Part shown: piece after piece, positions 1-64,000 of the stretch | How the letters are laid out: every line of letters begins with the position of its first letter | How positions within the stretch are numbered: position 1 is the first letter of the stretch | NCBI GenBank assembly: GCA_014360755.1 | Contig: JACIWX010000001.1 | Span: 496,001-560,000, forward strand | Source of the DNA: Chloroflexota bacterium | GTDB taxonomy: Bacteria; Chloroflexota; Anaerolineae; UBA2200 | Length of the DNA: 64,000 nt | Direction: 5' to 3' | The notes under the pieces: generated by a model | Database searches by the model: none | What the model saw: only the letters and a program-made list of their open reading frames with translations | What the model was told of the DNA's origin: nothing | Position numbers and translations under genes: made by a program

Positions 1-318
1 GAGCAAGGCACCACTACCACCGCCCATGTAAAAGAGCCGCCTAATCCGATACTTGGCCACCAAATCCCGCAGATGCTTTCCAAAATGGAAAGAACTGCCG
101 GGCACATCCAACTCTACTGTCACCCCCTGTGCCCTGGCCCACTCCGCCAAGGACGGTGCGTTCGTGCTCAGCACAATTTGGGAAATGCCCGGCACTGTAC
201 GCGCTCGCTCGATGGTGTCCTGCGTGATCGCCAGACGAGCATTTGCCATCATCTGCTCGATCTCCGTCGCAGGATGGGTGCCGGTCATTACCAGTAGGAC
301 AGCCTCTTCCAATTCCAT
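1..318 (-). CDS. Nucleotidyltransferase-like protein, 5' part only
   Basis: The reading frame stays open from 318 down to the window edge (106 codons), so only the N-terminus is visible. The product starts [13 protein letters not shown] and contains [16 protein letters not shown] and, at the edge, [11 protein letters not shown]. The alternating hydrophobic strands and the GGGSG loop suggest a nucleotide-binding GT-A or NTP-transferase fold. I do not recognise a specific enzyme. GGAGG directly abuts the ATG at 318, which is too close. The TTG two codons later (312) has ideal spacing, so the true start may be 312. A TATAAT hexamer lies just upstream on this strand. The gene is divergent from pdxS. 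Function is inferred weakly. Confidence 0.55.
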
Positions 319-374
319 CCTCCGAAAAGCATTATAGCCCGCCAGCTACTCTTCTGTCAAGGCAACTGGCTTAC

Positions 375-403
375 TTGCCAATTGGTTAGAATCGAGGTAC
401 AAT
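375..403 (+). promoter_or_regulatory. Promoter of pdxST
   Basis: TTGCCA at 375-380 and TACAAT at 398-403 are separated by 17 bp, a good sigma-70 match. They lie 57 bp before the pdxS start. Seen by eye; no transcription start is known. Confidence 0.55.
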
Positions 404-459
404 ATGCTATAGAAGGAGCGAACTTGTATCACGATAAAGCTCCAAGGAGGGTGATGAGC

Positions 460-1347
460 ATGGCGATCGAGAAAGGAACATGGAAAGTCAAAGTAGGCCT
501 GGCGCAGATGCTCAAGGGCGGAGTGATTATGGATGTCGTTACACCTGAGCAAGCCAGGATAGCGGAAGATGCAGGTGCTTGTGCCGTGATGGCACTGGAG
601 CGGGTGCCGGCCGATATTCGGGCACATGGCGGAGTAGCGCGCATGAGCGACCCTGAGCTCATCCTGCGTATCATGGATGCAGTTAGCATTCCCGTCATGG
701 CGAAATGCCGCATCGGTCACTTTGTCGAAGCCCAAGTGCTTGAAGCATTGGGCGTAGATTACATAGACGAAAGTGAAGTGCTCACTCCCGCAGACGAAGA
801 ACATCATATTGACAAGCACCAGTTCAAGGTCCCCTTTGTCTGCGGCTGCCGCAATTTGGGCGAGGCGCTGCGCCGCATTGGCGAGGGAGCAGCCATGATC
901 CGCACAAAGGGAGAAGCGGGCACGGGGAATGTGGTGGAGGCGGTGCGCCACGCACGAGCCGTACTTGGTGCCATTCGTCGTCTACAGAGCATGGCTCCCG
1001 AGGAATTGATGGCTGCTGCCAAAGAGATGGGCGCGCCCTATGAACTCGTGGTTGAAGTGGCTAAACTAGGGCGGCTGCCAGTGGTTAATTTTGCCGCTGG
1101 TGGTATTGCTACGCCCGCCGATGCTGCGATGATGATGCAACTAGGCATGGACGGGGTCTTTGTCGGTTCTGGCATTTTCAAATCAGAAAATCCGGCACGC
1201 CGCGCCAAAGCGATTGTACAGGCCGTTACCTACTACAATGAGCCAAAGATTATTGCAGAAGTATCCAAGGGCTTGGGTGAACCCATGCGTGGTTTGGAAA
1301 TTGCGGTTATCCCGGAGGCCGAACGCCTAGCAGTGCGAGGATGGTAA
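460..1347 (+). CDS. pdxS: Pyridoxal 5'-phosphate synthase, synthase subunit PdxS
   Basis: PdxS is the TIM-barrel subunit that makes pyridoxal phosphate from ribose 5-phosphate, glyceraldehyde 3-phosphate and ammonia supplied by PdxT. The 295-residue product has the family length and opens [16 protein letters not shown]. The near-invariant segments [30 protein letters not shown] and [10 protein letters not shown] are present, as is the phosphate-binding GVFVGSGIF near the C-terminus. The frame is open further upstream, but AAGGAGG at 444-450 places the start at ATG 460 (spacing 9) or possibly ATG 454. pdxT follows after one base, as expected for a co-translated synthase/glutaminase pair. Confidence 0.97.
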
Positions 1348-1348
1348 C

Positions 1349-1942
1349 ATGCCAAGATATGGAGTTTTGGCCTTGCAAGGAGACTTTATCGAGCACGTGC
1401 AGGCATTGCGCAGCCTGGGGGTTGAAGCCATCGAGGTGCGACTCCCAGAACAGTTACAAGGTTTGGATGGTCTGATCATCCCAGGAGGTGAGAGCACCAC
1501 CATTGGCAAACTGGCAGTAGCATACAACTTGGTGGATCCCATACGCCGTATGGCCAATGAAGGCATCCCCATCTGGGGTACATGCGCCGGGATGATCCTA
1601 TTGGCAAAAGATGTCGGCCAAATCCAGCCGCTCATCGGGGTCATGGATATCACAGTCAAACGCAATGCCTTTGGCCGGCAAGTAGATAGCTTCGAAACGG
1701 ACCTGCTTATTCCCGCTTTGGATGCAGTGAGCACAGCCGAAGAGCGGGGGAAACCTTTTCGCGCTATCTTCATCCGTGCACCTTATATCCAGAAAGTAGG
1801 TCCTGGGGTGGAGGAACTGGCTCATCTAGCTGATGGAACGGTGGTTGCTGCTAGGCAGGGCAATTTGCTGGCTACAGCTTTCCATCCCGAACTGGCAGAT
1901 GACACCAGATTTCACCGCTACTTTCTCAAGATGAGGTCTTGA
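1349..1942 (+). CDS. pdxT: Pyridoxal 5'-phosphate synthase, glutaminase subunit PdxT
   Basis: PdxT is the class I glutamine amidotransferase that hydrolyses glutamine and channels ammonia to PdxS. The 197-residue protein shows GVLALQGDF at the N-terminus, PGGESTT around residues 45-51, the nucleophile Cys79 in GTCAGM, and a C-terminal FHPEL carrying the catalytic His and Glu. The start ATG lies one base after the pdxS stop codon, so translational coupling is likely. Nothing is missing or unusual. Confidence 0.97.
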
Positions 1943-1964
1943 GGGCTATACCCTAAGGGAATCA

Positions 1965-2987
1965 ATGATCGTATCCTTTGGATTGCGCCATATCTGGTTG
2001 GTGCGACAACTGCAAAACGCTTGCACCATTGTTGATCTTAAAAGCGCTTTGCTGGATGAGCCGCCCACGCCTTTGCGCGCTGCTCTGCAGGGATACTTCC
2101 TGAAATCGCGTTTGGGCACTTTCACCTACGTTTTGCAGGCTCCTGATCATGATGCTGGCTTGCGCGGCTTTGCGCAGGCAAGGGGACATCCCTCTGGCTT
2201 AGTGTGGAACTTGCTATGCCTGGCTCCTGCGTTGGACTGCCAGACCAAGCCCATGCCATTGCTGGCCGAAGAAGCAGCTACTATTTGGTATCGCTTGCTG
2301 CTACACCTTTGCATCGCTGCAGGTGAACGCCACGTGCAGCGCCTGTTTGCCTGGGTGCCTGCAGATAGCCCAGCCGAAGAGGTGTTCCGCCAGGCTGGTT
2401 TTGCGGTGTACTGCCATGAACGGCTGTTTTGGCATCCGCCGGGAGAGGTGCGCTCAGGAACACCGAGCACGCGCATCAACCTACTGCGTCCAGAGAACCA
2501 GTTGGATGTTCAGAAATTGTACCATAGGGTCACTCCTCGATCGGTGCTCCAAGCAGAGGAGCTAAACAGCCAACAAGGCAATTCCTTGCCATACCAGCTG
2601 AACCTCCTAGGTTCTGAGCAAGGACATGTATTGTACGGCAATCGTGGGGAGATGGAAGGTTACCTGCACATCACTGCAGGACCGCGTGGTGTTTGTATGC
2701 GCTTGCTGACTCAGCCAGAGGCAAGCAATGGTGCAGCAGAACTGCTGGATCATGCTTTGGCGCTGCGTAGCCATTACCCATCACGGCCATTTTATTGTGC
2801 CGTGCGCGATTATGAAGGAGGTTTGCAAACCGCTTTGGAGGAAAGGGGGTTTGCATTAATAAATACTTATTCTCTACTGGTCAAGCATACCACTGTGCGC
2901 GTAAGGAAGCCGGTGCGCAAGCTAGTTCCAGCGCTAGAGAAAAAAGCAGAAATCGCACCTACTGTTTCGCGCAGCGAAGCAGAATGA
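1965..2987 (+). CDS. Conserved hypothetical protein, possible GNAT-like fold
   Basis: 340 residues; I do not recognise the family with certainty. Two similar halves of mixed alpha/beta character are suggested. In the first, RHVQRLFAWVPADSPAEEVFRQAGFAVY resembles the C-terminal part of an acetyltransferase, where a helix follows a strand and the protein ends in AGF. In the second, FYCAVRDYEGGLQTALEERGFALINTY repeats that arrangement. The tail (residues about 310-340) is basic then acidic and probably disordered. No signal peptide is visible. AAGGGA lies five bases before ATG 1965. The gene is 22 bp downstream of pdxT and probably co-transcribed. Function unknown; acetyltransferase-like is inference only. 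Parts of the first motif are given here in pieces: RHVQRLFAWVP and EEVFRQAGF. Confidence 0.6.
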   Translation: MIVSFGLRHIWLVRQLQNACTIVDLKSALLDEPPTPLRAALQGYFLKSRLGTFTYVLQAPDHDAGLRGFAQARGHPSGLVWNLLCLAPALDCQTKPMPLLAEEAATIWYRLLLHLCIAAGERHVQRLFAWVPADSPAEEVFRQAGFAVYCHERLFWHPPGEVRSGTPSTRINLLRPENQLDVQKLYHRVTPRSVLQAEELNSQQGNSLPYQLNLLGSEQGHVLYGNRGEMEGYLHITAGPRGVCMRLLTQPEASNGAAELLDHALALRSHYPSRPFYCAVRDYEGGLQTALEERGFALINTYSLLVKHTTVRVRKPVRKLVPALEKKAEIAPTVSRSEAE

Positions 2988-3029
2988 AGGGCGCGTATAG
3001 TATTCAGTTGTTACAAGTGAGGTTGTTCA

Positions 3030-4550
3030 GTGGCAAAATTGGAAATTACAGATGACTTGGATGCTCTGATTGCGGTCTTGCCGCCGCCTATAGCGGCAGC
3101 CTTGCAGGCAGCCAACCGCAGCGAGGACCTATTGGAGATCGTGTTGGACTTGGGACGGCGGCCGGAAGCCCGTTTTGTAGACCAAGAGATCGAACTGAGC
3201 AAGCAAGAAGTTACGCAAGCAGAAATTGATTATGTGGTCAGCCGCATTGGTGCTTTTGGCGATGACAACCGCGCCGGTATCGAGCGTACGCTTCACCGCA
3301 TCTCGGCGATCCGTAATCGGCAGGGGCGCATCGTTGGCTTGACCTGCCGGGTTGGCCGGGCGGTCTATGGCACCATTGACATCATCCGCGACATCGTGGA
3401 GTCCGGCAAAAGCATTATGCTATTAGGACGGCCTGGTGTAGGGAAAACGACCATGCTGCGTGAAGTCGCGCGCGTCCTGGCGGAGAAGAAGCGCGTCGTC
3501 GTAGTGGATACGTCCAATGAAATCGGTGGGGATGGCGATATTCCCCATCCAGCCATCGGACGGGCGCGCCGCATGCAAGTGAAAACACCTGCTATGCAAC
3601 ATGCCGTGATGATTGAAGCAGTTGAAAACCACATGCCCGAGGTGATTGTCATTGACGAAATGGGCACCGAACTGGAAGCCGCTGCAGCGCGTACGATTGC
3701 CGAACGGGGCGTACAGTTGGTAGCAACAGCCCATGGCAACACCCTAGAAAACCTGATGATGAACCCTACCCTGTGCGACTTGATCGGTGGCATTCAGACT
3801 GTAACTTTAAGTGACGAAGAAGCTCGTCGCCGAGGGACGCAGAAATCAGTCCTGGAACGCAAAGCTCCACCCACTTTCGACGTAGTGATTGAAATCCAGG
3901 ATTGGGATCGCTTGGCTGTTCGCCACGACGTCGCTGAGGCAGTGGATGCCATTCTACGTGGCCGTCAAATACCGCCGGAAATTCGCTATCGGGACGAGAA
4001 TGGGGAAATCCATATCGAAAGAGCGAGCGCTCGCCCTGAAGCGCCGCAAAGGGCACCGCTAACTGCCTTTGAGCAACCAGTGGAAACGCCTTCTCGCACA
4101 TTGCGCGTCTTCCCGTATGGCATCAGTCAGAACCGGCTGCGTCAAGCCAGTAAAGCACTGAACCTGCCGGTGGTGATCGTCAACAATCTGGGCGAAGCGG
4201 ATATCCTCATGACGTCCAAGAGCTACTACCGCAAGCGGCCACAGGCGATTACTGATGCGGAGCGTGCTGGCTTGTCCGTCTATGTGCTGCGCAGCAATAC
4301 CGTAACGCAGATGGAAAACTGCCTGGCTGACATCTTTGGCCTCGAGCCAGTTACTGACCCTTTCTCAGCCGCCATGCAGGAAACGCAGGAAGCCATTGAT
4401 AAGATTTTGCGTGGTGAGCGCTCATCGGTCGAATTGTCGCCACAGGACGCCTTTGTGCGCAGACGACAGCACGAAATGGCGCGCGCGGCAAATCTCATGT
4501 CATACAGCAAAGGGAAAGAACCCTACCGCCGAGTGCGTATCCACCAATAG
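3030..4550 (+). CDS. R3H-domain AAA ATPase (SpoIIIAA/Ycf45-like)
   Basis: 506 residues. A RecA-like ATPase core contains Walker [10 protein letters not shown] around residue 133, Walker [10 protein letters not shown] around 208, and [14 protein letters not shown] just after it. This arrangement is shared with SpoIIIAA and with algal and cyanobacterial Ycf45 proteins. The C-terminus (about 440-500) looks like an R3H single-stranded nucleic-acid-binding domain, with [19 protein letters not shown]. It is therefore a predicted nucleic-acid-associated ATPase of unknown role; it is not evidence for sporulation. The start is GTG at 3030 after GTGAGG. The stop codon overlaps a GTG (4550) that could serve tmk, so the pair is probably coupled. 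Confidence 0.85.
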
Positions 4551-4561
4551 TGGGTTGTAAA

Positions 4562-5251
4562 ATGACCACAGGTTGTTTTATCACCTTTGAAGGTCCAGAT
4601 GGCAGTGGCAAAACAACACAAATTCAAGCCCTGCATGCGTATCTCGCCCGCGCAGGATATCGCGTCCTGCTTGTGCGAGAGCCAGGGGGGACAGAAATCG
4701 GCGACCAAATCCGCGCTATACTGCACGACATCAAAAATGTCCACATGTTGCCCCATGCGGAAGCATTGCTGTACTCCGCATCGCGCGCACAACTCGTTGG
4801 TCAAATCATTCGCCCGGCCCTAGAAGCCGGGTCTATTGTATTGTGTGACCGATATGCCGAGTCTACGCTGGCGTATCAAGGGTATGGACATGGCTTGGAC
4901 ATGGAGTTGCTGAAGGCCATTACTCTTTTTGCCACGGGCGGTTTACGATCCGACCTAATCATCTATCTGGATATCGATGTAGAAGAAGGCTTACGCCGCA
5001 GGCGGGGCAGTTTTCAAACGGGCGCAGGCGAATGGAATCGCATGGATCAGAAGGAGTTGGACTTTCATCGCCGCGTGCGGGCTGGCTACCTGGCGATGGC
5101 AACTGCTGAACCAGAGCGGTGGTTTATCGTAGATGCAACACGTTCCATTGCAGCGATACAAAATTCCATCCGGGAGCGGGTCAAGCAGCTTTTGACGGAG
5201 AAGCAAATCCAACCAGATCCTAATGCATTCGTACAACCCTCAGGGCCATAG
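4562..5251 (+). CDS. tmk: Thymidylate kinase
   Basis: Phosphorylates dTMP to dTDP. From ATG 4562 the product is 229 residues. It has the P-loop GPDGSGKT at residues 11-18, the LVREPGGTEIG motif, CDRYAESTLAYQG, and a DRxRR-like lid segment. An in-frame GTG at 4550 overlaps the previous stop codon and would add four residues (MGCK). ATG 4562 gives the usual short N-terminus before the first strand, but neither site has a clear Shine-Dalgarno. darA follows 22 bp later, as in the Bacillus tmk-yaaQ arrangement. Confidence 0.95.
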   Translation: MTTGCFITFEGPDGSGKTTQIQALHAYLARAGYRVLLVREPGGTEIGDQIRAILHDIKNVHMLPHAEALLYSASRAQLVGQIIRPALEAGSIVLCDRYAESTLAYQGYGHGLDMELLKAITLFATGGLRSDLIIYLDIDVEEGLRRRRGSFQTGAGEWNRMDQKELDFHRRVRAGYLAMATAEPERWFIVDATRSIAAIQNSIRERVKQLLTEKQIQPDPNAFVQPSGP

Positions 5252-5273
5252 AGGCTGGAGAGGAGGCTGGCAG

Positions 5274-5606
5274 ATGATGAAGCTCATCCTTAGCATTGTG
5301 CATAGCGATGACGCAGAAATACTCATTCGAGCTTTGGAACAAAGGGGCCACCGCTGTACCAAAATAAGCACCACTGGAGGATTCCTGCGCGAGGGAAATG
5401 CTACCATCCTGGTCGGCGCTGAAGCAGCACAGGTGGACGAGATCCTCGCCATTATCAAAGAGAACTGCCACGCCAGGACCCAGCTCGTGAGCCCCTTGCC
5501 ACCAGTGGCAGAAGCGGGGGAATTCTTTATCCCCCGCCCAGTGGAAGTACAGGTAGGTGGCGCAACGGTTTTTGTACTGAATGTGGAGCGCAGTGAAAAG
5601 TTCTAG
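5274..5606 (+). CDS. darA: Cyclic-di-AMP receptor, DarA/PstA family
   Basis: A PII-like trimeric protein that binds c-di-AMP; its downstream partners are unknown even in Bacillus. The 110-residue product begins MMKLILSIVHSDDA. It carries the family signature TTGGFLREGN at residues 33-42 and, further on, ILVGAEAAQVDEILAIIKEN. The family is about 109 residues long. The frame is open upstream to 5223, but AGGAGG at 5261-5266 sets the start at ATG 5274 (spacing 7). It lies immediately after tmk, the same order as tmk-yaaQ in Bacillus. Its stop codon overlaps that of the convergent fmdB-like gene at a CTAG palindrome (5603-5606). No c-di-AMP cyclase is in the window. Confidence 0.92.
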   Translation: MMKLILSIVHSDDAEILIRALEQRGHRCTKISTTGGFLREGNATILVGAEAAQVDEILAIIKENCHARTQLVSPLPPVAEAGEFFIPRPVEVQVGGATVFVLNVERSEKF

Positions 5607-6016
5607 AATTCGTCTTCTGCGCTGCCATAGCCGGTTGTTTCAGATGCAGCCCCTGGACCCAGTTCAGGCATGGCCGCTTCGATCTCTTCCGGCGATTGCC
5701 CAGATTCCAGACGGTCAACAATTTCGTGAAATTCGTCGCCCAGGTCTTCGCCTGCTTCGGCGGACATCTTCTTCATCCAGCGGGCAATGCTTCGTGGGTC
5801 ATTCTCGTCGAGGTCTCCGAGGGCAGCATCGTCAGCCAAGGCTTCCAGCCTTGCTTCTTCCGACTTGAGCACGGCGACACGAGAGACAAGGCGGTCAAGC
5901 ACATCATGCCCGCAATAGGTGCATTTTGGCTTGGCAGTTTCCACTTCGCTGAAACTGCGATGGAGAATCGCTACACGGCGATGGCATTTACGGCATCGGT
6001 ATTCATAGATCGGCAT
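5603..6016 (-). CDS. FmdB-family zinc-ribbon protein
   Basis: 137 residues. The first 45 residues form a putative regulatory zinc ribbon of the FmdB/CxxC_CxxC type: MPIYEYRCRKC, then CTYCGH about 20 residues later. The rest is acidic and helical (ALADDAALGDLDENDPRSIARWMKK, given here in part: DENDPRSIARWMKKMSAE) and ends in a low-complexity acidic tail. This long acidic extension is common in Chloroflexota relatives. GGGA lies upstream of ATG 6016. It is convergent with darA and divergent from gmk. The role is unknown; metal-binding regulatory function is only a family inference. Confidence 0.85.
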   Translation of the reverse strand: MPIYEYRCRKCHRRVAILHRSFSEVETAKPKCTYCGHDVLDRLVSRVAVLKSEEARLEALADDAALGDLDENDPRSIARWMKKMSAEAGEDLGDEFHEIVDRLESGQSPEEIEAAMPELGPGAASETTGYGSAEDEF

Positions 6017-6124
6017 AGAACTTCCCTACCTATGAAGTGAATTGGTCTGCTAAAATTATACATGGAGCAAAGCGCTGCTTCAAATACAAAGTCGTCAACG
6101 GCATCATCATGCGGAGCACAAGAG

Positions 6125-6799
6125 ATGGATACACACCCCCTCCTGGAACCAGAACCATCCCAAACCAGCACCGGAGGCAAGCCTGATCTGCGGCCATACC
6201 TCGAGCACCCTAACCCATTGCTGATCGTTATCTCTGGGCCTTCTGGTGTGGGCAAAGATAGCGTCATCAGACGCATGAAAGAATTGAATTATCCCTTCCA
6301 TTTCGTCATCACAGCCACAACTAGGCCGCCCAGGAAAGGCGAAAGGCATGGAGTTGATTACTTTTTCCTCTCCGAAGGCGAATTCGTACGTTTGATGCAA
6401 GAAGGAGCGTTCTTAGAACACGCTTGGGTCTATGGAGAGTATAAAGGCGTTCCGAAGGAACAAGTACGTCGTGCCTTGGCTAGTGGGCAGGACGTCATCA
6501 TGCGCCTAGACGTACAAGGCGCCGCTACGGTGCGGCGTCTTGTGCCAGATGCGATTCTCATCTTCTTGTTGCCTGGCTCGGAAGAGGAATTGCTCAATCG
6601 CTTACGCCAGCGCGGTACCGAATCGAGCGAATCTCTGCAACGGCGCCTTGCCACTCTACGTGAAGAGATGACGCATATCACCGAATTTGATTACGCCGTT
6701 GTCAACCGCGAAGGCCAGCTAGACCTTGCCGTTGAGAAGATCGCTGCCATCATCACCGCCGAGAAATGCCGCACAAAGCAGCGGGTGGTCCGCTTATAG
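6125..6799 (+). CDS. gmk: Guanylate kinase
   Basis: Converts GMP to GDP with ATP. The product has the P-loop GPSGVGKDS (residues 38-46), the GMP-binding ATTRPPRKGE and GVDYFFLS, EYKGVPKE, and the Asp-containing RLDVQGAATVRR. Open frame extends to ATG 6062, but a TAAAAT -10-like hexamer at 6051-6056 makes 6062 almost leaderless. GGAG at 6113-6116 stands 8 bases before ATG 6125, so 6125 is preferred. That leaves a roughly 30-residue Pro/Glu-rich N-terminal tail ahead of the catalytic core, longer than in Escherichia coli. Divergent from the fmdB-like gene; a Memo-family gene follows 14 bp downstream. Confidence 0.94.
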   Translation: MDTHPLLEPEPSQTSTGGKPDLRPYLEHPNPLLIVISGPSGVGKDSVIRRMKELNYPFHFVITATTRPPRKGERHGVDYFFLSEGEFVRLMQEGAFLEHAWVYGEYKGVPKEQVRRALASGQDVIMRLDVQGAATVRRLVPDAILIFLLPGSEEELLNRLRQRGTESSESLQRRLATLREEMTHITEFDYAVVNREGQLDLAVEKIAAIITAEKCRTKQRVVRL

Positions 6800-6813
6800 A
6801 AGGGAGGATGAAA

Positions 6814-7644
6814 ATGGCAATAGGGAATTCTAGCAGCGTACGCCATTCTGTGATCGCTGGGACCTGGTATCCTGGCAATGCCAAGCAGTTGCGAGCCATG
6901 ATTGACGAGTTCCTGAACAACGTGCCTCCGCAGAAATTGGATGGAGACTTGGTGGGGCTGATTGCTCCCCATGCTGGCTACATCTATTCCGGACAGGTGG
7001 CTGCGTATGCCTATGCCCAACTGCGCGGCAAACCTTTTTCCAGAGTGGTCATCGTATCCCCAGTACACCGCATCTATCCAGGACGTTTTGCAGTTACCGC
7101 CAAAGCCTTCTATGAAACTCCTTTCGGCCTAGTGCCCGTTGACAATGAATTGCTTCAGAAGGTGGAACAAAGCATCAAACTGAACCGCGTGTCACAGGAT
7201 ATGGAGCATTCGTTGGAAATCCAATTGCCTTTTCTACAACATGTTCTGGGCGATTTTGCGTTGACTCCGATTATGATGGGAGAACAGGATTGGGAATCCG
7301 CCTTAGAACTGGGCAAGGCACTAGCCAAAGCCATCGGTAAAGAACCCATCCTGTTGGTGGCTAGCACAGACCTCTCCCATTTCCATCGCTATGAGATTGC
7401 CGTGCGGTTAGATCAACTGGTCTTGGATCATATCACCGCCTATGACCCTGAGGGTCTGGCGCGCACGCTCGCCATGCAGAAGGCAGAAGCCTGCGGTGGC
7501 GGTCCGGTGATGGCTGTGATGGTCGCTGCCCAGCAACTCGGTGCCAATGGTGCTGTGTTGCTCAAATACATGAACTCCGGCGATGTAACCGGTGACCGTA
7601 GCAGTGTGGTAGGCTATGCTGCTGTGGCACTATTGCGACAGTAA
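6814..7644 (+). CDS. Memo-family protein (AmmeMemoRadiSam system protein B-like)
   Basis: 276 residues, matching the family size. Memo proteins are extradiol-dioxygenase-like folds with a conserved His/Cys metal site; in bacteria the role is unsettled. Visible motifs are AGTWYPGNAKQL, LIAPHAGYIYSGQVAAYAY, VIVSPVHR, MEHSLEIQLPFLQ, STDLSHF and CGGGPVMAVM, which contain the expected His49-, His92-type and Cys ligands. GGAGG at 6803-6807 sets the start at ATG 6814 (spacing 6). The AMMECR1 partner is absent from the window and the radical SAM gene at 12.5 kb is of another subfamily, so the full three-gene system cannot be claimed. Confidence 0.88.
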   Translation: MAIGNSSSVRHSVIAGTWYPGNAKQLRAMIDEFLNNVPPQKLDGDLVGLIAPHAGYIYSGQVAAYAYAQLRGKPFSRVVIVSPVHRIYPGRFAVTAKAFYETPFGLVPVDNELLQKVEQSIKLNRVSQDMEHSLEIQLPFLQHVLGDFALTPIMMGEQDWESALELGKALAKAIGKEPILLVASTDLSHFHRYEIAVRLDQLVLDHITAYDPEGLARTLAMQKAEACGGGPVMAVMVAAQQLGANGAVLLKYMNSGDVTGDRSSVVGYAAVALLRQ

Positions 7645-7686
7645 AGGCGGGTTGCTGGCAGTGCAAAGTTGTGGCAAGGGGATCAC

Positions 7687-10257
7687 GTGAGTGCAGGAGC
7701 AAAATTTGCAGAAGTGGTAGTGCACTCGCCGCTAGGGCGCGGTGAAAAGAAAGCAGCAGATCGCACTAGCCTGCAGCAGACTTTTCACTACTCTATCCCC
7801 GCTCCCATGCAGGGCAAGGTTGTCCCTGGACAACTGGTGTGGGTGCCATTTGGCCCGCGCCAATTGCCCGGTATTGTCGTGGCTTTGTCCGATTCGGCCC
7901 CCGTTCTCGCCACCAAAGACATCCTCACCATTATTGATCCCCACCCGGTGCTCACCCCGTATCAGCTCGATTTGATGCATTGGATCAGCGAATACTATCG
8001 GACACCGCTGCACATTGTCGCATGGGGCATGTTCCCCCCGGGGATAAGCTGGCAAACAGAGACCATGCTATACTTAGAAGAAGCCGCTGCAACAGCGTCC
8101 CCTGACCAGGAGGAGCGCCGTGTTCTCGAGCTGCTCCGGCAACATGGCCCTCTGCCTTTGGCTTTCGCAGGGCGTCGGCTCAAGATAAGGCGATGGCGCT
8201 CGGTCGTTGAGCGGATGGTGCGCAAAGGCTGGGTGCGTAAGCAGATGGAAATCATGGGGCCTCGGGTTAAGCCTAAAACAGAACCCATGGTACTTCTGCC
8301 GTCTGCCCCTGGAGATGAACTCCTCTCCGCCTTATCGAGGGCGCCACAACAGCAAGCCGTTATGGCCTATCTCCTGCAGCGCGCTCAGGAACAAGGGAAT
8401 GCATTCCCGGTTACTGTCCCACTGGCAGAACTCTGCGCAGAGACAGGGGTGAAGCGGAATATTGTGGATCGGTTGGTCGAGCGGGGCTTCTTACAGATGA
8501 GTCAGCGCGAAGTCCGCCGTGACCCATTGGCAGGCCGTGAATTCGTCACCACTGAACCGCCCAAGTTTACTCCGGATCAGGAAGCCGCCTGGCAATCCAT
8601 CGCCAGCGCTTTGGAGTCCACAAAGGGGCAAGTCTTTCTCTTGCACGGCGTAACAGGCAGCGGAAAGACCGAAATTTATCTGCGTGCTCTCGCGGAAGTA
8701 TTGAAGCAAGGAGGACAGGGAATTGTCCTGGTGCCCGAGATTGCCCTTACGCCACAGACAATCCGCCGCTTTGCGGCGCGCTTCCCAGAACGCCTGGCGA
8801 TCTTGCATAGCCGACTGTCTAGCGGTGAGCGTTACGACGAATGGAGGCGTATCCGCGAAGGACGTGCGGATGTTGTGATCGGCCCGCTCTCCGCGATTTT
8901 TGCGCCCTTGCCCCGCTTGAAAGTCATCATAGTGGATGAAGAACACGAATGGACCTATAAGCATCAGGAAATGCCGTGCTTTCACGCGCGGGATGTGGCG
9001 ATAAAACTCTCTGAGTTAACCAGCGCTGTAGTCATTTTAGGAAGCGCTACGCCTGACATCACGACGTACTACCGCGCGCAACGCGGGGAATACAAACTGC
9101 TGCAACTGCCCAAACGCATCATGGGACATCAACGCAGCATAGAGCAACAGCGTAAGCAGTTCCACATGGATAGCCAACCAGAGCGTGTGAAAAGGCTGGG
9201 CGCGGAATATGAAGATGTGCGCTATATGGAACTCCCTCCGGTGGAAGTGGTGGACCTACGCGCAGAGTTACGTGCAGGGAATCGCAGCCCCTTCAGCCGT
9301 GCCTTGCAACAAGCCATGCAGGTAGCTCTGGCAGCAGGCGAGCAGGTGATCCTCTTCCTAAACCGTCGCGGGGCTGCTACCTTCGTCATGTGCCGCGATT
9401 GTGGCTATGTCGTCAAGTGCCGGGGCTGCGATGTGGCATTGACCTACCACGCTGACAGCGATACCCTGCTCTGCCATCACTGCAACTTTCAGTGCGCTGC
9501 ACCTACCGTATGTCCACAGTGTGGCAGCAAGCGCATCCGGTTCTTTGGCATTGGCACGCAGAAAGTAGAACAGCTGGTACACGAACTCTTCCCCAAGGCG
9601 CGTGTCCTGCGCTGGGATCGGGACGTAACGGGGGGCAAAGATGCGCATGAAGAAATCCTCGCCAAGTTTGTCAGCCACCAGGCTGATGTGCTTATCGGCA
9701 CGCAGATGATCGCCAAGGGGCTCGATTTGCCCCTGGTGACGCTGGTGGGTGTCGTTACAGCAGATATCGCATTGCACTTGCCTGATTTCCGCGCCAGCGA
9801 ACGTACTTTCCAGTTGCTGACACAGGTCGCTGGGCGAGCCGGACGTAGCATCCTGGGTGGCAAAGTCATCATTCAAACCTATGCCCCAGAGCACTTTTGC
9901 ATCCAGGCTGCCAGTCGCCATGACTATGAAGGATTTTACCGCCAGGAGCTCGAATTCCGCCGCCAGCAAGGCTACCCACCCTTCAGTCGTCTGGTGCGAT
10001 TGCTTTTCACGCATACTAGCGCCAAGAGATGCCAGGAAGAAGCAGAAAAACTGCATCACTTGCTCAATGCGCAAATTGCTCGATCGGGGATGGCAGAAAT
10101 CCAATGCATCGGGCCAGCGCCGTGCTTCATCGAGCGGCTACGGGGCAAATTCCGCTGGCAAATTGTGCTGCGAGGCCCTGATCCAGCCAAGTTGCTCGCT
10201 GGCATCACTTTACCACTGGGCTGGCAAGTGGATGTAGATCCGGTCAGCCTCCTCTAA
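7687..10257 (+). CDS. priA: Primosomal replication restart helicase PriA
   Basis: 3'-to-5' helicase that reloads the replisome at stalled forks. From GTG 7687 the product is 856 residues. The order is an N-terminal 3'-DNA-binding domain (FHYSIPAPM, VWVPFGPRQLPGIV), a winged-helix region, then the helicase core with Walker [21 protein letters not shown] and GSATPD. Zinc cysteines follow in CRDCGYVVKCRGC, CHHCNFQC and CPQCGS. The last blocks are GTQMIAKGLD and TQVAGRAGR. A TTG at 7669 is in frame, but AGGGGA at about 7677 favours GTG 7687. A linker between DNA-binding and helicase parts (around residues 480-510) is long and charged. dnaB and its loaders lie at 57-61 kb. Confidence 0.95.
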   Translation: MSAGAKFAEVVVHSPLGRGEKKAADRTSLQQTFHYSIPAPMQGKVVPGQLVWVPFGPRQLPGIVVALSDSAPVLATKDILTIIDPHPVLTPYQLDLMHWISEYYRTPLHIVAWGMFPPGISWQTETMLYLEEAAATASPDQEERRVLELLRQHGPLPLAFAGRRLKIRRWRSVVERMVRKGWVRKQMEIMGPRVKPKTEPMVLLPSAPGDELLSALSRAPQQQAVMAYLLQRAQEQGNAFPVTVPLAELCAETGVKRNIVDRLVERGFLQMSQREVRRDPLAGREFVTTEPPKFTPDQEAAWQSIASALESTKGQVFLLHGVTGSGKTEIYLRALAEVLKQGGQGIVLVPEIALTPQTIRRFAARFPERLAILHSRLSSGERYDEWRRIREGRADVVIGPLSAIFAPLPRLKVIIVDEEHEWTYKHQEMPCFHARDVAIKLSELTSAVVILGSATPDITTYYRAQRGEYKLLQLPKRIMGHQRSIEQQRKQFHMDSQPERVKRLGAEYEDVRYMELPPVEVVDLRAELRAGNRSPFSRALQQAMQVALAAGEQVILFLNRRGAATFVMCRDCGYVVKCRGCDVALTYHADSDTLLCHHCNFQCAAPTVCPQCGSKRIRFFGIGTQKVEQLVHELFPKARVLRWDRDVTGGKDAHEEILAKFVSHQADVLIGTQMIAKGLDLPLVTLVGVVTADIALHLPDFRASERTFQLLTQVAGRAGRSILGGKVIIQTYAPEHFCIQAASRHDYEGFYRQELEFRRQQGYPPFSRLVRLLFTHTSAKRCQEEAEKLHHLLNAQIARSGMAEIQCIGPAPCFIERLRGKFRWQIVLRGPDPAKLLAGITLPLGWQVDVDPVSLL

Positions 10258-10356
10258 TGAGCAACCTCAAAAGCCTTATTCCTCTATTTCTGCCCTTCTG
10301 GGTCTTAGCATTCGAGGGTATGGCATTCAGGAACGCACATCCTCCATGTATCCATC

Positions 10357-10385
10357 TGGACGACTGCGCACAGATGCGGTATAAT
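10357..10385 (+). promoter_or_regulatory. Promoter of uvrB
   Basis: TATAAT at 10380-10385 is preceded after 17 bp by TGGACG (10357-10362), a 4-of-6 match to the -35 consensus. The uvrB start is 33 bp downstream. I see no LexA-type GAAC-N4-GTTC site here. Confidence 0.5.
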
Positions 10386-10417
10386 TTTATGTGAAAAACG
10401 GGTTCGTGGAGCAAGGG

Positions 10418-12448
10418 ATGGCAGAGTTTCAACTTGTGTCGGATATGAAGCCCACCGGTGACCAGCCACAAGCGATTGCAAAACTGGTCGAAGGGCTGAG
10501 AAAAGGGTATAAACATCAGACTCTGCTGGGCGTTACAGGCTCTGGCAAGACGTATGTCATGGCAAACATCATCGCCCAGGTGCAACGCCCTACCTTGGTG
10601 CTGTCCCACAACAAGACCTTGGCAGCACAACTTTACAGTGAATTCCGTGAATTCTTCCCACACAATGCCGTAGAGTATTTCGTGAGTTACTACGATTACT
10701 ATCAGCCAGAAGCCTACCTCCCACAGACCGACACGTATATCGAGAAGGACGCGGACATCAATGAGGAGATCGATCGGCTGCGCCTGGCTGCCACTTCCTC
10801 CCTGCTCACACGGCGCGATGTGATCATCGTCGCTAGCGTGTCCTGTATCTACAACATCGGCTCGCCAGAAGAATATGGGCAGGATGTGGTGCAACTGCGG
10901 CGTGGTGAGATTAAACGCAGAGAGCGTCTGCTGCGCCATCTGACGGAGATCTTTTACCAGCGTAATGACACGGATTTCCACCGCGGATGTTTCCGTGCCC
11001 GCGGTGACACGGTGGATATCTTCCCTGCATACAGAGAAACGGCTTTGCGGGTGGAATACTGGGGGGATACGATTGAACGCATCACGGAGATTGATCCGCT
11101 GACCGGTGAAATCCTCCATGAGCACGATTTTGTCCAAATCTTTCCCGCCAAGCATTTCATCACCAACAAAGAGCGACTCGAAGCCGCACTGAAATCAATC
11201 GAGGCTGAACTTGAGGAACGCCTGGCTGTTCTGAGGCAGCAAGGCAAGCTGTTGGAGGCACAACGCCTGGAACAACGCACACGCTATGACATGGAGATGA
11301 TGCGCGAGGTAGGCTATTGCTCCGGCATCGAGAACTATTCGCGGCACTTGTCCGGGCGTGCACCAGGCCAACAGCCCTGGACACTGCTTGACTATTTCCC
11401 GGATGACTTTTTGATGTTCGTGGATGAGTCGCATATCACGCTTCCTCAAGTGCATGGCATGTACAATGGCGACCGGGCGCGCAAAGAAGTCCTCATCGAA
11501 TATGGCTTTCGCCTACCTTCCGCATTGGACAACCGCCCGCTCCGTTTTGAAGAATTCGAGAAGCACATCAACCAGGTCATCTACACTTCGGCTACGCCAG
11601 GACCTTACGAACTGGAGCACTCCCAACAAGTAGTGGAACAAATTATCCGTCCCACCGGATTGGTGGATCCGGAGATCATCGTGCGTCCTACAAAGGGGCA
11701 GATTGATGACCTGCTTGGCGAAATCAACCGCCGCGTGCAACGTGGCGAGCGAGTGTTGGTGACGACGCTCACCAAGCGCATGGCGGAAGACCTGGCTGAT
11801 TACTTGATGGAGATGGGCGTCAAGGTGCACTACCTGCACTCAGAAATCCAGACCATCGAGCGCGTGCAAATCCTCCGCGATCTGCGCCTGGGTGTATACG
11901 ACGTGGTAGTAGGCATCAATCTGTTGCGGGAAGGCTTGGACCTGCCCGAAGTCTCGCTGGTTGCTATCCTCGATGCAGACAAGGAAGGCTTCCTGCGCAG
12001 CAAGAACTCGCTGATCCAGACCATAGGGCGTGCTGCGCGCCATGTGCATGGGCAAGTGATCATGTATGCCGATAACATTACCGAATCCATGCAAGAGGCC
12101 ATTGATGAGACGAACCGCCGCCGCCAGATCCAAATGCGCTACAACGAAGAGCACCACATCGTACCGACCAGCATTATCAAGGAAATCCGTGACTTAACCG
12201 ACCGTGTACGTGTTGTGGCTGAGCCACGAGCAGAATACGTCGTGAGCAAGGACATTCCCAAAGACGAGCTACTCAGGCTGATTCACGAACTCGAAAAACA
12301 GATGAAAGCCGCGGCTGCACAACTGGAGTTTGAAAAAGCGGCACTGTTGCGCGACCAGATCATAGAATTGCGCCGTGGCTTGGAAGACGAAACCATACCC
12401 GAATGGGAGCGGGTACGGAAAATGGCTCTGCCCGCTCGGAAAAGGTAA
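10418..12448 (+). CDS. uvrB: Excinuclease ABC subunit B
   Basis: DNA damage verification helicase of nucleotide excision repair. The 676-residue product shows Walker A GVTGSGKT (38-45) and the beta-hairpin region around [12 protein letters not shown] that clamps the non-damaged strand. It also has [28 protein letters not shown], the helicase motif [14 protein letters not shown] and IGRAARH. A C-terminal UVR motif (about 635-670) with [18 protein letters not shown] would bind UvrC. GGAG six bases before ATG 10418 selects this start over the upstream GTG 10391. uvrA and uvrC are not in the window. The radical SAM gene begins 43 bp downstream and may be co-transcribed. Confidence 0.97.
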
Positions 12449-12491
12449 AGCCTTGCACAATCTCTGCCTCAGTAGTGCACAGGAGCGCGCT

Positions 12492-13463
12492 ATGTCTGTC
12501 CAGCGTTCGCCTTCCCCACTGGTGAACATAACACTGCCTAGTTACCTCCAGCGCTACGCTGGCGGCTTGCTGAAACAACGCATTGGCCTCGCCTACGAAA
12601 TGCTAAGCCATTGCAATCTGTGCCCACGAGAGTGTGGCGTGAATCGCTTGGCAGGGGAACGAGGCTATTGCCGGGCTGGTGCTAATCCTGTCGTCGCTAG
12701 TTGGAATGCCCACCCTTGGGAAGAGCCTCCTATCAGTGGCACGAAGGGGTCAGGCACCATCTTTTTCACCTACTGCACGGCGCGCTGTGTATTCTGTCAG
12801 AATTATCCCATCAGCCAACTGGGTATCGGGCAACAGGTTACTGTGCAACGCCTGGCTGAGATGATGCTGGAACTTCAAGTGCGTGGATGTCACAACATCA
12901 ATTTGGTTACGCCAACGCACTTTGTCCCCCAGATTCTCGCGGCACTGGCCCTCGCTGTAGAGGGGGGCTTGCGCCTACCCCTGGTCTATAACTCCAGCGG
13001 TTATGAAGCGGTGGAAACGCTCCGCCTGCTCGATGGCATCGTAGACATCTATCTGCCTGATGCCAAATATGCGGATGATGAGGTAGCACGTCGTTTATCT
13101 GGGTTTCGAGGCTATGTCGAAGCCAACCGCGCTGCCCTGAAAGAGATGTTCCGCCAGGTTGGTGCAGAGCTTCTGCTTGATGAGAATGGGTTAGCATTGC
13201 GCGGTATGATCATCCGCCACATGGTCTTGCCGGAAGGATTGGCAGGGACGCAAGAGGTGCTGGCTTGGATTGCCCGCGAACTTTCCCCATCCATCCACAT
13301 CAGCCTGATGTCGCAGTACTTCCCTGCCCACAAGGCGGTAGGAGATCCAGTCCTAGGGCGTAAAATTACCGATGAGGAGTACCTCAAAGCATTAGCAGTC
13401 TTTGATGCGCTTGGCTTGGAACGTGGATGGAGGCAAGAGTATTATGAGGAATGTGAGACATAA
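12492..13463 (+). CDS. COG1313 radical SAM protein (PflX-like)
   Basis: 323 residues. The radical SAM cluster motif CTARCVFC lies around residues 93-100, and an N-terminal CNLCPRECGVNR...GYCRAG cysteine set precedes it. The segments EEPPISGTKGSGTIFF and NLVTPTHFVPQI are typical of the COG1313 group, which is annotated as homologous to pyruvate formate-lyase activases but has no proven substrate. AGGAG at 12481-12485 sets the start at ATG 12492 (spacing 6); the frame is open further upstream inside uvrB. No glycyl-radical enzyme is in the window, so an activase role is not supported by context. Confidence 0.88.
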   Translation: MSVQRSPSPLVNITLPSYLQRYAGGLLKQRIGLAYEMLSHCNLCPRECGVNRLAGERGYCRAGANPVVASWNAHPWEEPPISGTKGSGTIFFTYCTARCVFCQNYPISQLGIGQQVTVQRLAEMMLELQVRGCHNINLVTPTHFVPQILAALALAVEGGLRLPLVYNSSGYEAVETLRLLDGIVDIYLPDAKYADDEVARRLSGFRGYVEANRAALKEMFRQVGAELLLDENGLALRGMIIRHMVLPEGLAGTQEVLAWIARELSPSIHISLMSQYFPAHKAVGDPVLGRKITDEEYLKALAVFDALGLERGWRQEYYEECET

Positions 13464-13477
13464 GCGCCTTTGAGCCC

Positions 13478-13516
13478 GGAACATAAGTTGCATTTATTAC
13501 CATCTTGATGTAAAAT
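13478..13516 (+). promoter_or_regulatory. recA promoter with overlapping LexA/DinR-box-like site
   Basis: TTGCAT (13488-13493) and TAAAAT (13511-13516) are 17 bp apart. The -35 is overlapped by GGAACATAAGTTGC (13478-13491), which keeps the GAAC-N4-GTT core of the Bacillus-type SOS box (10 of 14 positions as CGAACATATGTTCG). Repression by a Gram-positive-type LexA is inferred. No lexA gene is in the window. Confidence 0.55.
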
Positions 13517-13555
13517 AGATATGAGGTGTTGATAGGTGAAAGGAGTCAGGGGCAA

Positions 13556-14620
13556 ATGGTGGAAGATAGTGGTAAGGCAAGAGCTCTAGAGATCGCTGTA
13601 TCTCAACTGAAAAAGCGGTTCGGCGAGGGCTCGATTATGAAACTGGGCGACTCCTCTCAGTACAATGTGCAGACAATCTCTACAGGATCGCTGGCTCTGG
13701 ATGCCGCATTAGGCATTGGTGGCGTACCGCGTGGGCGCATTACCGAGATCTTTGGTCCCGAGTCCTCGGGGAAAACCACCTTAGCACAACACATTATTGC
13801 CGAAGCGCAGCGCGCAGGCGGCGTGGCTGCTTTCATAGATGTGGAACATGCCCTGGATCCAACTTACGCCGCCAAGTGCGGCGTAGATGTGGATAACCTC
13901 TACATCTCCCAGCCGGATACCGGAGAACAGGCACTGGAGATCGCGGAGGCATTGGTTCGGAGTGGAGCAGTGGATGTCATTGTCATTGACTCCGTGGCTG
14001 CGCTGGTGCCCCGGGCAGAGATCGAAGGGGAGATGGGCGATCAGCATATTGGATTGCAGGCACGGCTCATGTCCCAGGCGCTGCGTAAACTTGTGGGCGC
14101 CATCAAACGCTCGAATACGGCGGTCATCTTCACCAACCAATTGCGGCAAAAGATCGGGGTCCTATTTGGGAACCCAGAGACGACCACGGGCGGTAACGCA
14201 CTCAAATTTTATGCTGCAGTGCGGTTGGATATACGCCGTATGGAAGCGATTAAACAGGGCGGTGAAGTCATTGGCAACCGTACCAAAGTGCGTGTCACGA
14301 AAAACAAACTGGCTCCGCCGTTCAAGAGCGCTGAGTTCGACATCATTTACAACGAGGGCATCTCCAAGAGCGGCGATGTACTGGATATGGGTGTGGAAGT
14401 AGGCATCATCGAAAAGAGGGGGGCGTACTACACATACGGCGAGACCCGATTGGGGCAAGGGCGAGAAAATGCCAAGGCATTCCTGAAGGAGAACCCCGCG
14501 CTTCTCGAGGAGATCGCTCAGAAAATCCGTCAAAACGTGACTTCTTTGGCGGAAAAGTCATTTGGAACGATCGAATCAGTCACAGAGGAGCCGGAGGAAC
14601 CCTACACGCTTGAGGAGTAA
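13556..14620 (+). CDS. recA: Recombinase RecA
   Basis: Strand-exchange and SOS co-protease ATPase. The 354-residue product has the leader [20 protein letters not shown], Walker [40 protein letters not shown] (Walker B), loop L2 around [17 protein letters not shown] (catalytic and DNA-binding), and [13 protein letters not shown]. The acidic C-terminus [11 protein letters not shown] is normal. ATG 13556 follows AGGAG by ten bases; an upstream GTG at 13526 lies only 9 bp after the -10 and is unlikely. recX follows after a 479-bp non-coding stretch. Confidence 0.98.
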
Positions 14621-14737
14621 TGACATAGAACAAATTCTTGCATTGCGGCGCCCGGTTCGCTAAAGGGCGAGGCAGCGAGAGGTTGTTCTCGACCACAGCA
14701 CTGAAGTAGGCATTTCTCTATTCTCTAAGCGGGAAAT

Positions 14738-14983
14738 TTGGTTCCCCTTTGATGGGGATGAATTTGGCGGAAGAAGGATTGGGATGACTTTACCCAAGAG
14801 GCGTACAGCAGAACGGCAGTCGCATAAAAAGGCAATCGGTTGCGTTTACCAGGAGCACACGGCCCATTGGAGCTATCCAGCACTAGGGCTGAACGCATCA
14901 AGGATTCGCACGATGCTTGCAAGGTCACTCCAATCCGTACTAGAAACCTGATTAACCGCCGTTCAGGTTACAAGGGGAACCAA
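14738..14983 (+). ncRNA. Candidate structured RNA between recA and recX
   Basis: No convincing reading frame exists between 14621 and 15099. A perfect 12-bp pairing (TTGGTTCCCCTT at 14738-14749 with AAGGGGAACCAA at 14972-14983) encloses a second 13-position stem (14776-14788 with 14924-14936, 12 of 13 paired counting one G-U). Inside are a hairpin AACCTGA/TCAGGTT (14945-14951/14963-14969) and GCATC/GATGC (around 14895-14915). Small hairpins at 14648-14669 and 14676-14691 precede it, a 9-bp stem (14991-15017) follows, and a terminator-like hairpin closes the region. I could not match it to tmRNA, RNase P RNA, SRP RNA or a known riboswitch by eye; 6S-like RNA cannot be excluded. Strand is assumed from the flanking genes and terminator. 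Confidence 0.4.
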
Positions 14984-15036
14984 GTATACTCCCTGGCTTG
15001 AGCCTGGAAAGCCAGGGAACCGATATGCCGAGTTAG

Positions 15037-15067
15037 AAAGCTGTGGTCACCAGACCGCAGCTTTTGT
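15037..15067 (+). terminator. Intrinsic terminator upstream of recX
   Basis: AAGCTGTGGTC (15038-15048) and GACCGCAGCTT (15053-15063) form an 11-bp stem with one G-U pair and an ACCA loop, followed by TTGTGTT. The T tract is short. It would end transcription of recA or of the candidate RNA. Confidence 0.6.
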
Positions 15068-15099
15068 GTTATAGATATTATAGATAATTGGTATCGCCT

Positions 15100-15744
15100 A
15101 TGCTCCAGAAAATCACGGCGCTGAAATTACAAAAGAAGAACCGCCAACGGGTCAACGTTTACCTGGATGGCGAGTACGCATTTGGGCTACACGCTCTTCT
15201 TGCTGCTCCTCTGAAAGTGGGGCAATCCTTGTCCCCAGAAGAAATAGAGCAGCTTCGGGAACGCGATGCCTTGGAGGTCGCGTATGAAAGAGCGTTGGAT
15301 TTTCTGAGCTACCGACCACGCAGTCGTGCTGAAGTGGAGGCATATCTCCAGCGCCACCGTGTGCCCGATCCGACCATCCAGGGCGTCATAGAGCGATTGA
15401 GCACGGCAGGATTGCTGGATGATGAAGCCTTCGCCCGCTATTGGGTAGAAAATCGTGAGGCTTTCCGGCCACGCGGCCAACGCTTATTGCGCTTTGAACT
15501 GCGCCGTAAGGGTGTGCCGGATGTGGTAGTGGAAGAGGCGATTGAGGCAGTTGACGAAGCAGAGAGCGCCTATCGGGCTGCACGTGATCGTGCACGGCAG
15601 CTCAGTCACCTGGATTACCAGATTTTCTACCGCCGCTTAAGCGGATTTTTGCAGCGGCGGGGTTTTGATTACGAGGTGGTCAAAGAGACGGTGAAACGTC
15701 TGTGGCTGGAGTTGCGAGGCTCCGCTACGGAGGAATCCCTTTGA
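15100..15744 (+). CDS. recX: RecA regulator RecX
   Basis: RecX binds RecA filaments and limits their activity. The 214-residue product has a short beta-rich N-terminus (QRVNVYLDGEYAFGLH) and then the three-helix RecX repeats. Recognisable blocks are ALDFLSYRPRSRAEVEAYL, LSTAGLLDDEAFARYWVENR and RGQRLLRFELRRKGV. Start ATG 15100 has no clear Shine-Dalgarno; an in-frame TTG at 15088 is an alternative. A TATTAT hexamer at 15076-15081 may be a -10 for a short-leader transcript, since the gene is separated from recA by a terminator. Confidence 0.9.
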   Translation: MLQKITALKLQKKNRQRVNVYLDGEYAFGLHALLAAPLKVGQSLSPEEIEQLRERDALEVAYERALDFLSYRPRSRAEVEAYLQRHRVPDPTIQGVIERLSTAGLLDDEAFARYWVENREAFRPRGQRLLRFELRRKGVPDVVVEEAIEAVDEAESAYRAARDRARQLSHLDYQIFYRRLSGFLQRRGFDYEVVKETVKRLWLELRGSATEESL

Positions 15745-15825
15745 CTCCCCTAATTTCTCAGGCTCGTGTCTGCGGATGCAAGGCATAACACGGGACTGTT
15801 CAACATATTTGCATGGAAGGAAAAG

Positions 15826-17358
15826 ATGAACAACGCACTAGTGAATATCGGAATAGGCCTGGCGGTAGGCCTGCTGGGGTTTATACTCGGATACCTAGTC
15901 CGGCAATATACCGCCCGAACTAAGGTTCACGCAATCCGTGAAGAAGCAGAAAGCCTGTTAGCGCAAGCCAAAACCCGTCTTCAAGAAGCCGAACTGGAAG
16001 CAAAAGCAATGGCATTGAAGATGAGGGACGAAGTAGAGCGGGAAGCAAAGAGGCGACGCGCGGAACTGGAGAGGCAAGAACGCCGATTACAACAGCGCAG
16101 GGTAAGCTTTGAGCGCAGGGTAGATGCTTTAGAGGAACGCTCACGCAAGCTAGAGGCGCGTGAGAAACAACTGGAGCAGCAACGAAATGAACTAGAGCAG
16201 TTACGGCGCAAGGAACTGGAAGAACTACAACGCATCTCTAATTTGAGCCTAGAAGAAGCCAAGGAACTGCTTTTGCAGAGAGTTGCCAATGAGGCGCGGC
16301 AAGACATAGCTCGCGTGATCCGAGAAGCGGAAGAACAAGCCCGCGAAGAGGCGGAGCGCAAAGCACGGGAAATTATTACCCTGGCTATCCAACGCGTAGC
16401 TTCCGATCAGGTCGCGGAAACAACTGTATCCACTGTGGCACTGCCCAGCGATGAGATGAAGGGCCGTATTATCGGCCGTGGGGGACGTAATATCCGCACC
16501 ATTGAGAACATCACTGGCGTGGATCTGCTTATTGACGATACCCCAGAAGCGGTTACGCTGTCTAGTTTTGACCCGGTGCGGCGTGAAATCGCCCGGGTTG
16601 CGCTGAACAAACTCATTCTAGACGGGCGCATCCACCCTGCGCGTATTGAAAAGGTAGTGAAAAAGGCTCAACAAGAAGTCGAAGCCATTATCGAGGAAGA
16701 AGGCGAGCGTGCAGTTTATGAAGTTGGCGTCCCCGGCCTGCACCCAGAGCTCATCAAATTGCTCGGACAGCTCAAGTATCGCACGAGTTACGGCCAGAAC
16801 GTGCTGATGCATTCTATCGAAACAGCACATCTGGCTGGTATCATGGCAGCTGAATTGGGAGCAAATGTGGCTCTGGCTAAGGAAGGCGGGCTGCTGCATG
16901 ACATAGGCAAGGCAGTGAGCCATGAGACGGAAGGCTCTCATGCCCGCATTGGGGCTGAAATCGCGCAACGCTACGGCCGGCCGCCAGAAGTGGTGAACGC
17001 AATCGCCGCCCATCACTGCGAGGAGGAATTCACTACCCTGGAAGCTGTTCTGGTCCAGGCTGCGGATGCCATCTCTGGTGCGCGCCCTGGTGCGCGACGA
17101 GAGACCCTAGAGAGCTACATCAAGCGCGTCGAATCTTTGGAAAAACTAGCTGATTCCTTTGCCGGCGTTGAAAAGTCCTACGCCATACAGGCCGGACGTG
17201 AAATCCGTATCATCGTGAAGCCAGACGAGGTTGATGACCTGGGCATCATCACCCTTTCCAGGGACATTGCCAAGAAAGTCGAGGAAAGTCTGGAGTACCC
17301 GGGGCAGATCAAAGTGACCGTTATCAGAGAGACAAGGGCTGTTGATTACGCCAAATGA
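15826..17358 (+). CDS. rny: Ribonuclease Y
   Basis: Membrane-anchored endoribonuclease that initiates mRNA decay. The 510-residue product has an N-terminal transmembrane helix (about residues 5-25), a long charged coiled coil (about 35-200), a KH domain with [15 protein letters not shown] around 215, and an HD domain with HSIETAHL and [10 protein letters not shown] around 330-360. GGAAGG five bases before ATG 15826 sets the start, although the frame is open to 15766. spoVS follows; ricT, whose Bacillus product works with RNase Y, lies convergently 1.2 kb downstream. Confidence 0.96.
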
Positions 17359-17452
17359 TTGGCTGCATCCTAAGGCAAAGGTCCTGGCGTAATCCTCAGT
17401 CTTGTCCACGGGTGGGCATTCCCAGCAGAGGGACACCGAAGGAGCGACGAAC

Positions 17453-17713
17453 ATGGATATCCTCAAAGTATCGGCAAAATCCAGGTCTACGGCAGTGGCA
17501 GGCGCTATTGCCGGCGTAATCAGGGAGAGCGGGTACGCAGAGGTCCAAGCCATCGGTGCGGGAGCCGTGAACCAAGCGGTCAAGGCGGTGGCCATCGCTC
17601 GTGGCTACCTGGCGGAGGATGGAATTGACATCATCTGCATTCCATCTTTCACCGAAGTAATGATCGGTGACCAGGAGCGAACCGCGATCAAATTCATCGT
17701 GCAAAAGCGATGA
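17453..17713 (+). CDS. spoVS: Stage V sporulation protein S family
   Basis: 86-residue Alba-like protein. The sequence is strongly conserved: MDILKVSAKSRSTAVAGAIA, GYAEVQAIGAGAVNQAVKA and IDIICIPSFTEVMIGDQERT (each shown in part). In Bacillus it acts in late sporulation, but it also occurs in many non-sporulating bacteria including Chloroflexota and Deinococcus, probably as a nucleic-acid-binding protein. AAGGAG eight bases before ATG 17453 fixes the start. Its stop codon overlaps the next start in ATGA (17710-17713). It lies downstream of rny, hinting at a role linked to RNA. Confidence 0.93.
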   Translation: MDILKVSAKSRSTAVAGAIAGVIRESGYAEVQAIGAGAVNQAVKAVAIARGYLAEDGIDIICIPSFTEVMIGDQERTAIKFIVQKR

Positions 17714-18549
17714 GCGGTGGCCAAGTTGACCTCCATGTGCACACCTCTGCGTCTGACGGGCAACTGTCTCCCGCAGAGGTAGTGCATGAAGCGCTCGCAC
17801 TTGGCCTGACAACCATTGCGATCACGGACCACGACACCACAGAGGGCATTGAAGAGGCCCTGGAAGCCGCCAAGGGCACTGGCTTGGATGTCATCCCAGG
17901 GGTGGAGATCAGCGCGGAAATGCCCCGCTGCGAAGTACACATCCTGGGCTACTATATAGCGTACAGAGACCCTGCTCTCTGCCGCAAATTGGCCCTGTTT
18001 CGCGAACTGCGCTTGAAGCGGGCGCAGAAAATCATGGCCAAGCTGGCCCAAATGGGCATGCCCCTCGATTGGGACAGGATACAACAACTCGCCGGTACGG
18101 GCACCATCGGGCGTCCGCACATCGCCCGGGCTATGCTCGAAAAGGGCTACATTTCCTCGATAGACGAGGCATTTGATTTATACATCAGCCGAGGTGGCCC
18201 AGCGTATGTGAAGCGCCCCAAGCTCACACCCGTGGAAGCGATACAGGCGATCCTTGCCGCACAAGGGCTACCTGTTTTGGCTCACCCACTGCAGATCAAT
18301 CACTTGGTACCTGAACTGGCAGCTCATGGTCTGGTCGGCCTAGAAGTGTATTACCCGGGCTATACCCCTGATGAGATTGATTTTTTGCTTTCCTTAGCCA
18401 ACAAATACGGCTTGCTGGTAACCGGGGGAACGGACTTTCACGGAGAATATACCCAGTGCGCAACCAGGTTGGGAGAAGTCATGGTACCACAATCAGTGGT
18501 TGAAACTTTACGCGCACGCTATGAACGCCAAAAGCACAACCAAAACTAA
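17710..18549 (+). CDS. PHP-domain phosphoesterase (RNase AM/YciV-like)
   Basis: 279 residues of the PHP metal-dependent phosphoesterase family that includes E. coli YciV (RNase AM), a nucleoside 3',5'-bisphosphate phosphatase and 5' exoribonuclease. Metal ligands are visible in order: DLHVHTSASDG at the N-terminus, ITDHDTTEG, PGVEISAE, HILGYY, GRPHIARAM, LAHPL and GGTDFHG. The length fits. It overlaps spoVS by four bases (ATGA), so it is translationally coupled. A role in trimming RNA 5' ends or recycling pAp is plausible, given rny upstream, but is inference. Confidence 0.88.
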   Translation: MSGGQVDLHVHTSASDGQLSPAEVVHEALALGLTTIAITDHDTTEGIEEALEAAKGTGLDVIPGVEISAEMPRCEVHILGYYIAYRDPALCRKLALFRELRLKRAQKIMAKLAQMGMPLDWDRIQQLAGTGTIGRPHIARAMLEKGYISSIDEAFDLYISRGGPAYVKRPKLTPVEAIQAILAAQGLPVLAHPLQINHLVPELAAHGLVGLEVYYPGYTPDEIDFLLSLANKYGLLVTGGTDFHGEYTQCATRLGEVMVPQSVVETLRARYERQKHNQN

Positions 18550-18556
18550 CGGGGGG

Positions 18557-19396
18557 TTATGCCTTCTTTTTGCTCTCTCGCCCATCCCCCTCAGGCTGAG
18601 ATTGCAGTTTCATCTTCGTTAAGGGTACCTCGATGACAGTGCCGCTTTCCAATTCCACCTGGACTGTTTCTTTCAGCACATTATAGCCGGTAACTTTACC
18701 CACGCCATCGGGTGTGCTGACCATTCTCCCTATCTTGGGCATCTTCTGCAGAGCTTCTTCATAGTATTCATTCTCGTAAGTCAGGCAACATAGCAGGCGA
18801 CCACACAGACCGGATATTTCTGTGGGGCTAAGGGGCAGGCCTTGCTGCTTTGCCATCTTGATGGACACAGGGATGAAATCGCACAGGTAGGTTGTGCAGC
18901 ATAACAATCGCCCACAAGGTCCAACGCCTTGGATGAGCTTTGCTTCATCACGGACGCCGATCTGCCTTAATTCGATGTGCGTGCGGAACACCTGCGCCAA
19001 GTCGCGAACCAGAGCACGAAAGTCCACACGCTGCTCAGAAGTAAAGAAAAAGGTCAGATGAGAGCCATCAAAATTGTACTCAGCACGGATCAATTTGATC
19101 GGCAAGCCATACTCAGCCGCTTTCTCGCGAGCTTTTTGCAATGCCTCCTCTTCCTGGCTAGCATAATGCTGCGCGTCCACCAAATCTAAGGCGGTGGCTT
19201 TGCGTATGACAGGCTTGAGTTGGCCAACAATCTCCTCCTGTGGCACTTCTTTAGGCGGGATGACCACAATCCCTAATTCTCGAGCCCGCGCTGTCTCCAC
19301 CACCACGTAATCGCCTTGGTGCAGATCCAGGCCTGCGGGATCGAAATAATAAATCTTTGTTGCTGGCTTGAACCGGACACCCACCACTATTGGCAT
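18557..19396 (-). CDS. ricT: PSP1-domain protein RicT (YaaT)
   Basis: 279 residues. The PSP1 domain in the N-terminal half carries KIYYFDPAGLDL and GDYVVVET. The C-terminal half has the cysteine array CGRLLCC, C (in TYLCDF), CGRLLCC, C-poor tail, which in Bacillus RicT helps bind [4Fe-4S] clusters in the RicAFT complex that steers RNase Y cleavage. GAGG precedes ATG 19396. It is 21 bp downstream of holB, as yaaT follows holB in Bacillus. The ricA and ricF partners are not in the window, so the same complex cannot be assumed. Confidence 0.92.
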   Translation of the reverse strand: MPIVVGVRFKPATKIYYFDPAGLDLHQGDYVVVETARARELGIVVIPPKEVPQEEIVGQLKPVIRKATALDLVDAQHYASQEEEALQKAREKAAEYGLPIKLIRAEYNFDGSHLTFFFTSEQRVDFRALVRDLAQVFRTHIELRQIGVRDEAKLIQGVGPCGRLLCCTTYLCDFIPVSIKMAKQQGLPLSPTEISGLCGRLLCCLTYENEYYEEALQKMPKIGRMVSTPDGVGKVTGYNVLKETVQVELESGTVIEVPLTKMKLQSQPEGDGRESKKKA

Positions 19397-19417
19397 TGCC
19401 TCATACCCTGTTCATCA

Positions 19418-20431
19418 TCAATTACTTCCAGATTCGCCGGACTTTGGCAATGAGAGCAACAGGACTTCCAAAGCAAGGCGTGGATTTACATTCTGCTCAA
19501 TTTGCTCAGCGGTGCGCTCAATAGCGCGCAAGCAAGCGTATATCTCGCTCATGGCATAGTGCTGCGCTTCATGCAACACGGTCTGCTCACGGTCTACGTT
19601 AGTGATTGATTGCGCATTTCCGCTCTTCGCCAACAGCAGATCACGCCACCAGTTCTGCCACAGTTCCAGAATGCCTGGTAACTCCTCAGGGCTTTGACTG
19701 AGTTGCTTAGCCAGCCTCATTCGCCCTATCCGTTTCTCGCTAAGAGCTTGTTCGAGCACCAAAAGGTGCTTCTCACGTTCAAGCAACAACGCCTCATTGC
19801 TGCTGGCTTCAATAGCCCAGCCCATCCGCCCCCCAGACAGCCTGGCCAGCAGCCTGGCCCGGCGTGATTCGACACCCCAGTATGTCTGCAGTGCTTGCTC
19901 CACCTGATCCAGCGCGAGTGGACGCAGGTTCAACACCTGACAGCGCGAGACAATCGTTGGCAACAATAATTCTGCCTTTGAAGCAGTCAAAATGAGGATG
20001 ACTCTGGGAGGCGGCTCTTCGAGCGTCTTCAAGAGGCAATTGGCTGCTTCCAAAGTAGCGTTCTGGAAATCGCACAGGATATACACGCGCTGTCGTCCCT
20101 CAAAAGGGGAGAGTGTCGCCTCGTTCTGCAATTCGCGTATCTGGTTGATCTTGATGCTACCCCCCCCCTCGTCAATGACCCGCACATCCGGGTGCAAGCC
20201 CCGCTGTATCTTACGGCAAGCCAGGCATTTGCCACATGGCTTGTTTTCTGGATGGAGACAGTTCACTGCCTGCGCGAGAAAAAGGGCTAGGGTTGTTTTC
20301 CCGATACGCGGGGGGCCAACGAACAGGTATGCGTGCGTCAGGCGATCAGCGGATAGGCTGTGCTTCAGCAAGTCAACCGCCCATTCATGGCCTATTAGCA
20401 ACGGCGGAAATGAGATAATTGCCTCAGTCAT
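19418..20431 (-). CDS. holB: DNA polymerase III subunit delta-prime
   Basis: Clamp-loader subunit. The 337-residue product has an AAA+ core with a modified P-loop GPPRIGKTT near residue 39, a zinc module CLHPENKPCGKCLAC directly after it, AANCLLKTLEEPPP, and the SRC motif in TIVSRCQVL. The C-terminal collar region is shorter in conserved features. No clear Shine-Dalgarno is seen before ATG 20431. It is divergent from rarA and begins the holB-ricT pair. Confidence 0.93.
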   Translation of the reverse strand: MTEAIISFPPLLIGHEWAVDLLKHSLSADRLTHAYLFVGPPRIGKTTLALFLAQAVNCLHPENKPCGKCLACRKIQRGLHPDVRVIDEGGGSIKINQIRELQNEATLSPFEGRQRVYILCDFQNATLEAANCLLKTLEEPPPRVILILTASKAELLLPTIVSRCQVLNLRPLALDQVEQALQTYWGVESRRARLLARLSGGRMGWAIEASSNEALLLEREKHLLVLEQALSEKRIGRMRLAKQLSQSPEELPGILELWQNWWRDLLLAKSGNAQSITNVDREQTVLHEAQHYAMSEIYACLRAIERTAEQIEQNVNPRLALEVLLLSLPKSGESGSN

Positions 20432-20582
20432 AGTTGCATTTTAGCACGAGTTGGACGCCATGTCCAATCCAAGGATTAGGAACTGTCACTGGGCAGAATG
20501 TTTTTGGAAGGGCCCGGGATTTGTGCTACACTGTAAAAAGGGATATCTGTAGTTTAGAGTGCAGGCTTTTTCAGAGGGAAAG

Positions 20583-21935
20583 ATGAAAACGGGTGACCTC
20601 TTTGAGCACAGCCGCAAACTGCAAACAGAAAAGGAACAACCCTTGGCAGCCAGGATGAGGCCACGGACGCTGGACGAGTTCGTCGGCCAGCAAGAAATCG
20701 TGGGCCCTGGCACGCTGCTGCGCCGCGCTATTGAAGCCGACCGCATATCCTCCATGATTTTATGGGGTCCTCCCGGTACAGGTAAGACAACGCTGGCGAT
20801 GATCATTGCCAACCATACCAAGTCCCATTTCGAGAGCATCAGTGCCGTGATGGCTGGCGTCAACGACATCCGGCAATTGGTGCAAGAAGCCAAAAACCGC
20901 CGTGCGATGTATGGGCAGCGCACCATTATCCTCGTGGATGAAATCCACCGCTTCAACAAAGCCCAACAAGATGCCCTGCTCCCACATGTCGAAGACGGCA
21001 CGATCATTCTCATCGGCACAACGACAGAAAACCCTTATTTTGAAGTCATTGGAGCCTTGGTTTCGCGATCGCGGATCTTCCAACTGAAGCCTTTGACCGA
21101 TGAGGAGATCAAGACGATCCTGCTCCGAGCCCTTACCGACAAGGAACGCGGATTGGGCAAAATCCCGGTGCAGATTGATGAAGATGCGCTAGCGCATTTG
21201 GTGCATGTAGCAGGAGGGGATGCCCGTAACGCGCTCAATGCTTTAGAATTGGCGGTAATCACAACCCCCGCCGACAAGGATGGGCGTGTGCACGTTGACC
21301 TGGCCGTTGCCCAAGAATCTATTCAACGCCGTGCTTTACTGTACGATAAGGACGGTGATGCCCACTACGATACAATTTCCGCGTTTATCAAGAGCCTGCG
21401 AGGTGGCGACCCTGACGCTGCGCTCTATTGGATGGCGCGCATGATTTACAGTGGGGAAGACCCACGCTTTATCGCGCGACGCATGATCATCCTTGCCTCA
21501 GAAGACATCGGCCTGGCCGACCCACAAGCCCTAGTGATCGCTACAGCCGCTGCTCAGGCATTGGAATGGGTAGGCTTGCCTGAAGCGCAATACGCCCTGG
21601 CAGAAGCAGCGATTTACCTCGCTACAGCGCCAAAGAGCAACTCTTGTGGAGCCTATTTCAAAGCGCTGCAAGAGGTGGAGCAAGAAGGCATCACCGAAGT
21701 GCCCGACCATCTGAAGGACAGCAGCCGCGATGCCAAGGCTTTAGGCCATGGTGAAGGCTACCTCTATCCGCATTCCTTCCCTGACCACTGGGTTGCTCAG
21801 CAATACCTCCCCGACCGCCTACAAGGCAAGCACTGGTACGAACCGGGTGAACTGGGGTATGAGAAGGTGATCAAAGAGCGGCTGGAAAAGTGGCGCAAAG
21901 CACGGCAAAAGGGACCTGATTCTGAGCAAAGATAG
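20583..21935 (+). CDS. rarA: Replication-associated recombination protein RarA (MgsA)
   Basis: AAA+ ATPase related to clamp loaders and eukaryotic WRNIP1, acting at stalled forks. The 450-residue product opens with RMRPRTLDEFVGQQEIVG, Walker A GPPGTGKTT, VDEIHRFNKAQQDALLP (Walker B), TTENPYFEVI and SRSRIFQL. The C-terminal tetramerisation part includes ALYWMARMIYSGEDPRFIARR in pieces. GAGGGAAAG precedes ATG 20583; the upstream in-frame GTG 20559 lacks a good site. It ends 6 bp before the convergent lipA stop. Confidence 0.96.
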   Translation: MKTGDLFEHSRKLQTEKEQPLAARMRPRTLDEFVGQQEIVGPGTLLRRAIEADRISSMILWGPPGTGKTTLAMIIANHTKSHFESISAVMAGVNDIRQLVQEAKNRRAMYGQRTIILVDEIHRFNKAQQDALLPHVEDGTIILIGTTTENPYFEVIGALVSRSRIFQLKPLTDEEIKTILLRALTDKERGLGKIPVQIDEDALAHLVHVAGGDARNALNALELAVITTPADKDGRVHVDLAVAQESIQRRALLYDKDGDAHYDTISAFIKSLRGGDPDAALYWMARMIYSGEDPRFIARRMIILASEDIGLADPQALVIATAAAQALEWVGLPEAQYALAEAAIYLATAPKSNSCGAYFKALQEVEQEGITEVPDHLKDSSRDAKALGHGEGYLYPHSFPDHWVAQQYLPDRLQGKHWYEPGELGYEKVIKERLEKWRKARQKGPDSEQR

Positions 21936-21941
21936 GTTTTA

Positions 21942-22823
21942 TCAAGCGTTGCGGGGTGCGCCCTCCAGCAGTGCCCCCGCACAATACGAACTGCGCACAA
22001 AGGGTCCGCTTAACACCCCACGAAACCCTATCTCCCGGCCTATTTGGGCGTAGCGAGCGAAAACCTCCGGAGGCACATACTCCTTCACCGGATAGTGCTG
22101 CGGCGAGGGGCGTAAATATTGGCCTATAGTCAAGAAATCACACCCCACAGCCCGCAGTTCGTGCATTACCTGGATCACCTCTTGCTCTTCCTCTCCTACC
22201 CCAACCATCAGCCCGGATTTGGTGTATAGGGAGGGCCTCATTTCTTTAGCTCGTTGCAGCAAGCGCAAGGAGCGCTGATAATCGGCTCGTGCGCGAATCT
22301 GTGGATAAAGCCGTGGCACCACCTCCACATTGTGCCCAAGCACTTCGGGATGCGCTTCGACAACGGTGCGCAATGCCGTTTCATCCCCCCGAAAATCCGG
22401 TATGAGAACTTCTACCGTGGCAGAAGTGTTGCGATGGAGCGCTTTGATGCACCTTGCAAAATGCGCTGCCCCCCCATCCGCGAGATCATCCCGCGTAACG
22501 GAAGTGATGACTACATGACGCAAGTTCAGTTGTTGTACCGCTTCCACCAGATGTTGCGGCTCGCTGTCATCCACAGGCTGAGGGTATCCATGCTGCACCG
22601 CACAGAAACGGCAGTTCCGCGTGCAAATGCGACCCAAGATGAGAAAAGTCGCCGTCCGATCATGGAAGCACTCGCCGATGTTCGGACAATGCGCCTCCTC
22701 ACAGATGGTGGCTAATGAAAGTCCATCCAGCATAGACTTCATCTGCTGCCACACTTCAGGAGTAATTGCCCTGCGTCTCAACCAAGGAGGTTTTCTATCT
22801 GGAATACGCTCATCATGAAACAT
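21942..22823 (-). CDS. lipA: Lipoyl synthase
   Basis: Radical SAM enzyme that inserts two sulfurs into octanoyl groups on lipoyl domains. The 293-residue product has the auxiliary-cluster motif CEEAHCPNIGEC (around 40-51), the radical SAM motif CTRNCRFC (around 67-74), VITSVTRDDL and the C-terminal RSSY whose Ser ligates the auxiliary cluster. AAGGA lies nine bases before ATG 22823, and a TATAAT on this strand is at 22854-22859. No lipB, lplA, or lipoyl-bearing E2 or GcvH is in the window. Confidence 0.96.
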   Translation of the reverse strand: MFHDERIPDRKPPWLRRRAITPEVWQQMKSMLDGLSLATICEEAHCPNIGECFHDRTATFLILGRICTRNCRFCAVQHGYPQPVDDSEPQHLVEAVQQLNLRHVVITSVTRDDLADGGAAHFARCIKALHRNTSATVEVLIPDFRGDETALRTVVEAHPEVLGHNVEVVPRLYPQIRARADYQRSLRLLQRAKEMRPSLYTKSGLMVGVGEEEQEVIQVMHELRAVGCDFLTIGQYLRPSPQHYPVKEYVPPEVFARYAQIGREIGFRGVLSGPFVRSSYCAGALLEGAPRNA

Positions 22824-22872
22824 AATGAATTATATCCTTACATCGTTTGCTCTATTATACTCCAACCATAAC

Positions 22873-22901
22873 AAAAGCCGGAGCGTATGGCTCCGGCTTT
22901 T
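22873..22901. terminator. Bidirectional-looking intrinsic terminator
   Basis: AAAAGCCGGAGC (22873-22884) pairs perfectly with GCTCCGGCTTTT (22890-22901) around GTATG. It lies 32 bp after the ecfT stop codon on the minus strand and ahead of lipA, so it most likely ends the ECF transporter operon. Confidence 0.8.
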
Positions 22902-22932
22902 GCCTGATGATGTGAAGGCTTTCCCCAGCAAT

Positions 22933-23808
22933 TTATCCCTTTGCCATGCGCAACAGCCAGCCGGGTATCCAGAATCTTCCCCACCCCAAGATGCTCAGCA
23001 CGGTGGACAACAAGAAAACGCCCACACTGATGGCAATGAGGATCTTGTCCCGACGTTGGTACGTAAGTTGGTGCAACCACGTGCGCGGCGCTACGCCAAA
23101 AGCACGCAGGTCCATGGCATCCGCGATCTCCTCGCCGGCTACGATAGCGCCGATAGTCACAGGCACGATGAGTGGAGCCAGCTTGCGGATCTGGCCTATG
23201 ATCCCACCCTCGAAGCGCTCCAGTTCGTATCCCCGTGCTTTCTGGGCATCCAAAGTAATCGAGAAATCGCGGCCTAGGGTGGGCACGAAGCGAAAAGCCA
23301 AGTCCGTGGCGTAGGCAAATTTGTCCGGTAGCCCCAGGCCACGGAAGGTAACGCCATAGAGCCTTGGGTCTACAGTATAGGGGATGATGATCGCGAACCC
23401 ACTAATGGCCAACATGCGTGTCATTTGGCTAAGGCCAAACATGATGCGCTCGGCAGTGATGGGGAAGGTGATTTTGCGTCCGAGAATGGGAAGGGTGAAA
23501 GAGGGGAGATAAAAGAGCACATGCTCCTCTGTGTAGACGCCTGTCCCCCCTCTTCCAGTCACGAACGCAAGCATGGTGAGGAAGGTGATGAACCCCCCGA
23601 CCAAGAGCCACACTCGCCGAGTTTCACGGAAGGTGATCTTGGCCACCACAAACTGGCCCAAGGAAATTGCCAGGAAAAGCAGCATCACGCGCGAGTCCCA
23701 GAACTGGATAATCGAGAACAGCATACACAGCATGAAGATGAACCGGGCCCGAGGGTCCAGTTTCTGGATGATCGTATTCCGTTCTCGATATTTCCAGGTA
23801 ACCAGCAT
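22933..23808 (-). CDS. ecfT: ECF transporter transmembrane component EcfT
   Basis: Scaffold membrane subunit that couples the ATPases to the substrate-binding S component. The 291-residue protein has several hydrophobic segments (about residues 25-45, 48-70, 75-95, 140-165 and 255-275). It carries two coupling-helix motifs, AQKARGYE and, less canonical, AMDLRAFG where Ala-Arg-Gly is usual. Its start directly abuts the stop codon of the S-component gene, so the two are co-translated. It ends the operon ahead of a strong terminator. Confidence 0.9.
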   Translation of the reverse strand: MLVTWKYRERNTIIQKLDPRARFIFMLCMLFSIIQFWDSRVMLLFLAISLGQFVVAKITFRETRRVWLLVGGFITFLTMLAFVTGRGGTGVYTEEHVLFYLPSFTLPILGRKITFPITAERIMFGLSQMTRMLAISGFAIIIPYTVDPRLYGVTFRGLGLPDKFAYATDLAFRFVPTLGRDFSITLDAQKARGYELERFEGGIIGQIRKLAPLIVPVTIGAIVAGEEIADAMDLRAFGVAPRTWLHQLTYQRRDKILIAISVGVFLLSTVLSILGWGRFWIPGWLLRMAKG

Positions 23809-24693
23809 TTATCGTCCTGTTCTCTGCGCCACAGCAAAATAGGCTACCAGCAAAATGGGCAGGAGGATCACCATGTTCAGGATGTTCGGCACGGCTGCGG
23901 GCATGAATTCGCCAATGATCGCGGTCATCAGACTGTAGCCGTTAATCCAGATGTCCGCGATGGAGGCAAAACCAATGCCCACGATTACACCCAGTGCTCC
24001 CCATACTTCTGCCGTTGCTACATCCGGGTGGACTCGCTCCAGCAAGAACCGACCCAGAATCACAAGCCCACCTGCGATGATTGCCGCCCAAGCCCAGAAG
24101 CTAAAGTCCTCGATTTCACCTGTCCACGGGCCGACGACCCTTGGGTTCACGAACACAAGCACAGCAAAGATAGCCAAGAGTGCAATAGTAACGATCGTCA
24201 GGGTATTCAAGCTGCGCTTCTTGTCCGCGAAGAGGAGCACTAGGCCAGGAACAAGGCCCATCAAGCCATTGCCCATATCCCAGGCTGGATAAACGCCCCA
24301 ACCGCTCAGGAAATCGCCCAGGATGTTGCCCGCGGCTCCGGTAAAAAATCCCACCACTGGGCCAAAGATGTAGCCAAAGAAAATAGGGATGACGACTGCT
24401 GGACGCAAGGCTACCTGGCTGACCGAAGGCATGGGGATCGTATTAAAGACCCAGCAGAAGACGCCATAAAGGGCTGCACCAAGAGCCATATACACCACCT
24501 GCCGAGTCCCAATTTCCCAGGCTTTGTTCTCTGCTGTGGCGAGGTAGAGGATCAATATCAACACTGCGCCAATAGCTACGAAAACTGCCCACATAATCCC
24601 CTGGAGCTGACCTCCGGAAGCGACGTTGACAATCAGCATGAGGGCTATGAGCACAGCAAAAAGAACTACCCAATTCAATAGTTTCTTTTGCAT
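23809..24693 (-). CDS. ECF transporter substrate-binding S component
   Basis: 294 residues, nearly all hydrophobic. Two N-terminal helices (about 5-25 and 30-50) precede a core that has TRQVVYMALGAALYG and FFGYIFGPVVGFFTGAAGN, the typical S-component start and Gly-rich helix. Further helices extend to the C-terminus. Most S components are about 170-200 residues with six helices, so this one is long. The vitamin or metal it binds cannot be told from sequence, and no riboswitch is visible in the operon leader. AGGAG nine bases before ATG 24693 supports the start. Confidence 0.85.
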   Translation of the reverse strand: MQKKLLNWVVLFAVLIALMLIVNVASGGQLQGIMWAVFVAIGAVLILILYLATAENKAWEIGTRQVVYMALGAALYGVFCWVFNTIPMPSVSQVALRPAVVIPIFFGYIFGPVVGFFTGAAGNILGDFLSGWGVYPAWDMGNGLMGLVPGLVLLFADKKRSLNTLTIVTIALLAIFAVLVFVNPRVVGPWTGEIEDFSFWAWAAIIAGGLVILGRFLLERVHPDVATAEVWGALGVIVGIGFASIADIWINGYSLMTAIIGEFMPAAVPNILNMVILLPILLVAYFAVAQRTGR

Positions 24694-24764
24694 CTCCCTT
24701 CTCCTTTCTTTTCATGATTTGCTTATCCCCGCGCCCTTCCCTTCGCGGGGTTCGGCAGCGTAGA

Positions 24765-26456
24765 TCAACCGACCAGCCCAAAAGCTGACGAATCCACAGA
24801 GGGATTTGCCTCCAAGCAAGCTAGTGCTTCTGCGCGCATGAAACGCCCAGTTCGCCCCAGCATCGCCAGGTTTGTCTGCAGTAGTGAAGTTGGATACAGA
24901 TGGCATTCTCGCAACAGCTCTGGCTGAGAAAGTGTCTCTTCCGGTTTCCCATCCGCGACGATGCGGCCATTGTCCATGAGGATGACGCGGTTGGCATAGC
25001 AGATAGCCAGGTCGAGGTCATGTGTGATAAAGAGAATAGCAGAGAAGTAGGGCAACTGCAAAATGGAATCCATAAACTCCATATAATTGCGATAGTCTTG
25101 CCCAGCGGTAGGTTCATCCATAGCCAATATGCGTGAGCGCATCGCCAGAATGGCTGCAATGCTAACCCGCTTCTGCTGACCAAAACTTAACGCCAGAGGA
25201 GAATAGTCTTCCAAGCCGCTCAGGTTCAAAATGCGTATTGCTTCCGCTACTCCTGCTTGAATGTCTTCTGCGCGATAGCCCAAATTGCGGGGGCCAAAAG
25301 CCAGTTCCTCCCGCACAGTGGGTGCAAAAAGCATGTGGCTGGGGCTCTGGAAGACATAGCCTAGAGTGCGTGCCAACTGTGCTGTGCTTGTCTGACGGGT
25401 GTCCTGGCCAGCAACTACCACCCTGCCTGCTGTGGGTTTCAGCAAGCCAATAGCCTGCTTGATCAATGTGGTCTTGCCCGCTCCATTGGGACCCAGGATG
25501 GCCACTACGTCCCCAGGGTAAATGGCGAGGTTAATATCGCGCAGAGCAACCGTGCCTTCTTCATAACCAAAGGTCACATCCTCGAATAGGACCAAGGGTT
25601 CGTCTTTGCTAGTGGGAGTCTCCAAAACAGGGGGAGCAATTGCCATTCCTTTTTGGCCCTTGGCTTTCTCAATTACCAATGGGGCGGGCAGTTTTACCTC
25701 CCCGTACTCGACAGTACGGGCAAAGCCCTCCAAATCGCCGAAATAGCGTTGCTGGCCCTGTTCCAAGAGCAGTGCTTTGTCCGGCCGAATGGACAACACA
25801 TCTTCCACCCGGTGCTCGATGATAATGATCGTGCGCCCCTCATCAGCCAAGCGACGAATCATGTCCAGTGCTTCGCGGGCACTAAAGGGGTCTAGGTTGG
25901 CTAGTGGCTCATCGAGGAGAAGGATGGACGGCCGCATGGCTAACGTGCCAGCAATAGCTACCTTTTGCTTCTCGCCGCCAGAAAGGTAAAATGTCTCGCG
26001 ATCGCGTAAATGGCTGATCCGCAAATACTCCAGCGTTTCTTCCACCGTAGCGATGATCTGTTCACGTGGCCAACCCAGATTTTCAAGGCCAAAAGCGACT
26101 TCGTCGCATACGTAACTACCCATAATCTGCTTCTCAGGGTCTTGGAGCACTGTGCCGACGATGCGAGAGATGTCAGCCAGCCTCATGCCGGCAGTATTTT
26201 GGCCGTGAAGAAGGACGCGCCCATGCAAATCTCCTTTGTAACTACGAGGAATCAGGCCATTGATACAGCGCATTAGGGTAGTTTTGCCACAGCCGCTGGC
26301 TCCAGCGACCAGCAGTATCTCCCCAGGCCAGAGTTCAAAGGAGATGTCTTGAATGGCCCGTTCGGAGCGCGTCTGATAGCGGAATGACAAATTTTCGACA
26401 ACTACAGCCGGCACGTTCGCTGCCAATAGTATACCCCCACCCTTGATACAGCCCAT
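24765..26456 (-). CDS. Fused double-ATPase of an ECF transporter (EcfA1-EcfA2)
   Basis: Energises vitamin or metal uptake with EcfT and the S component. Two ABC domains are joined in one chain. The first has Walker A GASGCGKTT, signature LSGGEKQKVA and Walker B ILLLDEPLANLD. The second has GPNGAGKTT, an altered signature LSFGQQKRVS and ILAMDEPTAGQD. From ATG 26456 the length is 563 residues. A GTG at 26483 is in frame, but the promoter places transcription start at about 26481, so that would be leaderless. The ATPase gene is first in the operon, followed after 71 bp by the S component. Confidence 0.93.
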   Translation of the reverse strand: MGCIKGGGILLAANVPAVVVENLSFRYQTRSERAIQDISFELWPGEILLVAGASGCGKTTLMRCINGLIPRSYKGDLHGRVLLHGQNTAGMRLADISRIVGTVLQDPEKQIMGSYVCDEVAFGLENLGWPREQIIATVEETLEYLRISHLRDRETFYLSGGEKQKVAIAGTLAMRPSILLLDEPLANLDPFSAREALDMIRRLADEGRTIIIIEHRVEDVLSIRPDKALLLEQGQQRYFGDLEGFARTVEYGEVKLPAPLVIEKAKGQKGMAIAPPVLETPTSKDEPLVLFEDVTFGYEEGTVALRDINLAIYPGDVVAILGPNGAGKTTLIKQAIGLLKPTAGRVVVAGQDTRQTSTAQLARTLGYVFQSPSHMLFAPTVREELAFGPRNLGYRAEDIQAGVAEAIRILNLSGLEDYSPLALSFGQQKRVSIAAILAMRSRILAMDEPTAGQDYRNYMEFMDSILQLPYFSAILFITHDLDLAICYANRVILMDNGRIVADGKPEETLSQPELLRECHLYPTSLLQTNLAMLGRTGRFMRAEALACLEANPSVDSSAFGLVG

Positions 26457-26487
26457 TGAGGATGCATCCCCATGCTCCTGCACCCCA

Positions 26488-26515
26488 ATTATATCTGGTT
26501 CGCCACTGAAGTCAA
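26488..26515 (-). promoter_or_regulatory. Promoter of the ECF transporter operon
   Basis: On the minus strand TTGACT (26510-26515) and TATAAT (26488-26493) are separated by 16 bp. The leader to the likely ATG is only about 25 bases, too short for a riboswitch. Confidence 0.7.
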
Positions 26516-26639
26516 CCTGCCTTTTTCAGGTGCAACTCGGTCTAGGCCGAATGACTCGGTATCAGCCACCAACGGGCTGTGCCAGCATTCGTTAAGGGTG
26601 CTTCATCACAAGCAGGTCATGGTGGCCTAAATGAAGGTT

Positions 26640-26668
26640 TTTACAGATTACGAAAGGCATGGTATACT
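26640..26668 (+). promoter_or_regulatory. Promoter of the HEAT-repeat gene
   Basis: TTTACA (26640-26645) and TATACT (26663-26668) are 17 bp apart. An in-frame ATG at 26659 lies inside this promoter, which argues for the downstream ATG 26683 as start. Confidence 0.6.
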
Positions 26669-26682
26669 TGAGCCAAAACCCG

Positions 26683-27576
26683 ATGTCAAACTTTATCCAA
26701 AACGTGGGAAGATTGTTACAATCCTTACTGAAAAAGATAAAGGCTTTGTTGGAGAATCTGCGCTTTGATAAAGGCTCCCGTCTCGAACGCTTGTTAGCCG
26801 AGTTGTCAGACGAGGATGCCCGCACTCGCTGGGAAGCAGCGGAGGCGCTAGCGCGCTACACCAATCAGCCAAAAGTCGTCCAAGCCCTAATCGCTGCTTT
26901 GGGCGATCCACACCCTTTCGTACAATGGCAGGCAGGTGAAAGCCTGGCCAAGTGTAAGGATGCACGTACGCTAGCCCTTTTGCAGGAGGCGCTAGCGAGC
27001 AAGAACACGCAACGCCGCAGCGGAGCAGCGTACGCTTTGGGCAAGCTGGGCAATAGAGAAGCAACTGTCGCCTTATGCAAAGCGCTGGGCAGCCACAGTG
27101 CACAAGTACGCTGCAGCGCTGCAGAAGCGCTGGCTCGTTTGGCAGATCCGGCGGCTCTGCCCGCGTTGGTGAAGGCATTGTCCGACAGCGATTCTCAAGT
27201 GAGGAGGGCTGCCGCACATGCCCTTGGAGCCATTGGCAGTTCAGAAGCAGTACCCGCATTGCTCAATACCCTAGAAGATAAAAACGCGCCTGTTCGTGCC
27301 AGCGCCGCCGCCGCATTGGGCAAGATAGCGGACCCAAGGGCAGTGGCTTCTCTTCAGCGCCTCTTGCATGACCCTGACCCTGGCGTCAGATGGCATGCTG
27401 TGCGGGCTTTGAGTATAATTGGCAATGGAGAAACCTTGCCCTTCTTGACTGCCTTGCTGCACGATGAGACTGAAGTGTTTGGCTCGTCCATCGCAGAAGC
27501 TGCGCGTCAAGCGATAAAGCGCATTGAGCAACGGGAGAAAAACCAGGCACGCCGGGAACACTTGCGCGTGTCGTGA
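26683..27576 (+). CDS. HEAT-repeat (PBS-lyase-type) protein
   Basis: 298 residues. After an N-terminal amphipathic region (about 1-30), seven or so repeats of about 31 residues fill the rest, each built on the pattern D-x-x-V-R-x-x-A-A-x-A-L-G. Examples are DARTRWEAAEALARY, DSQVRRAAAHALGAIGS and NAPVRASAAAALGKIAD. Such proteins are usually protein-interaction scaffolds; the bilin lyase activity of some relatives is not implied. The start is chosen because ATG 26659 falls between the -35 and -10. The leader would be about 8 bases with no Shine-Dalgarno. A zinc-ribbon gene follows 30 bp later. Confidence 0.85.
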   Translation: MSNFIQNVGRLLQSLLKKIKALLENLRFDKGSRLERLLAELSDEDARTRWEAAEALARYTNQPKVVQALIAALGDPHPFVQWQAGESLAKCKDARTLALLQEALASKNTQRRSGAAYALGKLGNREATVALCKALGSHSAQVRCSAAEALARLADPAALPALVKALSDSDSQVRRAAAHALGAIGSSEAVPALLNTLEDKNAPVRASAAAALGKIADPRAVASLQRLLHDPDPGVRWHAVRALSIIGNGETLPFLTALLHDETEVFGSSIAEAARQAIKRIEQREKNQARREHLRVS

Positions 27577-27606
27577 TGATGGATGTGCCAGTCAGGAGCA
27601 GTTCCG

Positions 27607-28200
27607 ATGATCACATGTCCATATTGTGGTACGCCAAATCGGCGAGGAAGTAAATACTGTAGCAATTGTGGTCAGCGCCTGGAAGCAGTGGCGGCTATTA
27701 CCTGTGCTGCCTGTGAGAGATTGAACCCGCCGGGCAGCACTTATTGTGCATTTTGCGGTGCTCTGCTCACACCTGGTCAGCTGGCGAGAGAAAATGCCGT
27801 CGAGCAGCCTGTTGAACCTTTGGCAGAATCTGGGAAACAAGAACTGGAAAGCGCGGAAGTTGCTCCCAGGCGCGAACTGCCATCCTGGCTCTACGAAGAG
27901 CCTGCTATTTCCGCTGAGGCCGCTATCCGCCCTCCCGCTGCACCCCAAGCTGTTGCTGTACACCCATCGGCAGAGCGGAGCAAGTACCTCCAGGACATTC
28001 AAGGTGCGCTGCCAAGCACAGATAGATGGCTTTTGTCGTCTATGCAGCGGGGACTGCACGAACTGACACCCGTTGCGAATGAGGCATCGGGCAAGGGATT
28101 GAAGAAGCGCAAAGGCTGCTTGGTATTGGGATTGGTAGCCTTGTGGCATCTAATAGGACGTGCGTTGTTTTCGTCCAAATCTGCGAATGGCAAGGAGTAA
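27607..28200 (+). CDS. Double zinc-ribbon protein with C-terminal hydrophobic segment
   Basis: 197 residues. Two zinc ribbons occupy the N-terminus: CPYCGTPNRRGSKYCSNCG (about 5-23) and CAACERLNPPGSTYCAFCG (about 35-53). A long acidic, Pro/Ala-rich linker follows, then a basic stretch KGLKKRKG and one hydrophobic segment (CLVLGLVALWHLIGRALF) near the C-terminus. This suggests a protein tethered to the membrane with cytoplasmic zinc ribbons, but no function is known. AGGAG eight bases before ATG 27607 sets the start. Its last codons carry the Shine-Dalgarno for gatC (AAGGAG at 28192-28197). Confidence 0.8.
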   Translation: MITCPYCGTPNRRGSKYCSNCGQRLEAVAAITCAACERLNPPGSTYCAFCGALLTPGQLARENAVEQPVEPLAESGKQELESAEVAPRRELPSWLYEEPAISAEAAIRPPAAPQAVAVHPSAERSKYLQDIQGALPSTDRWLLSSMQRGLHELTPVANEASGKGLKKRKGCLVLGLVALWHLIGRALFSSKSANGKE

Positions 28201-28202
28201 CG

Positions 28203-28490
28203 ATGGCATTGACCCGTGAACAAGTCAAACACGTTGCCGAATTGGCAAAACTGGGCCTGACAGACGAAGAAATAGAGATGTATTGTGAGCAGCTCTCAGC
28301 CATCTTGGACTATTTTGTGACGCTACAACGCCTCGACACTGATGCCATTCCGCCAACGGCTACTGTTCTGCCGTTGCGCAACGTGATGCGCACAGACGAA
28401 CCCGGTTCTTCTCTTTCACGGGAAGACGCGTTGGCTAATGCCCCTGCCGCCGTAGAGGGCTATTTTCAAGTAAAAGCCATTTTAGAGTGA
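28203..28490 (+). CDS. gatC: Asp-tRNA(Asn)/Glu-tRNA(Gln) amidotransferase subunit C
   Basis: Small linking subunit of the GatCAB amidotransferase that converts Glu-tRNA(Gln), and often Asp-tRNA(Asn), to the amidated forms. 95 residues with LTREQVKHVAELAKLGLTDEE in pieces, the Pro-rich LRNVMRTDEP segment and the conserved C-terminal YFQVKAILE. AAGGAG sits five bases before ATG 28203, overlapping the end of the zinc-ribbon gene. gatA follows 72 bp later; gatB is separate at 32.5 kb. Confidence 0.95.
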   Translation: MALTREQVKHVAELAKLGLTDEEIEMYCEQLSAILDYFVTLQRLDTDAIPPTATVLPLRNVMRTDEPGSSLSREDALANAPAAVEGYFQVKAILE

Positions 28491-28562
28491 CGAGTGATCA
28501 GTGAGGAACACTGGTTATGGTCGTGACTTTCGCTTGTTGGTCATTCCAGCGAGAGGTGATAT

Positions 28563-30065
28563 GTGAAACTGTATGAATTAACTATCCACGAAGCACTCAA
28601 CTTGCTGCGACGCCGCGAGATCTCAGCGGTCGAATTGACCCAAGCCCTCCTGGACCGCATCGTGGATGTGGACAATGACATCAAGGCGTATATTACCTTG
28701 TTGCCCGAAACAGCGCTTGAGGAAGCACGACTGGCAGACGAGCGCCGTAGAGAAGGGATGGATGGGGCATTGTTAGGCATCCCTCTAGCGGTCAAGGATG
28801 TCATTTGCTTGGCTGGAGCGCCCACTACCTGTGGATCGCGCATTTTGGAGAACTTTATCCCACCGTACGACGCCACTGTGATAGAACGGCTTCATCAGGC
28901 AGGCGCTGTATTTCTGGGAAAAACCAACACCGATGAGTTTGCGATGGGCTCATCTACAGAGAATTCGGCTTTCTTCACCACACACAATCCTTGGGACCCG
29001 TCGCGGGTGCCTGGCGGTTCAAGTGGTGGGAGTGCTGCTGCAGTGAGTGCGGATGAAGCACTGGGCGCACTCGGTTCAGATACAGGTGGAAGTGTACGCC
29101 AACCCGCCTCATTATGCGGTATAGTCGGTTTGAAGCCTACGTATGGGCGTGTATCGCGCTATGGGCTGGTCGCTTTTGCCTCGTCGCTGGACCAAATCGG
29201 CCCACTCTGTAAAGATGTTACGGACTGTGCCTTGTTGCTCCATGTAATCGCTGGGCATGATGCACGAGATTCTACCTCATGGCATGCACCTGTGCCGGAT
29301 TATACCCAAGCTCTACGCTCCGAGATAAAGGGGCTACGCATTGGCGTGCCACGTGAGTATTTTGCTGCGGGCATCCAACCTGGAGTGGAAACGGCAGTGC
29401 GCAAAGCCATTCAGGTATTGGCAGATCTCGGCGCAGAAATTGCCGAGACATCCCTGCCCCACACAGAATACGCCTTGCCTACCTATTATCTGATTGCCCC
29501 TGCGGAAGCTTCGGCGAACCTGGCTCGCTACGATGGAGTCAAATACGGATATGCGGCGGCAGATGCTGCCGACATTTGGGAAGCATATCGCAAAACGAGA
29601 CAGCACGGTTTTGGTGCTGAAGTCAAACGGCGTATCATGCTAGGCACCTATGCCCTCTCGGCTGGCTACTACGATGCCTATTACCTGAAGGCACAGAAGG
29701 TGCGCACTTTGATCAAACAGGATTTCGATCGCGCTTTTCAGCAATTTGACGTGCTCGTTGGGCCGACCTCGCCTACTGTAGCTTTCAAAATCGGTGAAAA
29801 GATCGCCGACCCATTGCAAATGTACCTGTCAGACATTTTCACGCTGGGGCACAACTTGGCGGGCATTTGCGCTCTCTCGCTACCCTGCGGTTTTTGCGAT
29901 GGGCTGCCTGTGGGGTTGCAAATCAGCGGGCCGGCTATGGGCGAGGAGATCGTCTTGCGCGTTGCCTACGCCTATGAGCAGGCAACACCATGGCACACTT
30001 ACAAACCCGCCCTACGCAACCTATCCCAAAATGAATACCAGATGGACAAGGAGCATAGACGATGA
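28563..30065 (+). CDS. gatA: Asp-tRNA(Asn)/Glu-tRNA(Gln) amidotransferase subunit A
   Basis: Amidase-signature subunit that releases ammonia from glutamine. 500 residues with the catalytic Lys in IPLAVKDVI, the two active-site serines in [11 protein letters not shown] and [11 protein letters not shown], and [10 protein letters not shown]. The start is GTG at 28563 after GAGAGGTGAT. The stop codon overlaps the next gene's ATG (ATGA at 30062-30065), coupling it to an unrelated nucleotidyltransferase gene. Confidence 0.97.
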
Positions 30066-31054
30066 AAGTCATTATCCCGCTGGCAGGATTTGGTACCCGA
30101 CTGCGACCACATACCTATACCAAGCCCAAGCCGCTGGTCTCTGTGGCTGGGAAACCCGTCCTCGGCCACATCCTGGACAAACTGACAGATTTGGATATAG
30201 AAGAAATCATCTTCATTGTCGGTTACCTGGGCGATCAGATACGTGATTATGTAACCGCCAACTACCATTTTCCTGCGCGCTACATCGAGCAAAAGGAGCT
30301 CAAGGGGCAAGCCCATGCCATCTACCTGGCTAAGGAGCACATTGCTGGGCCTGTGCTGATCATTTTCGTGGACACGATCTTTGAGACCGACCTCAGCGCT
30401 ATTGCACAAGAGTCCGCCGATGGGATCATCTATGTCAAAGAAGTGGATGACCCACGACGCTTTGGCGTGGTCATGCTAGAAAACGGGTTCATCACGAAGC
30501 TGGTCGAAAAACCTGCCTCACCTGTTTCTAACCTGGCTGTCATTGGCCTTTACTATGTCAAAAATTCCCAAATGATGATCGAATGCATTGATGAATTGAT
30601 CCGAAAGGATATCAAGACGCAGGGCGAGTATTTCCTGGCAGATGCTTTCCAGTTGATGATTGACCGTGGAGCCAAGTTCATCGCACGGACAGTGGAGGTC
30701 TGGGAAGACTGCGGCAAACCCGAGACAGTGCTGCACACGAATCGCTACCTTTTGGAACACGGCGGGGCTCAAGAGATAGAAACGGAGAACTCGGTGTTGA
30801 TCCCGCCCGTGTATATCGAGAAAACGGCAGTAATCAAAGACTCTGTCATTGGGCCTTATGTCAGTGTAGCAGGAGGGGCGGTAATCATACGCTCTATTAT
30901 CCGAGATTCCATTATCAACGAATTTGCCCATATTGAGGACGCTAACTTGAGCCAATCTTTGATTGGCAAGGACGCCCACGTGCGGGGTTCTGCCCAGAAA
31001 TTGAACGTGGGCGATTCCTCACAGGTGGACTTGGCAGGCAATGAACGCGAATAA
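30062..31054 (+). CDS. Sugar-1-phosphate nucleotidyltransferase with C-terminal beta-helix
   Basis: 330 residues. The N-terminal 230 residues are a GT-A pyrophosphorylase: [25 protein letters not shown] (shown in part: [11 protein letters not shown] and KPKPL), [13 protein letters not shown], and metal-binding FVDTIFE in place of the common GDN/GDH. The C-terminal part has hexapeptide-like turns ([36 protein letters not shown]). The substrate could be glucose 1-phosphate with dTTP or UTP, but cannot be told. It overlaps gatA by four bases. Confidence 0.87.
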
Positions 31055-31262
31055 CCGCACGCATGTAGAATGCTATTCAGGCGATATGTACGCCCAAGAA
31101 CCGCGCTCCTTTGCCTTTAGAGAAGAGCAGCGAACTGTTCAGGAGGTGCGGAAGAGATGGCGGGAGCCAACAAGGCTTTGCTTCGAAGTGCTCGCTGATG
31201 ATGGCACAGTGTACTTGCTTGCTTATCATGAAGCAACCGACCAGTGGTACGTGTCTAGATAA
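31041..31262 (+). CDS. Small conserved-looking protein of unknown function
   Basis: 73 residues, overlapping the nucleotidyltransferase end by 14 bases. The pattern RTVQEVRKRWREP then CFEVLADDGTVYLLAYHEATDQWYV looks like a small beta-rich domain seen in other bacteria next to unrelated genes; I recall similar short proteins but know no function. ATG 31086 is an alternative start. It is followed by a 78-bp gap before ald. Confidence 0.6.
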   Translation: MNANNRTHVECYSGDMYAQEPRSFAFREEQRTVQEVRKRWREPTRLCFEVLADDGTVYLLAYHEATDQWYVSR

Positions 31263-31340
31263 ACTACATAAATAACGCATGAGGTTGCCGACTATGGGGC
31301 GAATGAATCAAAGAACTTACAATAAGGAGGATGCTCAAAG

Positions 31341-32453
31341 ATGATCATTGGTGTACCCAAGGAGATCAAAGATAACGAATATCGGGTTTCTGTGACCCCC
31401 GGGGGTGTGCATCAGCTAGTAGAAGAAGGGCACCAGGTACTGATTGAACGGGGAGCCGGGGGGGGCAGCGGCTTTGCCGATAGCGAGTATGCAGAAGCCG
31501 GTGCAGAAGTGATCGCGGATGCAGCAGAGGTGTGGCGCAGAGCCGAAATGGTGATGAAGGTAAAGGAGCCTTTGCCACAGGAATATCAATACCTGAGGGA
31601 AGGGCTGATCCTGTACACTTACTTGCATCTGGCTGCTGATGAAGAATTGACGCGGCAGTTGGTAGCGCGAAAGGTTACAGGGATTGCCTACGAGACCGTA
31701 GAACTCCCAGACGGTTCCCTGCCGCTCCTTACGCCGATGAGTGAGGTGGCAGGCAAGATGTCCATCCAAATTGCCGCGCACTATCTGGAGAAAATGAACG
31801 GGGGGCGTGGCAAATTGCTCGGTGGCATACCTGGCGTCTTGCCTTCGGACGTCGTAATCATCGGAGGGGGTACCGTTGGGACCAATGCTGCTATCGTTGC
31901 GCTGGGCATGGGGGCTTCGGTATTGATTATAGACATCAATGCTGACCGCTTGCGCTATCTGACAGAAGTATTGCACGGCAATTTAAAGACACTCATTTCC
32001 ACCCCGCACAATATCGCCGAAGCAGTGCGCCGCGCCGATGTAGTCATTGGGGCAGTGCTAGTCAAAGGGGCCAAAGCTCCCCGTTTGGTTACACGGGCTA
32101 TGGTGTCCACGATGAAACCAGGCAGTGTGATTGTGGACGTGGCCGTGGATCAAGGTGGGTGTGTCGAGACAACTCGCCCTACCTCCCACAGCAAGCCGAC
32201 CTTTGTAGTAGATGGCGTGGTACACTATTGTGTCCCGAATATCCCTGGTGCGGTGCCCCGGACATCAACATACGGCCTATCGAACGCCACGCTTCCCTAT
32301 GCACGTAAACTCGCGAGCAAGGGCTTTCTGCGGGCAATCCAAGAAGATCGTGCTCTGGCGAAAGGCGTCAATACGTACAAAGGCTATATTACCTATCCAG
32401 CCGTTGCCGAAGCATTTGGCATGGAGTACCGCCCCCTTGAGGAGTTGATCTAA
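31341..32453 (+). CDS. ald: Alanine dehydrogenase
   Basis: NAD-dependent interconversion of alanine and pyruvate plus ammonia. 370 residues with [17 protein letters not shown], the N-terminal pyruvate-site Lys in [10 protein letters not shown], the His in [10 protein letters not shown], the Rossmann motif [14 protein letters not shown] and [10 protein letters not shown]-type [21 protein letters not shown] lies ten bases before ATG 31341. With gdhA 1.7 kb downstream, it gives the region an ammonia and amino-acid theme. Confidence 0.96.
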
Positions 32454-32494
32454 CAACGGGCTAATTTGGGAATCCAGAGTCTGTAAGGAGTCGG

Positions 32495-33934
32495 ATGGAA
32501 TACGAGCCGACCATTGGCCTCGAAACGCATGCGCAATTGCTCACTGCCTCCAAGGTGTTTTGTTCCTGCAGCAGCAACTATGCTGCAGCGTCTCCTAACA
32601 CCTTGGTCTGCCCTGTTTGCCTGGGCATGCCTGGCTCGCTCCCGGTTATCAATCAACGTGCGGTTGAGTACGTCATCATGACTGGCCTGGCTTTGAACTG
32701 CCGCATCGCCGAGTTTTCCCGGTTCGACCGCAAAAACTACCATTACCCTGATCTCGTCAAGGGCTATCAGATTTCGCAGTACGACCTGCCCTTATGCCGT
32801 GACGGTTGGGTAGAAATCCAGGTAAGTGGGGGGACGAAACGCATTGGCATCCAGGATGTGCACCTGGAGGAAGATACCGGCAAGCTCATTCACGTCGGGG
32901 GCCAAAGTCTGATTGACTTTAACCGTTCTGGGGTGCCCTTAATGGAAATTGTCACCAAACCCGATTTCACTTCAATTGAGGAGGTACGCGAATACGTCCT
33001 CAAACTTCGTCGGATCCTGCGTTATCTAGGCGTTAGCTCGGGCAATATGGAGGAAGGCGCTATGCGCTTCGAAGCCAACGTTTCCCTGCATCCCGCAGGC
33101 GTGGCTGAGAAGGGCACACGGGTTGAAATCAAAAATTTGAATAGCTTCAGGGCACTGCTGCGCTCGCTGGAATATGAAATCAATCGCCAAAATCAAGTGC
33201 TGCAGCAGGGCGGAAAGATTGACCGTGAGACAAGGGGTTGGGATGATGAGCGCGGTGTAACCTTTGTGCAACGCAGCAAGGAATTTGCAGATGACTACCG
33301 GTACTTTCCAGAGCCTGACCTTCCACCGCTGGAAATTTCCAGAGAATGGGTGGAGGAAATCCGCTCTCGGATGCCAGAACTACCCGATGAACGCTATCGC
33401 CGCTTTCTGTCGGAGTACGGCCTATCAGCATACGATGCAGGGCTGTTGACTGATGACCGCCCTATCGCCGACTATTTCGAACAAGCAGTTGCCATAGCAA
33501 AGCCCAGGGGCATCCAACCCAAAACCATCGCCAACTGGATCACGGGCGAGTTGTTCCGTCTGCTCCGCGCCTCTGGCACAGAACCAACTGCTATCCAAGT
33601 GCCACCTGAGCAGCTTGTCGAACTCATTGTAATGCTCAATGAGAACTCGATTACCATGACCAGCGCCAAGCATGTCCTGGAAGTCATGTTCCACACCGGC
33701 AAAGCCGCCAGGGATATTGTGGCTGAGGAAGGGTTATTGCAAATTGCAGATGCCAACCAGATTGCACCCATTGTGGATGAGGTCATCCGCACCAATCCGG
33801 ATGCGGTGGCACAGTACAAAGGGGGTAAAGAGACCGTATTGCGTTTCCTCGTTGGCCAAGTGATGAGAGCCACAAGAGGTAAGGCAGACCCCAACGTAAC
33901 CGCCGAACTGCTAAGGAAAAAACTGAGCGCTTGA
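32495..33934 (+). CDS. gatB: Asp-tRNA(Asn)/Glu-tRNA(Gln) amidotransferase subunit B
   Basis: tRNA-binding and kinase-like subunit of GatCAB. 479 residues with [19 protein letters not shown], the zinc-type CSCS...[30 protein letters not shown] in pieces, EEDTGKL, and the C-terminal YqeY-like domain ending [16 protein letters not shown] five bases before ATG 32495. It is separated from gatCA by three genes. Confidence 0.97.
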
Positions 33935-34161
33935 TTTGGAGGAAGGACACTGGTTGTGGTAGAATGGTTAGTTGCGAAAAATCATTTACAGCACAAGCAG
34001 TGCTTTGCCGGCTTTACAAGGAGGTGAGGCAAGGAACTGGAGATCCATGCAGTCCGTTGATGTGATAGAATTTCGAAACCCGGCGGGCATTTCTTCTGCC
34101 GCCGGATATCCACTTTGGCAGATAGTCAAAGAGAAAAATTCAAAGGAGAATTGGCAAACCT

Positions 34162-35412
34162 ATGAAGAACGAAATCAATCCATTTGAGAATGCCCAACGA
34201 CAACTCGATATCGCTGCGGAAATCCTAAAACTCGATCCGGGGATGCATGCGTTCCTTCGCGAGCCCATGCGTGAATTACACGTCTCTCTGCCTGTGAGGA
34301 TGGATGACGGCACAGTCAAAGTATTCAAGGGCTTCCGGGTACAGTACAATGATGCCCGTGGCCCGTGCAAAGGAGGCATTCGCTTCCATCCTGAGGAAAC
34401 GATTGATACCGTGCGTGCATTGGCGGCTTGGATGACCTGGAAATGCGCCTTGTTAGACCTGCCGCTAGGTGGCGGCAAAGGCGGCGTGGTCTGCGAGCCC
34501 AAGAAAATGTCCAAGGGTGAGTTGGAACGCCTCAGCCGTGCCTATATCCGGCAAGTGGGCCGTATCCTGGGGCCTGAGATGGACATACCCGCTCCAGACG
34601 TATACACAGATGCGCAAATCATGGCGTGGATGATGGATGAATTCAGCGCCATGCAAGGGCACAATGTACCAGGCGTGATCACTGGCAAGCCCCTCTGCCT
34701 AGGAGGGTCTTGTGGGCGCAGCGATGCCACCGCGCGCGGCGGCATGTACGTCATCCGCGAAGCGGCCAAAGTGCTTGGCATTGATTTAAAGGGGAAAACA
34801 GCAGCCATTCAAGGCTATGGCAATGCTGGACAGTTCGCCCATAAGTTGGGCCAGGAATTGCTGGGGCTTAAGGTGGTCGCAGTCAGCGACTCAAGGGGTG
34901 GAATTTACTGCGAAGCAGGACTGGACCCGGAAAAAGTTATGGAGCACAAAGCAACCACTGGCTCCGTTATGGATTTCCCTGGATGCACGAACATTACCAA
35001 TGAAGAGCTGCTCACGCTGGATGTCAGGGTACTCATCCCTGCCGCGTTGGAAAATCAAATTACCGAGAAAAATGCCAGCCAGATCAGAGCCAAAATCCTA
35101 GCCGAGTTGGCTAATGGCCCCACCACAACGGACGCCGATGGCATTTTATATAAAAATGGGGTCTTTGTCTTGCCAGACTTTTTGTGCAATGCCGGAGGCG
35201 TTACTGTGTCCTACTTTGAGCAAGTACAGAACGCTTACAATTACTACTGGCCCATCGAAGAGGTGTACGAGAAACTGGACAAGAAAATGACCGCTGCCTT
35301 CCACGCTATGTACGAGATGGCACAGGCCTACGGCGTCAACAACCGTGTGGCAGCCTATTTGGTTGCAGTGAGTCGTGTGGCGGAAGCCGTCCGTATGCGC
35401 GGCTGGGTCTAG
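34162..35412 (+). CDS. gdhA: Glutamate dehydrogenase
   Basis: Interconverts glutamate and 2-oxoglutarate plus ammonia. 416 residues, the hexameric short type. Substrate and catalytic residues appear in [29 protein letters not shown] and [10 protein letters not shown]; the dinucleotide fold has [11 protein letters not shown]. The serine- and glycine-rich [16 protein letters not shown] block near 345 is typical. AAGGAG is 13 bases before ATG 34162, longer than usual. A clear terminator follows. Cofactor preference cannot be decided. Confidence 0.96.
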
Positions 35413-35447
35413 TCTAGCTGATCGAGGTGGAGACCATACACCTGTAA

Positions 35448-35475
35448 GGGGCGAACCTTGTGTTCGCCCCTTTTT
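35448..35475 (+). terminator. Intrinsic terminator of gdhA
   Basis: GGGGCGAAC (35448-35456), loop CTTGT, GTTCGCCCC (35462-35470), then TTTTTG. It lies 36 bp after gdhA; the Shine-Dalgarno of the next gene begins right after it. Confidence 0.85.
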
Positions 35476-35491
35476 GTTCAAGGAGCAAACA

Positions 35492-36721
35492 ATGAGCCAA
35501 GAACTGACTATTGTGCTGAGCGATATGGCCCATGGAGGCGAAGCAGTAGGACGCTACGAAGGGAAAGCGATTTTCGTCCCCTATGCCATCCCTGGCGAAT
35601 CCGTGCGCGTGTACATTGTGCAGGACAAGGGCCGCTTTGCCCATGCCAGGCTGCTGGAGGTCTTGACACCATCCCCACAGCGTGTCCAGCCACCTTGCCC
35701 CTATTTTGGCTTATGCGGGGGCTGCCATTGGCAGCACTTGTCCTATGAAGCGCAATTAGAACATAAACGATCCATCGTACGCAGCCAGTTGCAACACATT
35801 GCCGGCTTACCAGAGGCTAATGTACGCCCAACCCTAGGCATGACCAACCCCTGGCACTATCGCAACCACGTGCAATTTCACGTAAGCCTTGACGGCCAGT
35901 TAGGGTTTGTAGCTGCCGATGACCCTCGTGTGGTTCCTATTGAACAATGCTTGTTGCTGCATCCACTCCTACAGGATTTGTTCGATTCCTTAGACATTGA
36001 ATTAACAGGACTGCAGCGCTTGTCTCTGCGTGCGGGAGTGAATACAGGAGAGCAAATGATCATTTTCGAGATAGAAGCAGACCAGCCACCGGAATTAGAA
36101 ACAGAACTGCCAGTTTCCTGTGTCCTGCTCCTAGCGGACGGGACGCCTGTGACTTTGCTCGGCAGCCCTTACTTCCATGAGCGGGTGGCAGATAGACTGT
36201 ACCGTATCTCTGCCCCTAGTTTCTTCCAGGTGAATACTGATCAGACGGAAGTGCTTCTCTCGGTGGTCTCTGCCTATTTAGACCCCACTCCAGAGAGCAT
36301 TGTCCTTGACGTGTATTGTGGAGTAGGCACTTTTGGCTTGGCTATAGCAGCAAAAGCGAAGCAGGTCATTGGCATAGAAAGCAACCCCGTTGCGCTTGCA
36401 GATGCGCAAGCCAACGCGGCAGGCACGGATAATGTGCGTTTCATCGGGGGGTTGGCAGAGGAGATCATCCCCACACTCGATGTCCAGTCTCCTCTTGTTC
36501 TTGTGGATCCTCCTCGAGCCGGCGTGGATAAGAATGCCCTTTCAGCGCTGGTAAGACTAGGTTCACCCCGTATTGTCTACGTCTCGTGTGACCCCGCTAC
36601 ACTGGCCCGCGACATTCAGCGCTTGCTTGCCTCGGGCTATCGCTTATGCGAAGTGCAACCCATCGATATGTTTCCACAGACCTACCACATCGAGTGCGTA
36701 GCTCTGCTAGAACGGCAATAA
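35492..36721 (+). CDS. RNA (uracil-C5)-methyltransferase, TrmA/RlmD family
   Basis: 409 residues. A TRAM domain occupies about 1-60, followed by an iron-sulfur-type cysteine set CPYFGLCGGC. The methyltransferase core has FFQVNTDQTE, the SAM motif VLDVYCGVGTFGLAIA, and LVDPPRAGVD. The catalytic cysteine lies in VYVSCDPATLARD. It methylates a uridine in 23S rRNA or tRNA; the exact site cannot be assigned. AAGGAG seven bases before ATG 35492. It ends 2 bp from the convergent Rpe-like gene. Confidence 0.92.
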   Translation: MSQELTIVLSDMAHGGEAVGRYEGKAIFVPYAIPGESVRVYIVQDKGRFAHARLLEVLTPSPQRVQPPCPYFGLCGGCHWQHLSYEAQLEHKRSIVRSQLQHIAGLPEANVRPTLGMTNPWHYRNHVQFHVSLDGQLGFVAADDPRVVPIEQCLLLHPLLQDLFDSLDIELTGLQRLSLRAGVNTGEQMIIFEIEADQPPELETELPVSCVLLLADGTPVTLLGSPYFHERVADRLYRISAPSFFQVNTDQTEVLLSVVSAYLDPTPESIVLDVYCGVGTFGLAIAAKAKQVIGIESNPVALADAQANAAGTDNVRFIGGLAEEIIPTLDVQSPLVLVDPPRAGVDKNALSALVRLGSPRIVYVSCDPATLARDIQRLLASGYRLCEVQPIDMFPQTYHIECVALLERQ

Positions 36722-36723
36722 TC

Positions 36724-37386
36724 TCAGATGCTGACGCTTGCAATGGCAGCAGCGCGCAGGGCAGCCAGGTTCTCTGCAATCGCTCCGTTGCGGAACACAC
36801 TACGTCCTGCCACTATCACATTTGCGCCAGCTCGCACTACTGCTCCAACATTCTCTGGTGTGATGCCTCCATCCACTGCCCAATCTATGCTCTGTCTGCC
36901 AAGCATGCCCTGTCCTTCGCTCACTTTATGCAATACATCGGGCAAGAAATCAGCATCCGGATATTCCGGTTCCGTCGTCAGGATCAAGACAAAATCCAGG
37001 TAACGGCGCAGGTAGCGTAAATCAGGCAGAGGCGTCTTGGGGTTAAAGGCCAAACCAGCACGCGCCCCCAGCCGTCGGATCAGGCGCAACGTACGGTGCG
37101 GATAGGGACATGCCTCGTAATGCACGGAAACCCAATTCGCACCGGCAGAAATTACCTCGGGGATGATCCACTCTGGCGAGCGCACCATTAGGTGCACATC
37201 AAAGGGCAAACGCGTCAATGGGCGTAATTCACCGATAATGCGTGTGCCCAGGGTCATCATGGGCACAAAAGTACCGTCTTCAATATCGAAATGAATGGCA
37301 TCGGCTCCCGCAGCCTCCAAATTCTGGATGACATCGGCCAGGTGGAGAAAGGGAGCCGAAGCCATAGATGGTGCTATCTGGATCAT
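36724..37386 (-). CDS. Ribulose-phosphate 3-epimerase-like protein (SgcE-like)
   Basis: 220-residue TIM barrel and last gene of the PTS operon. Metal and catalytic positions of the Rpe family are kept: IHFDIEDGTF (His and Asp), DVHLM, and AVDGGI. The phosphate-loop motif usually written SVNPGFGGQ is replaced by LILTTEPEYPDADF. From memory, E. coli SgcE has a comparable TSEP segment and IED in place of MDG. It therefore looks like an epimerase for a different pentulose or hexulose phosphate. ATG 37386 is 13 bp downstream of the BtpA-like gene. Confidence 0.82.
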   Translation of the reverse strand: MIQIAPSMASAPFLHLADVIQNLEAAGADAIHFDIEDGTFVPMMTLGTRIIGELRPLTRLPFDVHLMVRSPEWIIPEVISAGANWVSVHYEACPYPHRTLRLIRRLGARAGLAFNPKTPLPDLRYLRRYLDFVLILTTEPEYPDADFLPDVLHKVSEGQGMLGRQSIDWAVDGGITPENVGAVVRAGANVIVAGRSVFRNGAIAENLAALRAAAIASVSI

Positions 37387-37399
37387 AGCCGATCCCTAG

Positions 37400-38206
37400 T
37401 TAGCCACGAAAAGCGCGCACCACAGCCATGAATTCCTTCACCCGCCGAACGTCCACGGGATTCCACGTGATACCGTCTTGCTTGAAATAAGTGCCGACAA
37501 TAGCGCCATCGGCAACCGATAGTTGGGCTTCCACATTGTCTAGGCGCACGCCAGTATTGGCAAAGACCGGGATATCCGGCACGGCTCTTTTCACCTCTGC
37601 AAGGAGGCTAGTGTCTGTCTCCTGGCCCGCGGTGATTCCCGAGACGCATATGCCATCGGGCAACGTATTGAAGGCAGTGCTGACCGCTATGTCAGTGAGC
37701 GTGCGGTCAGCCAAATATTTGGCTGCCTCTGGATAGATATTGAACAACAGGCGTACGTCCTGGGCGCCGATGGCATATTGATGGCGCACCACAGCACCGC
37801 AATTGGTGTTCCACAGGCCAAAATCGCTCGCATAGACGCCTGTAAAAATCTCCCGCACGAATTTAGCGCCTACCGCTGCAGCGAGGTCAATAGAGGCTCG
37901 TGCATCCCAAATTACATTGACGCCAAATGGAATGTGAATCTCTGGTAATAACTCGCCGATGAGCCGTGCCATAGCAGCAACCGTCACCGTTTCTACCTGC
38001 GTGAGATAGGGACGGCTGAACTCATTGGAAAACATCACTGCATCTACGCCGCCTTCCTGCAAGGCTAACAAGTCCCTGCGTCCCGCTTCAACGACCGCCT
38101 TCATGCCTCCTATGCGGTCATAACCAGGGTCACCGGGCATAGCCCGCAGGTGACACATGCCAATAATGGGTTTATGTGTTCCGAAAACATCATGTAACCA
38201 AGACAA
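37400..38206 (-). CDS. BtpA/SgcQ-family TIM-barrel protein
   Basis: 268 residues. The family signature is clear: IIGMCHLRAMPGDPGYD at the N-terminus (in parts: PIIGMCHLRAMPGDP), GVDAVMFSNEFSRPY, FGVNVIWDARASI, KFVREIFTGVYASD, and GVRLDNVEAQLSVADGAIVG in parts. BtpA was named from a cyanobacterial photosystem I assembly factor; the SgcQ branch sits in PTS operons and has no proven enzymology. The start is TTG with GGAGG six bases upstream. Placement next to the SgcE-like gene and PTS genes matches the E. coli sgc locus. Confidence 0.88.
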   Translation of the reverse strand: MSWLHDVFGTHKPIIGMCHLRAMPGDPGYDRIGGMKAVVEAGRRDLLALQEGGVDAVMFSNEFSRPYLTQVETVTVAAMARLIGELLPEIHIPFGVNVIWDARASIDLAAAVGAKFVREIFTGVYASDFGLWNTNCGAVVRHQYAIGAQDVRLLFNIYPEAAKYLADRTLTDIAVSTAFNTLPDGICVSGITAGQETDTSLLAEVKRAVPDIPVFANTGVRLDNVEAQLSVADGAIVGTYFKQDGITWNPVDVRRVKEFMAVVRAFRG

Positions 38207-38338
38207 TGTCGTCCTCCCTAAACGTTAAGATTTATGGGGTAGCACCCAAAAGACTGAGAAAAGAACCATTCGTCCCAATAACCAATACGTCATAACAAAC
38301 TACTTAGCCTAGATCATGTTGCCAGTACAAGAAGCCCA

Positions 38339-38365
38339 GGGAGACCCCGCTGGTGAGGGTCCCCC
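38339..38365 (-). repeat. Intercistronic hairpin after the second IIC gene
   Basis: GGGAGACCC (38339-38347) can pair with GGGTCCCCC (38357-38365), 8 of 9 positions. It lies 33 bp after the IIC stop, in a 191-bp gap ahead of the BtpA-like gene, and lacks a T tract in the transcribed sense. Confidence 0.5.
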
Positions 38366-38397
38366 TAAACAGTTGTACAAAATTCATGACCGTTGAT

Positions 38398-39783
38398 TTA
38401 GTCTGCGTCTCCTGTGCCTTCAGAGATCACCTTCTCTCCAAGTGCGAATCTCTTCTTTAGGAAATACAAAGCTACAAGGATAAGAAGGCTGATGATGATG
38501 GCAGCAACTGCTGGCAAACTGAAAATGTAGTACAAGCCATAGGAAGTGGAAATCGCTGCATCACTCATCACTGTGTAAGTAGCATATCCCGCAGGGATAT
38601 CCACAGCTACACCGCTCTGCACGACCATCTGTGTCACCGCTGGTGCCAGCAAGGTGGTGAAAATCAGCCCGACTCCCATCACGATCGCACCTAGGATAAC
38701 TGTCAAGAGCACATCACCCCCTACCAACGGTGCGAGCATAGCGGTCACAAAAGGTCCATCCGCCAAGTCAATAAAGGGTAATGTGCGATTACCCACTCTA
38801 GACAGAAGCAAGGCAAGCACGATCTCAACCGGCACCATCAGCAAGCCACTAGCAATGACTCCTGGGTTACCAATCAACACCGCCGAGTCAAGGCCAATGT
38901 GGAACTCGCGCCCCGCAAAACGTGAGGTCATGAAGTCACGCGCAGCGTCTGCTACCGGTGTCAAACCTTCCATCAGGATAGCTACCATGCGCGGAATGAG
39001 CACCATAACTGCTGCAGTTTTGACTGCGGTGTTAAGCACATCAATCGGAGCTTGGCCTGCTAGCGCAGCTAACACTAACCCGATGATTAACCCCAACATA
39101 ACCGGCTCACCCAATAGGCCGAGGCGCTGGCGGATGGTATCAGGGTCCAGCTTAAGGCGCCTTAGAAAGGCAATGCGGTTAATAGCTAGAGCAAAGGGGA
39201 CAGCCAAGAGCATATAGCCCGCGGATTGCAAATGTGGAATCGAAATACCTGGCATCTTGAAATGCTTCTGGATCAAAGAGGCAGACCAGTCAGCCAGAAA
39301 CAAAGCGATCACTAAACTGATAGCAGCAGCTATGAGCGCTAGACCAAAGCTCCCGGTGACAAAATGAACAATAGCGCCTACAAAAGCCATATGCCAGAAA
39401 TTCCACAAGTCAATGTCTAGAGTCTGGGTGAGGCCGAGGAAAAGCAAGACAACATTCAGCGCGATACCAATCGGAATAATCAGGTTTCCTACTGGCGTGC
39501 CAAAGGCGAGAGCAGATGCTGCTGGCCAGCCAATGTCGATAATGTCCAGCCCAGTGCCGGTGCGCTCAGCAAATGCCGTCCCAATTGTACTCAGTGTCTC
39601 ACCTAGCATGCCTACCGTCAAGAAAATGCCAACGAAGGCGACCGCTGACAGCAAACCGCTACGAATGGCCCGGTCAACGCTTAGGCCCAAGACAATGCCT
39701 AATAGTGCGATAACGACCGGTAGCACGATCGTAGGGCCAAGTGTGTTCAACAAATTACCTACAGTTGCGAGTATCGTTTCCAT
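38398..39783 (-). CDS. PTS system IIC component, galactitol (Gat) family, second copy
   Basis: 461-residue permease with 9-11 hydrophobic segments. Gat-family features are IDIGWPAASALAFGTPVGNLI in pieces, LDIDLWNFWHMAFVGA, LGEPVMLGLIIG, PRMVAILMEGLTPV and the substrate-loop GREFHIGLDSAVLIGNP. This closely parallels the first IIC (41812-43107), so the two arose by duplication, but they have diverged well beyond a recent copy. Substrate unknown; Gat relatives carry galactitol, arabitol and similar polyols or sugars. Ordered with its IIB upstream. Confidence 0.92.
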   Translation of the reverse strand: METILATVGNLLNTLGPTIVLPVVIALLGIVLGLSVDRAIRSGLLSAVAFVGIFLTVGMLGETLSTIGTAFAERTGTGLDIIDIGWPAASALAFGTPVGNLIIPIGIALNVVLLFLGLTQTLDIDLWNFWHMAFVGAIVHFVTGSFGLALIAAAISLVIALFLADWSASLIQKHFKMPGISIPHLQSAGYMLLAVPFALAINRIAFLRRLKLDPDTIRQRLGLLGEPVMLGLIIGLVLAALAGQAPIDVLNTAVKTAAVMVLIPRMVAILMEGLTPVADAARDFMTSRFAGREFHIGLDSAVLIGNPGVIASGLLMVPVEIVLALLLSRVGNRTLPFIDLADGPFVTAMLAPLVGGDVLLTVILGAIVMGVGLIFTTLLAPAVTQMVVQSGVAVDIPAGYATYTVMSDAAISTSYGLYYIFSLPAVAAIIISLLILVALYFLKKRFALGEKVISEGTGDAD

Positions 39784-39902
39784 CTTACACCCCCTTTATA
39801 AAAGTTTTATGTTCCCCAGTTGACCCCTGGGGCCACTCTGGTGCAGAGCGGAATAATAAACACCCGTAAAAGACCGTTGCCTGCCGTCGCTTTATTCATC
39901 CC

Positions 39903-39922
39903 TGGAGGCAATACTGCCTCCA
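39903..39922 (-). repeat. Intercistronic hairpin after the second IIB gene
   Basis: TGGAGGCA (39903-39910), loop ATAC, TGCCTCCA (39915-39922): a perfect 8-bp stem starting 7 bp past the IIB stop codon, without a T tract. Confidence 0.55.
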
Positions 39923-39928
39923 ATCCCA

Positions 39929-40228
39929 TTATTTGTCTGCTTGCAAGACATCAAGCAGTTCTTGCAAGACCTCTTTCTCTCCTTTGCCGGTGATGAGCGG
40001 AACTCCATTGATGACCCGAACCACCTTGGCAAACTCCGTAGGCATACCCGTAGTGGCCACAATTACATCAGCATTTACACGGGAGGGTGTCAGCTCTGTC
40101 ACTCGATACTGACTGATCGTGGCATCAATTCCTTTCCGCTTGAGGAAGTCTTCAATTTTGACGCGGAGCATAGACGAGGTAGCAATCCCTGTTGCACACA
40201 CAATGTAGACTTTCTTCTTTTTTGCCAT
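39929..40228 (-). CDS. PTS system IIB component, galactitol family, second copy
   Basis: 99-residue cytoplasmic phosphocarrier that passes phosphate from IIA to the sugar bound in IIC. The phosphorylated residue should be Cys11 in VYIVCATGIATSSM. The fold is the small Rossmann-like IIB domain. GGGAG six bases before ATG 40228 sets the start; the frame is open further upstream. It lies between the M42 gene and its IIC. Confidence 0.92.
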   Translation of the reverse strand: MAKKKKVYIVCATGIATSSMLRVKIEDFLKRKGIDATISQYRVTELTPSRVNADVIVATTGMPTEFAKVVRVINGVPLITGKGEKEVLQELLDVLQADK

Positions 40229-40259
40229 ACGGTCTCCCTTTACAACACAGCCAACAACG

Positions 40260-41354
40260 CTACCCCCGGGACAGATCAAGGGTTGAGTCTATACTATTCA
40301 ACACTTCAGCCAGCAGAACGATCAGATACTCCATATCTGGCCATGAGCCCACTTCAATCGGAGCATGAGTGTAACGGACAGGAAATGCCATATCCAGGGC
40401 GGGTATCCCTTCCCGCACAACAGCCAAGTAAGAAGTTTCCCCCAATCCTCCTAAGAATACAGAGTGCTGCAGAGGAAGGCCCAGACGAGCTGCGGTGTCA
40501 GTAACATACTGGCGAAGCCGTGGATTAGGAATCAGTCCGTTCAGCGTACCTCGACCGTGAAAGGTATAATGGCTGATGACGGGCCCACCTCCCAATCGGA
40601 TATCCGCAAGGGCTTTCAAATCCGGTGTATCGCATGCAACGGCAACGTCCAGTCCGATCGCCATATCCGGGTTGATGGCAAATCCTACCGTCACTACACC
40701 ACGGATATTGAATTCCTCTTGCACAGAGGCAACGAAATACACAGTGGCTGCTCGCTTTTTACCCGCCAGCAAACGCAGAAGTTGCAACAAAACAAAACAA
40801 CCCGCTCGATCATCCAGCGCTTTTCCTGCAAATTGTCCCCCCGGCATCTCCTGGAAGAACCCATGATACGTGACCGGGGTGCCAGGATAAATGCCCATGG
40901 CCTCTGCTTCAGCGTTGGAGTGTGCACCGATATCCACGTAGAGCTCATTGATCTCGGTAACTTTGAATTTTTCCTCTGGAGGCGTCAGGTGATGGGATTT
41001 TGGTCCAATCACGCCAAATACATCCCCTTTGGTGCCGCGCAATACTAAGCGCTGCGCCGGAAGGCTTTTTTCAGGAACTCCGCCTACTCGGGTCAGACGC
41101 ACCCATCCATCTTCTTCGATCTTGCGCACCATGAACCCTAGTTCATCCATATGCGCGGAAATCATGACTCTGGGCCCGTTTGCCTGCGCCCCAGGCAGGC
41201 AAGCAATGACATTGCCTAGGCGGTCCACACGCACATCAGGCACAAAGCGCAACATCTCTGCCTTCATATATTGAATCATATCCTCTTCGTGACCAGACAA
41301 TGCAGAGATATAGCACATTTGCCGCAATTGGTCCAGGCTTTCAATGGGCTTCAT
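40260..41354 (-). CDS. M42-family metallopeptidase (SgcX-like)
   Basis: 364 residues. Di-metal ligands of the M42 aminopeptidase family are present: His68 and Asp70 in SAHMDE, the bridging Asp in GKALDDRAG, QEEFNIRG (base and ligand Glu), GLDVAVACD and the late His in RYTHAPIE. M42 enzymes are aminopeptidases or, rarely, glycosidase-annotated. In E. coli sgc the homologue SgcX sits beside PTS genes, so its substrate may be a modified sugar, not a peptide. Its ATG overlaps the upstream gene's stop (ATGA at 41351-41354). Confidence 0.88.
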   Translation of the reverse strand: MKPIESLDQLRQMCYISALSGHEEDMIQYMKAEMLRFVPDVRVDRLGNVIACLPGAQANGPRVMISAHMDELGFMVRKIEEDGWVRLTRVGGVPEKSLPAQRLVLRGTKGDVFGVIGPKSHHLTPPEEKFKVTEINELYVDIGAHSNAEAEAMGIYPGTPVTYHGFFQEMPGGQFAGKALDDRAGCFVLLQLLRLLAGKKRAATVYFVASVQEEFNIRGVVTVGFAINPDMAIGLDVAVACDTPDLKALADIRLGGGPVISHYTFHGRGTLNGLIPNPRLRQYVTDTAARLGLPLQHSVFLGGLGETSYLAVVREGIPALDMAFPVRYTHAPIEVGSWPDMEYLIVLLAEVLNSIDSTLDLSRG

Positions 41355-41632
41355 TTCTTACGTTCCTTTCCCATTCCCCTCCTTCTTGATTCCCAACGTG
41401 CTTTGGCTCGTTCTATACTTTCTCTGTCCTCAGGTGGTAAAGCGAATGGTGTTTTCTGCCACCATTCCCGCAATACGGCGCTAATCCTGTCTCTCTGACG
41501 TGGGAACATGATGGCAAGCAACCCAATAGCTACAACAAAGGTATTGATCTGCAAATTGTGTGCTGCATACCAATCCGCAATTTTTATCCCGGATGGACCG
41601 AGGGCCCAAGACACCAATTCCCTGATAAGCAT
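41351..41632 (-). CDS. Small membrane protein of unknown function in the PTS operon
   Basis: 93 residues from ATG 41632 (AGGA about nine bases upstream). One strongly hydrophobic segment (INTFVVAIGLLAIMF, about 32-46) follows an N-terminal amphipathic part. A highly charged basic C-terminus (DRESIERAKARWESRRRG and on) would be cytoplasmic. I do not recognise the family. It overlaps the M42 gene by four bases, so it is co-translated with it, and lies after an 18-bp hairpin that follows the first IIC. It could be an accessory PTS subunit or a membrane tether; that is speculation. Confidence 0.65.
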   Translation of the reverse strand: MLIRELVSWALGPSGIKIADWYAAHNLQINTFVVAIGLLAIMFPRQRDRISAVLREWWQKTPFALPPEDRESIERAKARWESRRRGMGKERKK

Positions 41633-41761
41633 AACTAATATCCTTTCATTATTGACAAACTCATGGTGCACCGCAAACAGTCAAAGAGTTGGTGTCAGCG
41701 CTCAGCGGAGAGAGAAACAGCAGCTTCATTGTTCAGATTGCAACCAACAAATCATGCTAAG

Positions 41762-41801
41762 CATGGGGCAGTGAGCCACTCACGTGGCTCACTGCCCCAT
41801 G
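41762..41801 (-). repeat. Perfect 18-bp intercistronic hairpin after the first IIC gene
   Basis: CATGGGGCAGTGAGCCAC (41762-41779), loop TCAC, and its exact complement (41784-41801). It begins 10 bp past the IIC stop. No T tract follows in the transcribed direction, so a processing or stabilising hairpin is more likely than a full terminator. Confidence 0.75.
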
Positions 41802-41811
41802 AAACGTACTG

Positions 41812-43107
41812 TTATTTACCAAACAGCGCCTTGGCAATCATGACCAGGATCCATCCTAATGGGTTGGCAAAGCCGCCAATCTGCGCTGCCCCTTCAGGGA
41901 ATGTGTAGCCAATACTCTTAGCTGTAGCGGTGATCAGTGGGCTCCAGATAGACCCCATGTACAGGATGATGACCATGATCACGACGCCTGTAATGAAGGT
42001 CTTCCAGAACCGCCCCCCGCTCATTGGCGTAGCCATCACTACAAAGAAGGGCGTGGCTGCCAAATCACCAAAGGGTAGGAGCTTATTGCCAGGGAGAATA
42101 ACTGCCAGGATCAGGGTGATGGGGACAAGGAGCAAAGCCACTGTAAGGGTCAGAGGATCGCCAATCATCAGCGCGGAATCCATACCGATATAGAACTCGC
42201 GTCCAGCGAAGCGCTTCTGCAAGAACTCCCGTGCCTGATCTGAAAGCGGAACTAGGCCCTCCATCAGGATCGCCACTACGCGCGGCATGAGCAACATCAC
42301 TGCAGATAGAGACATAGCCAACTGCAGGACCTTGCCCAGGAGATCTTTAAATGACAATCCTGCGGGTACATAGGCCAGAAGTCCGATGATGATCCCCAGA
42401 ATCAAGCCAACCAACACTGGCTCGCCTAGAACGCCAAATCGCTCGCGCAGACGCATCAGGTCACTGGAGTCTGCCGGAGCCGCCTCCTTCTCAATTCCTA
42501 GCGCATCAAGGATCTTCAGCACCGGCCAGACAATGAGCATGGAGGCAGTAGCCCAACCATGAGAGATAGATAGATCGGGCCACTTAAAATACTTCTGGAT
42601 GGTGGGGGCGGTAAGGTCTGCAACCTTAAGCGTATAGGCAGCATGGATTACCGCACCGAGGATAGCCAGAGGGAAATTACCAGTTGCCACATAGATCAGG
42701 GACCCGGTATATGCCCAGTGCCAATAGTTCCATAGGTCCACATCGACTGTCTTGGTGAGCCGCAATGCGAGCATAACGAGGTTGACCGCGAGCCCAACGA
42801 TGAAGATCACCGAGCCCACCCGGGTGCCAAACGCGATAGCAGCTGCCACCGGCCAACCAACGTCAATAGCAGTGAGCGTTACCCCCCAGTTCTTCACCAT
42901 CCCCTCTGCGGCCGGTCCTAGGTATTGGAAGAGAAGGTTAATGACCAGGCTAATGCCTATGAAGCCAATACCTACGGTGATTCCTGCGCGCAGAGCCTTG
43001 CCGAATTTGGCGCCCAAGATCACGCCAAGCAACGTGATGATAACAGGCATCATCACGCTGGCACCTAGGCCAGTAATAAAATCATAAATCGCCTTAATCG
43101 CTTCCAT
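41812..43107 (-). CDS. PTS system IIC component, galactitol (Gat) family, first copy
   Basis: 431-residue permease with about 9-11 hydrophobic segments. It shares with its paralogue DVGWPVAAAIAFGTRVGS, VDVDLWNYWHWAYTGSLIY in part, LGEPVLVGLILG, PRVVAILMEGLVPLSD and GREFYIGMDSALMIGDP. GGAGG precedes ATG 43107, 15 bp after its IIB. An 18-bp hairpin follows the stop codon. Substrate unknown. Confidence 0.93.
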   Translation of the reverse strand: MEAIKAIYDFITGLGASVMMPVIITLLGVILGAKFGKALRAGITVGIGFIGISLVINLLFQYLGPAAEGMVKNWGVTLTAIDVGWPVAAAIAFGTRVGSVIFIVGLAVNLVMLALRLTKTVDVDLWNYWHWAYTGSLIYVATGNFPLAILGAVIHAAYTLKVADLTAPTIQKYFKWPDLSISHGWATASMLIVWPVLKILDALGIEKEAAPADSSDLMRLRERFGVLGEPVLVGLILGIIIGLLAYVPAGLSFKDLLGKVLQLAMSLSAVMLLMPRVVAILMEGLVPLSDQAREFLQKRFAGREFYIGMDSALMIGDPLTLTVALLLVPITLILAVILPGNKLLPFGDLAATPFFVVMATPMSGGRFWKTFITGVVIMVIILYMGSIWSPLITATAKSIGYTFPEGAAQIGGFANPLGWILVMIAKALFGK

Positions 43108-43122
43108 ATTTTTCCCCTCCTT

Positions 43123-43419
43123 TTAAGATTTAACTTTGCCCTGTAAAGCGTCAATGATTTCTTTTTCGACTCGGTCTGTCCCGATCCCTGTAATAAACGG
43201 GATGCCGCTGATGACGGGCACATCAACGGCCGGCACTTGCGTGGTAGCCACAATCAAGTCCACATCTTTGGAAGCAGTGAGCGCTTCTGAGGTCATGCAG
43301 CGGCGAATTTCTGCCCTAATGCCATGCTTCTTCAGCAACTCCTCTACCTTCATGGCTACTACCGTTGAAGTTGCGATCGCAGTGCCGCAGACTATTAGAA
43401 TCCTCTTAGCGTTGGCCAA
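43123..43419 (-). CDS. PTS system IIB component, galactitol family, first copy
   Basis: 98 residues; predicted phospho-Cys11 in LIVCGTAIATSTVV. The start is TTG at 43419 with GGAGG eight bases upstream. It differs from the second IIB throughout and the pair is not a recent duplication. It precedes its IIC directly. Confidence 0.92.
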   Translation of the reverse strand: MANAKRILIVCGTAIATSTVVAMKVEELLKKHGIRAEIRRCMTSEALTASKDVDLIVATTQVPAVDVPVISGIPFITGIGTDRVEKEIIDALQGKVKS

Positions 43420-43450
43420 AGCATCACCTCCCTTCCCTAATGAGATTCTC

Positions 43451-43485
43451 TAGCTGTAAATGAGACCATTGTCTCACACTAGCTA
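43451..43485 (-). repeat. Nested hairpin between amidohydrolase and first IIB genes
   Basis: TGAGAC (43461-43466) and GTCTCA (43471-43476) close over CATT. They are flanked by TAGCT (43451-43455) and AGCTA (43481-43485), giving a two-part stem. It lies in the 126-bp gap between the two genes. Confidence 0.5.
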
Positions 43486-43545
43486 AGCCGCTCCAATAGC
43501 ATAACCCGGTTCAATAACATTCTTGAGCATCTCTGCAAACACTAA

Positions 43546-44601
43546 TTATGCTCGAGCCTTTCTAAGGTTAGCCAATACACTATCGATCAATTGACGCCCG
43601 TTCTGATAGAAGACACGCTTCAGAGCTTCTTCAGAGAGTCCTGCTCGCTTGGCTCCATCACGAATAGCTCTAATAGATTCATAAGCCATGTATGTGCACT
43701 CAATGGGATTATCCAGACAGGATAGGCTCCACGCATACTTATCTCTGGTTACAAACAAATTGATTCCATTAACACACACCACTTGTCCATGCACCGCGCT
43801 ATCAGGTAAGTCCGTCCCGAACATGACCCGCGAAGCATCCACATGTTCAAAAAGGAATTGGAACACAACGCTATTTTGTATAAAGGTCGTGTCAAAATAG
43901 ACATTAGGCAGGCTTTCGACATGCTTTAATCCACGAAATACTGACCATTCACAATAGGAACGGCCTACATGAGCCACTATCAGTTTGGCCTGAGGATATT
44001 CAGCCGAAATCCGCTGCAATGCCGCTATGTTCTCTGGATCTGCCAAGCGTCCTTTGCGAGGTAGGTGTATCATCACAATTAGACCCAGTTCATTAGCCAC
44101 TTTCAAGTGATCCGCAGTAAGCATATCGTCGAGGAGAACATCGTTTTGCGCTTTCCAATAGACAAAGGTGAAATAGGGCTTCAGCCCCACGAAGTTACCC
44201 TCTAGCACTGATTGACGTACCTGGTCAGCCTTATCTACAGGCCTTATTAACATTAACCCCGCAGCATGGGGATCGTTGCGTATAACCTCGCGTACATGTT
44301 CGTTATTCCGTTCCACATCCATCTCTGGAATGGGCATCCCAAAGCACAGAACTTCATACTGTTTACCTGGGAATAGCCACTGCACAGTGCGCTGCAACTC
44401 TTGATAGGGGAAAGAATCAGTAGTCCATACTAAGGAAGGCGAAGTGCGTGTAGTTTCACTGGGAGGAGAAGCCAAGTCCGTTGCGCGCCACACATGTGCA
44501 TGAAAATCAAGCACTCGATCAGGTAGCAGCGGTTCGATCTCGGCGTGATAAATGGGACTATCTATACGATCCCAGTAGCTCTGCTCATATTCTGGACCCA
44601 T
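43546..44601 (-). CDS. Amidohydrolase-superfamily protein (COG2159-like)
   Basis: 351-residue metal-dependent TIM barrel. Likely ligands are His34 and His36 in LDFHAHVW, a His in VMIHLPRKG, another in LIVAHVGRSY, and the Asp in MFGTDLPDS; a Lys occurs in VGLKPYF. COG2159 members include ACMSD-type decarboxylases and lactone or amide hydrolases, so no reaction can be fixed. In this operon it could open a lactone or decarboxylate a sugar acid. GGGAG nine bases before ATG 44601 is better than the in-frame TTG 44622. Confidence 0.82.
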   Translation of the reverse strand: MGPEYEQSYWDRIDSPIYHAEIEPLLPDRVLDFHAHVWRATDLASPPSETTRTSPSLVWTTDSFPYQELQRTVQWLFPGKQYEVLCFGMPIPEMDVERNNEHVREVIRNDPHAAGLMLIRPVDKADQVRQSVLEGNFVGLKPYFTFVYWKAQNDVLLDDMLTADHLKVANELGLIVMIHLPRKGRLADPENIAALQRISAEYPQAKLIVAHVGRSYCEWSVFRGLKHVESLPNVYFDTTFIQNSVVFQFLFEHVDASRVMFGTDLPDSAVHGQVVCVNGINLFVTRDKYAWSLSCLDNPIECTYMAYESIRAIRDGAKRAGLSEEALKRVFYQNGRQLIDSVLANLRKARA

Positions 44602-44636
44602 TTGATCACGCTCCCTTCGCAAATCTTGAGCTTTGG

Positions 44637-45596
44637 CTATGCTCGCAAAAGGCTTTCCACTGCCTGTACTATATCTTCGGAAGATGGGACAAATGGCATA
44701 GGTAGGTCAGGACCTGCCACCCTGATGATAGGAGCATCCAGGAACTCAAAAGCTTCTTCAGCGATCAGAGCGCTAACTTCTGCACCAACCCCGCCAGTCT
44801 TTTTAGCCTCATGGGCTATAACCACCTTCCGAGTTTTCTTCACTGATTCTAAAATGGTTTTCTTATCAATAGGCAAGATACTGCGCAAATCCACTACTTC
44901 CAATTCTATCCCTCTGGAGCCCAATCTTCGTGCTGCCTCCAAGACCTCATGCACCATCCATGCTGTCGCTATCACAGTTACATCTCGACCTTCTCGCTTG
45001 ACTTCAGCTCTGCCCAGAGGAATAACAAAGTCACCATCGGGCACTGGCCCTCGTATATCATACAACTTTTTGTGTTCAAAGAAAAGCACAGGATTATCAT
45101 CGCGGATTGCTGCCTTCAACAACCCTTTTGCATCAGCAGGAGTGGAGGGCATGACCACTTTCAAACCAGGGGACTGCAAGAACCAGCTTTCCGGCGACTG
45201 TTGTTGTATCGGCATTGCGTTAACTGTGGCACCAAAAGCAGTGCGTACCACTAGTGGCACCTTTGCCTCTCCGGAAGTAAAGAATCTCATCTGAGAGGCT
45301 TCGTAAACCAGTTGGTGGAAACAGGTAACAAGGAATTCCGCATCCATTATTTCAGCTACAGGCCTCTTTCCTAACATAGCGGCTCCTATAGATGAGCCGA
45401 TAATAGCCCCTTCAGAAATCGGCGTTTCTATTACTCTCTCTTCTCCAAATTCCTCCAATAGGCCCTCAGTTACACCGAATACGCCGCCTCGACGATAGCT
45501 TCCAATCGCGATGCCTACCAGGTAGACATTCGGATCCCTTCTCATTTCTTCCCTTAGAGCTTGACGCAGTGCTTCACGGAAAGTCAATTCTGCCAT
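44637..45596 (-). CDS. Thiamine-diphosphate enzyme E1-beta subunit, atypical active site
   Basis: 319 residues, colinear with the beta subunit of pyruvate, branched-chain and acetoin dehydrogenases. Shared blocks are GGVFGVTEGL, ETPISEG (the cofactor-activating Glu), SPGLKVVMPSTPADAKGLL in part, VVDLRSILPID and IAHEAKKTGG. Two hallmark sites differ. The usual GEDVG is GIAIG, and the segment normally carrying an active-site His (HS-x-S-LE) reads IQQQSPESW, with Gln in the His position. No E2 or E3 is nearby. It probably pairs with the E1-alpha encoded just upstream; the reaction is unknown. Confidence 0.88.
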   Translation of the reverse strand: MAELTFREALRQALREEMRRDPNVYLVGIAIGSYRRGGVFGVTEGLLEEFGEERVIETPISEGAIIGSSIGAAMLGKRPVAEIMDAEFLVTCFHQLVYEASQMRFFTSGEAKVPLVVRTAFGATVNAMPIQQQSPESWFLQSPGLKVVMPSTPADAKGLLKAAIRDDNPVLFFEHKKLYDIRGPVPDGDFVIPLGRAEVKREGRDVTVIATAWMVHEVLEAARRLGSRGIELEVVDLRSILPIDKKTILESVKKTRKVVIAHEAKKTGGVGAEVSALIAEEAFEFLDAPIIRVAGPDLPMPFVPSSEDIVQAVESLLRA

Positions 45597-45649
45597 CTTT
45601 TCACGCTTCCATATAATTGGTATTGATGAAAAACTCTATCATAAACTCA

Positions 45650-46645
45650 CTATATGTATATTTCTCTGTATATCGCAGACCATTGTTGCAATCTATCTTC
45701 GGGCGTGAGATCTGGTCTAGACAGCGCCTCATCAACAGCCTTCGCAATCTCATCCGCCGCATTCTGCTGAATATTGAGTAGCTCTTCCTGCGGCATGCCT
45801 TTTGCTTTCAATGTAGCCTCAAGCCGCAGAATAGGACACTTGCGTCGCCATTTCCTGCGCTCTGCCTCCGCACGATACTGATCAGGGTCCCGCTCAGAAT
45901 GCGGAGACATCCTATATGTTACAGCTTCAACCAAAGTAGGCCCCAGGCCATCTCTAGCTCTTTGTACTGCCTCCTGCACTGTTTGGTGTACTGCGAGTAC
46001 ATCATTACCATCAACAGTAATACCAGGAAATCCATATGCTACAGCTCGCTTGGATATCTTTCCCACCGTTACTGCTTTAGCAACGCGCATGTTCATAGCC
46101 CACTGGTTATTTTGGCATACAAAAACGATAGGCAATCTAAACACTGCAGCAAGGTTCAGTGCCTCATGAAAATTGCCACGGTTAGTAGTTCCATCGCCGA
46201 ATGAGTTCACTACTACTTGGCCGGTTTTCCCTAGTTTAGCTCCCAATGCAGCACCTACTGCTATCTCAATCCCTCCACCCAAAATAGAGGAGGCCATTCC
46301 TATTACATTCAATGTCATGTTTGTAGTCCATTGTACAGCCATAGTATTTGCCAAGCCAGTGCTCTTTTTCCCCAAATATATACACATTAACTCTGTTGCA
46401 GGGAGCTTTCTGACCAGCCACGCTGCTGTAGCCCCTCGATAATGAGGGCTTATCAGATCTTGTTTAGAAAGGCCGTAAAACGCACCAACTGATACCGCTT
46501 CCTCGCCTATGCCTAAGTGAGGAGTAAAACAACGCGTTTTACCACTATGAAAGAGCTCGACTATTTTCTCTTCAAATTTCCTGCTCAATAGCATAATTCG
46601 GTAGATATTCGTCAAGTCCGACAAACTAAGATGCTCCGTTTTCAT
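45650..46645 (-). CDS. Thiamine-diphosphate enzyme E1-alpha subunit
   Basis: 331 residues of the 2-oxo acid dehydrogenase alpha-subunit family. The ThDP-binding motif is visible as SFGDGTTNRGNFHEALNLA running to VCQNNQWAM. HLGIGEEAVSVGA, SPHYRGATAA and the C-terminal YRMSPHSERDP (which keeps the active-site loop His) are also present. Its ATG overlaps the PTS IIA stop (ATGA at 46642-46645), so it is coupled to the phosphotransferase genes. Homology to acetoin or pyruvate dehydrogenase is clear, the substrate is not. Confidence 0.9.
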   Translation of the reverse strand: MKTEHLSLSDLTNIYRIMLLSRKFEEKIVELFHSGKTRCFTPHLGIGEEAVSVGAFYGLSKQDLISPHYRGATAAWLVRKLPATELMCIYLGKKSTGLANTMAVQWTTNMTLNVIGMASSILGGGIEIAVGAALGAKLGKTGQVVVNSFGDGTTNRGNFHEALNLAAVFRLPIVFVCQNNQWAMNMRVAKAVTVGKISKRAVAYGFPGITVDGNDVLAVHQTVQEAVQRARDGLGPTLVEAVTYRMSPHSERDPDQYRAEAERRKWRRKCPILRLEATLKAKGMPQEELLNIQQNAADEIAKAVDEALSRPDLTPEDRLQQWSAIYREIYI

Positions 46646-47184
46646 GCGCCTCCTGGCTTTTGCTGTTCTTCCGGTCTTTTTGGCAAAAGATGTTCACGCA
46701 AGAAAGCAGCAACTGCGTCTTCTTGCGACAGTTGCTTCAAATGTTGAAGTAACCCTGGTTGCTGAAAAAGCAGGACGAGCCGCTGCAGCCATTCCACCTG
46801 CTGATCTGGATTGTTGAGAGCCAATAAGAACACGATCTGTACTGGCAACGTTGAGCCAGAATCGCCGCCCATTTCCCCAAACTGAACTGGCTGATCTAAG
46901 ATACCCACCGCGATAGCGGGCACCTTGCAGTATTCTGCTTCTGCGTGCGGTATTGCAACAGGTATATCAGGTAGAGGTAGTCCTGTAGGCTGGGAAGCCT
47001 CACGTTTCAGAACAGCCTCGAGAAAACCAGCTGTTACATAGCCATGTTGAGATAGACGTTCGGCCAGAGCGGAAATTGCTTCAGTGTAGTTCGTAACCCG
47101 CAGATGCGTAATAACCAGATCGGCATCAATAGTGACCCCGGCTTTGGCAGTATAACTATGCTTACCCGAATTCTTTGCCCTCAC
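46642..47184 (-). CDS. PTS system IIA component (fructose/mannitol/galactitol-type)
   Basis: 180 residues. The phosphorylation site should be His80 in IPVAIPHAEAEYCKVPAIAVGI (in part PVAIPHAEAEY), preceded by an EAVLKREASQPTGLPL helix-loop, both typical of the PTS_EIIA_2 domain. It is the only IIA in the operon and presumably serves both IIB/IIC pairs. The start is GTG at 47184, without a good Shine-Dalgarno; an internal start around residue 17 is possible. EI and HPr are not in the window. Confidence 0.88.
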   Translation of the reverse strand: MRAKNSGKHSYTAKAGVTIDADLVITHLRVTNYTEAISALAERLSQHGYVTAGFLEAVLKREASQPTGLPLPDIPVAIPHAEAEYCKVPAIAVGILDQPVQFGEMGGDSGSTLPVQIVFLLALNNPDQQVEWLQRLVLLFQQPGLLQHLKQLSQEDAVAAFLREHLLPKRPEEQQKPGGA

Positions 47185-47239
47185 AGCTATGTAACACCCT
47201 TCAGTTAAGTCCTAAGTAGATCTCGTGTGTGCCAATTTG

Positions 47240-48004
47240 TCAAACAAGCTTTACTTCCACAGGCCATGCCTTAAGCATATCAAGAGCACGAGTCGGTATG
47301 CTTGTATCGGTAATCAGCACGTCCACTTCACTTAGGTCGCATACTCTGGCAAAGCCAATGACCCCAAATTTGGACGAATCGGCTAGGACAATCACTTGCT
47401 CACCTGCACGCAGCATAGCCTGCTTCACTGCCACTTCCTCTAGGACTACGTTGCCAATGACCCCATCCTCATGAATGGCATCAGCTCCTAAGAAGGTCTT
47501 GTTGACACGCAAATTTCGGAGAAAGGCTTCAGTTTGCGGACCTAGCAGAGTGTACACATTGGCACGAGCAATACCGCCCGTGCAGACCAAGGCTATATTG
47601 GGATTGGAAGCCAGCTTGACTGCGATTTGCAGATCATTGGTGACAACAGTGAGGTTACGCCTTTGCATGAGCAACAAGGCCAGTTCATAGGTCGTGGAGC
47701 CAGCATCCAGGATGATGGTTTCACCATCACGGACCATTTCTGCCGCTGCTGCAGCGATACGGCGTTTTTCCTCAATATGGCGTTGGCGCTTGACTTCATA
47801 GGGGGGTTCCAGAGTAGTGCTGGGCACCGACAGTACAGCGCCACCACGCGTGCGGATGAGCTGTCCCCCCTGCTCCATGTGCTCCAGATCACGCCGTATC
47901 GTTGCCGGGGACACATCAAGCAGTGCGGCCACTTCACTAACTTCGATATAACCATTATCCTTTAGTTTCTGCAGCAGGATCGCACGGCGTTCTTCAGCGA
48001 GCAT
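47240..48004 (-). CDS. DeoR-family transcriptional regulator (SgcR-like)
   Basis: 254 residues. An N-terminal DeoR winged helix-turn-helix (ERRAILLQKLKDNGYIEVSE, VSPATIRRDLEHMEQGG, in parts) is followed by the sugar-phosphate-sensing DeoRC domain with ILDAGSTTYELA, TVVTNDLQIA, LVCTGGIAR and FLGADAIHEDG. DeoR repressors are typically released by a phosphorylated sugar. It is the first gene of the operon and lies directly behind the operator-like repeats, so autoregulation and control of all downstream genes are likely. Confidence 0.93.
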   Translation of the reverse strand: MLAEERRAILLQKLKDNGYIEVSEVAALLDVSPATIRRDLEHMEQGGQLIRTRGGAVLSVPSTTLEPPYEVKRQRHIEEKRRIAAAAAEMVRDGETIILDAGSTTYELALLLMQRRNLTVVTNDLQIAVKLASNPNIALVCTGGIARANVYTLLGPQTEAFLRNLRVNKTFLGADAIHEDGVIGNVVLEEVAVKQAMLRAGEQVIVLADSSKFGVIGFARVCDLSEVDVLITDTSIPTRALDMLKAWPVEVKLV

Positions 48005-48024
48005 AATACTCCCTGATGTTCATA

Positions 48025-48064
48025 AAGAAACGTTTTCAATCATCATGTTGTTTCAAAATGATTG
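48025..48064 (-). promoter_or_regulatory. Operator-like repeats at the PTS operon start
   Basis: CAATCAT (48037-48043) and ATGATTG (48058-48064) are inverted repeats just downstream of the -10. AAGAAACGTTTTCA (48025-48038), read on the minus strand as TGAAAACGTTTCTT, matches the LacI-family cre palindrome TGAAAACGTTTTCA at 11 of 14 positions. Both sites lie between promoter and regulator gene. Confidence 0.55.
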
Positions 48065-48073
48065 TTTGTAAAC

Positions 48074-48102
48074 ATTATAGCACATTTATAGGCAATTGTC
48101 AA
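48074..48102 (-). promoter_or_regulatory. Consensus promoter of the 13-gene PTS operon
   Basis: On the minus strand TTGACA (48097-48102) and TATAAT (48074-48079) are exactly 17 bp apart, both perfect hexamers. Such a strong core promoter fits a system held down by a repressor. Confidence 0.85.
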
Positions 48103-48151
48103 TAGTTTTCGCGCAAATTTTTTGTGGACGGCGGCGTTTTCCATTGAGCCT

Positions 48152-48263
48152 GCCAGGGATTGAAATCCCTGGCTGAAACAGTAAGCCCCCTGAAGGGGGC
48201 TGCTGCCAATCACCAGTCGGCTTCAGCCGACTTACGTTTCAGCCAGGGAATTGATTCCCTGGC
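48152..48263. repeat. Compound palindromic repeat element
   Basis: Outer units GCCAGGGATT/AATCCCTGGC (48152-48173) and GCCAGGGAAT/ATTCCCTGGC (48242-48263) are each hairpins and also pair with each other through CCCTGGCTGAAAC and GTTTCAGCCAGGG. Between them are AGCCCCCT/AGGGGGCT (48184-48201) and AGTCGGCT/AGCCGACT (48215-48232). The 112-bp block is a nested palindrome of the kind that is dispersed in many genomes. Nothing codes here. Confidence 0.7.
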
Positions 48264-48500
48264 ATCATCTGGGCCTGGGCTCCCATGCCCAGGCGAGGTG
48301 GTCTCCTGTGTCACCCTGAGGCGAAGCCGAGGGGTCTCATGGAACGGAGGGAGATTCTTCGCCGCTACGCGGCTTAGAATGACCATGGGAGAGCAGGTGC
48401 TCTCACATTTGGCGTGGACAGCGGGTGGTCCACCTGGAGCAATCTCACGCTCGGCGTGGACCACAGTCCACGCTGGGTATCAGATAGCCCCATCTACTTG
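48264..48500. repeat. Further hairpin-rich interspersed repeat fragments
   Basis: GCCTGGGC/GCCCAGGC (48273-48294) and GCGTGGAC/GTCCACGC (48454-48473, loop CACA) are clear hairpins. Between them, 48310-48395 resembles the short repeats common in metagenomic genomes, with GAGGCGAAGCCGAGGGG and GATTCTTCGCCGCTACGCGGC. Reading frames crossing this stretch are not credible. 48500-48640 holds nothing I can identify. Confidence 0.55.
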
Positions 48501-48642
48501 AGGAGCGAATCCGTTCCATCCGTGCCCCAAATCTGCTGACAGTGATTGTTCTTGTCCAGATTTGGTCGCTTTTCATCCGCCTGGAGCTTTGCAAGGTATT
48601 TCTTGCCCCGAAGTGGAACTACACCCCCCTCGTGCTGCCAGT

Positions 48643-48671
48643 TTGACCAAGTGCCCGATTTCGAGTAAAAT
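48643..48671 (+). promoter_or_regulatory. Promoter of tRNA-Glu
   Basis: TTGACC (48643-48648) and TAAAAT (48666-48671), 17 bp apart, place transcription start a few bases before the tRNA. Confidence 0.7.
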
Positions 48672-48681
48672 ACTTTTGCTT

Positions 48682-48754
48682 GCCCCGATCGTCTAGTGGC
48701 CTAGGACACAGCCCTTTCAAGGCTGCGACGGGGATTCGAATTCCCCTCGGGGCA
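48682..48754 (+). tRNA. tRNA-Glu (anticodon TTC)
   Basis: A 73-nt cloverleaf. The acceptor arm GCCCCGA (48682-48688) pairs with TCGGGGC (48747-48753), discriminator A. The anticodon stem is CAGCC/GGCTG around CTTTCAA, giving anticodon TTC. The T loop is TTCGAAT. CCA is not encoded; TTTT follows. With GatCAB present, Glu-tRNA chemistry is relevant but this is the cognate glutamate tRNA. Confidence 0.96.
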
Positions 48755-48855
48755 TTTTCGCCTCCTCTGAGAAAACAAGGCATAATATCTAATGCCGTTG
48801 TCGAAGGCCTTGGCTTAGCATTGCTGTGCGCATTGTGCAGAGAGGACAAACTTCT

Positions 48856-49695
48856 GTGCGAAAGACCCTTGCCCTGATGTGCATTATGCTCTTGCTCTCA
48901 GCCTGCCATGGTGACCCGCAGCCTAGCGCGACCCCATACCCAACCTACACGCCTTTGCCAACCTATACCCCCTACATTACCCCCACACCCAAGCCTACCG
49001 CTATTCCCCTGCCCCTCTTGCAGGGCTGGCAAGAGGCACAGGTAATGCGAATCAGCGATGGTGATACCATTGAAGTCACCATCAATGGCCAGGTGTACCG
49101 CGTGCGGTACATTGGCATCGATGCCCCGGAAGAGGGAGAACCGTGTTACGAAGAGGCTACCCGCTTCAATGCCTATCTAGTTACGCATCTGGGAAAGACC
49201 ATTTACTTGGAAAAGGACGTCAGTGAAACCGATCAATACGGCAGGTTGCTGCGCTATGTGTGGATAGCGGGGCCAGATGAGTACATTATGGCTAACGCTG
49301 AACTGGTGGCTATGGGCTACGCAAGGGCAATCGCCTATCCACCGGACGTAAAGCACCAAGCGTTCTTGACACAGATGGAGCAACATGCGCGCCAGGCGGG
49401 TTTTGTCGCGTGCTGGGCAACGCCTACCCCAACCACAACGGCGACGCCTACAGCGACAGCGAAAGCAGCCACCAGCACGCCAACAGCCCCTGCTAGTTGC
49501 CCCCAAGGATGCATCACGCCACCGCCTGGCTGCGTGATCAAGGGGAACATCAGTTCCAGCACCGGCGAAAAGATCTACCACATGCCCGGTCAGCGTTACT
49601 ATGACCAGACAACCATTGATCCCGAGAAAGGGGAGCGCTGGTTCTGCACGGAAGAAGAAGCCATTGCCAATGGCTGGCGCAAAAGCAAGAGGTAA
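48856..49695 (+). CDS. Secreted thermonuclease-family lipoprotein
   Basis: 279 residues. A basic start and hydrophobic stretch lead to the lipobox LLSAC with Cys17, so it should be a lipoprotein. A Thr/Pro linker (about 22-58) precedes a staphylococcal nuclease domain (about 62-190) with ISDGDTIEV, VRYIGIDAPE, TDQYGRLLRYVW and NAELVAMGYA. A second Thr/Pro linker then leads to a C-terminal domain with CVIKGNIS, KIYHMPGQRYY and WFCTEEEAIANGWR, often fused to nucleases. GTG 48856 follows GAGGA by nine bases; the upstream in-frame GTG 48826 would bury the signal. Extracellular DNA or RNA breakdown is the likely role. Confidence 0.87.
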   Translation: MRKTLALMCIMLLLSACHGDPQPSATPYPTYTPLPTYTPYITPTPKPTAIPLPLLQGWQEAQVMRISDGDTIEVTINGQVYRVRYIGIDAPEEGEPCYEEATRFNAYLVTHLGKTIYLEKDVSETDQYGRLLRYVWIAGPDEYIMANAELVAMGYARAIAYPPDVKHQAFLTQMEQHARQAGFVACWATPTPTTTATPTATAKAATSTPTAPASCPQGCITPPPGCVIKGNISSSTGEKIYHMPGQRYYDQTTIDPEKGERWFCTEEEAIANGWRKSKR

Positions 49696-49806
49696 TTGGC
49701 AGCTGGCATGATAAGGCACAACCATTGCTTTCAATAAGCGCTGCTTTCCGCTTTAGACTTTGCACTTTTTATTGCTATAATAGCGTTGAGCAGAGGAGGG
49801 CCAAGT

Positions 49807-50088
49807 ATGGACGCCCTGTATCAACTTGTGCTGAGATTCTGCGGGTTTTTGGGCCTTGAACCAGCTACCAGTGCCATGGTATTGGCCACAATAGGATTCA
49901 TGGCCTTGGTTGGAGCAAGCGCCCTTCTGCTAGCCCATGGCATGACCAGTGCAGGGGAAGGACTTGACCACATCCTCGAGGGACTACAGCGGCTTCTCAT
50001 GGGGCTCTTTATGCTGGGCACGGCGCTGCTGATTGCTCTGGCTCTCTACTGCCTCACCCGAGGTACGCTTGTGCATATCCAGCATTGA
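49807..50088 (+). CDS. Small two-helix membrane protein, unknown
   Basis: 93 residues with two hydrophobic segments (about 22-45 and 62-85) separated by a short amphipathic loop (MTSAGEGLDHILEGLQRL). Family not recognised. AGGAGG seven bases before ATG 49807 and a TATAAT at 49776-49781 support expression. It stands alone between a nuclease lipoprotein and a convergent YhhN-like gene. Confidence 0.65.
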   Translation: MDALYQLVLRFCGFLGLEPATSAMVLATIGFMALVGASALLLAHGMTSAGEGLDHILEGLQRLLMGLFMLGTALLIALALYCLTRGTLVHIQH

Positions 50089-50103
50089 GCGCGATCCCTG
50101 CGT

Positions 50104-50850
50104 TTATCCCCACGCATTCCATGCCGCTGCCACCGAGTACACGATAAGCATTTGCCCACACACATAAGCAACCCAAATCACGTCATTTACCGATCTCCAG
50201 GCATGGCCACGGATGACCCAGTTGCCCAGGATGAAATCAGAAGCCAGAAAGAGCCACGCCCCCAGCGCAAGGGGCACAAAACGTGCTTCGCCAATGGCAA
50301 GGGCTACAGCCAGTGCAACCATAACTCCGATCAATAACCCGTAAACGAGACTGCCTGCATTGATTGCTTTGCTTCCGCCTGGCTTGCGCACATAGCTGTA
50401 CCATGCCCACAGACAAAATGTCAAGACAACGATCAACAAGGGGATCAGAGCTACCCTTGTCCTTCCTAGGAAAGATTTATAGAGGTGCAGAAAGGCTGCA
50501 ATGTAGAATAGGTGGCCAATACCAAATTCAATCATGCCGGAGATGAGCCGATTCGGCACCGGGATCAAATCCGCCATAATCAGGTCGCCGACAAAACCGG
50601 CCGCCATGCCTAGGAAGATCAGAGCGGCGTAAGTTTGCAAGGGAGTGCCTTGTGCTCCTCCTTGCCAGCCGAGCAAAGCAGCCAGCACCAGCAATGCTGA
50701 CAGGAGCATGCGCAAAGGGCGTGGGAGCCGGCCCGTCTTCTCCTCGTTGAACTTGCCAAAGACGAGCCCACCGGCAAGCAAAGCCAGTTCTAGCATAAAC
50801 AGCGCATACAAAAGCCAATCAAACGGATGGCGATAAGGTAACGGGAACAT
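50104..50850 (-). CDS. YhhN-family membrane protein (lysoplasmalogenase-like)
   Basis: 248 residues, about eight transmembrane helices. The family hallmarks are GMAAGFVGDLIMADLIP, FGIGHLFYIAAF and FLASDFILGNWVIRG, with conserved Asp residues of the putative active site. Relatives include mammalian TMEM86 and Legionella YhhN, which cleave the vinyl-ether bond of lysoplasmalogens. Whether this organism makes plasmalogens is unknown. It is followed by a 95-bp gap to the convergent-direction glycosyltransferase operon. Confidence 0.82.
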   Translation of the reverse strand: MFPLPYRHPFDWLLYALFMLELALLAGGLVFGKFNEEKTGRLPRPLRMLLSALLVLAALLGWQGGAQGTPLQTYAALIFLGMAAGFVGDLIMADLIPVPNRLISGMIEFGIGHLFYIAAFLHLYKSFLGRTRVALIPLLIVVLTFCLWAWYSYVRKPGGSKAINAGSLVYGLLIGVMVALAVALAIGEARFVPLALGAWLFLASDFILGNWVIRGHAWRSVNDVIWVAYVCGQMLIVYSVAAAWNAWG

Positions 50851-50945
50851 AGGGCGCCTCCTCGTACAGGAACGGATAACATGTGGTTGGATTATACACC
50901 GAGCGCACGAGATAGGTAAAGCACTAGTGAGAGGGGAAAATCCAT

Positions 50946-52121
50946 TCAGCGGATGGTGGCTACCTGTTCGTACACAGCAAGCAGTTGCTTGGCTGCCTGA
51001 GCCCAGGTGAAGCGGCGTGCTCGTACCAGACCTCGCGCAATCATTTCACGGCGCAAGGTTGCATCGCTCAGTAAACGCTGCATCGCCGCAGCCAGAGCTC
51101 TGACATCCAGCGGGTCTACCATCCATGCTGCATCGCCAACTACCTCGGGCAGTGAGGAAACGTTGGACGTGATCACCGGCACCCCACAAGCCATCGCTTC
51201 CAGCGGGGGTAAACCAAATCCCTCGTACAGCGAGGGAAAAACGAACAAATCAGCCATGGTATACAAAGCCGGGAGATCCTCGTCAGCGACATAACCCGGA
51301 AAGCATACCGCCTCTTGCAAGCCAAGCTCCCTGACCTTTTCGAAGATACCCTCGTACATCCATCCCAAGCCTCCCGCAATGACCAGCTTGATCTCCGCAT
51401 CTACCTGCTGCCTGACCTGCGCATAGGCTTCAATCAGCCGCTCAAAGTTCTTGCGCGGCTGCAATGTCCCCAACCCCAGTACAAAGCGAGGGGGCAAGCG
51501 ATAACGCGCACGCACTGTTGCAAGGCGACCTTCATCTTCAACGGGATGAAACTCTTGTCCTACCCCCGCATAGATGACCTTGACACGAGCAGCGTCCACC
51601 CCCAACAATGCGATGACATCGGATTTGGTGCATTCTGAATCAGCCAGCACCATGTTTGCTCGGCGCACCGACAAGGGTACAACTTGGCAGAGATAAGCCT
51701 GCAGTTTGGGATAAGAGCACTGTGGCACGCGCAGAAATGACAAGTCATGCACCGTTACGATGGTCCGCGCGTTGCGCACTGGCGGTAGTGCAAAATCAGG
51801 GGAATGGAACACATCCAGTGCGCGGCTGAAAAAATCCACCCACAGCGGCAGACGCAAGCGATGCCATAAAATAGTCCAAAGGCGCTCGGAAAAGGGCAAC
51901 ACCATCACGCGCAGATTCGGATATTTAGCATGGTCCAGCCAAAGCGGAGGCTCCAGAGGTGGCTTGGATGCGTCCTGCGGTGTTTTTGCTCTGCCAGACA
52001 CCAATAGGACATACTCATTGTGTCTATCGAGTTCTAGTAATGCTGTGACAAGCTGGCGCGTATAGCGGCCTATGCCCGCCCCTTGATGCACCGCGGATGT
52101 GTAGTCAATGCCGATACGCAT
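50946..52121 (-). CDS. GT4-family glycosyltransferase
   Basis: 391 residues, GT-B fold. N-terminal domain has RIGIDYTSAVHQGAGIGRY in part and FHSPDFALPPV; the C-terminal nucleotide-sugar domain has GLGTLQPRKNFERLIEAY, FPGYVADEDLPALY and the ExxxxxE signature PSLYEGFGLPPLEAMACG. GGGAG seven bases before ATG 52121 sets the start. It overlaps the end of the O-antigen-ligase-like gene by 17 bp, so the two probably act on the same glycan. Donor and acceptor unknown. Confidence 0.9.
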   Translation of the reverse strand: MRIGIDYTSAVHQGAGIGRYTRQLVTALLELDRHNEYVLLVSGRAKTPQDASKPPLEPPLWLDHAKYPNLRVMVLPFSERLWTILWHRLRLPLWVDFFSRALDVFHSPDFALPPVRNARTIVTVHDLSFLRVPQCSYPKLQAYLCQVVPLSVRRANMVLADSECTKSDVIALLGVDAARVKVIYAGVGQEFHPVEDEGRLATVRARYRLPPRFVLGLGTLQPRKNFERLIEAYAQVRQQVDAEIKLVIAGGLGWMYEGIFEKVRELGLQEAVCFPGYVADEDLPALYTMADLFVFPSLYEGFGLPPLEAMACGVPVITSNVSSLPEVVGDAAWMVDPLDVRALAAAMQRLLSDATLRREMIARGLVRARRFTWAQAAKQLLAVYEQVATIR

Positions 52122-53625
52122 GCTGGTCTCCCACGCTTTTCTCCGCCACAACCAAAAGGCCCAGGCAAAGCCCCAGCTGCACATTCATGCTATGCACGAA
52201 AAGGTTGTCAAAGAGGTTATGGGTACAAAGATGCACAAGTACGCCGAACACCCCCAATGCCACTGCGCGCCAGTAGCCGCGTTTGGGAAACCCTGCCCCT
52301 GCATCCGCTTGATCAACGGGAGCAGCTCCGATGGCAGAAAGGCTCTGGATCACGCGCCAAGCTTGAAACAAACAAGCACCGAACAAAAACAGATATGCGC
52401 TCAAGCCAATAATGCCTGCCTCTGCAGCGATGTTGAGATAGTAATTATGCGCATGCCCGAGCGCATCGCGCCAACGCCCTATCGCATAGTGGGGGTAAGC
52501 CATAGGGTAATTGCCAATGCCCACTCCCAGCCATGGGTGATCAGAGAACATGCCTATAGCGGCAAGCCAATGCGCCATGCGCTCAACCACTGCCCAGTTC
52601 GCATCCGTTACTTCTACCCTGGCTACATCAACGCCACCTAGATAGGGTAGAAAGTCTGACAGCCGTTGCGTCAAGGCAGGCGGGAGGTACTGCGCACCAC
52701 CCATAAAGAGAAGATAGGCTACCAATAAGCCTATCGCTATGGCGTTGATCCGTGCACTACGACTGCGCGCTGCTGTAACCACTAGGAGCGCTGCTGCCAT
52801 GCCAACCCATCCCCCGCGCGACCAACTCATGGTTATTGCTGCTAATATCACGGCAAAAGCCATCACGAAGACACCGCACAAGAATATTTGCCTCACGGAG
52901 CGTCGTAGCCACGAAAATGCTTCTAGCATCAGCGCATAGGCTAGTGGCAAGATGAGGCCCAAATACCCCGCAAAGGGATTAGGCTGGGCAAAATGCCCAT
53001 AGGCACGCATAAAACGCCCAAAGAGGATAAACCCCTCCGGCCCTGCTTGGCGGAGGAATTGATATACTCCAACCAGTGCTTCGGCGCTTCCGGCAGCCAG
53101 CAAAGCCCAGACCAACCGCTGTCCCCAACGCTCGTCTACCATATCCGCCATGAACCCATAGATCAGGGCAACCTCCAGCCACTTCACAATTTCCTTAACA
53201 CTCAACTCGAGGGAGGTAGTGACCAAAGTCGAGAGAAAAATCGCACCAAGGAAAAGAGACAATGGCAAGAGCAGAGGCGCACGCGGAACAAGGATGCGCC
53301 TTGCCGCAACCATACGCGCCAACCAAGAAGCAAACAAAAGCGCGATTACCAGTTCGGCAGCACCAATATTCACAGGTCCCAAAGGCACTTCTCGGATGGA
53401 ACCAAAGGGCACAGCAAAAGCCAGAAGGAGAAGAGCAAACGGGGGTTGAATCAGGATTACAAGGAATCCAAAGGCACTCATCAGCAACAGGCCAGCCCAT
53501 TTCCAAGGCAACAAAGCCAGGGCTGTACCAAGTACCACAATCAACAGGAAAAGCACAACCTTGGGAACAGCAGTTTGCAGTTCCAACATCCACGGTTTGT
53601 CCATGTGCGGTTGCCAGTTACCCAT
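52105..53625 (-). CDS. O-antigen ligase/polymerase-like membrane protein
   Basis: 506 residues with 10-12 hydrophobic segments. The Wzy_C/WaaL-type periplasmic loop contains DHPWLGVGIGNYPMAYPHY and HAHNYYLNIAAEAGIIGL (in parts), a motif set typical of this family. It should join or polymerise glycans at the outer face of the membrane. Start ATG 53625 has no Shine-Dalgarno; ATG 53604 is an alternative. A 14-bp inverted repeat (53610-53669) spans the start. The glycosyltransferase gene overlaps its 3' end. Confidence 0.85.
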   Translation of the reverse strand: MGNWQPHMDKPWMLELQTAVPKVVLFLLIVVLGTALALLPWKWAGLLLMSAFGFLVILIQPPFALLLLAFAVPFGSIREVPLGPVNIGAAELVIALLFASWLARMVAARRILVPRAPLLLPLSLFLGAIFLSTLVTTSLELSVKEIVKWLEVALIYGFMADMVDERWGQRLVWALLAAGSAEALVGVYQFLRQAGPEGFILFGRFMRAYGHFAQPNPFAGYLGLILPLAYALMLEAFSWLRRSVRQIFLCGVFVMAFAVILAAITMSWSRGGWVGMAAALLVVTAARSRSARINAIAIGLLVAYLLFMGGAQYLPPALTQRLSDFLPYLGGVDVARVEVTDANWAVVERMAHWLAAIGMFSDHPWLGVGIGNYPMAYPHYAIGRWRDALGHAHNYYLNIAAEAGIIGLSAYLFLFGACLFQAWRVIQSLSAIGAAPVDQADAGAGFPKRGYWRAVALGVFGVLVHLCTHNLFDNLFVHSMNVQLGLCLGLLVVAEKSVGDQHAYRH

Positions 53626-53669
53626 TCAATGTGGGAGTCCATATCCACCGACAACGGGTAACTGGCAAC
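53610..53669. repeat. 14-bp perfect inverted repeat around the ligase start
   Basis: GTTGCCAGTTACCC (53610-53623) and GGGTAACTGGCAAC (53656-53669) are exact complements 32 bp apart. In the ligase mRNA they would fold the start codon into a stem-loop. It may also be a fossil of a small mobile element. Confidence 0.6.
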
Positions 53670-53719
53670 AATCAGACTTTTCTCGCATGTATGTGCACCC
53701 TCGCACCGAGTTAGGGTAA

Positions 53720-54319
53720 TTAAGGATTTGTCTCCTTGCCTTCTTTTACCTCATGCGCCAAGATGATCGCCTCGGCGATTTCCTTCATTGGACGGCGCGT
53801 ATTCATGCTCATCTTCTGTATGCGGCGAAAGGCTTCTTGTTCTGTCAGACCGTGGGTATCCATGAGAATGCCTTTCGCGCGATCCACCAACTTGCGCGTT
53901 TCAAGGGCTTCTTTGAGGTCTTCTACTTCCTTCTGCACAGCGCGGAACTCTTCAAACCGGGCTAGCGTTACTTCGATGGCGGGGGCGAGATTCGACTCCC
54001 GGAAAGGTTTGACCAGGTAGCCAACTACCCCCGCTTCTCTGGCGCGCTCAATTAGGTCTTGCTGGCTATAGGCAGTCAGCAAAAGCACCGGCGCAATCTT
54101 TTCCTCTGTCAGTACTTTGGCTGCCTCAATGCCATCCATGCCCGGCATCTTGATGTCCATAATCACCAGATCTGGCTTGAGTTCGCGAGCCATATTCACT
54201 GCACTTTGGCCGTCGCTGGCCTCACCTACCACGAGGTAGCCCAGATTGGTCAGCATCTCCCGCAGATCCATCAGGATGATAGATTCGTCATCTGCAATCA
54301 ATATCCTCGTCCGTTTCAA
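53720..54319 (-). CDS. pdtaR: Response regulator with ANTAR output (PdtaR-like)
   Basis: 199 residues. The receiver domain has LIADDES with the acidic pair, the phospho-acceptor Asp in LVIMDIKMPGMDG, LTAYS and YLVKPF. A helical linker (VQKEVEDLKEALETR) leads to an ANTAR domain with LVDRAKGILMDTHGLTEQEAF in part, RIQKMSMNTRR and EIAEAI. ANTAR proteins bind paired hairpins in mRNA leaders and prevent termination. Start is TTG 54319, AGGAGG nine bases upstream, overlapping the kinase stop as TTGA. The kinase upstream and this regulator match the actinobacterial PdtaS/PdtaR pair. Confidence 0.9.
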   Translation of the reverse strand: MKRTRILIADDESIILMDLREMLTNLGYLVVGEASDGQSAVNMARELKPDLVIMDIKMPGMDGIEAAKVLTEEKIAPVLLLTAYSQQDLIERAREAGVVGYLVKPFRESNLAPAIEVTLARFEEFRAVQKEVEDLKEALETRKLVDRAKGILMDTHGLTEQEAFRRIQKMSMNTRRPMKEIAEAIILAHEVKEGKETNP

Positions 54320-55878
54320 CTCTTAGCACCTCCTAGAGATGTCTTGGGGAAAGTCACGATAGCTTTCACCCCTTTATCGCCTTGTAATATAAACTTGCCT
54401 TTCAGGTCACCTTGGACCAAGGTGCGCACAATACGCAATCCCAGGCCACCTTGTTCATCCAGATCAAAACCACTGGGAAGGCCGGTGCCATCATCGCTAA
54501 CACTAATGCTCACCCATTCACCTTCGTCATTCAGTTCGATGGTCACCTCGCCTACATTGCGCTGCTCATAGCCATGCTCTACGGCGTTTAGCAACAGTTC
54601 ATTAATCACCAGAGCACAGGCTGTCGCCTGTTGGGAAGATAAGTAGATAGCCGGCCCGGTCAATTGAAAACGGATGTTCTTGTTGGGATCCACCACGCTC
54701 TGCACCATCTGCTCAACAATGCGCTGCGTGACATCGCGTAGATTGATCACGCTGCCGCTGTCATACGACAGGAATTCGTGCACCACTGCTACACTGAGAA
54801 TGCGATTGACTGTTTCCTGCAACGCTTGCTCCACCTCCGGCAAAGTCGCTCGCCGGGCTTGCAGACGCAACAACGAAGCAATGACCTGTAAATTATTCTT
54901 GACGCGGTGGTGGATTTCCTGTACCATTGCCAATTTGGCTTTGAGCTCCCGCTCTTTGTCCCGTGCTTCAGTGGCATCGTGCACGGTCAGCATCACGCCC
55001 ACTGGCACTGAGCCAGCTGGAGAAGGCACTTCTGACGTACCTCTGACCCAGAATTTCCACCACTCTTTGCGCGCATAGAGCGGAATCGCCTTGCGGATCC
55101 AGACACGGCCGTGTTCCTCTCTTTCTCGCTCCACACAAGCTCCTTTATTGAGTGCCTCATCCACCAACTCTGCATCCGCTGTTTCGATAGTATAAATGCT
55201 CTGGTGCAACAAGTTCCCCATATAGCCAATACGCCGGTACAGGTTGGCCGCAATGCCGCTCATGTATTGTATACGCCTTTGCAGGTCAATCACCACGATA
55301 CCGTCGTGTTCACCAAAAGGCGAGAGCTTCTCAGCATCAGCCAACTCGCCCCGCAGCACCATCTCTTGCAACTGCTGCAACGCCCGTTGGAAAACCCGAC
55401 TGCGTCGGCGGTGGCGTTCGTGCGCCAGCAAGTTGGTCTCGATGCTCAGTGCAGCAATAGCCCGGCTCCCGCTTCCTAACACCGGTAATACCTCGCGCAC
55501 GATGGGCGCATCGCGCACTTTGCCACTCTGAACCCCCCGTCGCAACTCGGTGCTGGCTAGGGCACGAAAAACCCAGGGGGCCTCGTGCGCATCCACCCGC
55601 TTGCCAACCAAGTCTTCCTCGTATACCGGGTAAATGGAATGCGGCCTGGCTTGGTCGCTCACGATAGCTTCCCCTTCTCCTACGGGGATATAAAGCAACA
55701 GGTCGCTGCGACTCAGATCGGAAAGAATAGGCAGCGCCTTACGTATCTGGTTTAATAAATTGGCATCCGCCTCCGGGAGGCGGGATTCATACACTTTCGC
55801 ATCCACAGGTACTTCTCGCCTTTGAGGAATCCTTGTCTTCACTGTCGCATTTCTGGATGTCCAGTCTATTAACCCCAT
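54316..55878 (-). CDS. pdtaS: Sensor histidine kinase, HisKA_2 type (PdtaS-like)
   Basis: 520 residues from ATG 55878; a TTG at 55899 is also in frame. No transmembrane segment is visible, so it is cytoplasmic. The order is an N-terminal GAF-like H_kinase_N domain (about 25-165), a PAS domain (about 185-300), then HisKA_2 with the phospho-His in EIHHRVKNNLQVIASLL, and an HATPase with VINELLLNAVEHGY, VSDDGTGLP and GLGLRIV. This is the domain order of PdtaS. It is translated together with the ANTAR regulator. The signal is unknown. Confidence 0.92.
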   Translation of the reverse strand: MGLIDWTSRNATVKTRIPQRREVPVDAKVYESRLPEADANLLNQIRKALPILSDLSRSDLLLYIPVGEGEAIVSDQARPHSIYPVYEEDLVGKRVDAHEAPWVFRALASTELRRGVQSGKVRDAPIVREVLPVLGSGSRAIAALSIETNLLAHERHRRRSRVFQRALQQLQEMVLRGELADAEKLSPFGEHDGIVVIDLQRRIQYMSGIAANLYRRIGYMGNLLHQSIYTIETADAELVDEALNKGACVEREREEHGRVWIRKAIPLYARKEWWKFWVRGTSEVPSPAGSVPVGVMLTVHDATEARDKERELKAKLAMVQEIHHRVKNNLQVIASLLRLQARRATLPEVEQALQETVNRILSVAVVHEFLSYDSGSVINLRDVTQRIVEQMVQSVVDPNKNIRFQLTGPAIYLSSQQATACALVINELLLNAVEHGYEQRNVGEVTIELNDEGEWVSISVSDDGTGLPSGFDLDEQGGLGLRIVRTLVQGDLKGKFILQGDKGVKAIVTFPKTSLGGAKS

Positions 55879-55911
55879 CCTTGTCTCGAGGTTGTGCAAA
55901 TATCATAGGCG

Positions 55912-55940
55912 ATTATAGCATATGTCTCAAAGGAGGACAA
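55912..55940 (-). promoter_or_regulatory. Promoter of the pdtaS-pdtaR operon
   Basis: On the minus strand TTGTCC (55935-55940) and TATAAT (55912-55917) are 17 bp apart. The transcript would begin near 55905, 27 bases before ATG 55878. Confidence 0.6.
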
Positions 55941-55976
55941 AGAAACCATTTTACGTCAGCGCTCGGGGTATGGGTA

Positions 55977-57611
55977 TTATGGACGGCGCACAAGCAAGCC
56001 ATCCACATCCACCTGCGTGCCAGGGACGCCAGAGGTCACCATCTCCACCTGGTGTGGGGCATAGCGCAGCCCCTGAACGAGGGGAATATGCACACCGTAT
56101 GCAGATGAATCGCTGTGCAGGACGATTTCTCGAAGAGGATTGCCATCTACGCTGACCTGCAACCGACCTCCTTGCGGGCTTTTGTGCACCACCAGCTCCA
56201 GTTCTGTGCCGACAAAGGTAAAGCGCAGTGCATCGCCCGGCTTTTGGCTGCGATTGAGAGCTCCGAGCACGGCTTGCTCATCCTCGACCCTGCTCCAATC
56301 TCCTTCCCACTCCAGTGCCCAGTGATCCTCCTGGTGATAGCCCATGTATACATGCGGTGGCTGGTTTGCATACTCCTTCATCGCCTCATAGACTGGCAGA
56401 GGAGTAAAATCAGGCTCTACCATGCGGAAATAATAGAAAACCTGATCTGTTTCCGTGTCTGTGGCGCGCTTGAAAAACCAATAGTTCAGCACACCCATCC
56501 AAGGCCATTCTTCCTGCGCGCGCTGGTAAGCCTGTACCGCATAACGCGCTTGCTGTTCCAACGAGACGCGGCCATACAGAGGAAAGGCAGGAAAATCAGC
56601 GGGCACAGCATTCCAACCTACTTCGGTAGCCCACAAGGGTTTGTCCGCGTCACCATTGCGCACCATGATGTCGCGGATTAATTGTGGACGGGAAAAGTTG
56701 GTTAATTCTGGGCTGGTGCGATGGTCTCCTGGACCCGTCCATAATCCGTAGGCCATCACACCCATAATATCAAAATACCCCTTTACCCCTGCATCGTACA
56801 TTTGCTGCAGGTAAATCAGGTCACTCAAGTTTTTGGGGCCGGTTTCTACGGTCTGAGCCAAGCCAGCGCTGAGGATGACACATTCAGGATCAGCCTCCTT
56901 AGCCCGGCAGTAGGCAATCTGCAGCAGCCTGACATAACCCGCCGCATCCACTGGCTGCTCTCCCCATTCTGGATAAATGTTGGGTTCATTCCATATTTGG
57001 TAATATTTCACCTTGCCCCTGTATCGGCTGACGATGGTGTACACGAAATTTCCAAAATCTTCAAAATCGTCTGGCGGGGCAAAAGTGCCCCGGGCATCGC
57101 CATCGGCGCGCGACCAGGCAGGGGGATTGCCCAAGCGGGCAATGATTTGCAAGCCATAGCGATTCGCCAATTCGACAATGCGGTCGTACTTTTCCCAGGC
57201 ACTCTTGTTCCATTTATGGTCCCAAAAATCGCCTCGTGCACTCTGTTCGATGTCCTCCCAGGGAAACTCTTGGCGAATCCAACGGAAACCTGCTTCATGG
57301 ATCATGCGCAGGGCTAGCTCTACTTTCGCCGGCTCTACTTCTTGCTCAAGAAAGGTGTTGACCCCAAAGGGATTGACACCGGTGTAAGCAATGGGTGCAT
57401 AAGGCTCTAGGTGCAAAGGCGGGTTAGTCAGTTGCAACACGATCAGCCGCCCCAAACCCTTGATCTGCTCCCAGGTATCCTCCTCCCCTGTTACGCTGTA
57501 CAAATAAGCCCGCACAGAGGAGCGCCCTAGCCAACATGCCAGCAAAAGCAAGGAGCAGGCTGCAACGAGCAAGAAGCACCATCGGAAAAACGGGAAGAAG
57601 GGGCGTTTCAA
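55977..57611 (-). CDS. Membrane-anchored clan GH-A glycoside hydrolase
   Basis: 544 residues. An N-terminal uncleaved anchor or signal (about 8-28) is followed by a (beta/alpha)8 barrel. The catalytic acid/base should be Glu209 in YYQIWNEPN and the nucleophile Glu330 in LWATEVGWN. FRWIRQEFPWEDIE and IIARLGNPPAW are typical of GH39- and GH5-like families. The C-terminal 120 residues form a probable beta-sandwich (GDALRFTFVGTELELVVHK in part). The substrate is unknown. Start is TTG 57611 with AGGAGG six bases upstream. It lies 25 bp after the loader gene and may share its transcript. Confidence 0.83.
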   Translation of the reverse strand: MKRPFFPFFRWCFLLVAACSLLLLACWLGRSSVRAYLYSVTGEEDTWEQIKGLGRLIVLQLTNPPLHLEPYAPIAYTGVNPFGVNTFLEQEVEPAKVELALRMIHEAGFRWIRQEFPWEDIEQSARGDFWDHKWNKSAWEKYDRIVELANRYGLQIIARLGNPPAWSRADGDARGTFAPPDDFEDFGNFVYTIVSRYRGKVKYYQIWNEPNIYPEWGEQPVDAAGYVRLLQIAYCRAKEADPECVILSAGLAQTVETGPKNLSDLIYLQQMYDAGVKGYFDIMGVMAYGLWTGPGDHRTSPELTNFSRPQLIRDIMVRNGDADKPLWATEVGWNAVPADFPAFPLYGRVSLEQQARYAVQAYQRAQEEWPWMGVLNYWFFKRATDTETDQVFYYFRMVEPDFTPLPVYEAMKEYANQPPHVYMGYHQEDHWALEWEGDWSRVEDEQAVLGALNRSQKPGDALRFTFVGTELELVVHKSPQGGRLQVSVDGNPLREIVLHSDSSAYGVHIPLVQGLRYAPHQVEMVTSGVPGTQVDVDGLLVRRP

Positions 57612-57636
57612 AATGTCCTCCTAAAGAGGTCCAATG

Positions 57637-59064
57637 TCATCCGGAGACGCCTAGGCTCCTGCGACCCCGTAATGTACTTTTTGCCATTTGGCCCTTTCCT
57701 TTGCCTGGCAAACGGGCTTCACCGCGATAGTTAGGCGCAGTGATCTCCCAAACCTGACAGCGGCTGATATCCAGAATGCGTGTCTTCAGACGAGGGTCGA
57801 TTTCGACATCGCGGGTCATAGTAATAACCGTGGGCAAGCGCGCATTATAGCGGTAGTCAAAGAGTTGAAACAGCTTCTCCTGCGCCCAAGCTGTAGCGCT
57901 ATGCGTTCCTAAGTCATCTAGAATAAGCAGGGGAGCACGACGGATCTCCTCGAAACGCCGGTCAAAGCCCACATTGCTGCCTGGAGCAAAGGTCGCCCGC
58001 AGATGGTCCAATAGGTCAGGCACGACAACGAAAATAGCCGGGAAGCCGTGCTCTACCCGATAGTTGGCAATAGCAGCGGCCAGATGGGTTTTGCCACAGC
58101 CAAAGCCACCGGTGAACACCAGCCATCCTTCTGGATTCTCAGCATAAGCTTTGGCGATGTATAAGGAGCGTTTCAGGTTCGTCCGCTGTGCTGCATCCAA
58201 TGCTGGGTCATGCTCACGCAGGTCAAAACTCTCAAAGGTCTGATCGCTATGTAAGCTCAGGCTGCTCAATTCAGACTGCTCGACCACAGCGCTACCACGG
58301 TAATCGGGAGCCAGGATGTGGATCATCGAAGACCATTCCAGTTCTACTAGGCGGGAACGCAATCGTGGGTCCAGGTCCTCAAGTTCTTGATTGGTGGTAA
58401 TGACAGTAGGCAATTGTGCGTTGTAGCGATAATTCAGGATCTGGTACAACTTCTCCTGCGCCCAAGAAGTGCTGCTGTGTGTACCCAAGTCATCCAGGAT
58501 GAGCAAGGGAGCAGTGCGTACCGCCTCAAACCGCTGGTCAAAGCTGGCAGCACTGCCCGGGGCAAAGGCGGCGCGCAGATGATCGAGCAAATCTGGCACC
58601 ACCACGAAAAGCACCGGCCGGCCTCGTTCTACTTGATAGTTGGCAATAGCTGCTGCCAGATGCGTCTTCCCACAGCCATAGCCGCCTTTTAAGATCAACC
58701 ATCCTTGCGGATTTTCCGCATAGGCTCGTGCTTTCTCATAGGCTTTACGGAGATTCTCTTGCATCTGTGGGTTGAGGCCATGGCCTTCCGGGACAAAGGT
58801 GTCAAAGGTCATACGTGTCAAAAGCCCCAGGTTGCTAGCGCGGAGCAAATCCTGCAGACGTCGCTGCTCTATCTCACGGATCTTGCACTGACAAGGGATA
58901 GCGCGTCCAAAGTCCGGGTGACCAGGGGGCACGTTCCGGCGCAAATATCCCACACCATGACAAATCGGGCAAACTCCTTCGCTTTTGGACTCAGCGCTTG
59001 ATGTACTTTCTGTATTCCTCTTCGGTGTACCAGGTTTTCTCACGGATTTTGCCTCTGCCCTCAT
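57637..59064 (-). CDS. Helicase-loader-like protein with two tandem DnaC/DnaI ATPase domains
   Basis: 475 residues. An N-terminal zinc module (Cys32, Cys35, Cys58, Cys60) leads to two full AAA+ domains. Domain 1 has Walker A GGYGCGKTH (Lys133), Walker B LLILDDLG (Asp191-192), sensor-I TTN and RLRSR. Domain 2 has GGFGCGKTH (Lys325), LLILDDLG (Asp383-384) and RLKTR, but MTR in place of TTN. The two differ by a constant 192-residue offset and are about three quarters identical by eye across 100 residues. DnaC and DnaI normally have one such domain. ATG 59064 overlaps the DnaD-like gene by 74 bp. Confidence 0.88.
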   Translation of the reverse strand: MRAEAKSVRKPGTPKRNTESTSSAESKSEGVCPICHGVGYLRRNVPPGHPDFGRAIPCQCKIREIEQRRLQDLLRASNLGLLTRMTFDTFVPEGHGLNPQMQENLRKAYEKARAYAENPQGWLILKGGYGCGKTHLAAAIANYQVERGRPVLFVVVPDLLDHLRAAFAPGSAASFDQRFEAVRTAPLLILDDLGTHSSTSWAQEKLYQILNYRYNAQLPTVITTNQELEDLDPRLRSRLVELEWSSMIHILAPDYRGSAVVEQSELSSLSLHSDQTFESFDLREHDPALDAAQRTNLKRSLYIAKAYAENPEGWLVFTGGFGCGKTHLAAAIANYRVEHGFPAIFVVVPDLLDHLRATFAPGSNVGFDRRFEEIRRAPLLILDDLGTHSATAWAQEKLFQLFDYRYNARLPTVITMTRDVEIDPRLKTRILDISRCQVWEITAPNYRGEARLPGKGKGQMAKSTLRGRRSLGVSG

Positions 59065-59686
59065 CTTTGCCTTCAGTAGCCCAGCGTTCTAGAATGCGGC
59101 GCACGTATTTCCAGTTGCGCACATTACGCTCTACAGCGATGCGAAAAGCCTCTTCAATCCATTCCTGAGGATAGGTCCGCTCTGCTTCCTCTAACTCCTC
59201 GGCAATAATGGGCTGCAATAAGCCAATGTTCTGCTCATACAAGATGAAAATGTTGGGGCGTTCCGTAGGCACTGCAGGTTCAACTCTCACACCTCCTGCA
59301 GCCAGTTGGATTTCACCCAACTGTATCTGCTCTACTGTTCGCCGCCCCTGAGCGCTGTTCACAAAATAAAACTGCTCTCCGTCTTCAACACCCACCAAGT
59401 GCAGCAGCGTGCCTCGTGCCACTGCCCTCGCCAAGCCTTCACGCAGCGCTTCCTCCGGCGAAGGGGCAATCCCCTGCAGCCCACGCAGCAGCGTGCCATC
59501 TCCTAGCAATTCCCGCAGCGTAACATACTGCAAAGATCCCTTTTTGCCTTGGAGTAACCAAAAAATATGCAGTGTTACTTTTAATTCAGCCAAGTGATCA
59601 ATTTGTGGAAGGAGTTCGCTGAAGAAGAGATCCGGGAGCCGTGCAAAAGTCAGCTTGCCGCTGGGGAAGCCGGAGAAAACGGTCAT
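58991..59686 (-). CDS. DnaD-domain replication initiation protein
   Basis: 231 residues. An N-terminal winged-helix-like part ([32 protein letters not shown] in pieces) is followed by a DnaD/DnaB-II domain (about 145-210) with [36 protein letters not shown] in parts, and RILERW. In Bacillus, DnaD and DnaB help recruit the DnaC helicase through DnaI. Here it lies between dnaB and the tandem loader gene and overlaps both, so a matching role in helicase loading is likely. ATGA overlap with dnaB at 59683-59686. Confidence 0.87.
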
Positions 59687-61047
59687 GGCAACTCTGTCTC
59701 CTGCGAATAGCCCAAGTCTTCATGATAGGTATCTAGATCCACGAACTTGGTCTGCTCGCTCACGAAGCGCAGCGAAATCTGGCCTGTAGGGCCATTGCGA
59801 TGCTTGGAGACGAGGATATCCGCGATGTTCTTGCGGTCTGTATTTTCATTGTACATTTCGTCCCGGTAGATGAAAATGACCACATCCGAATCCTGCTCGA
59901 TGCTGCCTGACTCCCTCAAATCAGACAAGATAGGGCGCTTGTCCTGACGGGATTCGACGGCACGTGAGAGCTGCGACATGGCTACTACGGGGACATTTAG
60001 TTCACGTGCCAAAGCCTTCAGCGCTCGAGAGATGTAGGAAATCTCCTGCACGCGGTTTTCACTGCGCACACCGCTGCGCATCAATTGCAAGTAGTCTATG
60101 ATCACTAGGTCCAGCCCATATTCCGCCGCCAGACGCCGGCATTTGGTGCGAATTTCCATAGGCGATGGAGAGGGAGTATCGTCTATAAAGATGGCTATTT
60201 CGGCGAGAGTGCCTGTGGCTTTGACAAACTTGTCCCATTCGATATCGCGTATGTCACCAATACGCAACCGCTGCGAGCTGATCCCCGTTTCACCAGCAAT
60301 CAATCGCTGTACCAGTTGCTCCGCGGACATCTCCAGGCTAAAAAACGCGACCACGGCATTATGTTTCAGAGCAGCATTGTGAGCCAAGGTCATTCCAAAG
60401 CTGCTCTTACCCATACCAGGCCTTCCAGCAACAATGATCAAATCGGAACGTTGCAGGCCGCCCAACAGCCGGTCCAAGTCAATGAACCCTGTGGGCAAGC
60501 CCACCATCTCTCCTTGATGCTGGTGCAGGTACTCAATGCGATCATAGTATTCCGTCAGAATGCGCTTGATCGGCGTCAAGCCCCGCGAGATGCGCCGCTG
60601 GGATACGTCAAACAGAATTTGCTCGGCGCGGTCCACAACTTCATCTACGTCCTCTGCTTCCTCATAAGCCAGGGCGGCGATCTTGCCTGACGCCTCAATC
60701 AGCCGACGGAGGATCGCGGTCCTCTCCACAATGCGAGCATAGTGTTCCACATGAATAGAAGTGGGGACGCTGTTGATGAGTGAAGTCAAGTAGGAAGGCC
60801 CGCCTACAGCATCCAGTTGTCCTCGACGCTCCAATTCATCACACAATGTGATAAAATCGGCGGGTTCGCGCCGTTCATGCAGATCGAGGATAGCAGCATA
60901 AATCTGGCCATGAGCCTCCCGGTAAAAATCCCCTGGCTGCAGAAATGGCGCAACCTTGATAATCGCCTCGCGGTCGATCAGCAGACTACCCAATACGGAT
61001 TGCTCAGCCTCAATGTTTTGGGGTGGCAATCTGTCTATGTTCGTCAT
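59683..61047 (-). CDS. dnaB: Replicative DNA helicase DnaB
   Basis: 454 residues. N-terminal helical domain ([18 protein letters not shown]) and linker, then the RecA-like motor with Walker [25 protein letters not shown], Walker [19 protein letters not shown] and [15 protein letters not shown]. No intein is present. Its start codon directly abuts the stop codon of the bifunctional nuclease gene, and it overlaps the DnaD-like gene by four bases. Confidence 0.97.
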
Positions 61048-61569
61048 CTATTCGTCCTTCTGTTCCTCCTCTGAATCATCCAGACTGTTCAGGAAATCGC
61101 GAAATACGGAAAGATGCTCCTCTTCTTCTGGAGTAACCGGTTCCACCGATGCAACGGGTTCAATTTCGGGGCTGGGAACAATGCTGGCTTGAGCCATCAC
61201 TTCTTCAGCCACATAAATCGGCGCATTACAACGCACGGCTAAAGCAATGGCATCGCTTGGTCGAGAATCAACTTCCCGCTGTTGGCCACCGATTTCCACC
61301 ACGACACGTCCATGAAATGTGTTGTCTACCAGAGCATGGATAAAGATGTAGGAAACAGTAGCCCCCAGCTCCATAATCATGGACTTTAACAAGTCATGCG
61401 TCATAGGCCGTGGTGGTTCGATGTGTTGCAAAGCCATAGCGATTGCCTCTGCTTCAAATGGGCCAATCCAGATGGGCAGATATCGTTCCGCATTCACGTC
61501 TTTCAGAAGTACTACCCGATGGTTGGACAAGAGACTGGCTCGAATGCTATGCACTACCGCTGTAATCAT
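61048..61569 (-). CDS. Bifunctional nuclease (DUF151) family protein
   Basis: 173 residues. The DUF151 core has VVLLKDVNAERYLPIWIG, FEAEAIAMAL, RPMTHDLL, and SRPSDAIALAVRCNAPIYVAEEV in parts. The C-terminal 45 residues are Glu-rich and probably disordered. Family members combine RNase and DNase activity in plants or regulate in bacteria; the biological role here is unknown. GAGGAGG upstream of ATG 61569 sets the start. First gene of the dnaB operon. Confidence 0.9.
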   Translation of the reverse strand: MITAVVHSIRASLLSNHRVVLLKDVNAERYLPIWIGPFEAEAIAMALQHIEPPRPMTHDLLKSMIMELGATVSYIFIHALVDNTFHGRVVVEIGGQQREVDSRPSDAIALAVRCNAPIYVAEEVMAQASIVPSPEIEPVASVEPVTPEEEEHLSVFRDFLNSLDDSEEEQKDE

Positions 61570-61645
61570 CAATAGAAACCTCCTCGAGCCCATTGAATTA
61601 CGGTGCAAAGCAGGGGAACAGTAGTCGGCTTGAGCTCGTAGCCAT

Positions 61646-61674
61646 ATTATAACACAGACAGTGCTAGACCCCAA
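61646..61674 (-). promoter_or_regulatory. Promoter of the bifunctional nuclease-dnaB operon
   Basis: TATAAT on the minus strand at 61646-61651, with TTGGGG (61669-61674) 17 bp upstream, a partial -35. Confidence 0.5.
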
Positions 61675-61759
61675 ACAGAGATCATTGGCGGGGTGTAGTT
61701 CGACGCAGTGTCAAATTTGCCTGCTGGCCCGCCGGGATGAGAAACCCACCCCATATACC

Positions 61760-61789
61760 TTGGACAAAATGGGGCTTTTGGGGTAAAAT
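61760..61789 (+). promoter_or_regulatory. Promoter of udg
   Basis: TTGGAC (61760-61765) and TAAAAT (61784-61789) are 18 bp apart. The site excludes upstream ATG codons at 61737 and 61788 as likely starts. Confidence 0.55.
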
Positions 61790-61841
61790 GTTTATGCTGA
61801 CCAGTTTTTATGCCAAGAAGGCTTGCTACGAGGAGGAACCC

Positions 61842-62444
61842 TTGTCTGAACTTACGGATTTATATGCAGAAATTGCTGCCTGTCAAAAGTGCCCCTTGGC
61901 AAGAGGGCGCACAAATACCGTTCCCGGGGAAGGCCCAGAACACGCTGAGGTGATGTTCATCGGAGAAGCACCGGGCTACCATGAAAACCGCTTGGGGCGT
62001 CCCTTTGTTGGTGCCGCAGGTAAATTTCTCGAGGAGTTGCTGGCTTCCATCAATATGCGACGTAGCGATGTCTACATTTGCAATGTCATCAAGTGCCGCC
62101 CGCCTAACAACCGCGATCCGCTGCCTAGCGAGATCGAAGCCTGTCGGCCTTATCTGGACCGCCAAATCGAGCTAATCAAGCCCCGCCTGATTGTTACACT
62201 AGGGCGCTATTCCATGGCTAGGTTCTTACCCAAGGCGACCATTTCTAAAGCCCATGGGATACCGGTCAAAGTGGGCGATGTGATTGTATTGCCCCTTTTC
62301 CATCCCGCGGCAGCGCTGCATCAGCCAAAATATCGTGCAGACATCGAGCAAGATATCCGCAAAATCCCTGAGATTTTGGCGCAAAAAGACGAGTTTTCGG
62401 AAGCACCAGCAGCACAGCATGCTGAGCAATTGAGCCTGTTCTAA
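61842..62444 (+). CDS. udg: Type 4 uracil-DNA glycosylase
   Basis: Removes uracil from DNA. 200 residues from TTG 61842, which has AGGAGG five bases upstream and gives the standard N-terminus MSELTDLYAEIAACQKC. The four cysteine ligands of the [4Fe-4S] cluster fall at Cys14, Cys17, Cys85 and Cys101, the spacing of the Thermotoga enzyme. Active-site motif 1 is GEAPGYHENRLGRPF and motif 2 FHPAAAL. Longer frames start upstream but fall within or before the promoter. rnj follows 21 bp downstream. Confidence 0.94.
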   Translation: MSELTDLYAEIAACQKCPLARGRTNTVPGEGPEHAEVMFIGEAPGYHENRLGRPFVGAAGKFLEELLASINMRRSDVYICNVIKCRPPNNRDPLPSEIEACRPYLDRQIELIKPRLIVTLGRYSMARFLPKATISKAHGIPVKVGDVIVLPLFHPAAALHQPKYRADIEQDIRKIPEILAQKDEFSEAPAAQHAEQLSLF

Positions 62445-62465
62445 GAGCGCTTACGGAGGACGGGA

Positions 62466-64000
62466 TTGGCTAAGAAAAAGCTCAAAGTAATTCCATTAGG
62501 CGGTCTAGGCCAAATTGGCAAAAACATGATGGTCTTGGAATACGCTGACCAGATGTTGGTGATTGACGCGGGACTGATGTTCCCCGAAAATGAGATGCTG
62601 GGCATTGATATCGTCATTCCCGATATGAGCTACGTCCTGGAACGCAAAGACAAGGTACTAGCAGTCATTGTCACACATGGCCATGAAGATCACATAGGCG
62701 CTCTGCCTTACCTTCTTTCGCAGATCAAAGTCCCCGTTTATGCCACACGCTTAACGCAGGGGTTGATTGAGGTCAAGCTCCGCGAGAGCCGGGTGAGCGA
62801 TGTAGAGCAGCACATCATTCGTCCTGGGGATGTGCTCACACTAGGCCCATTCAACATTGAATTCTTCCATGTCAGTCACAGCATTCCCGATGGAGTGGGC
62901 TTGGCGATTCAGACCGAAGTAGGTTTGGTCATGCACAGCGGCGATTTCAAGTTCGACCACAGCCCGGTGGATGGACAACCTACTGACTTTGCGAAACTGG
63001 CCGAGTTAGGCAAAAAGGGAGTATTGTTGCTCCTGTCCGATAGCACAAATGCCGAGACGCCTGGCTATACCCCCTCGGAGACAAAACTAGCCCGCATCTT
63101 CGAGAGCGTCTTCTCGCGAGCCCGTGGCAGGATCATCGTCGCTACTTTTGCCTCGAACATCTCGCGCATCCAGCAGGTGATCTCCACTGCCCAGCAATAT
63201 GGTCGCTATGTCGCTGTGGCAGGACGTAGTATGAGCAACAACGTACGCATGGCCATGGATTTGGGCTATCTTCAGGTGCCTGATGGGGTCTTGCTAAGCA
63301 TAGACGAAATCCAAAACCTGCCTCAGAACCAGGTAGCTATCGTGTGCACAGGTAGCCAAGGAGAACCCACTTCAGCATTAGTGCGCATGGCGCGCAACGA
63401 GTATGCCCCCATCAGTCTACTACCTGGTGATACAGTCATTGTCTCCGCTACGCCCATCCCAGGCAACGAAGAGCTGGTCAACCGCACGATCAATAACCTC
63501 TTTCGCCTGGGCGCAGAGGTCTTTTACGATGAACTGCTCGATGTGCACGTCTCGGGACACGGGTGTCAAGAGGAACTGAAACTGATGCTGAACATGACGC
63601 GGCCCAAGTTCTTTGTCCCCATCCATGGGGAATACCGACACCTGGTGCTGCATGCTCGTCTTGCCGAGGAAGTGGGCATCCTACGACAGAACATCTTTGT
63701 CCTGGAGAGCGGGCAAATGCTAGAACTAGATCAGAATTCAGCCCAAATTGCTGGCACCGTGTCAGACGAGTACGTTCTGGTGGATGGATTGGGCGTGGGC
63801 GATATTACAGAAGTCGTATTAGAAGATCGCCGGCTCCTGTCGCGCAATGGTTTTCTCGTTGTCACATTAGTGATCGAAAGAGGGACGGGACGAATTCTAT
63901 CGGGGCCTGAAATTGTCTCCAGAGGATTTGTCTATGTGCGCGAATCAGAAGACCTTTTTGAACGCGTGCGCACCGAAGTACTCAAAGCAGCAAAAGAAGG
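62466..64000 (+). CDS. rnj: Ribonuclease J, 3' end outside the window
   Basis: 511 codons are visible and the frame runs off the window edge. A metallo-beta-lactamase/beta-CASP ribonuclease with 5' exo- and endonuclease activity. Visible motifs are IPLGGLGQIGKNM, the metal site THGHEDHIGALPY, HVSHSIPDG, MHSGDFKFD, LLSDSTNAE, TGSQGEPTSAL and PIHGEYRHL; the start of the C-terminal domain is present. The start is TTG 62466, with GGAGGA five bases upstream. With RNase Y at 15.8 kb, it indicates Firmicute-like mRNA decay. Confidence 0.95.
   Translation, partial: MAKKKLKVIPLGGLGQIGKNMMVLEYADQMLVIDAGLMFPENEMLGIDIVIPDMSYVLERKDKVLAVIVTHGHEDHIGALPYLLSQIKVPVYATRLTQGLIEVKLRESRVSDVEQHIIRPGDVLTLGPFNIEFFHVSHSIPDGVGLAIQTEVGLVMHSGDFKFDHSPVDGQPTDFAKLAELGKKGVLLLLSDSTNAETPGYTPSETKLARIFESVFSRARGRIIVATFASNISRIQQVISTAQQYGRYVAVAGRSMSNNVRMAMDLGYLQVPDGVLLSIDEIQNLPQNQVAIVCTGSQGEPTSALVRMARNEYAPISLLPGDTVIVSATPIPGNEELVNRTINNLFRLGAEVFYDELLDVHVSGHGCQEELKLMLNMTRPKFFVPIHGEYRHLVLHARLAEEVGILRQNIFVLESGQMLELDQNSAQIAGTVSDEYVLVDGLGVGDITEVVLEDRRLLSRNGFLVVTLVIERGTGRILSGPEIVSRGFVYVRESEDLFERVRTEVLKAAKE

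Follow-up and report, generated by a model that had tools for sequence, protein, structure and literature searches.

A folded RNA resembling an on/off switch for recX in the recA-recX gap of an Anaerolineae genome

Introduction

RecX limits RecA filaments and thereby sets the strength of recombination and mutation after damage, and control of recX is known to act via promoters, co-transcription and simple read-through. Does the RNA between recA and recX also take part in this control? We address this question at a locus of a Chloroflexota bacterium of the class Anaerolineae, in a 64,000-nt stretch of DNA (hereafter the window) in which recA (open reading frame at 13526-14620, + strand) is followed on the same strand by recX (15100-15744; Pfam domains RecX_HTH1/2/3), the putative controlled gene. 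From the end of recA at 14620 to the start of recX at 15100, the gap amounts to 479 nt. A preliminary description, made from the letters of this DNA, had pointed to nested long-range pairing in the gap and offered three options for it: a stand-alone RNA, a long regulatory leader of recX or a 3′ UTR of recA.

Here we describe a folded RNA of about 440 nt, predicted in the recA-recX gap, that has the appearance of an on/off switch for recX. We favour, with a probability of about 0.68, the reading that this region is a cis-acting leader of recX working by transcription attenuation. If a whole bacterial class has retained an RNA switch specific to recX, recombination would also be controlled at the level of RNA.

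Results

None of the small open reading frames in the gap has a Pfam match, which marks the gap as non-coding and leads us to reject a coding remnant as its origin. The minimum free energy of positions 14600-15110 is -186.9 kcal/mol (z = -4.75, with none of 100 shuffled sequences as good), and the transcript ahead of the last hairpin arm (14621-15052) does better still against its shuffles, with a z of -6.94. The leader opens with a 5′ hairpin at 14627-14689 (14627-14641 paired with 14675-14689), which is present in the minimum-energy folds of both segments. Further 3′ is helix P2, the perfect 12-bp pairing over 246 nt that had been claimed and that we place at 14738-14749 and 14972-14983. It encloses an inner stem between 14776-14791 and 14921-14936, previously given as 12 of 13 pairs and found here with 13 of 16 positions paired. 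A 10-bp hairpin, TCCCTGGCTT/AAGCCAGGGA, follows at 14990-15018 (14990-14999 with 15009-15018), and then the family-conserved terminator-like hairpin with its short U-rich tail (TTTTGTGTT, 15037-15069; 15037-15048 with 15053-15064), which stops about 30 nt 5′ of recX. All of these are inverted repeats on the + strand, and every helix of the preliminary description is present, including a 9-bp long-range stem. The U-rich tail in the window is weak and short, and a strict terminator scan omits the hairpin.

The 9-bp stem is formed by element A (GACCACAGC, 14691-14699, + strand), the putative antiterminator strand, which is perfectly complementary to element B (GCTGTGGTC, 15040-15048, + strand) and with it closes a domain of 358 nt. 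The earlier reader had missed that the nine bases of B are used twice, in the A:B stem and in the terminator-like hairpin, whose 5′ arm B forms by pairing with element C (GACCGCAGC, 15053-15061, + strand), a 3′ arm that resembles A. Because A:B and B:C share strand B, the two pairings are mutually exclusive. The computed probability of A:B is about 1.00 in a transcript ending before C and falls to 0.05 once C has been made, and the full-length A:B and B:C states are nearly isoenergetic, at -177.1 and -179.6 kcal/mol, respectively (2.5 kcal/mol apart). Terminator/antiterminator leaders are laid out in this way: a terminator-like hairpin (15037-15069) stands ahead of the recX start codon, and a conserved alternative helix, not detected in some leaders, sequesters one terminator arm. 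We also considered whether the hairpin arm is a common terminator word of the genome and rejected this, as the window has no excess of AAAGCTGTGGTC.

The preliminary description had proposed a search for compensatory changes in relatives as one check that could refute it. In an alignment of six genomes of the window's family, the 12-bp helix P2 passes this check, with both-side (compensatory) changes at 5 of its 12 pairs. A:B is kept in the same six genomes (98.1% of cells paired), and P2 and A:B taken jointly have 90.5% of cells paired, versus 32-48% when the partners are slid. The terminator-like hairpin is kept in this alignment as well. C-to-T changes in relatives yield G-U pairs in A:B on the + strand, and it is therefore the + strand RNA that is under selection. 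For the upstream gene, recA, tblastn finds relatives of 81-94% identity within the order.

Leaders of the same layout precede recX in many Anaerolineae species. Across the class, recX was detected in 366 of 396 genomes, and some 100 distinct recA-recX gaps (from about 100 species) range from 8 to 998 nt, with a median of about 400. Between families, the sequence likeness of these leaders lies in the hairpin alone; an inter-family profile search (nhmmer) recovered the hairpin and no shared sequence core beyond it, the interior diverging fast. A hairpin could be detected in 83 leaders; its distance from recX has a median of 22 nt, and its 5′ arm contains C[TC]GTG[GA] in 60. We folded each transcript as far as the loop of the hairpin and scored the fraction of the 5′ arm that pairs more than 120 nt upstream, using 57 leaders that represent blastn clusters without detectable mutual sequence similarity. 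Long-range pairing of the 5′ arm reached 0.67, versus 0.37 with the upstream part shuffled (p = 9e-9), and segments 5-50 nt upstream of the arm scored 0.15-0.33, much below the arm itself. The result was the same with a set of 82 leaders. Furthermore, the complementarity of A and B from the same leader exceeds that of cross-species pairs (83 leaders, Wilcoxon p = 6e-6); a convincing A:B is lacking in about a third of these 83. In other Chloroflexota classes, the recA-recX gaps measure -4 to 116 nt and several have a plain terminator near recX. A terminator at this site is therefore probably of old origin, whereas Anaerolineae appear to be distinguished by the long switch domain.

In one family, f28, recX is unlinked from recA, and a nearly invariant promoter, a leader of about 300 nt, the A site and the terminator-like hairpin are all kept. 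Nearly all leaders of this family start at a promoter whose TATAAT box hardly varies and whose sequence is mostly TTAACA-N17-TGTATAAT, located about 290-430 nt upstream of recX. Of all upstream windows, that of the A site (e.g. GCGGCCTTTGCT) pairs by far the best with B (AGCCGAGGCCG), the mean for A being -13.9 kcal/mol versus a median of -6.1 kcal/mol for upstream windows, and the A:B pairs of each species beat permuted pairs, with none of 20,000 permutations as good. These leaders have a conserved core within the family, and the model of its 9-bp core helix is mainly a sequence model because it contains no both-side changes. In the 61 genomes of the family, all strong matches to the leader model are at recX, on which ground we rejected a regulon-wide riboswitch.

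The f28 promoters of recX are near letter-identical (GTTAACAAATCTTAAAATTCATGTATAAT) in about 50 species (L286-L325, L196-L251). Their -35 region includes a conserved GTTAAC palindrome, a possible binding site for a regulator such as LexA.

It is in f28 that control of translation is a serious alternative, since only a few nucleotides separate the hairpin from the ATG, its tail often running straight into it, and the U tract is poor. More generally, the hairpin adjoins the start codon, so that blocking of the ribosome is also possible, and the shortness of the U tracts, seen in the window and most of all in f28, leaves room for an effect of the hairpin on translation in place of transcription. 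The hairpin would then hide the ribosome-binding region of recX, the A:B pairing would free it, and termination would play little part. We consider this unlikely, because outside f28 canonical T runs (TTTTTG) follow many of the hairpins and because simple terminators occupy this position in other Chloroflexota classes.

Next we examined whether the region follows recX or recA. At recA loci without recX there is no long gap, the next gene usually starting shortly after recA, and at recX genes distant from recA a terminator-like hairpin as a rule still immediately precedes recX. Occurrence independent of the neighbouring gene, which would mark a stand-alone sRNA, was not found among these loci: the long region was seen at recX and is missing where recA lacks it as a neighbour. 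Four loci (L067, L076, L096 and L113) have a recX with its own promoter, as judged by eye. In the window, no convincing promoter was found within the recA-recX gap, and the leader RNA is therefore probably part of the recA-recX transcript. Of the three options offered at the outset, that of a recX leader gains from the hairpin at recA-distant recX and from the missing region after recX-less recA, while a stand-alone RNA and a recA 3′ UTR lose ground because the long region tracks recX.

A stand-alone sRNA, or an RNA derived from the recA 3′ UTR, could also act in trans, with the hairpin as its terminator and with recX downstream by chance or through weak read-through. Such an RNA would be consistent with the stable overall fold and with the f28 RNA having its own strong promoter and terminator-like hairpin, but we judge it quite improbable: besides the association with recX just described, with leader and hairpin both found at recA-distant recX, the strong matches to the f28 model occur at recX only, the leader end abuts the recX start codon, and an sRNA would have no need of overlapping A:B and B:C pairings. 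The alternative pairings, their conservation and their link to recX all have computational support.

Two arrangements at these loci were seen in addition. In many Anaerolineae, a small N_BRCA1_IG (Ig-like) protein is encoded closely 3′ of recA at the site of recX (L061, L064, L095, L054 and L083). At L067, L076 and L096, recA is followed by a strong terminator, a TATAAT-type promoter, the leader and then recX, and the L096 gap also has repeated GAATGGGCGAGGACAAGCCGTCGCCCC units.

A match to a known RNA family would have turned the region into an annotation. We found none in Rfam, where no family, T-box included, scored above the gathering threshold or at relaxed thresholds. Nor did the profile search find an aptamer core conserved over distant carriers, as would be expected of a riboswitch, the families sharing the hairpin alone. 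Misplaced 6S RNA and RNase P RNA were rejected because the genome has these elsewhere (G000:C1:305410-305588 and G000:C2:355-788, respectively), and a mobile element or an origin in a phage or plasmid was rejected because the region is single-copy in the genome and blastn against phages and plasmids gave no match.

Discussion

Under the attenuation reading, the polymerase, in this genome probably arriving from recA, would transcribe the leader, and the RNA would fold into the long domain closed by A:B. With A holding B, the B:C terminator-like hairpin would be blocked and the polymerase would read on into recX; if A:B is unformed or opened, B:C would pair and transcription would end about 30 nt short of the recX ATG. 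The leader would thus most likely set the amount of transcription that reaches recX, and we infer that the switch is in use in the cell. Given the divergence of the leaders, a shared ligand-binding core is unlikely, and the speed of folding versus that of the polymerase, or a protein factor, would fit better as the trigger. A further, speculative idea, which we hold to be rather unlikely, is that of a class-wide RNA sensor coupling the RecA inhibitor recX to the state of transcription or to DNA damage. Under this hypothesis, the A-to-B domain must fold or bind a factor before the polymerase reaches C, and a slowed polymerase or a damage signal would decide whether RecA is restrained.

In E. 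coli, about 10% of recX transcription is reported to result from read-through past a terminator after recA (PMC3542578), an intergenic terminator for which PMC3062782 cites Pages et al. 2003. This low level, and the fast evolution of the leader interior, would suit a fixed read-through terminator with a structured, unregulated spacer, in which recX is a constant low fraction of recA and the RNA only protects or spaces the message, but we find this very doubtful since conserved specific pairing to the terminator arm is unexpected of a passive spacer. The attenuator-like leader shares with the E. coli locus a terminator immediately 5′ of recX and, probably, expression of recX by read-through from recA. 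It differs in that the Anaerolineae leader, at 200-900 nt, is folded, provides an alternative pairing for the terminator arm and also occurs with its own promoter at recA-unlinked recX. To our knowledge, the E. coli gap is short and has no antiterminator domain.

In M. tuberculosis, recX is likewise controlled by more than the recA promoter (PMC3062782). Unlike the Anaerolineae leader, the additional input there is a recX promoter located within recA, the two coding regions overlap and an RNA leader is lacking. In T-box elements, riboswitch expression platforms and amino-acid attenuators, too, a terminator-like and an antiterminator helix that exclude each other lie immediately 5′ of a gene. 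The recX leader differs from all of these in having neither an Rfam match nor a conserved inter-family sensor core, in an antiterminator strand located about 350 nt upstream, and in its controlled gene, a recombination regulator.

A search of the literature collection used here for a recX attenuator or a structured RNA in Anaerolineae found nothing, and the recX leaders appear to be previously undescribed. The best reading of the element is a new attenuator-type leader, the regulation itself being predicted. It would also offer a useful case in which the switching strands are kept while the intervening domain has become barely recognisable, a combination that sequence-based RNA searches would miss.

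Two features around recX in the window may be added. The recX ATG has no clear Shine-Dalgarno sequence upstream (15069-15100). On the 3′ side of recX lie the RNase Y gene (15826-17358; RNase_Y_N, KH and HD domains) and then spoVS, so that an RNA-degrading enzyme is encoded immediately 3′ of the putative recX RNA switch.
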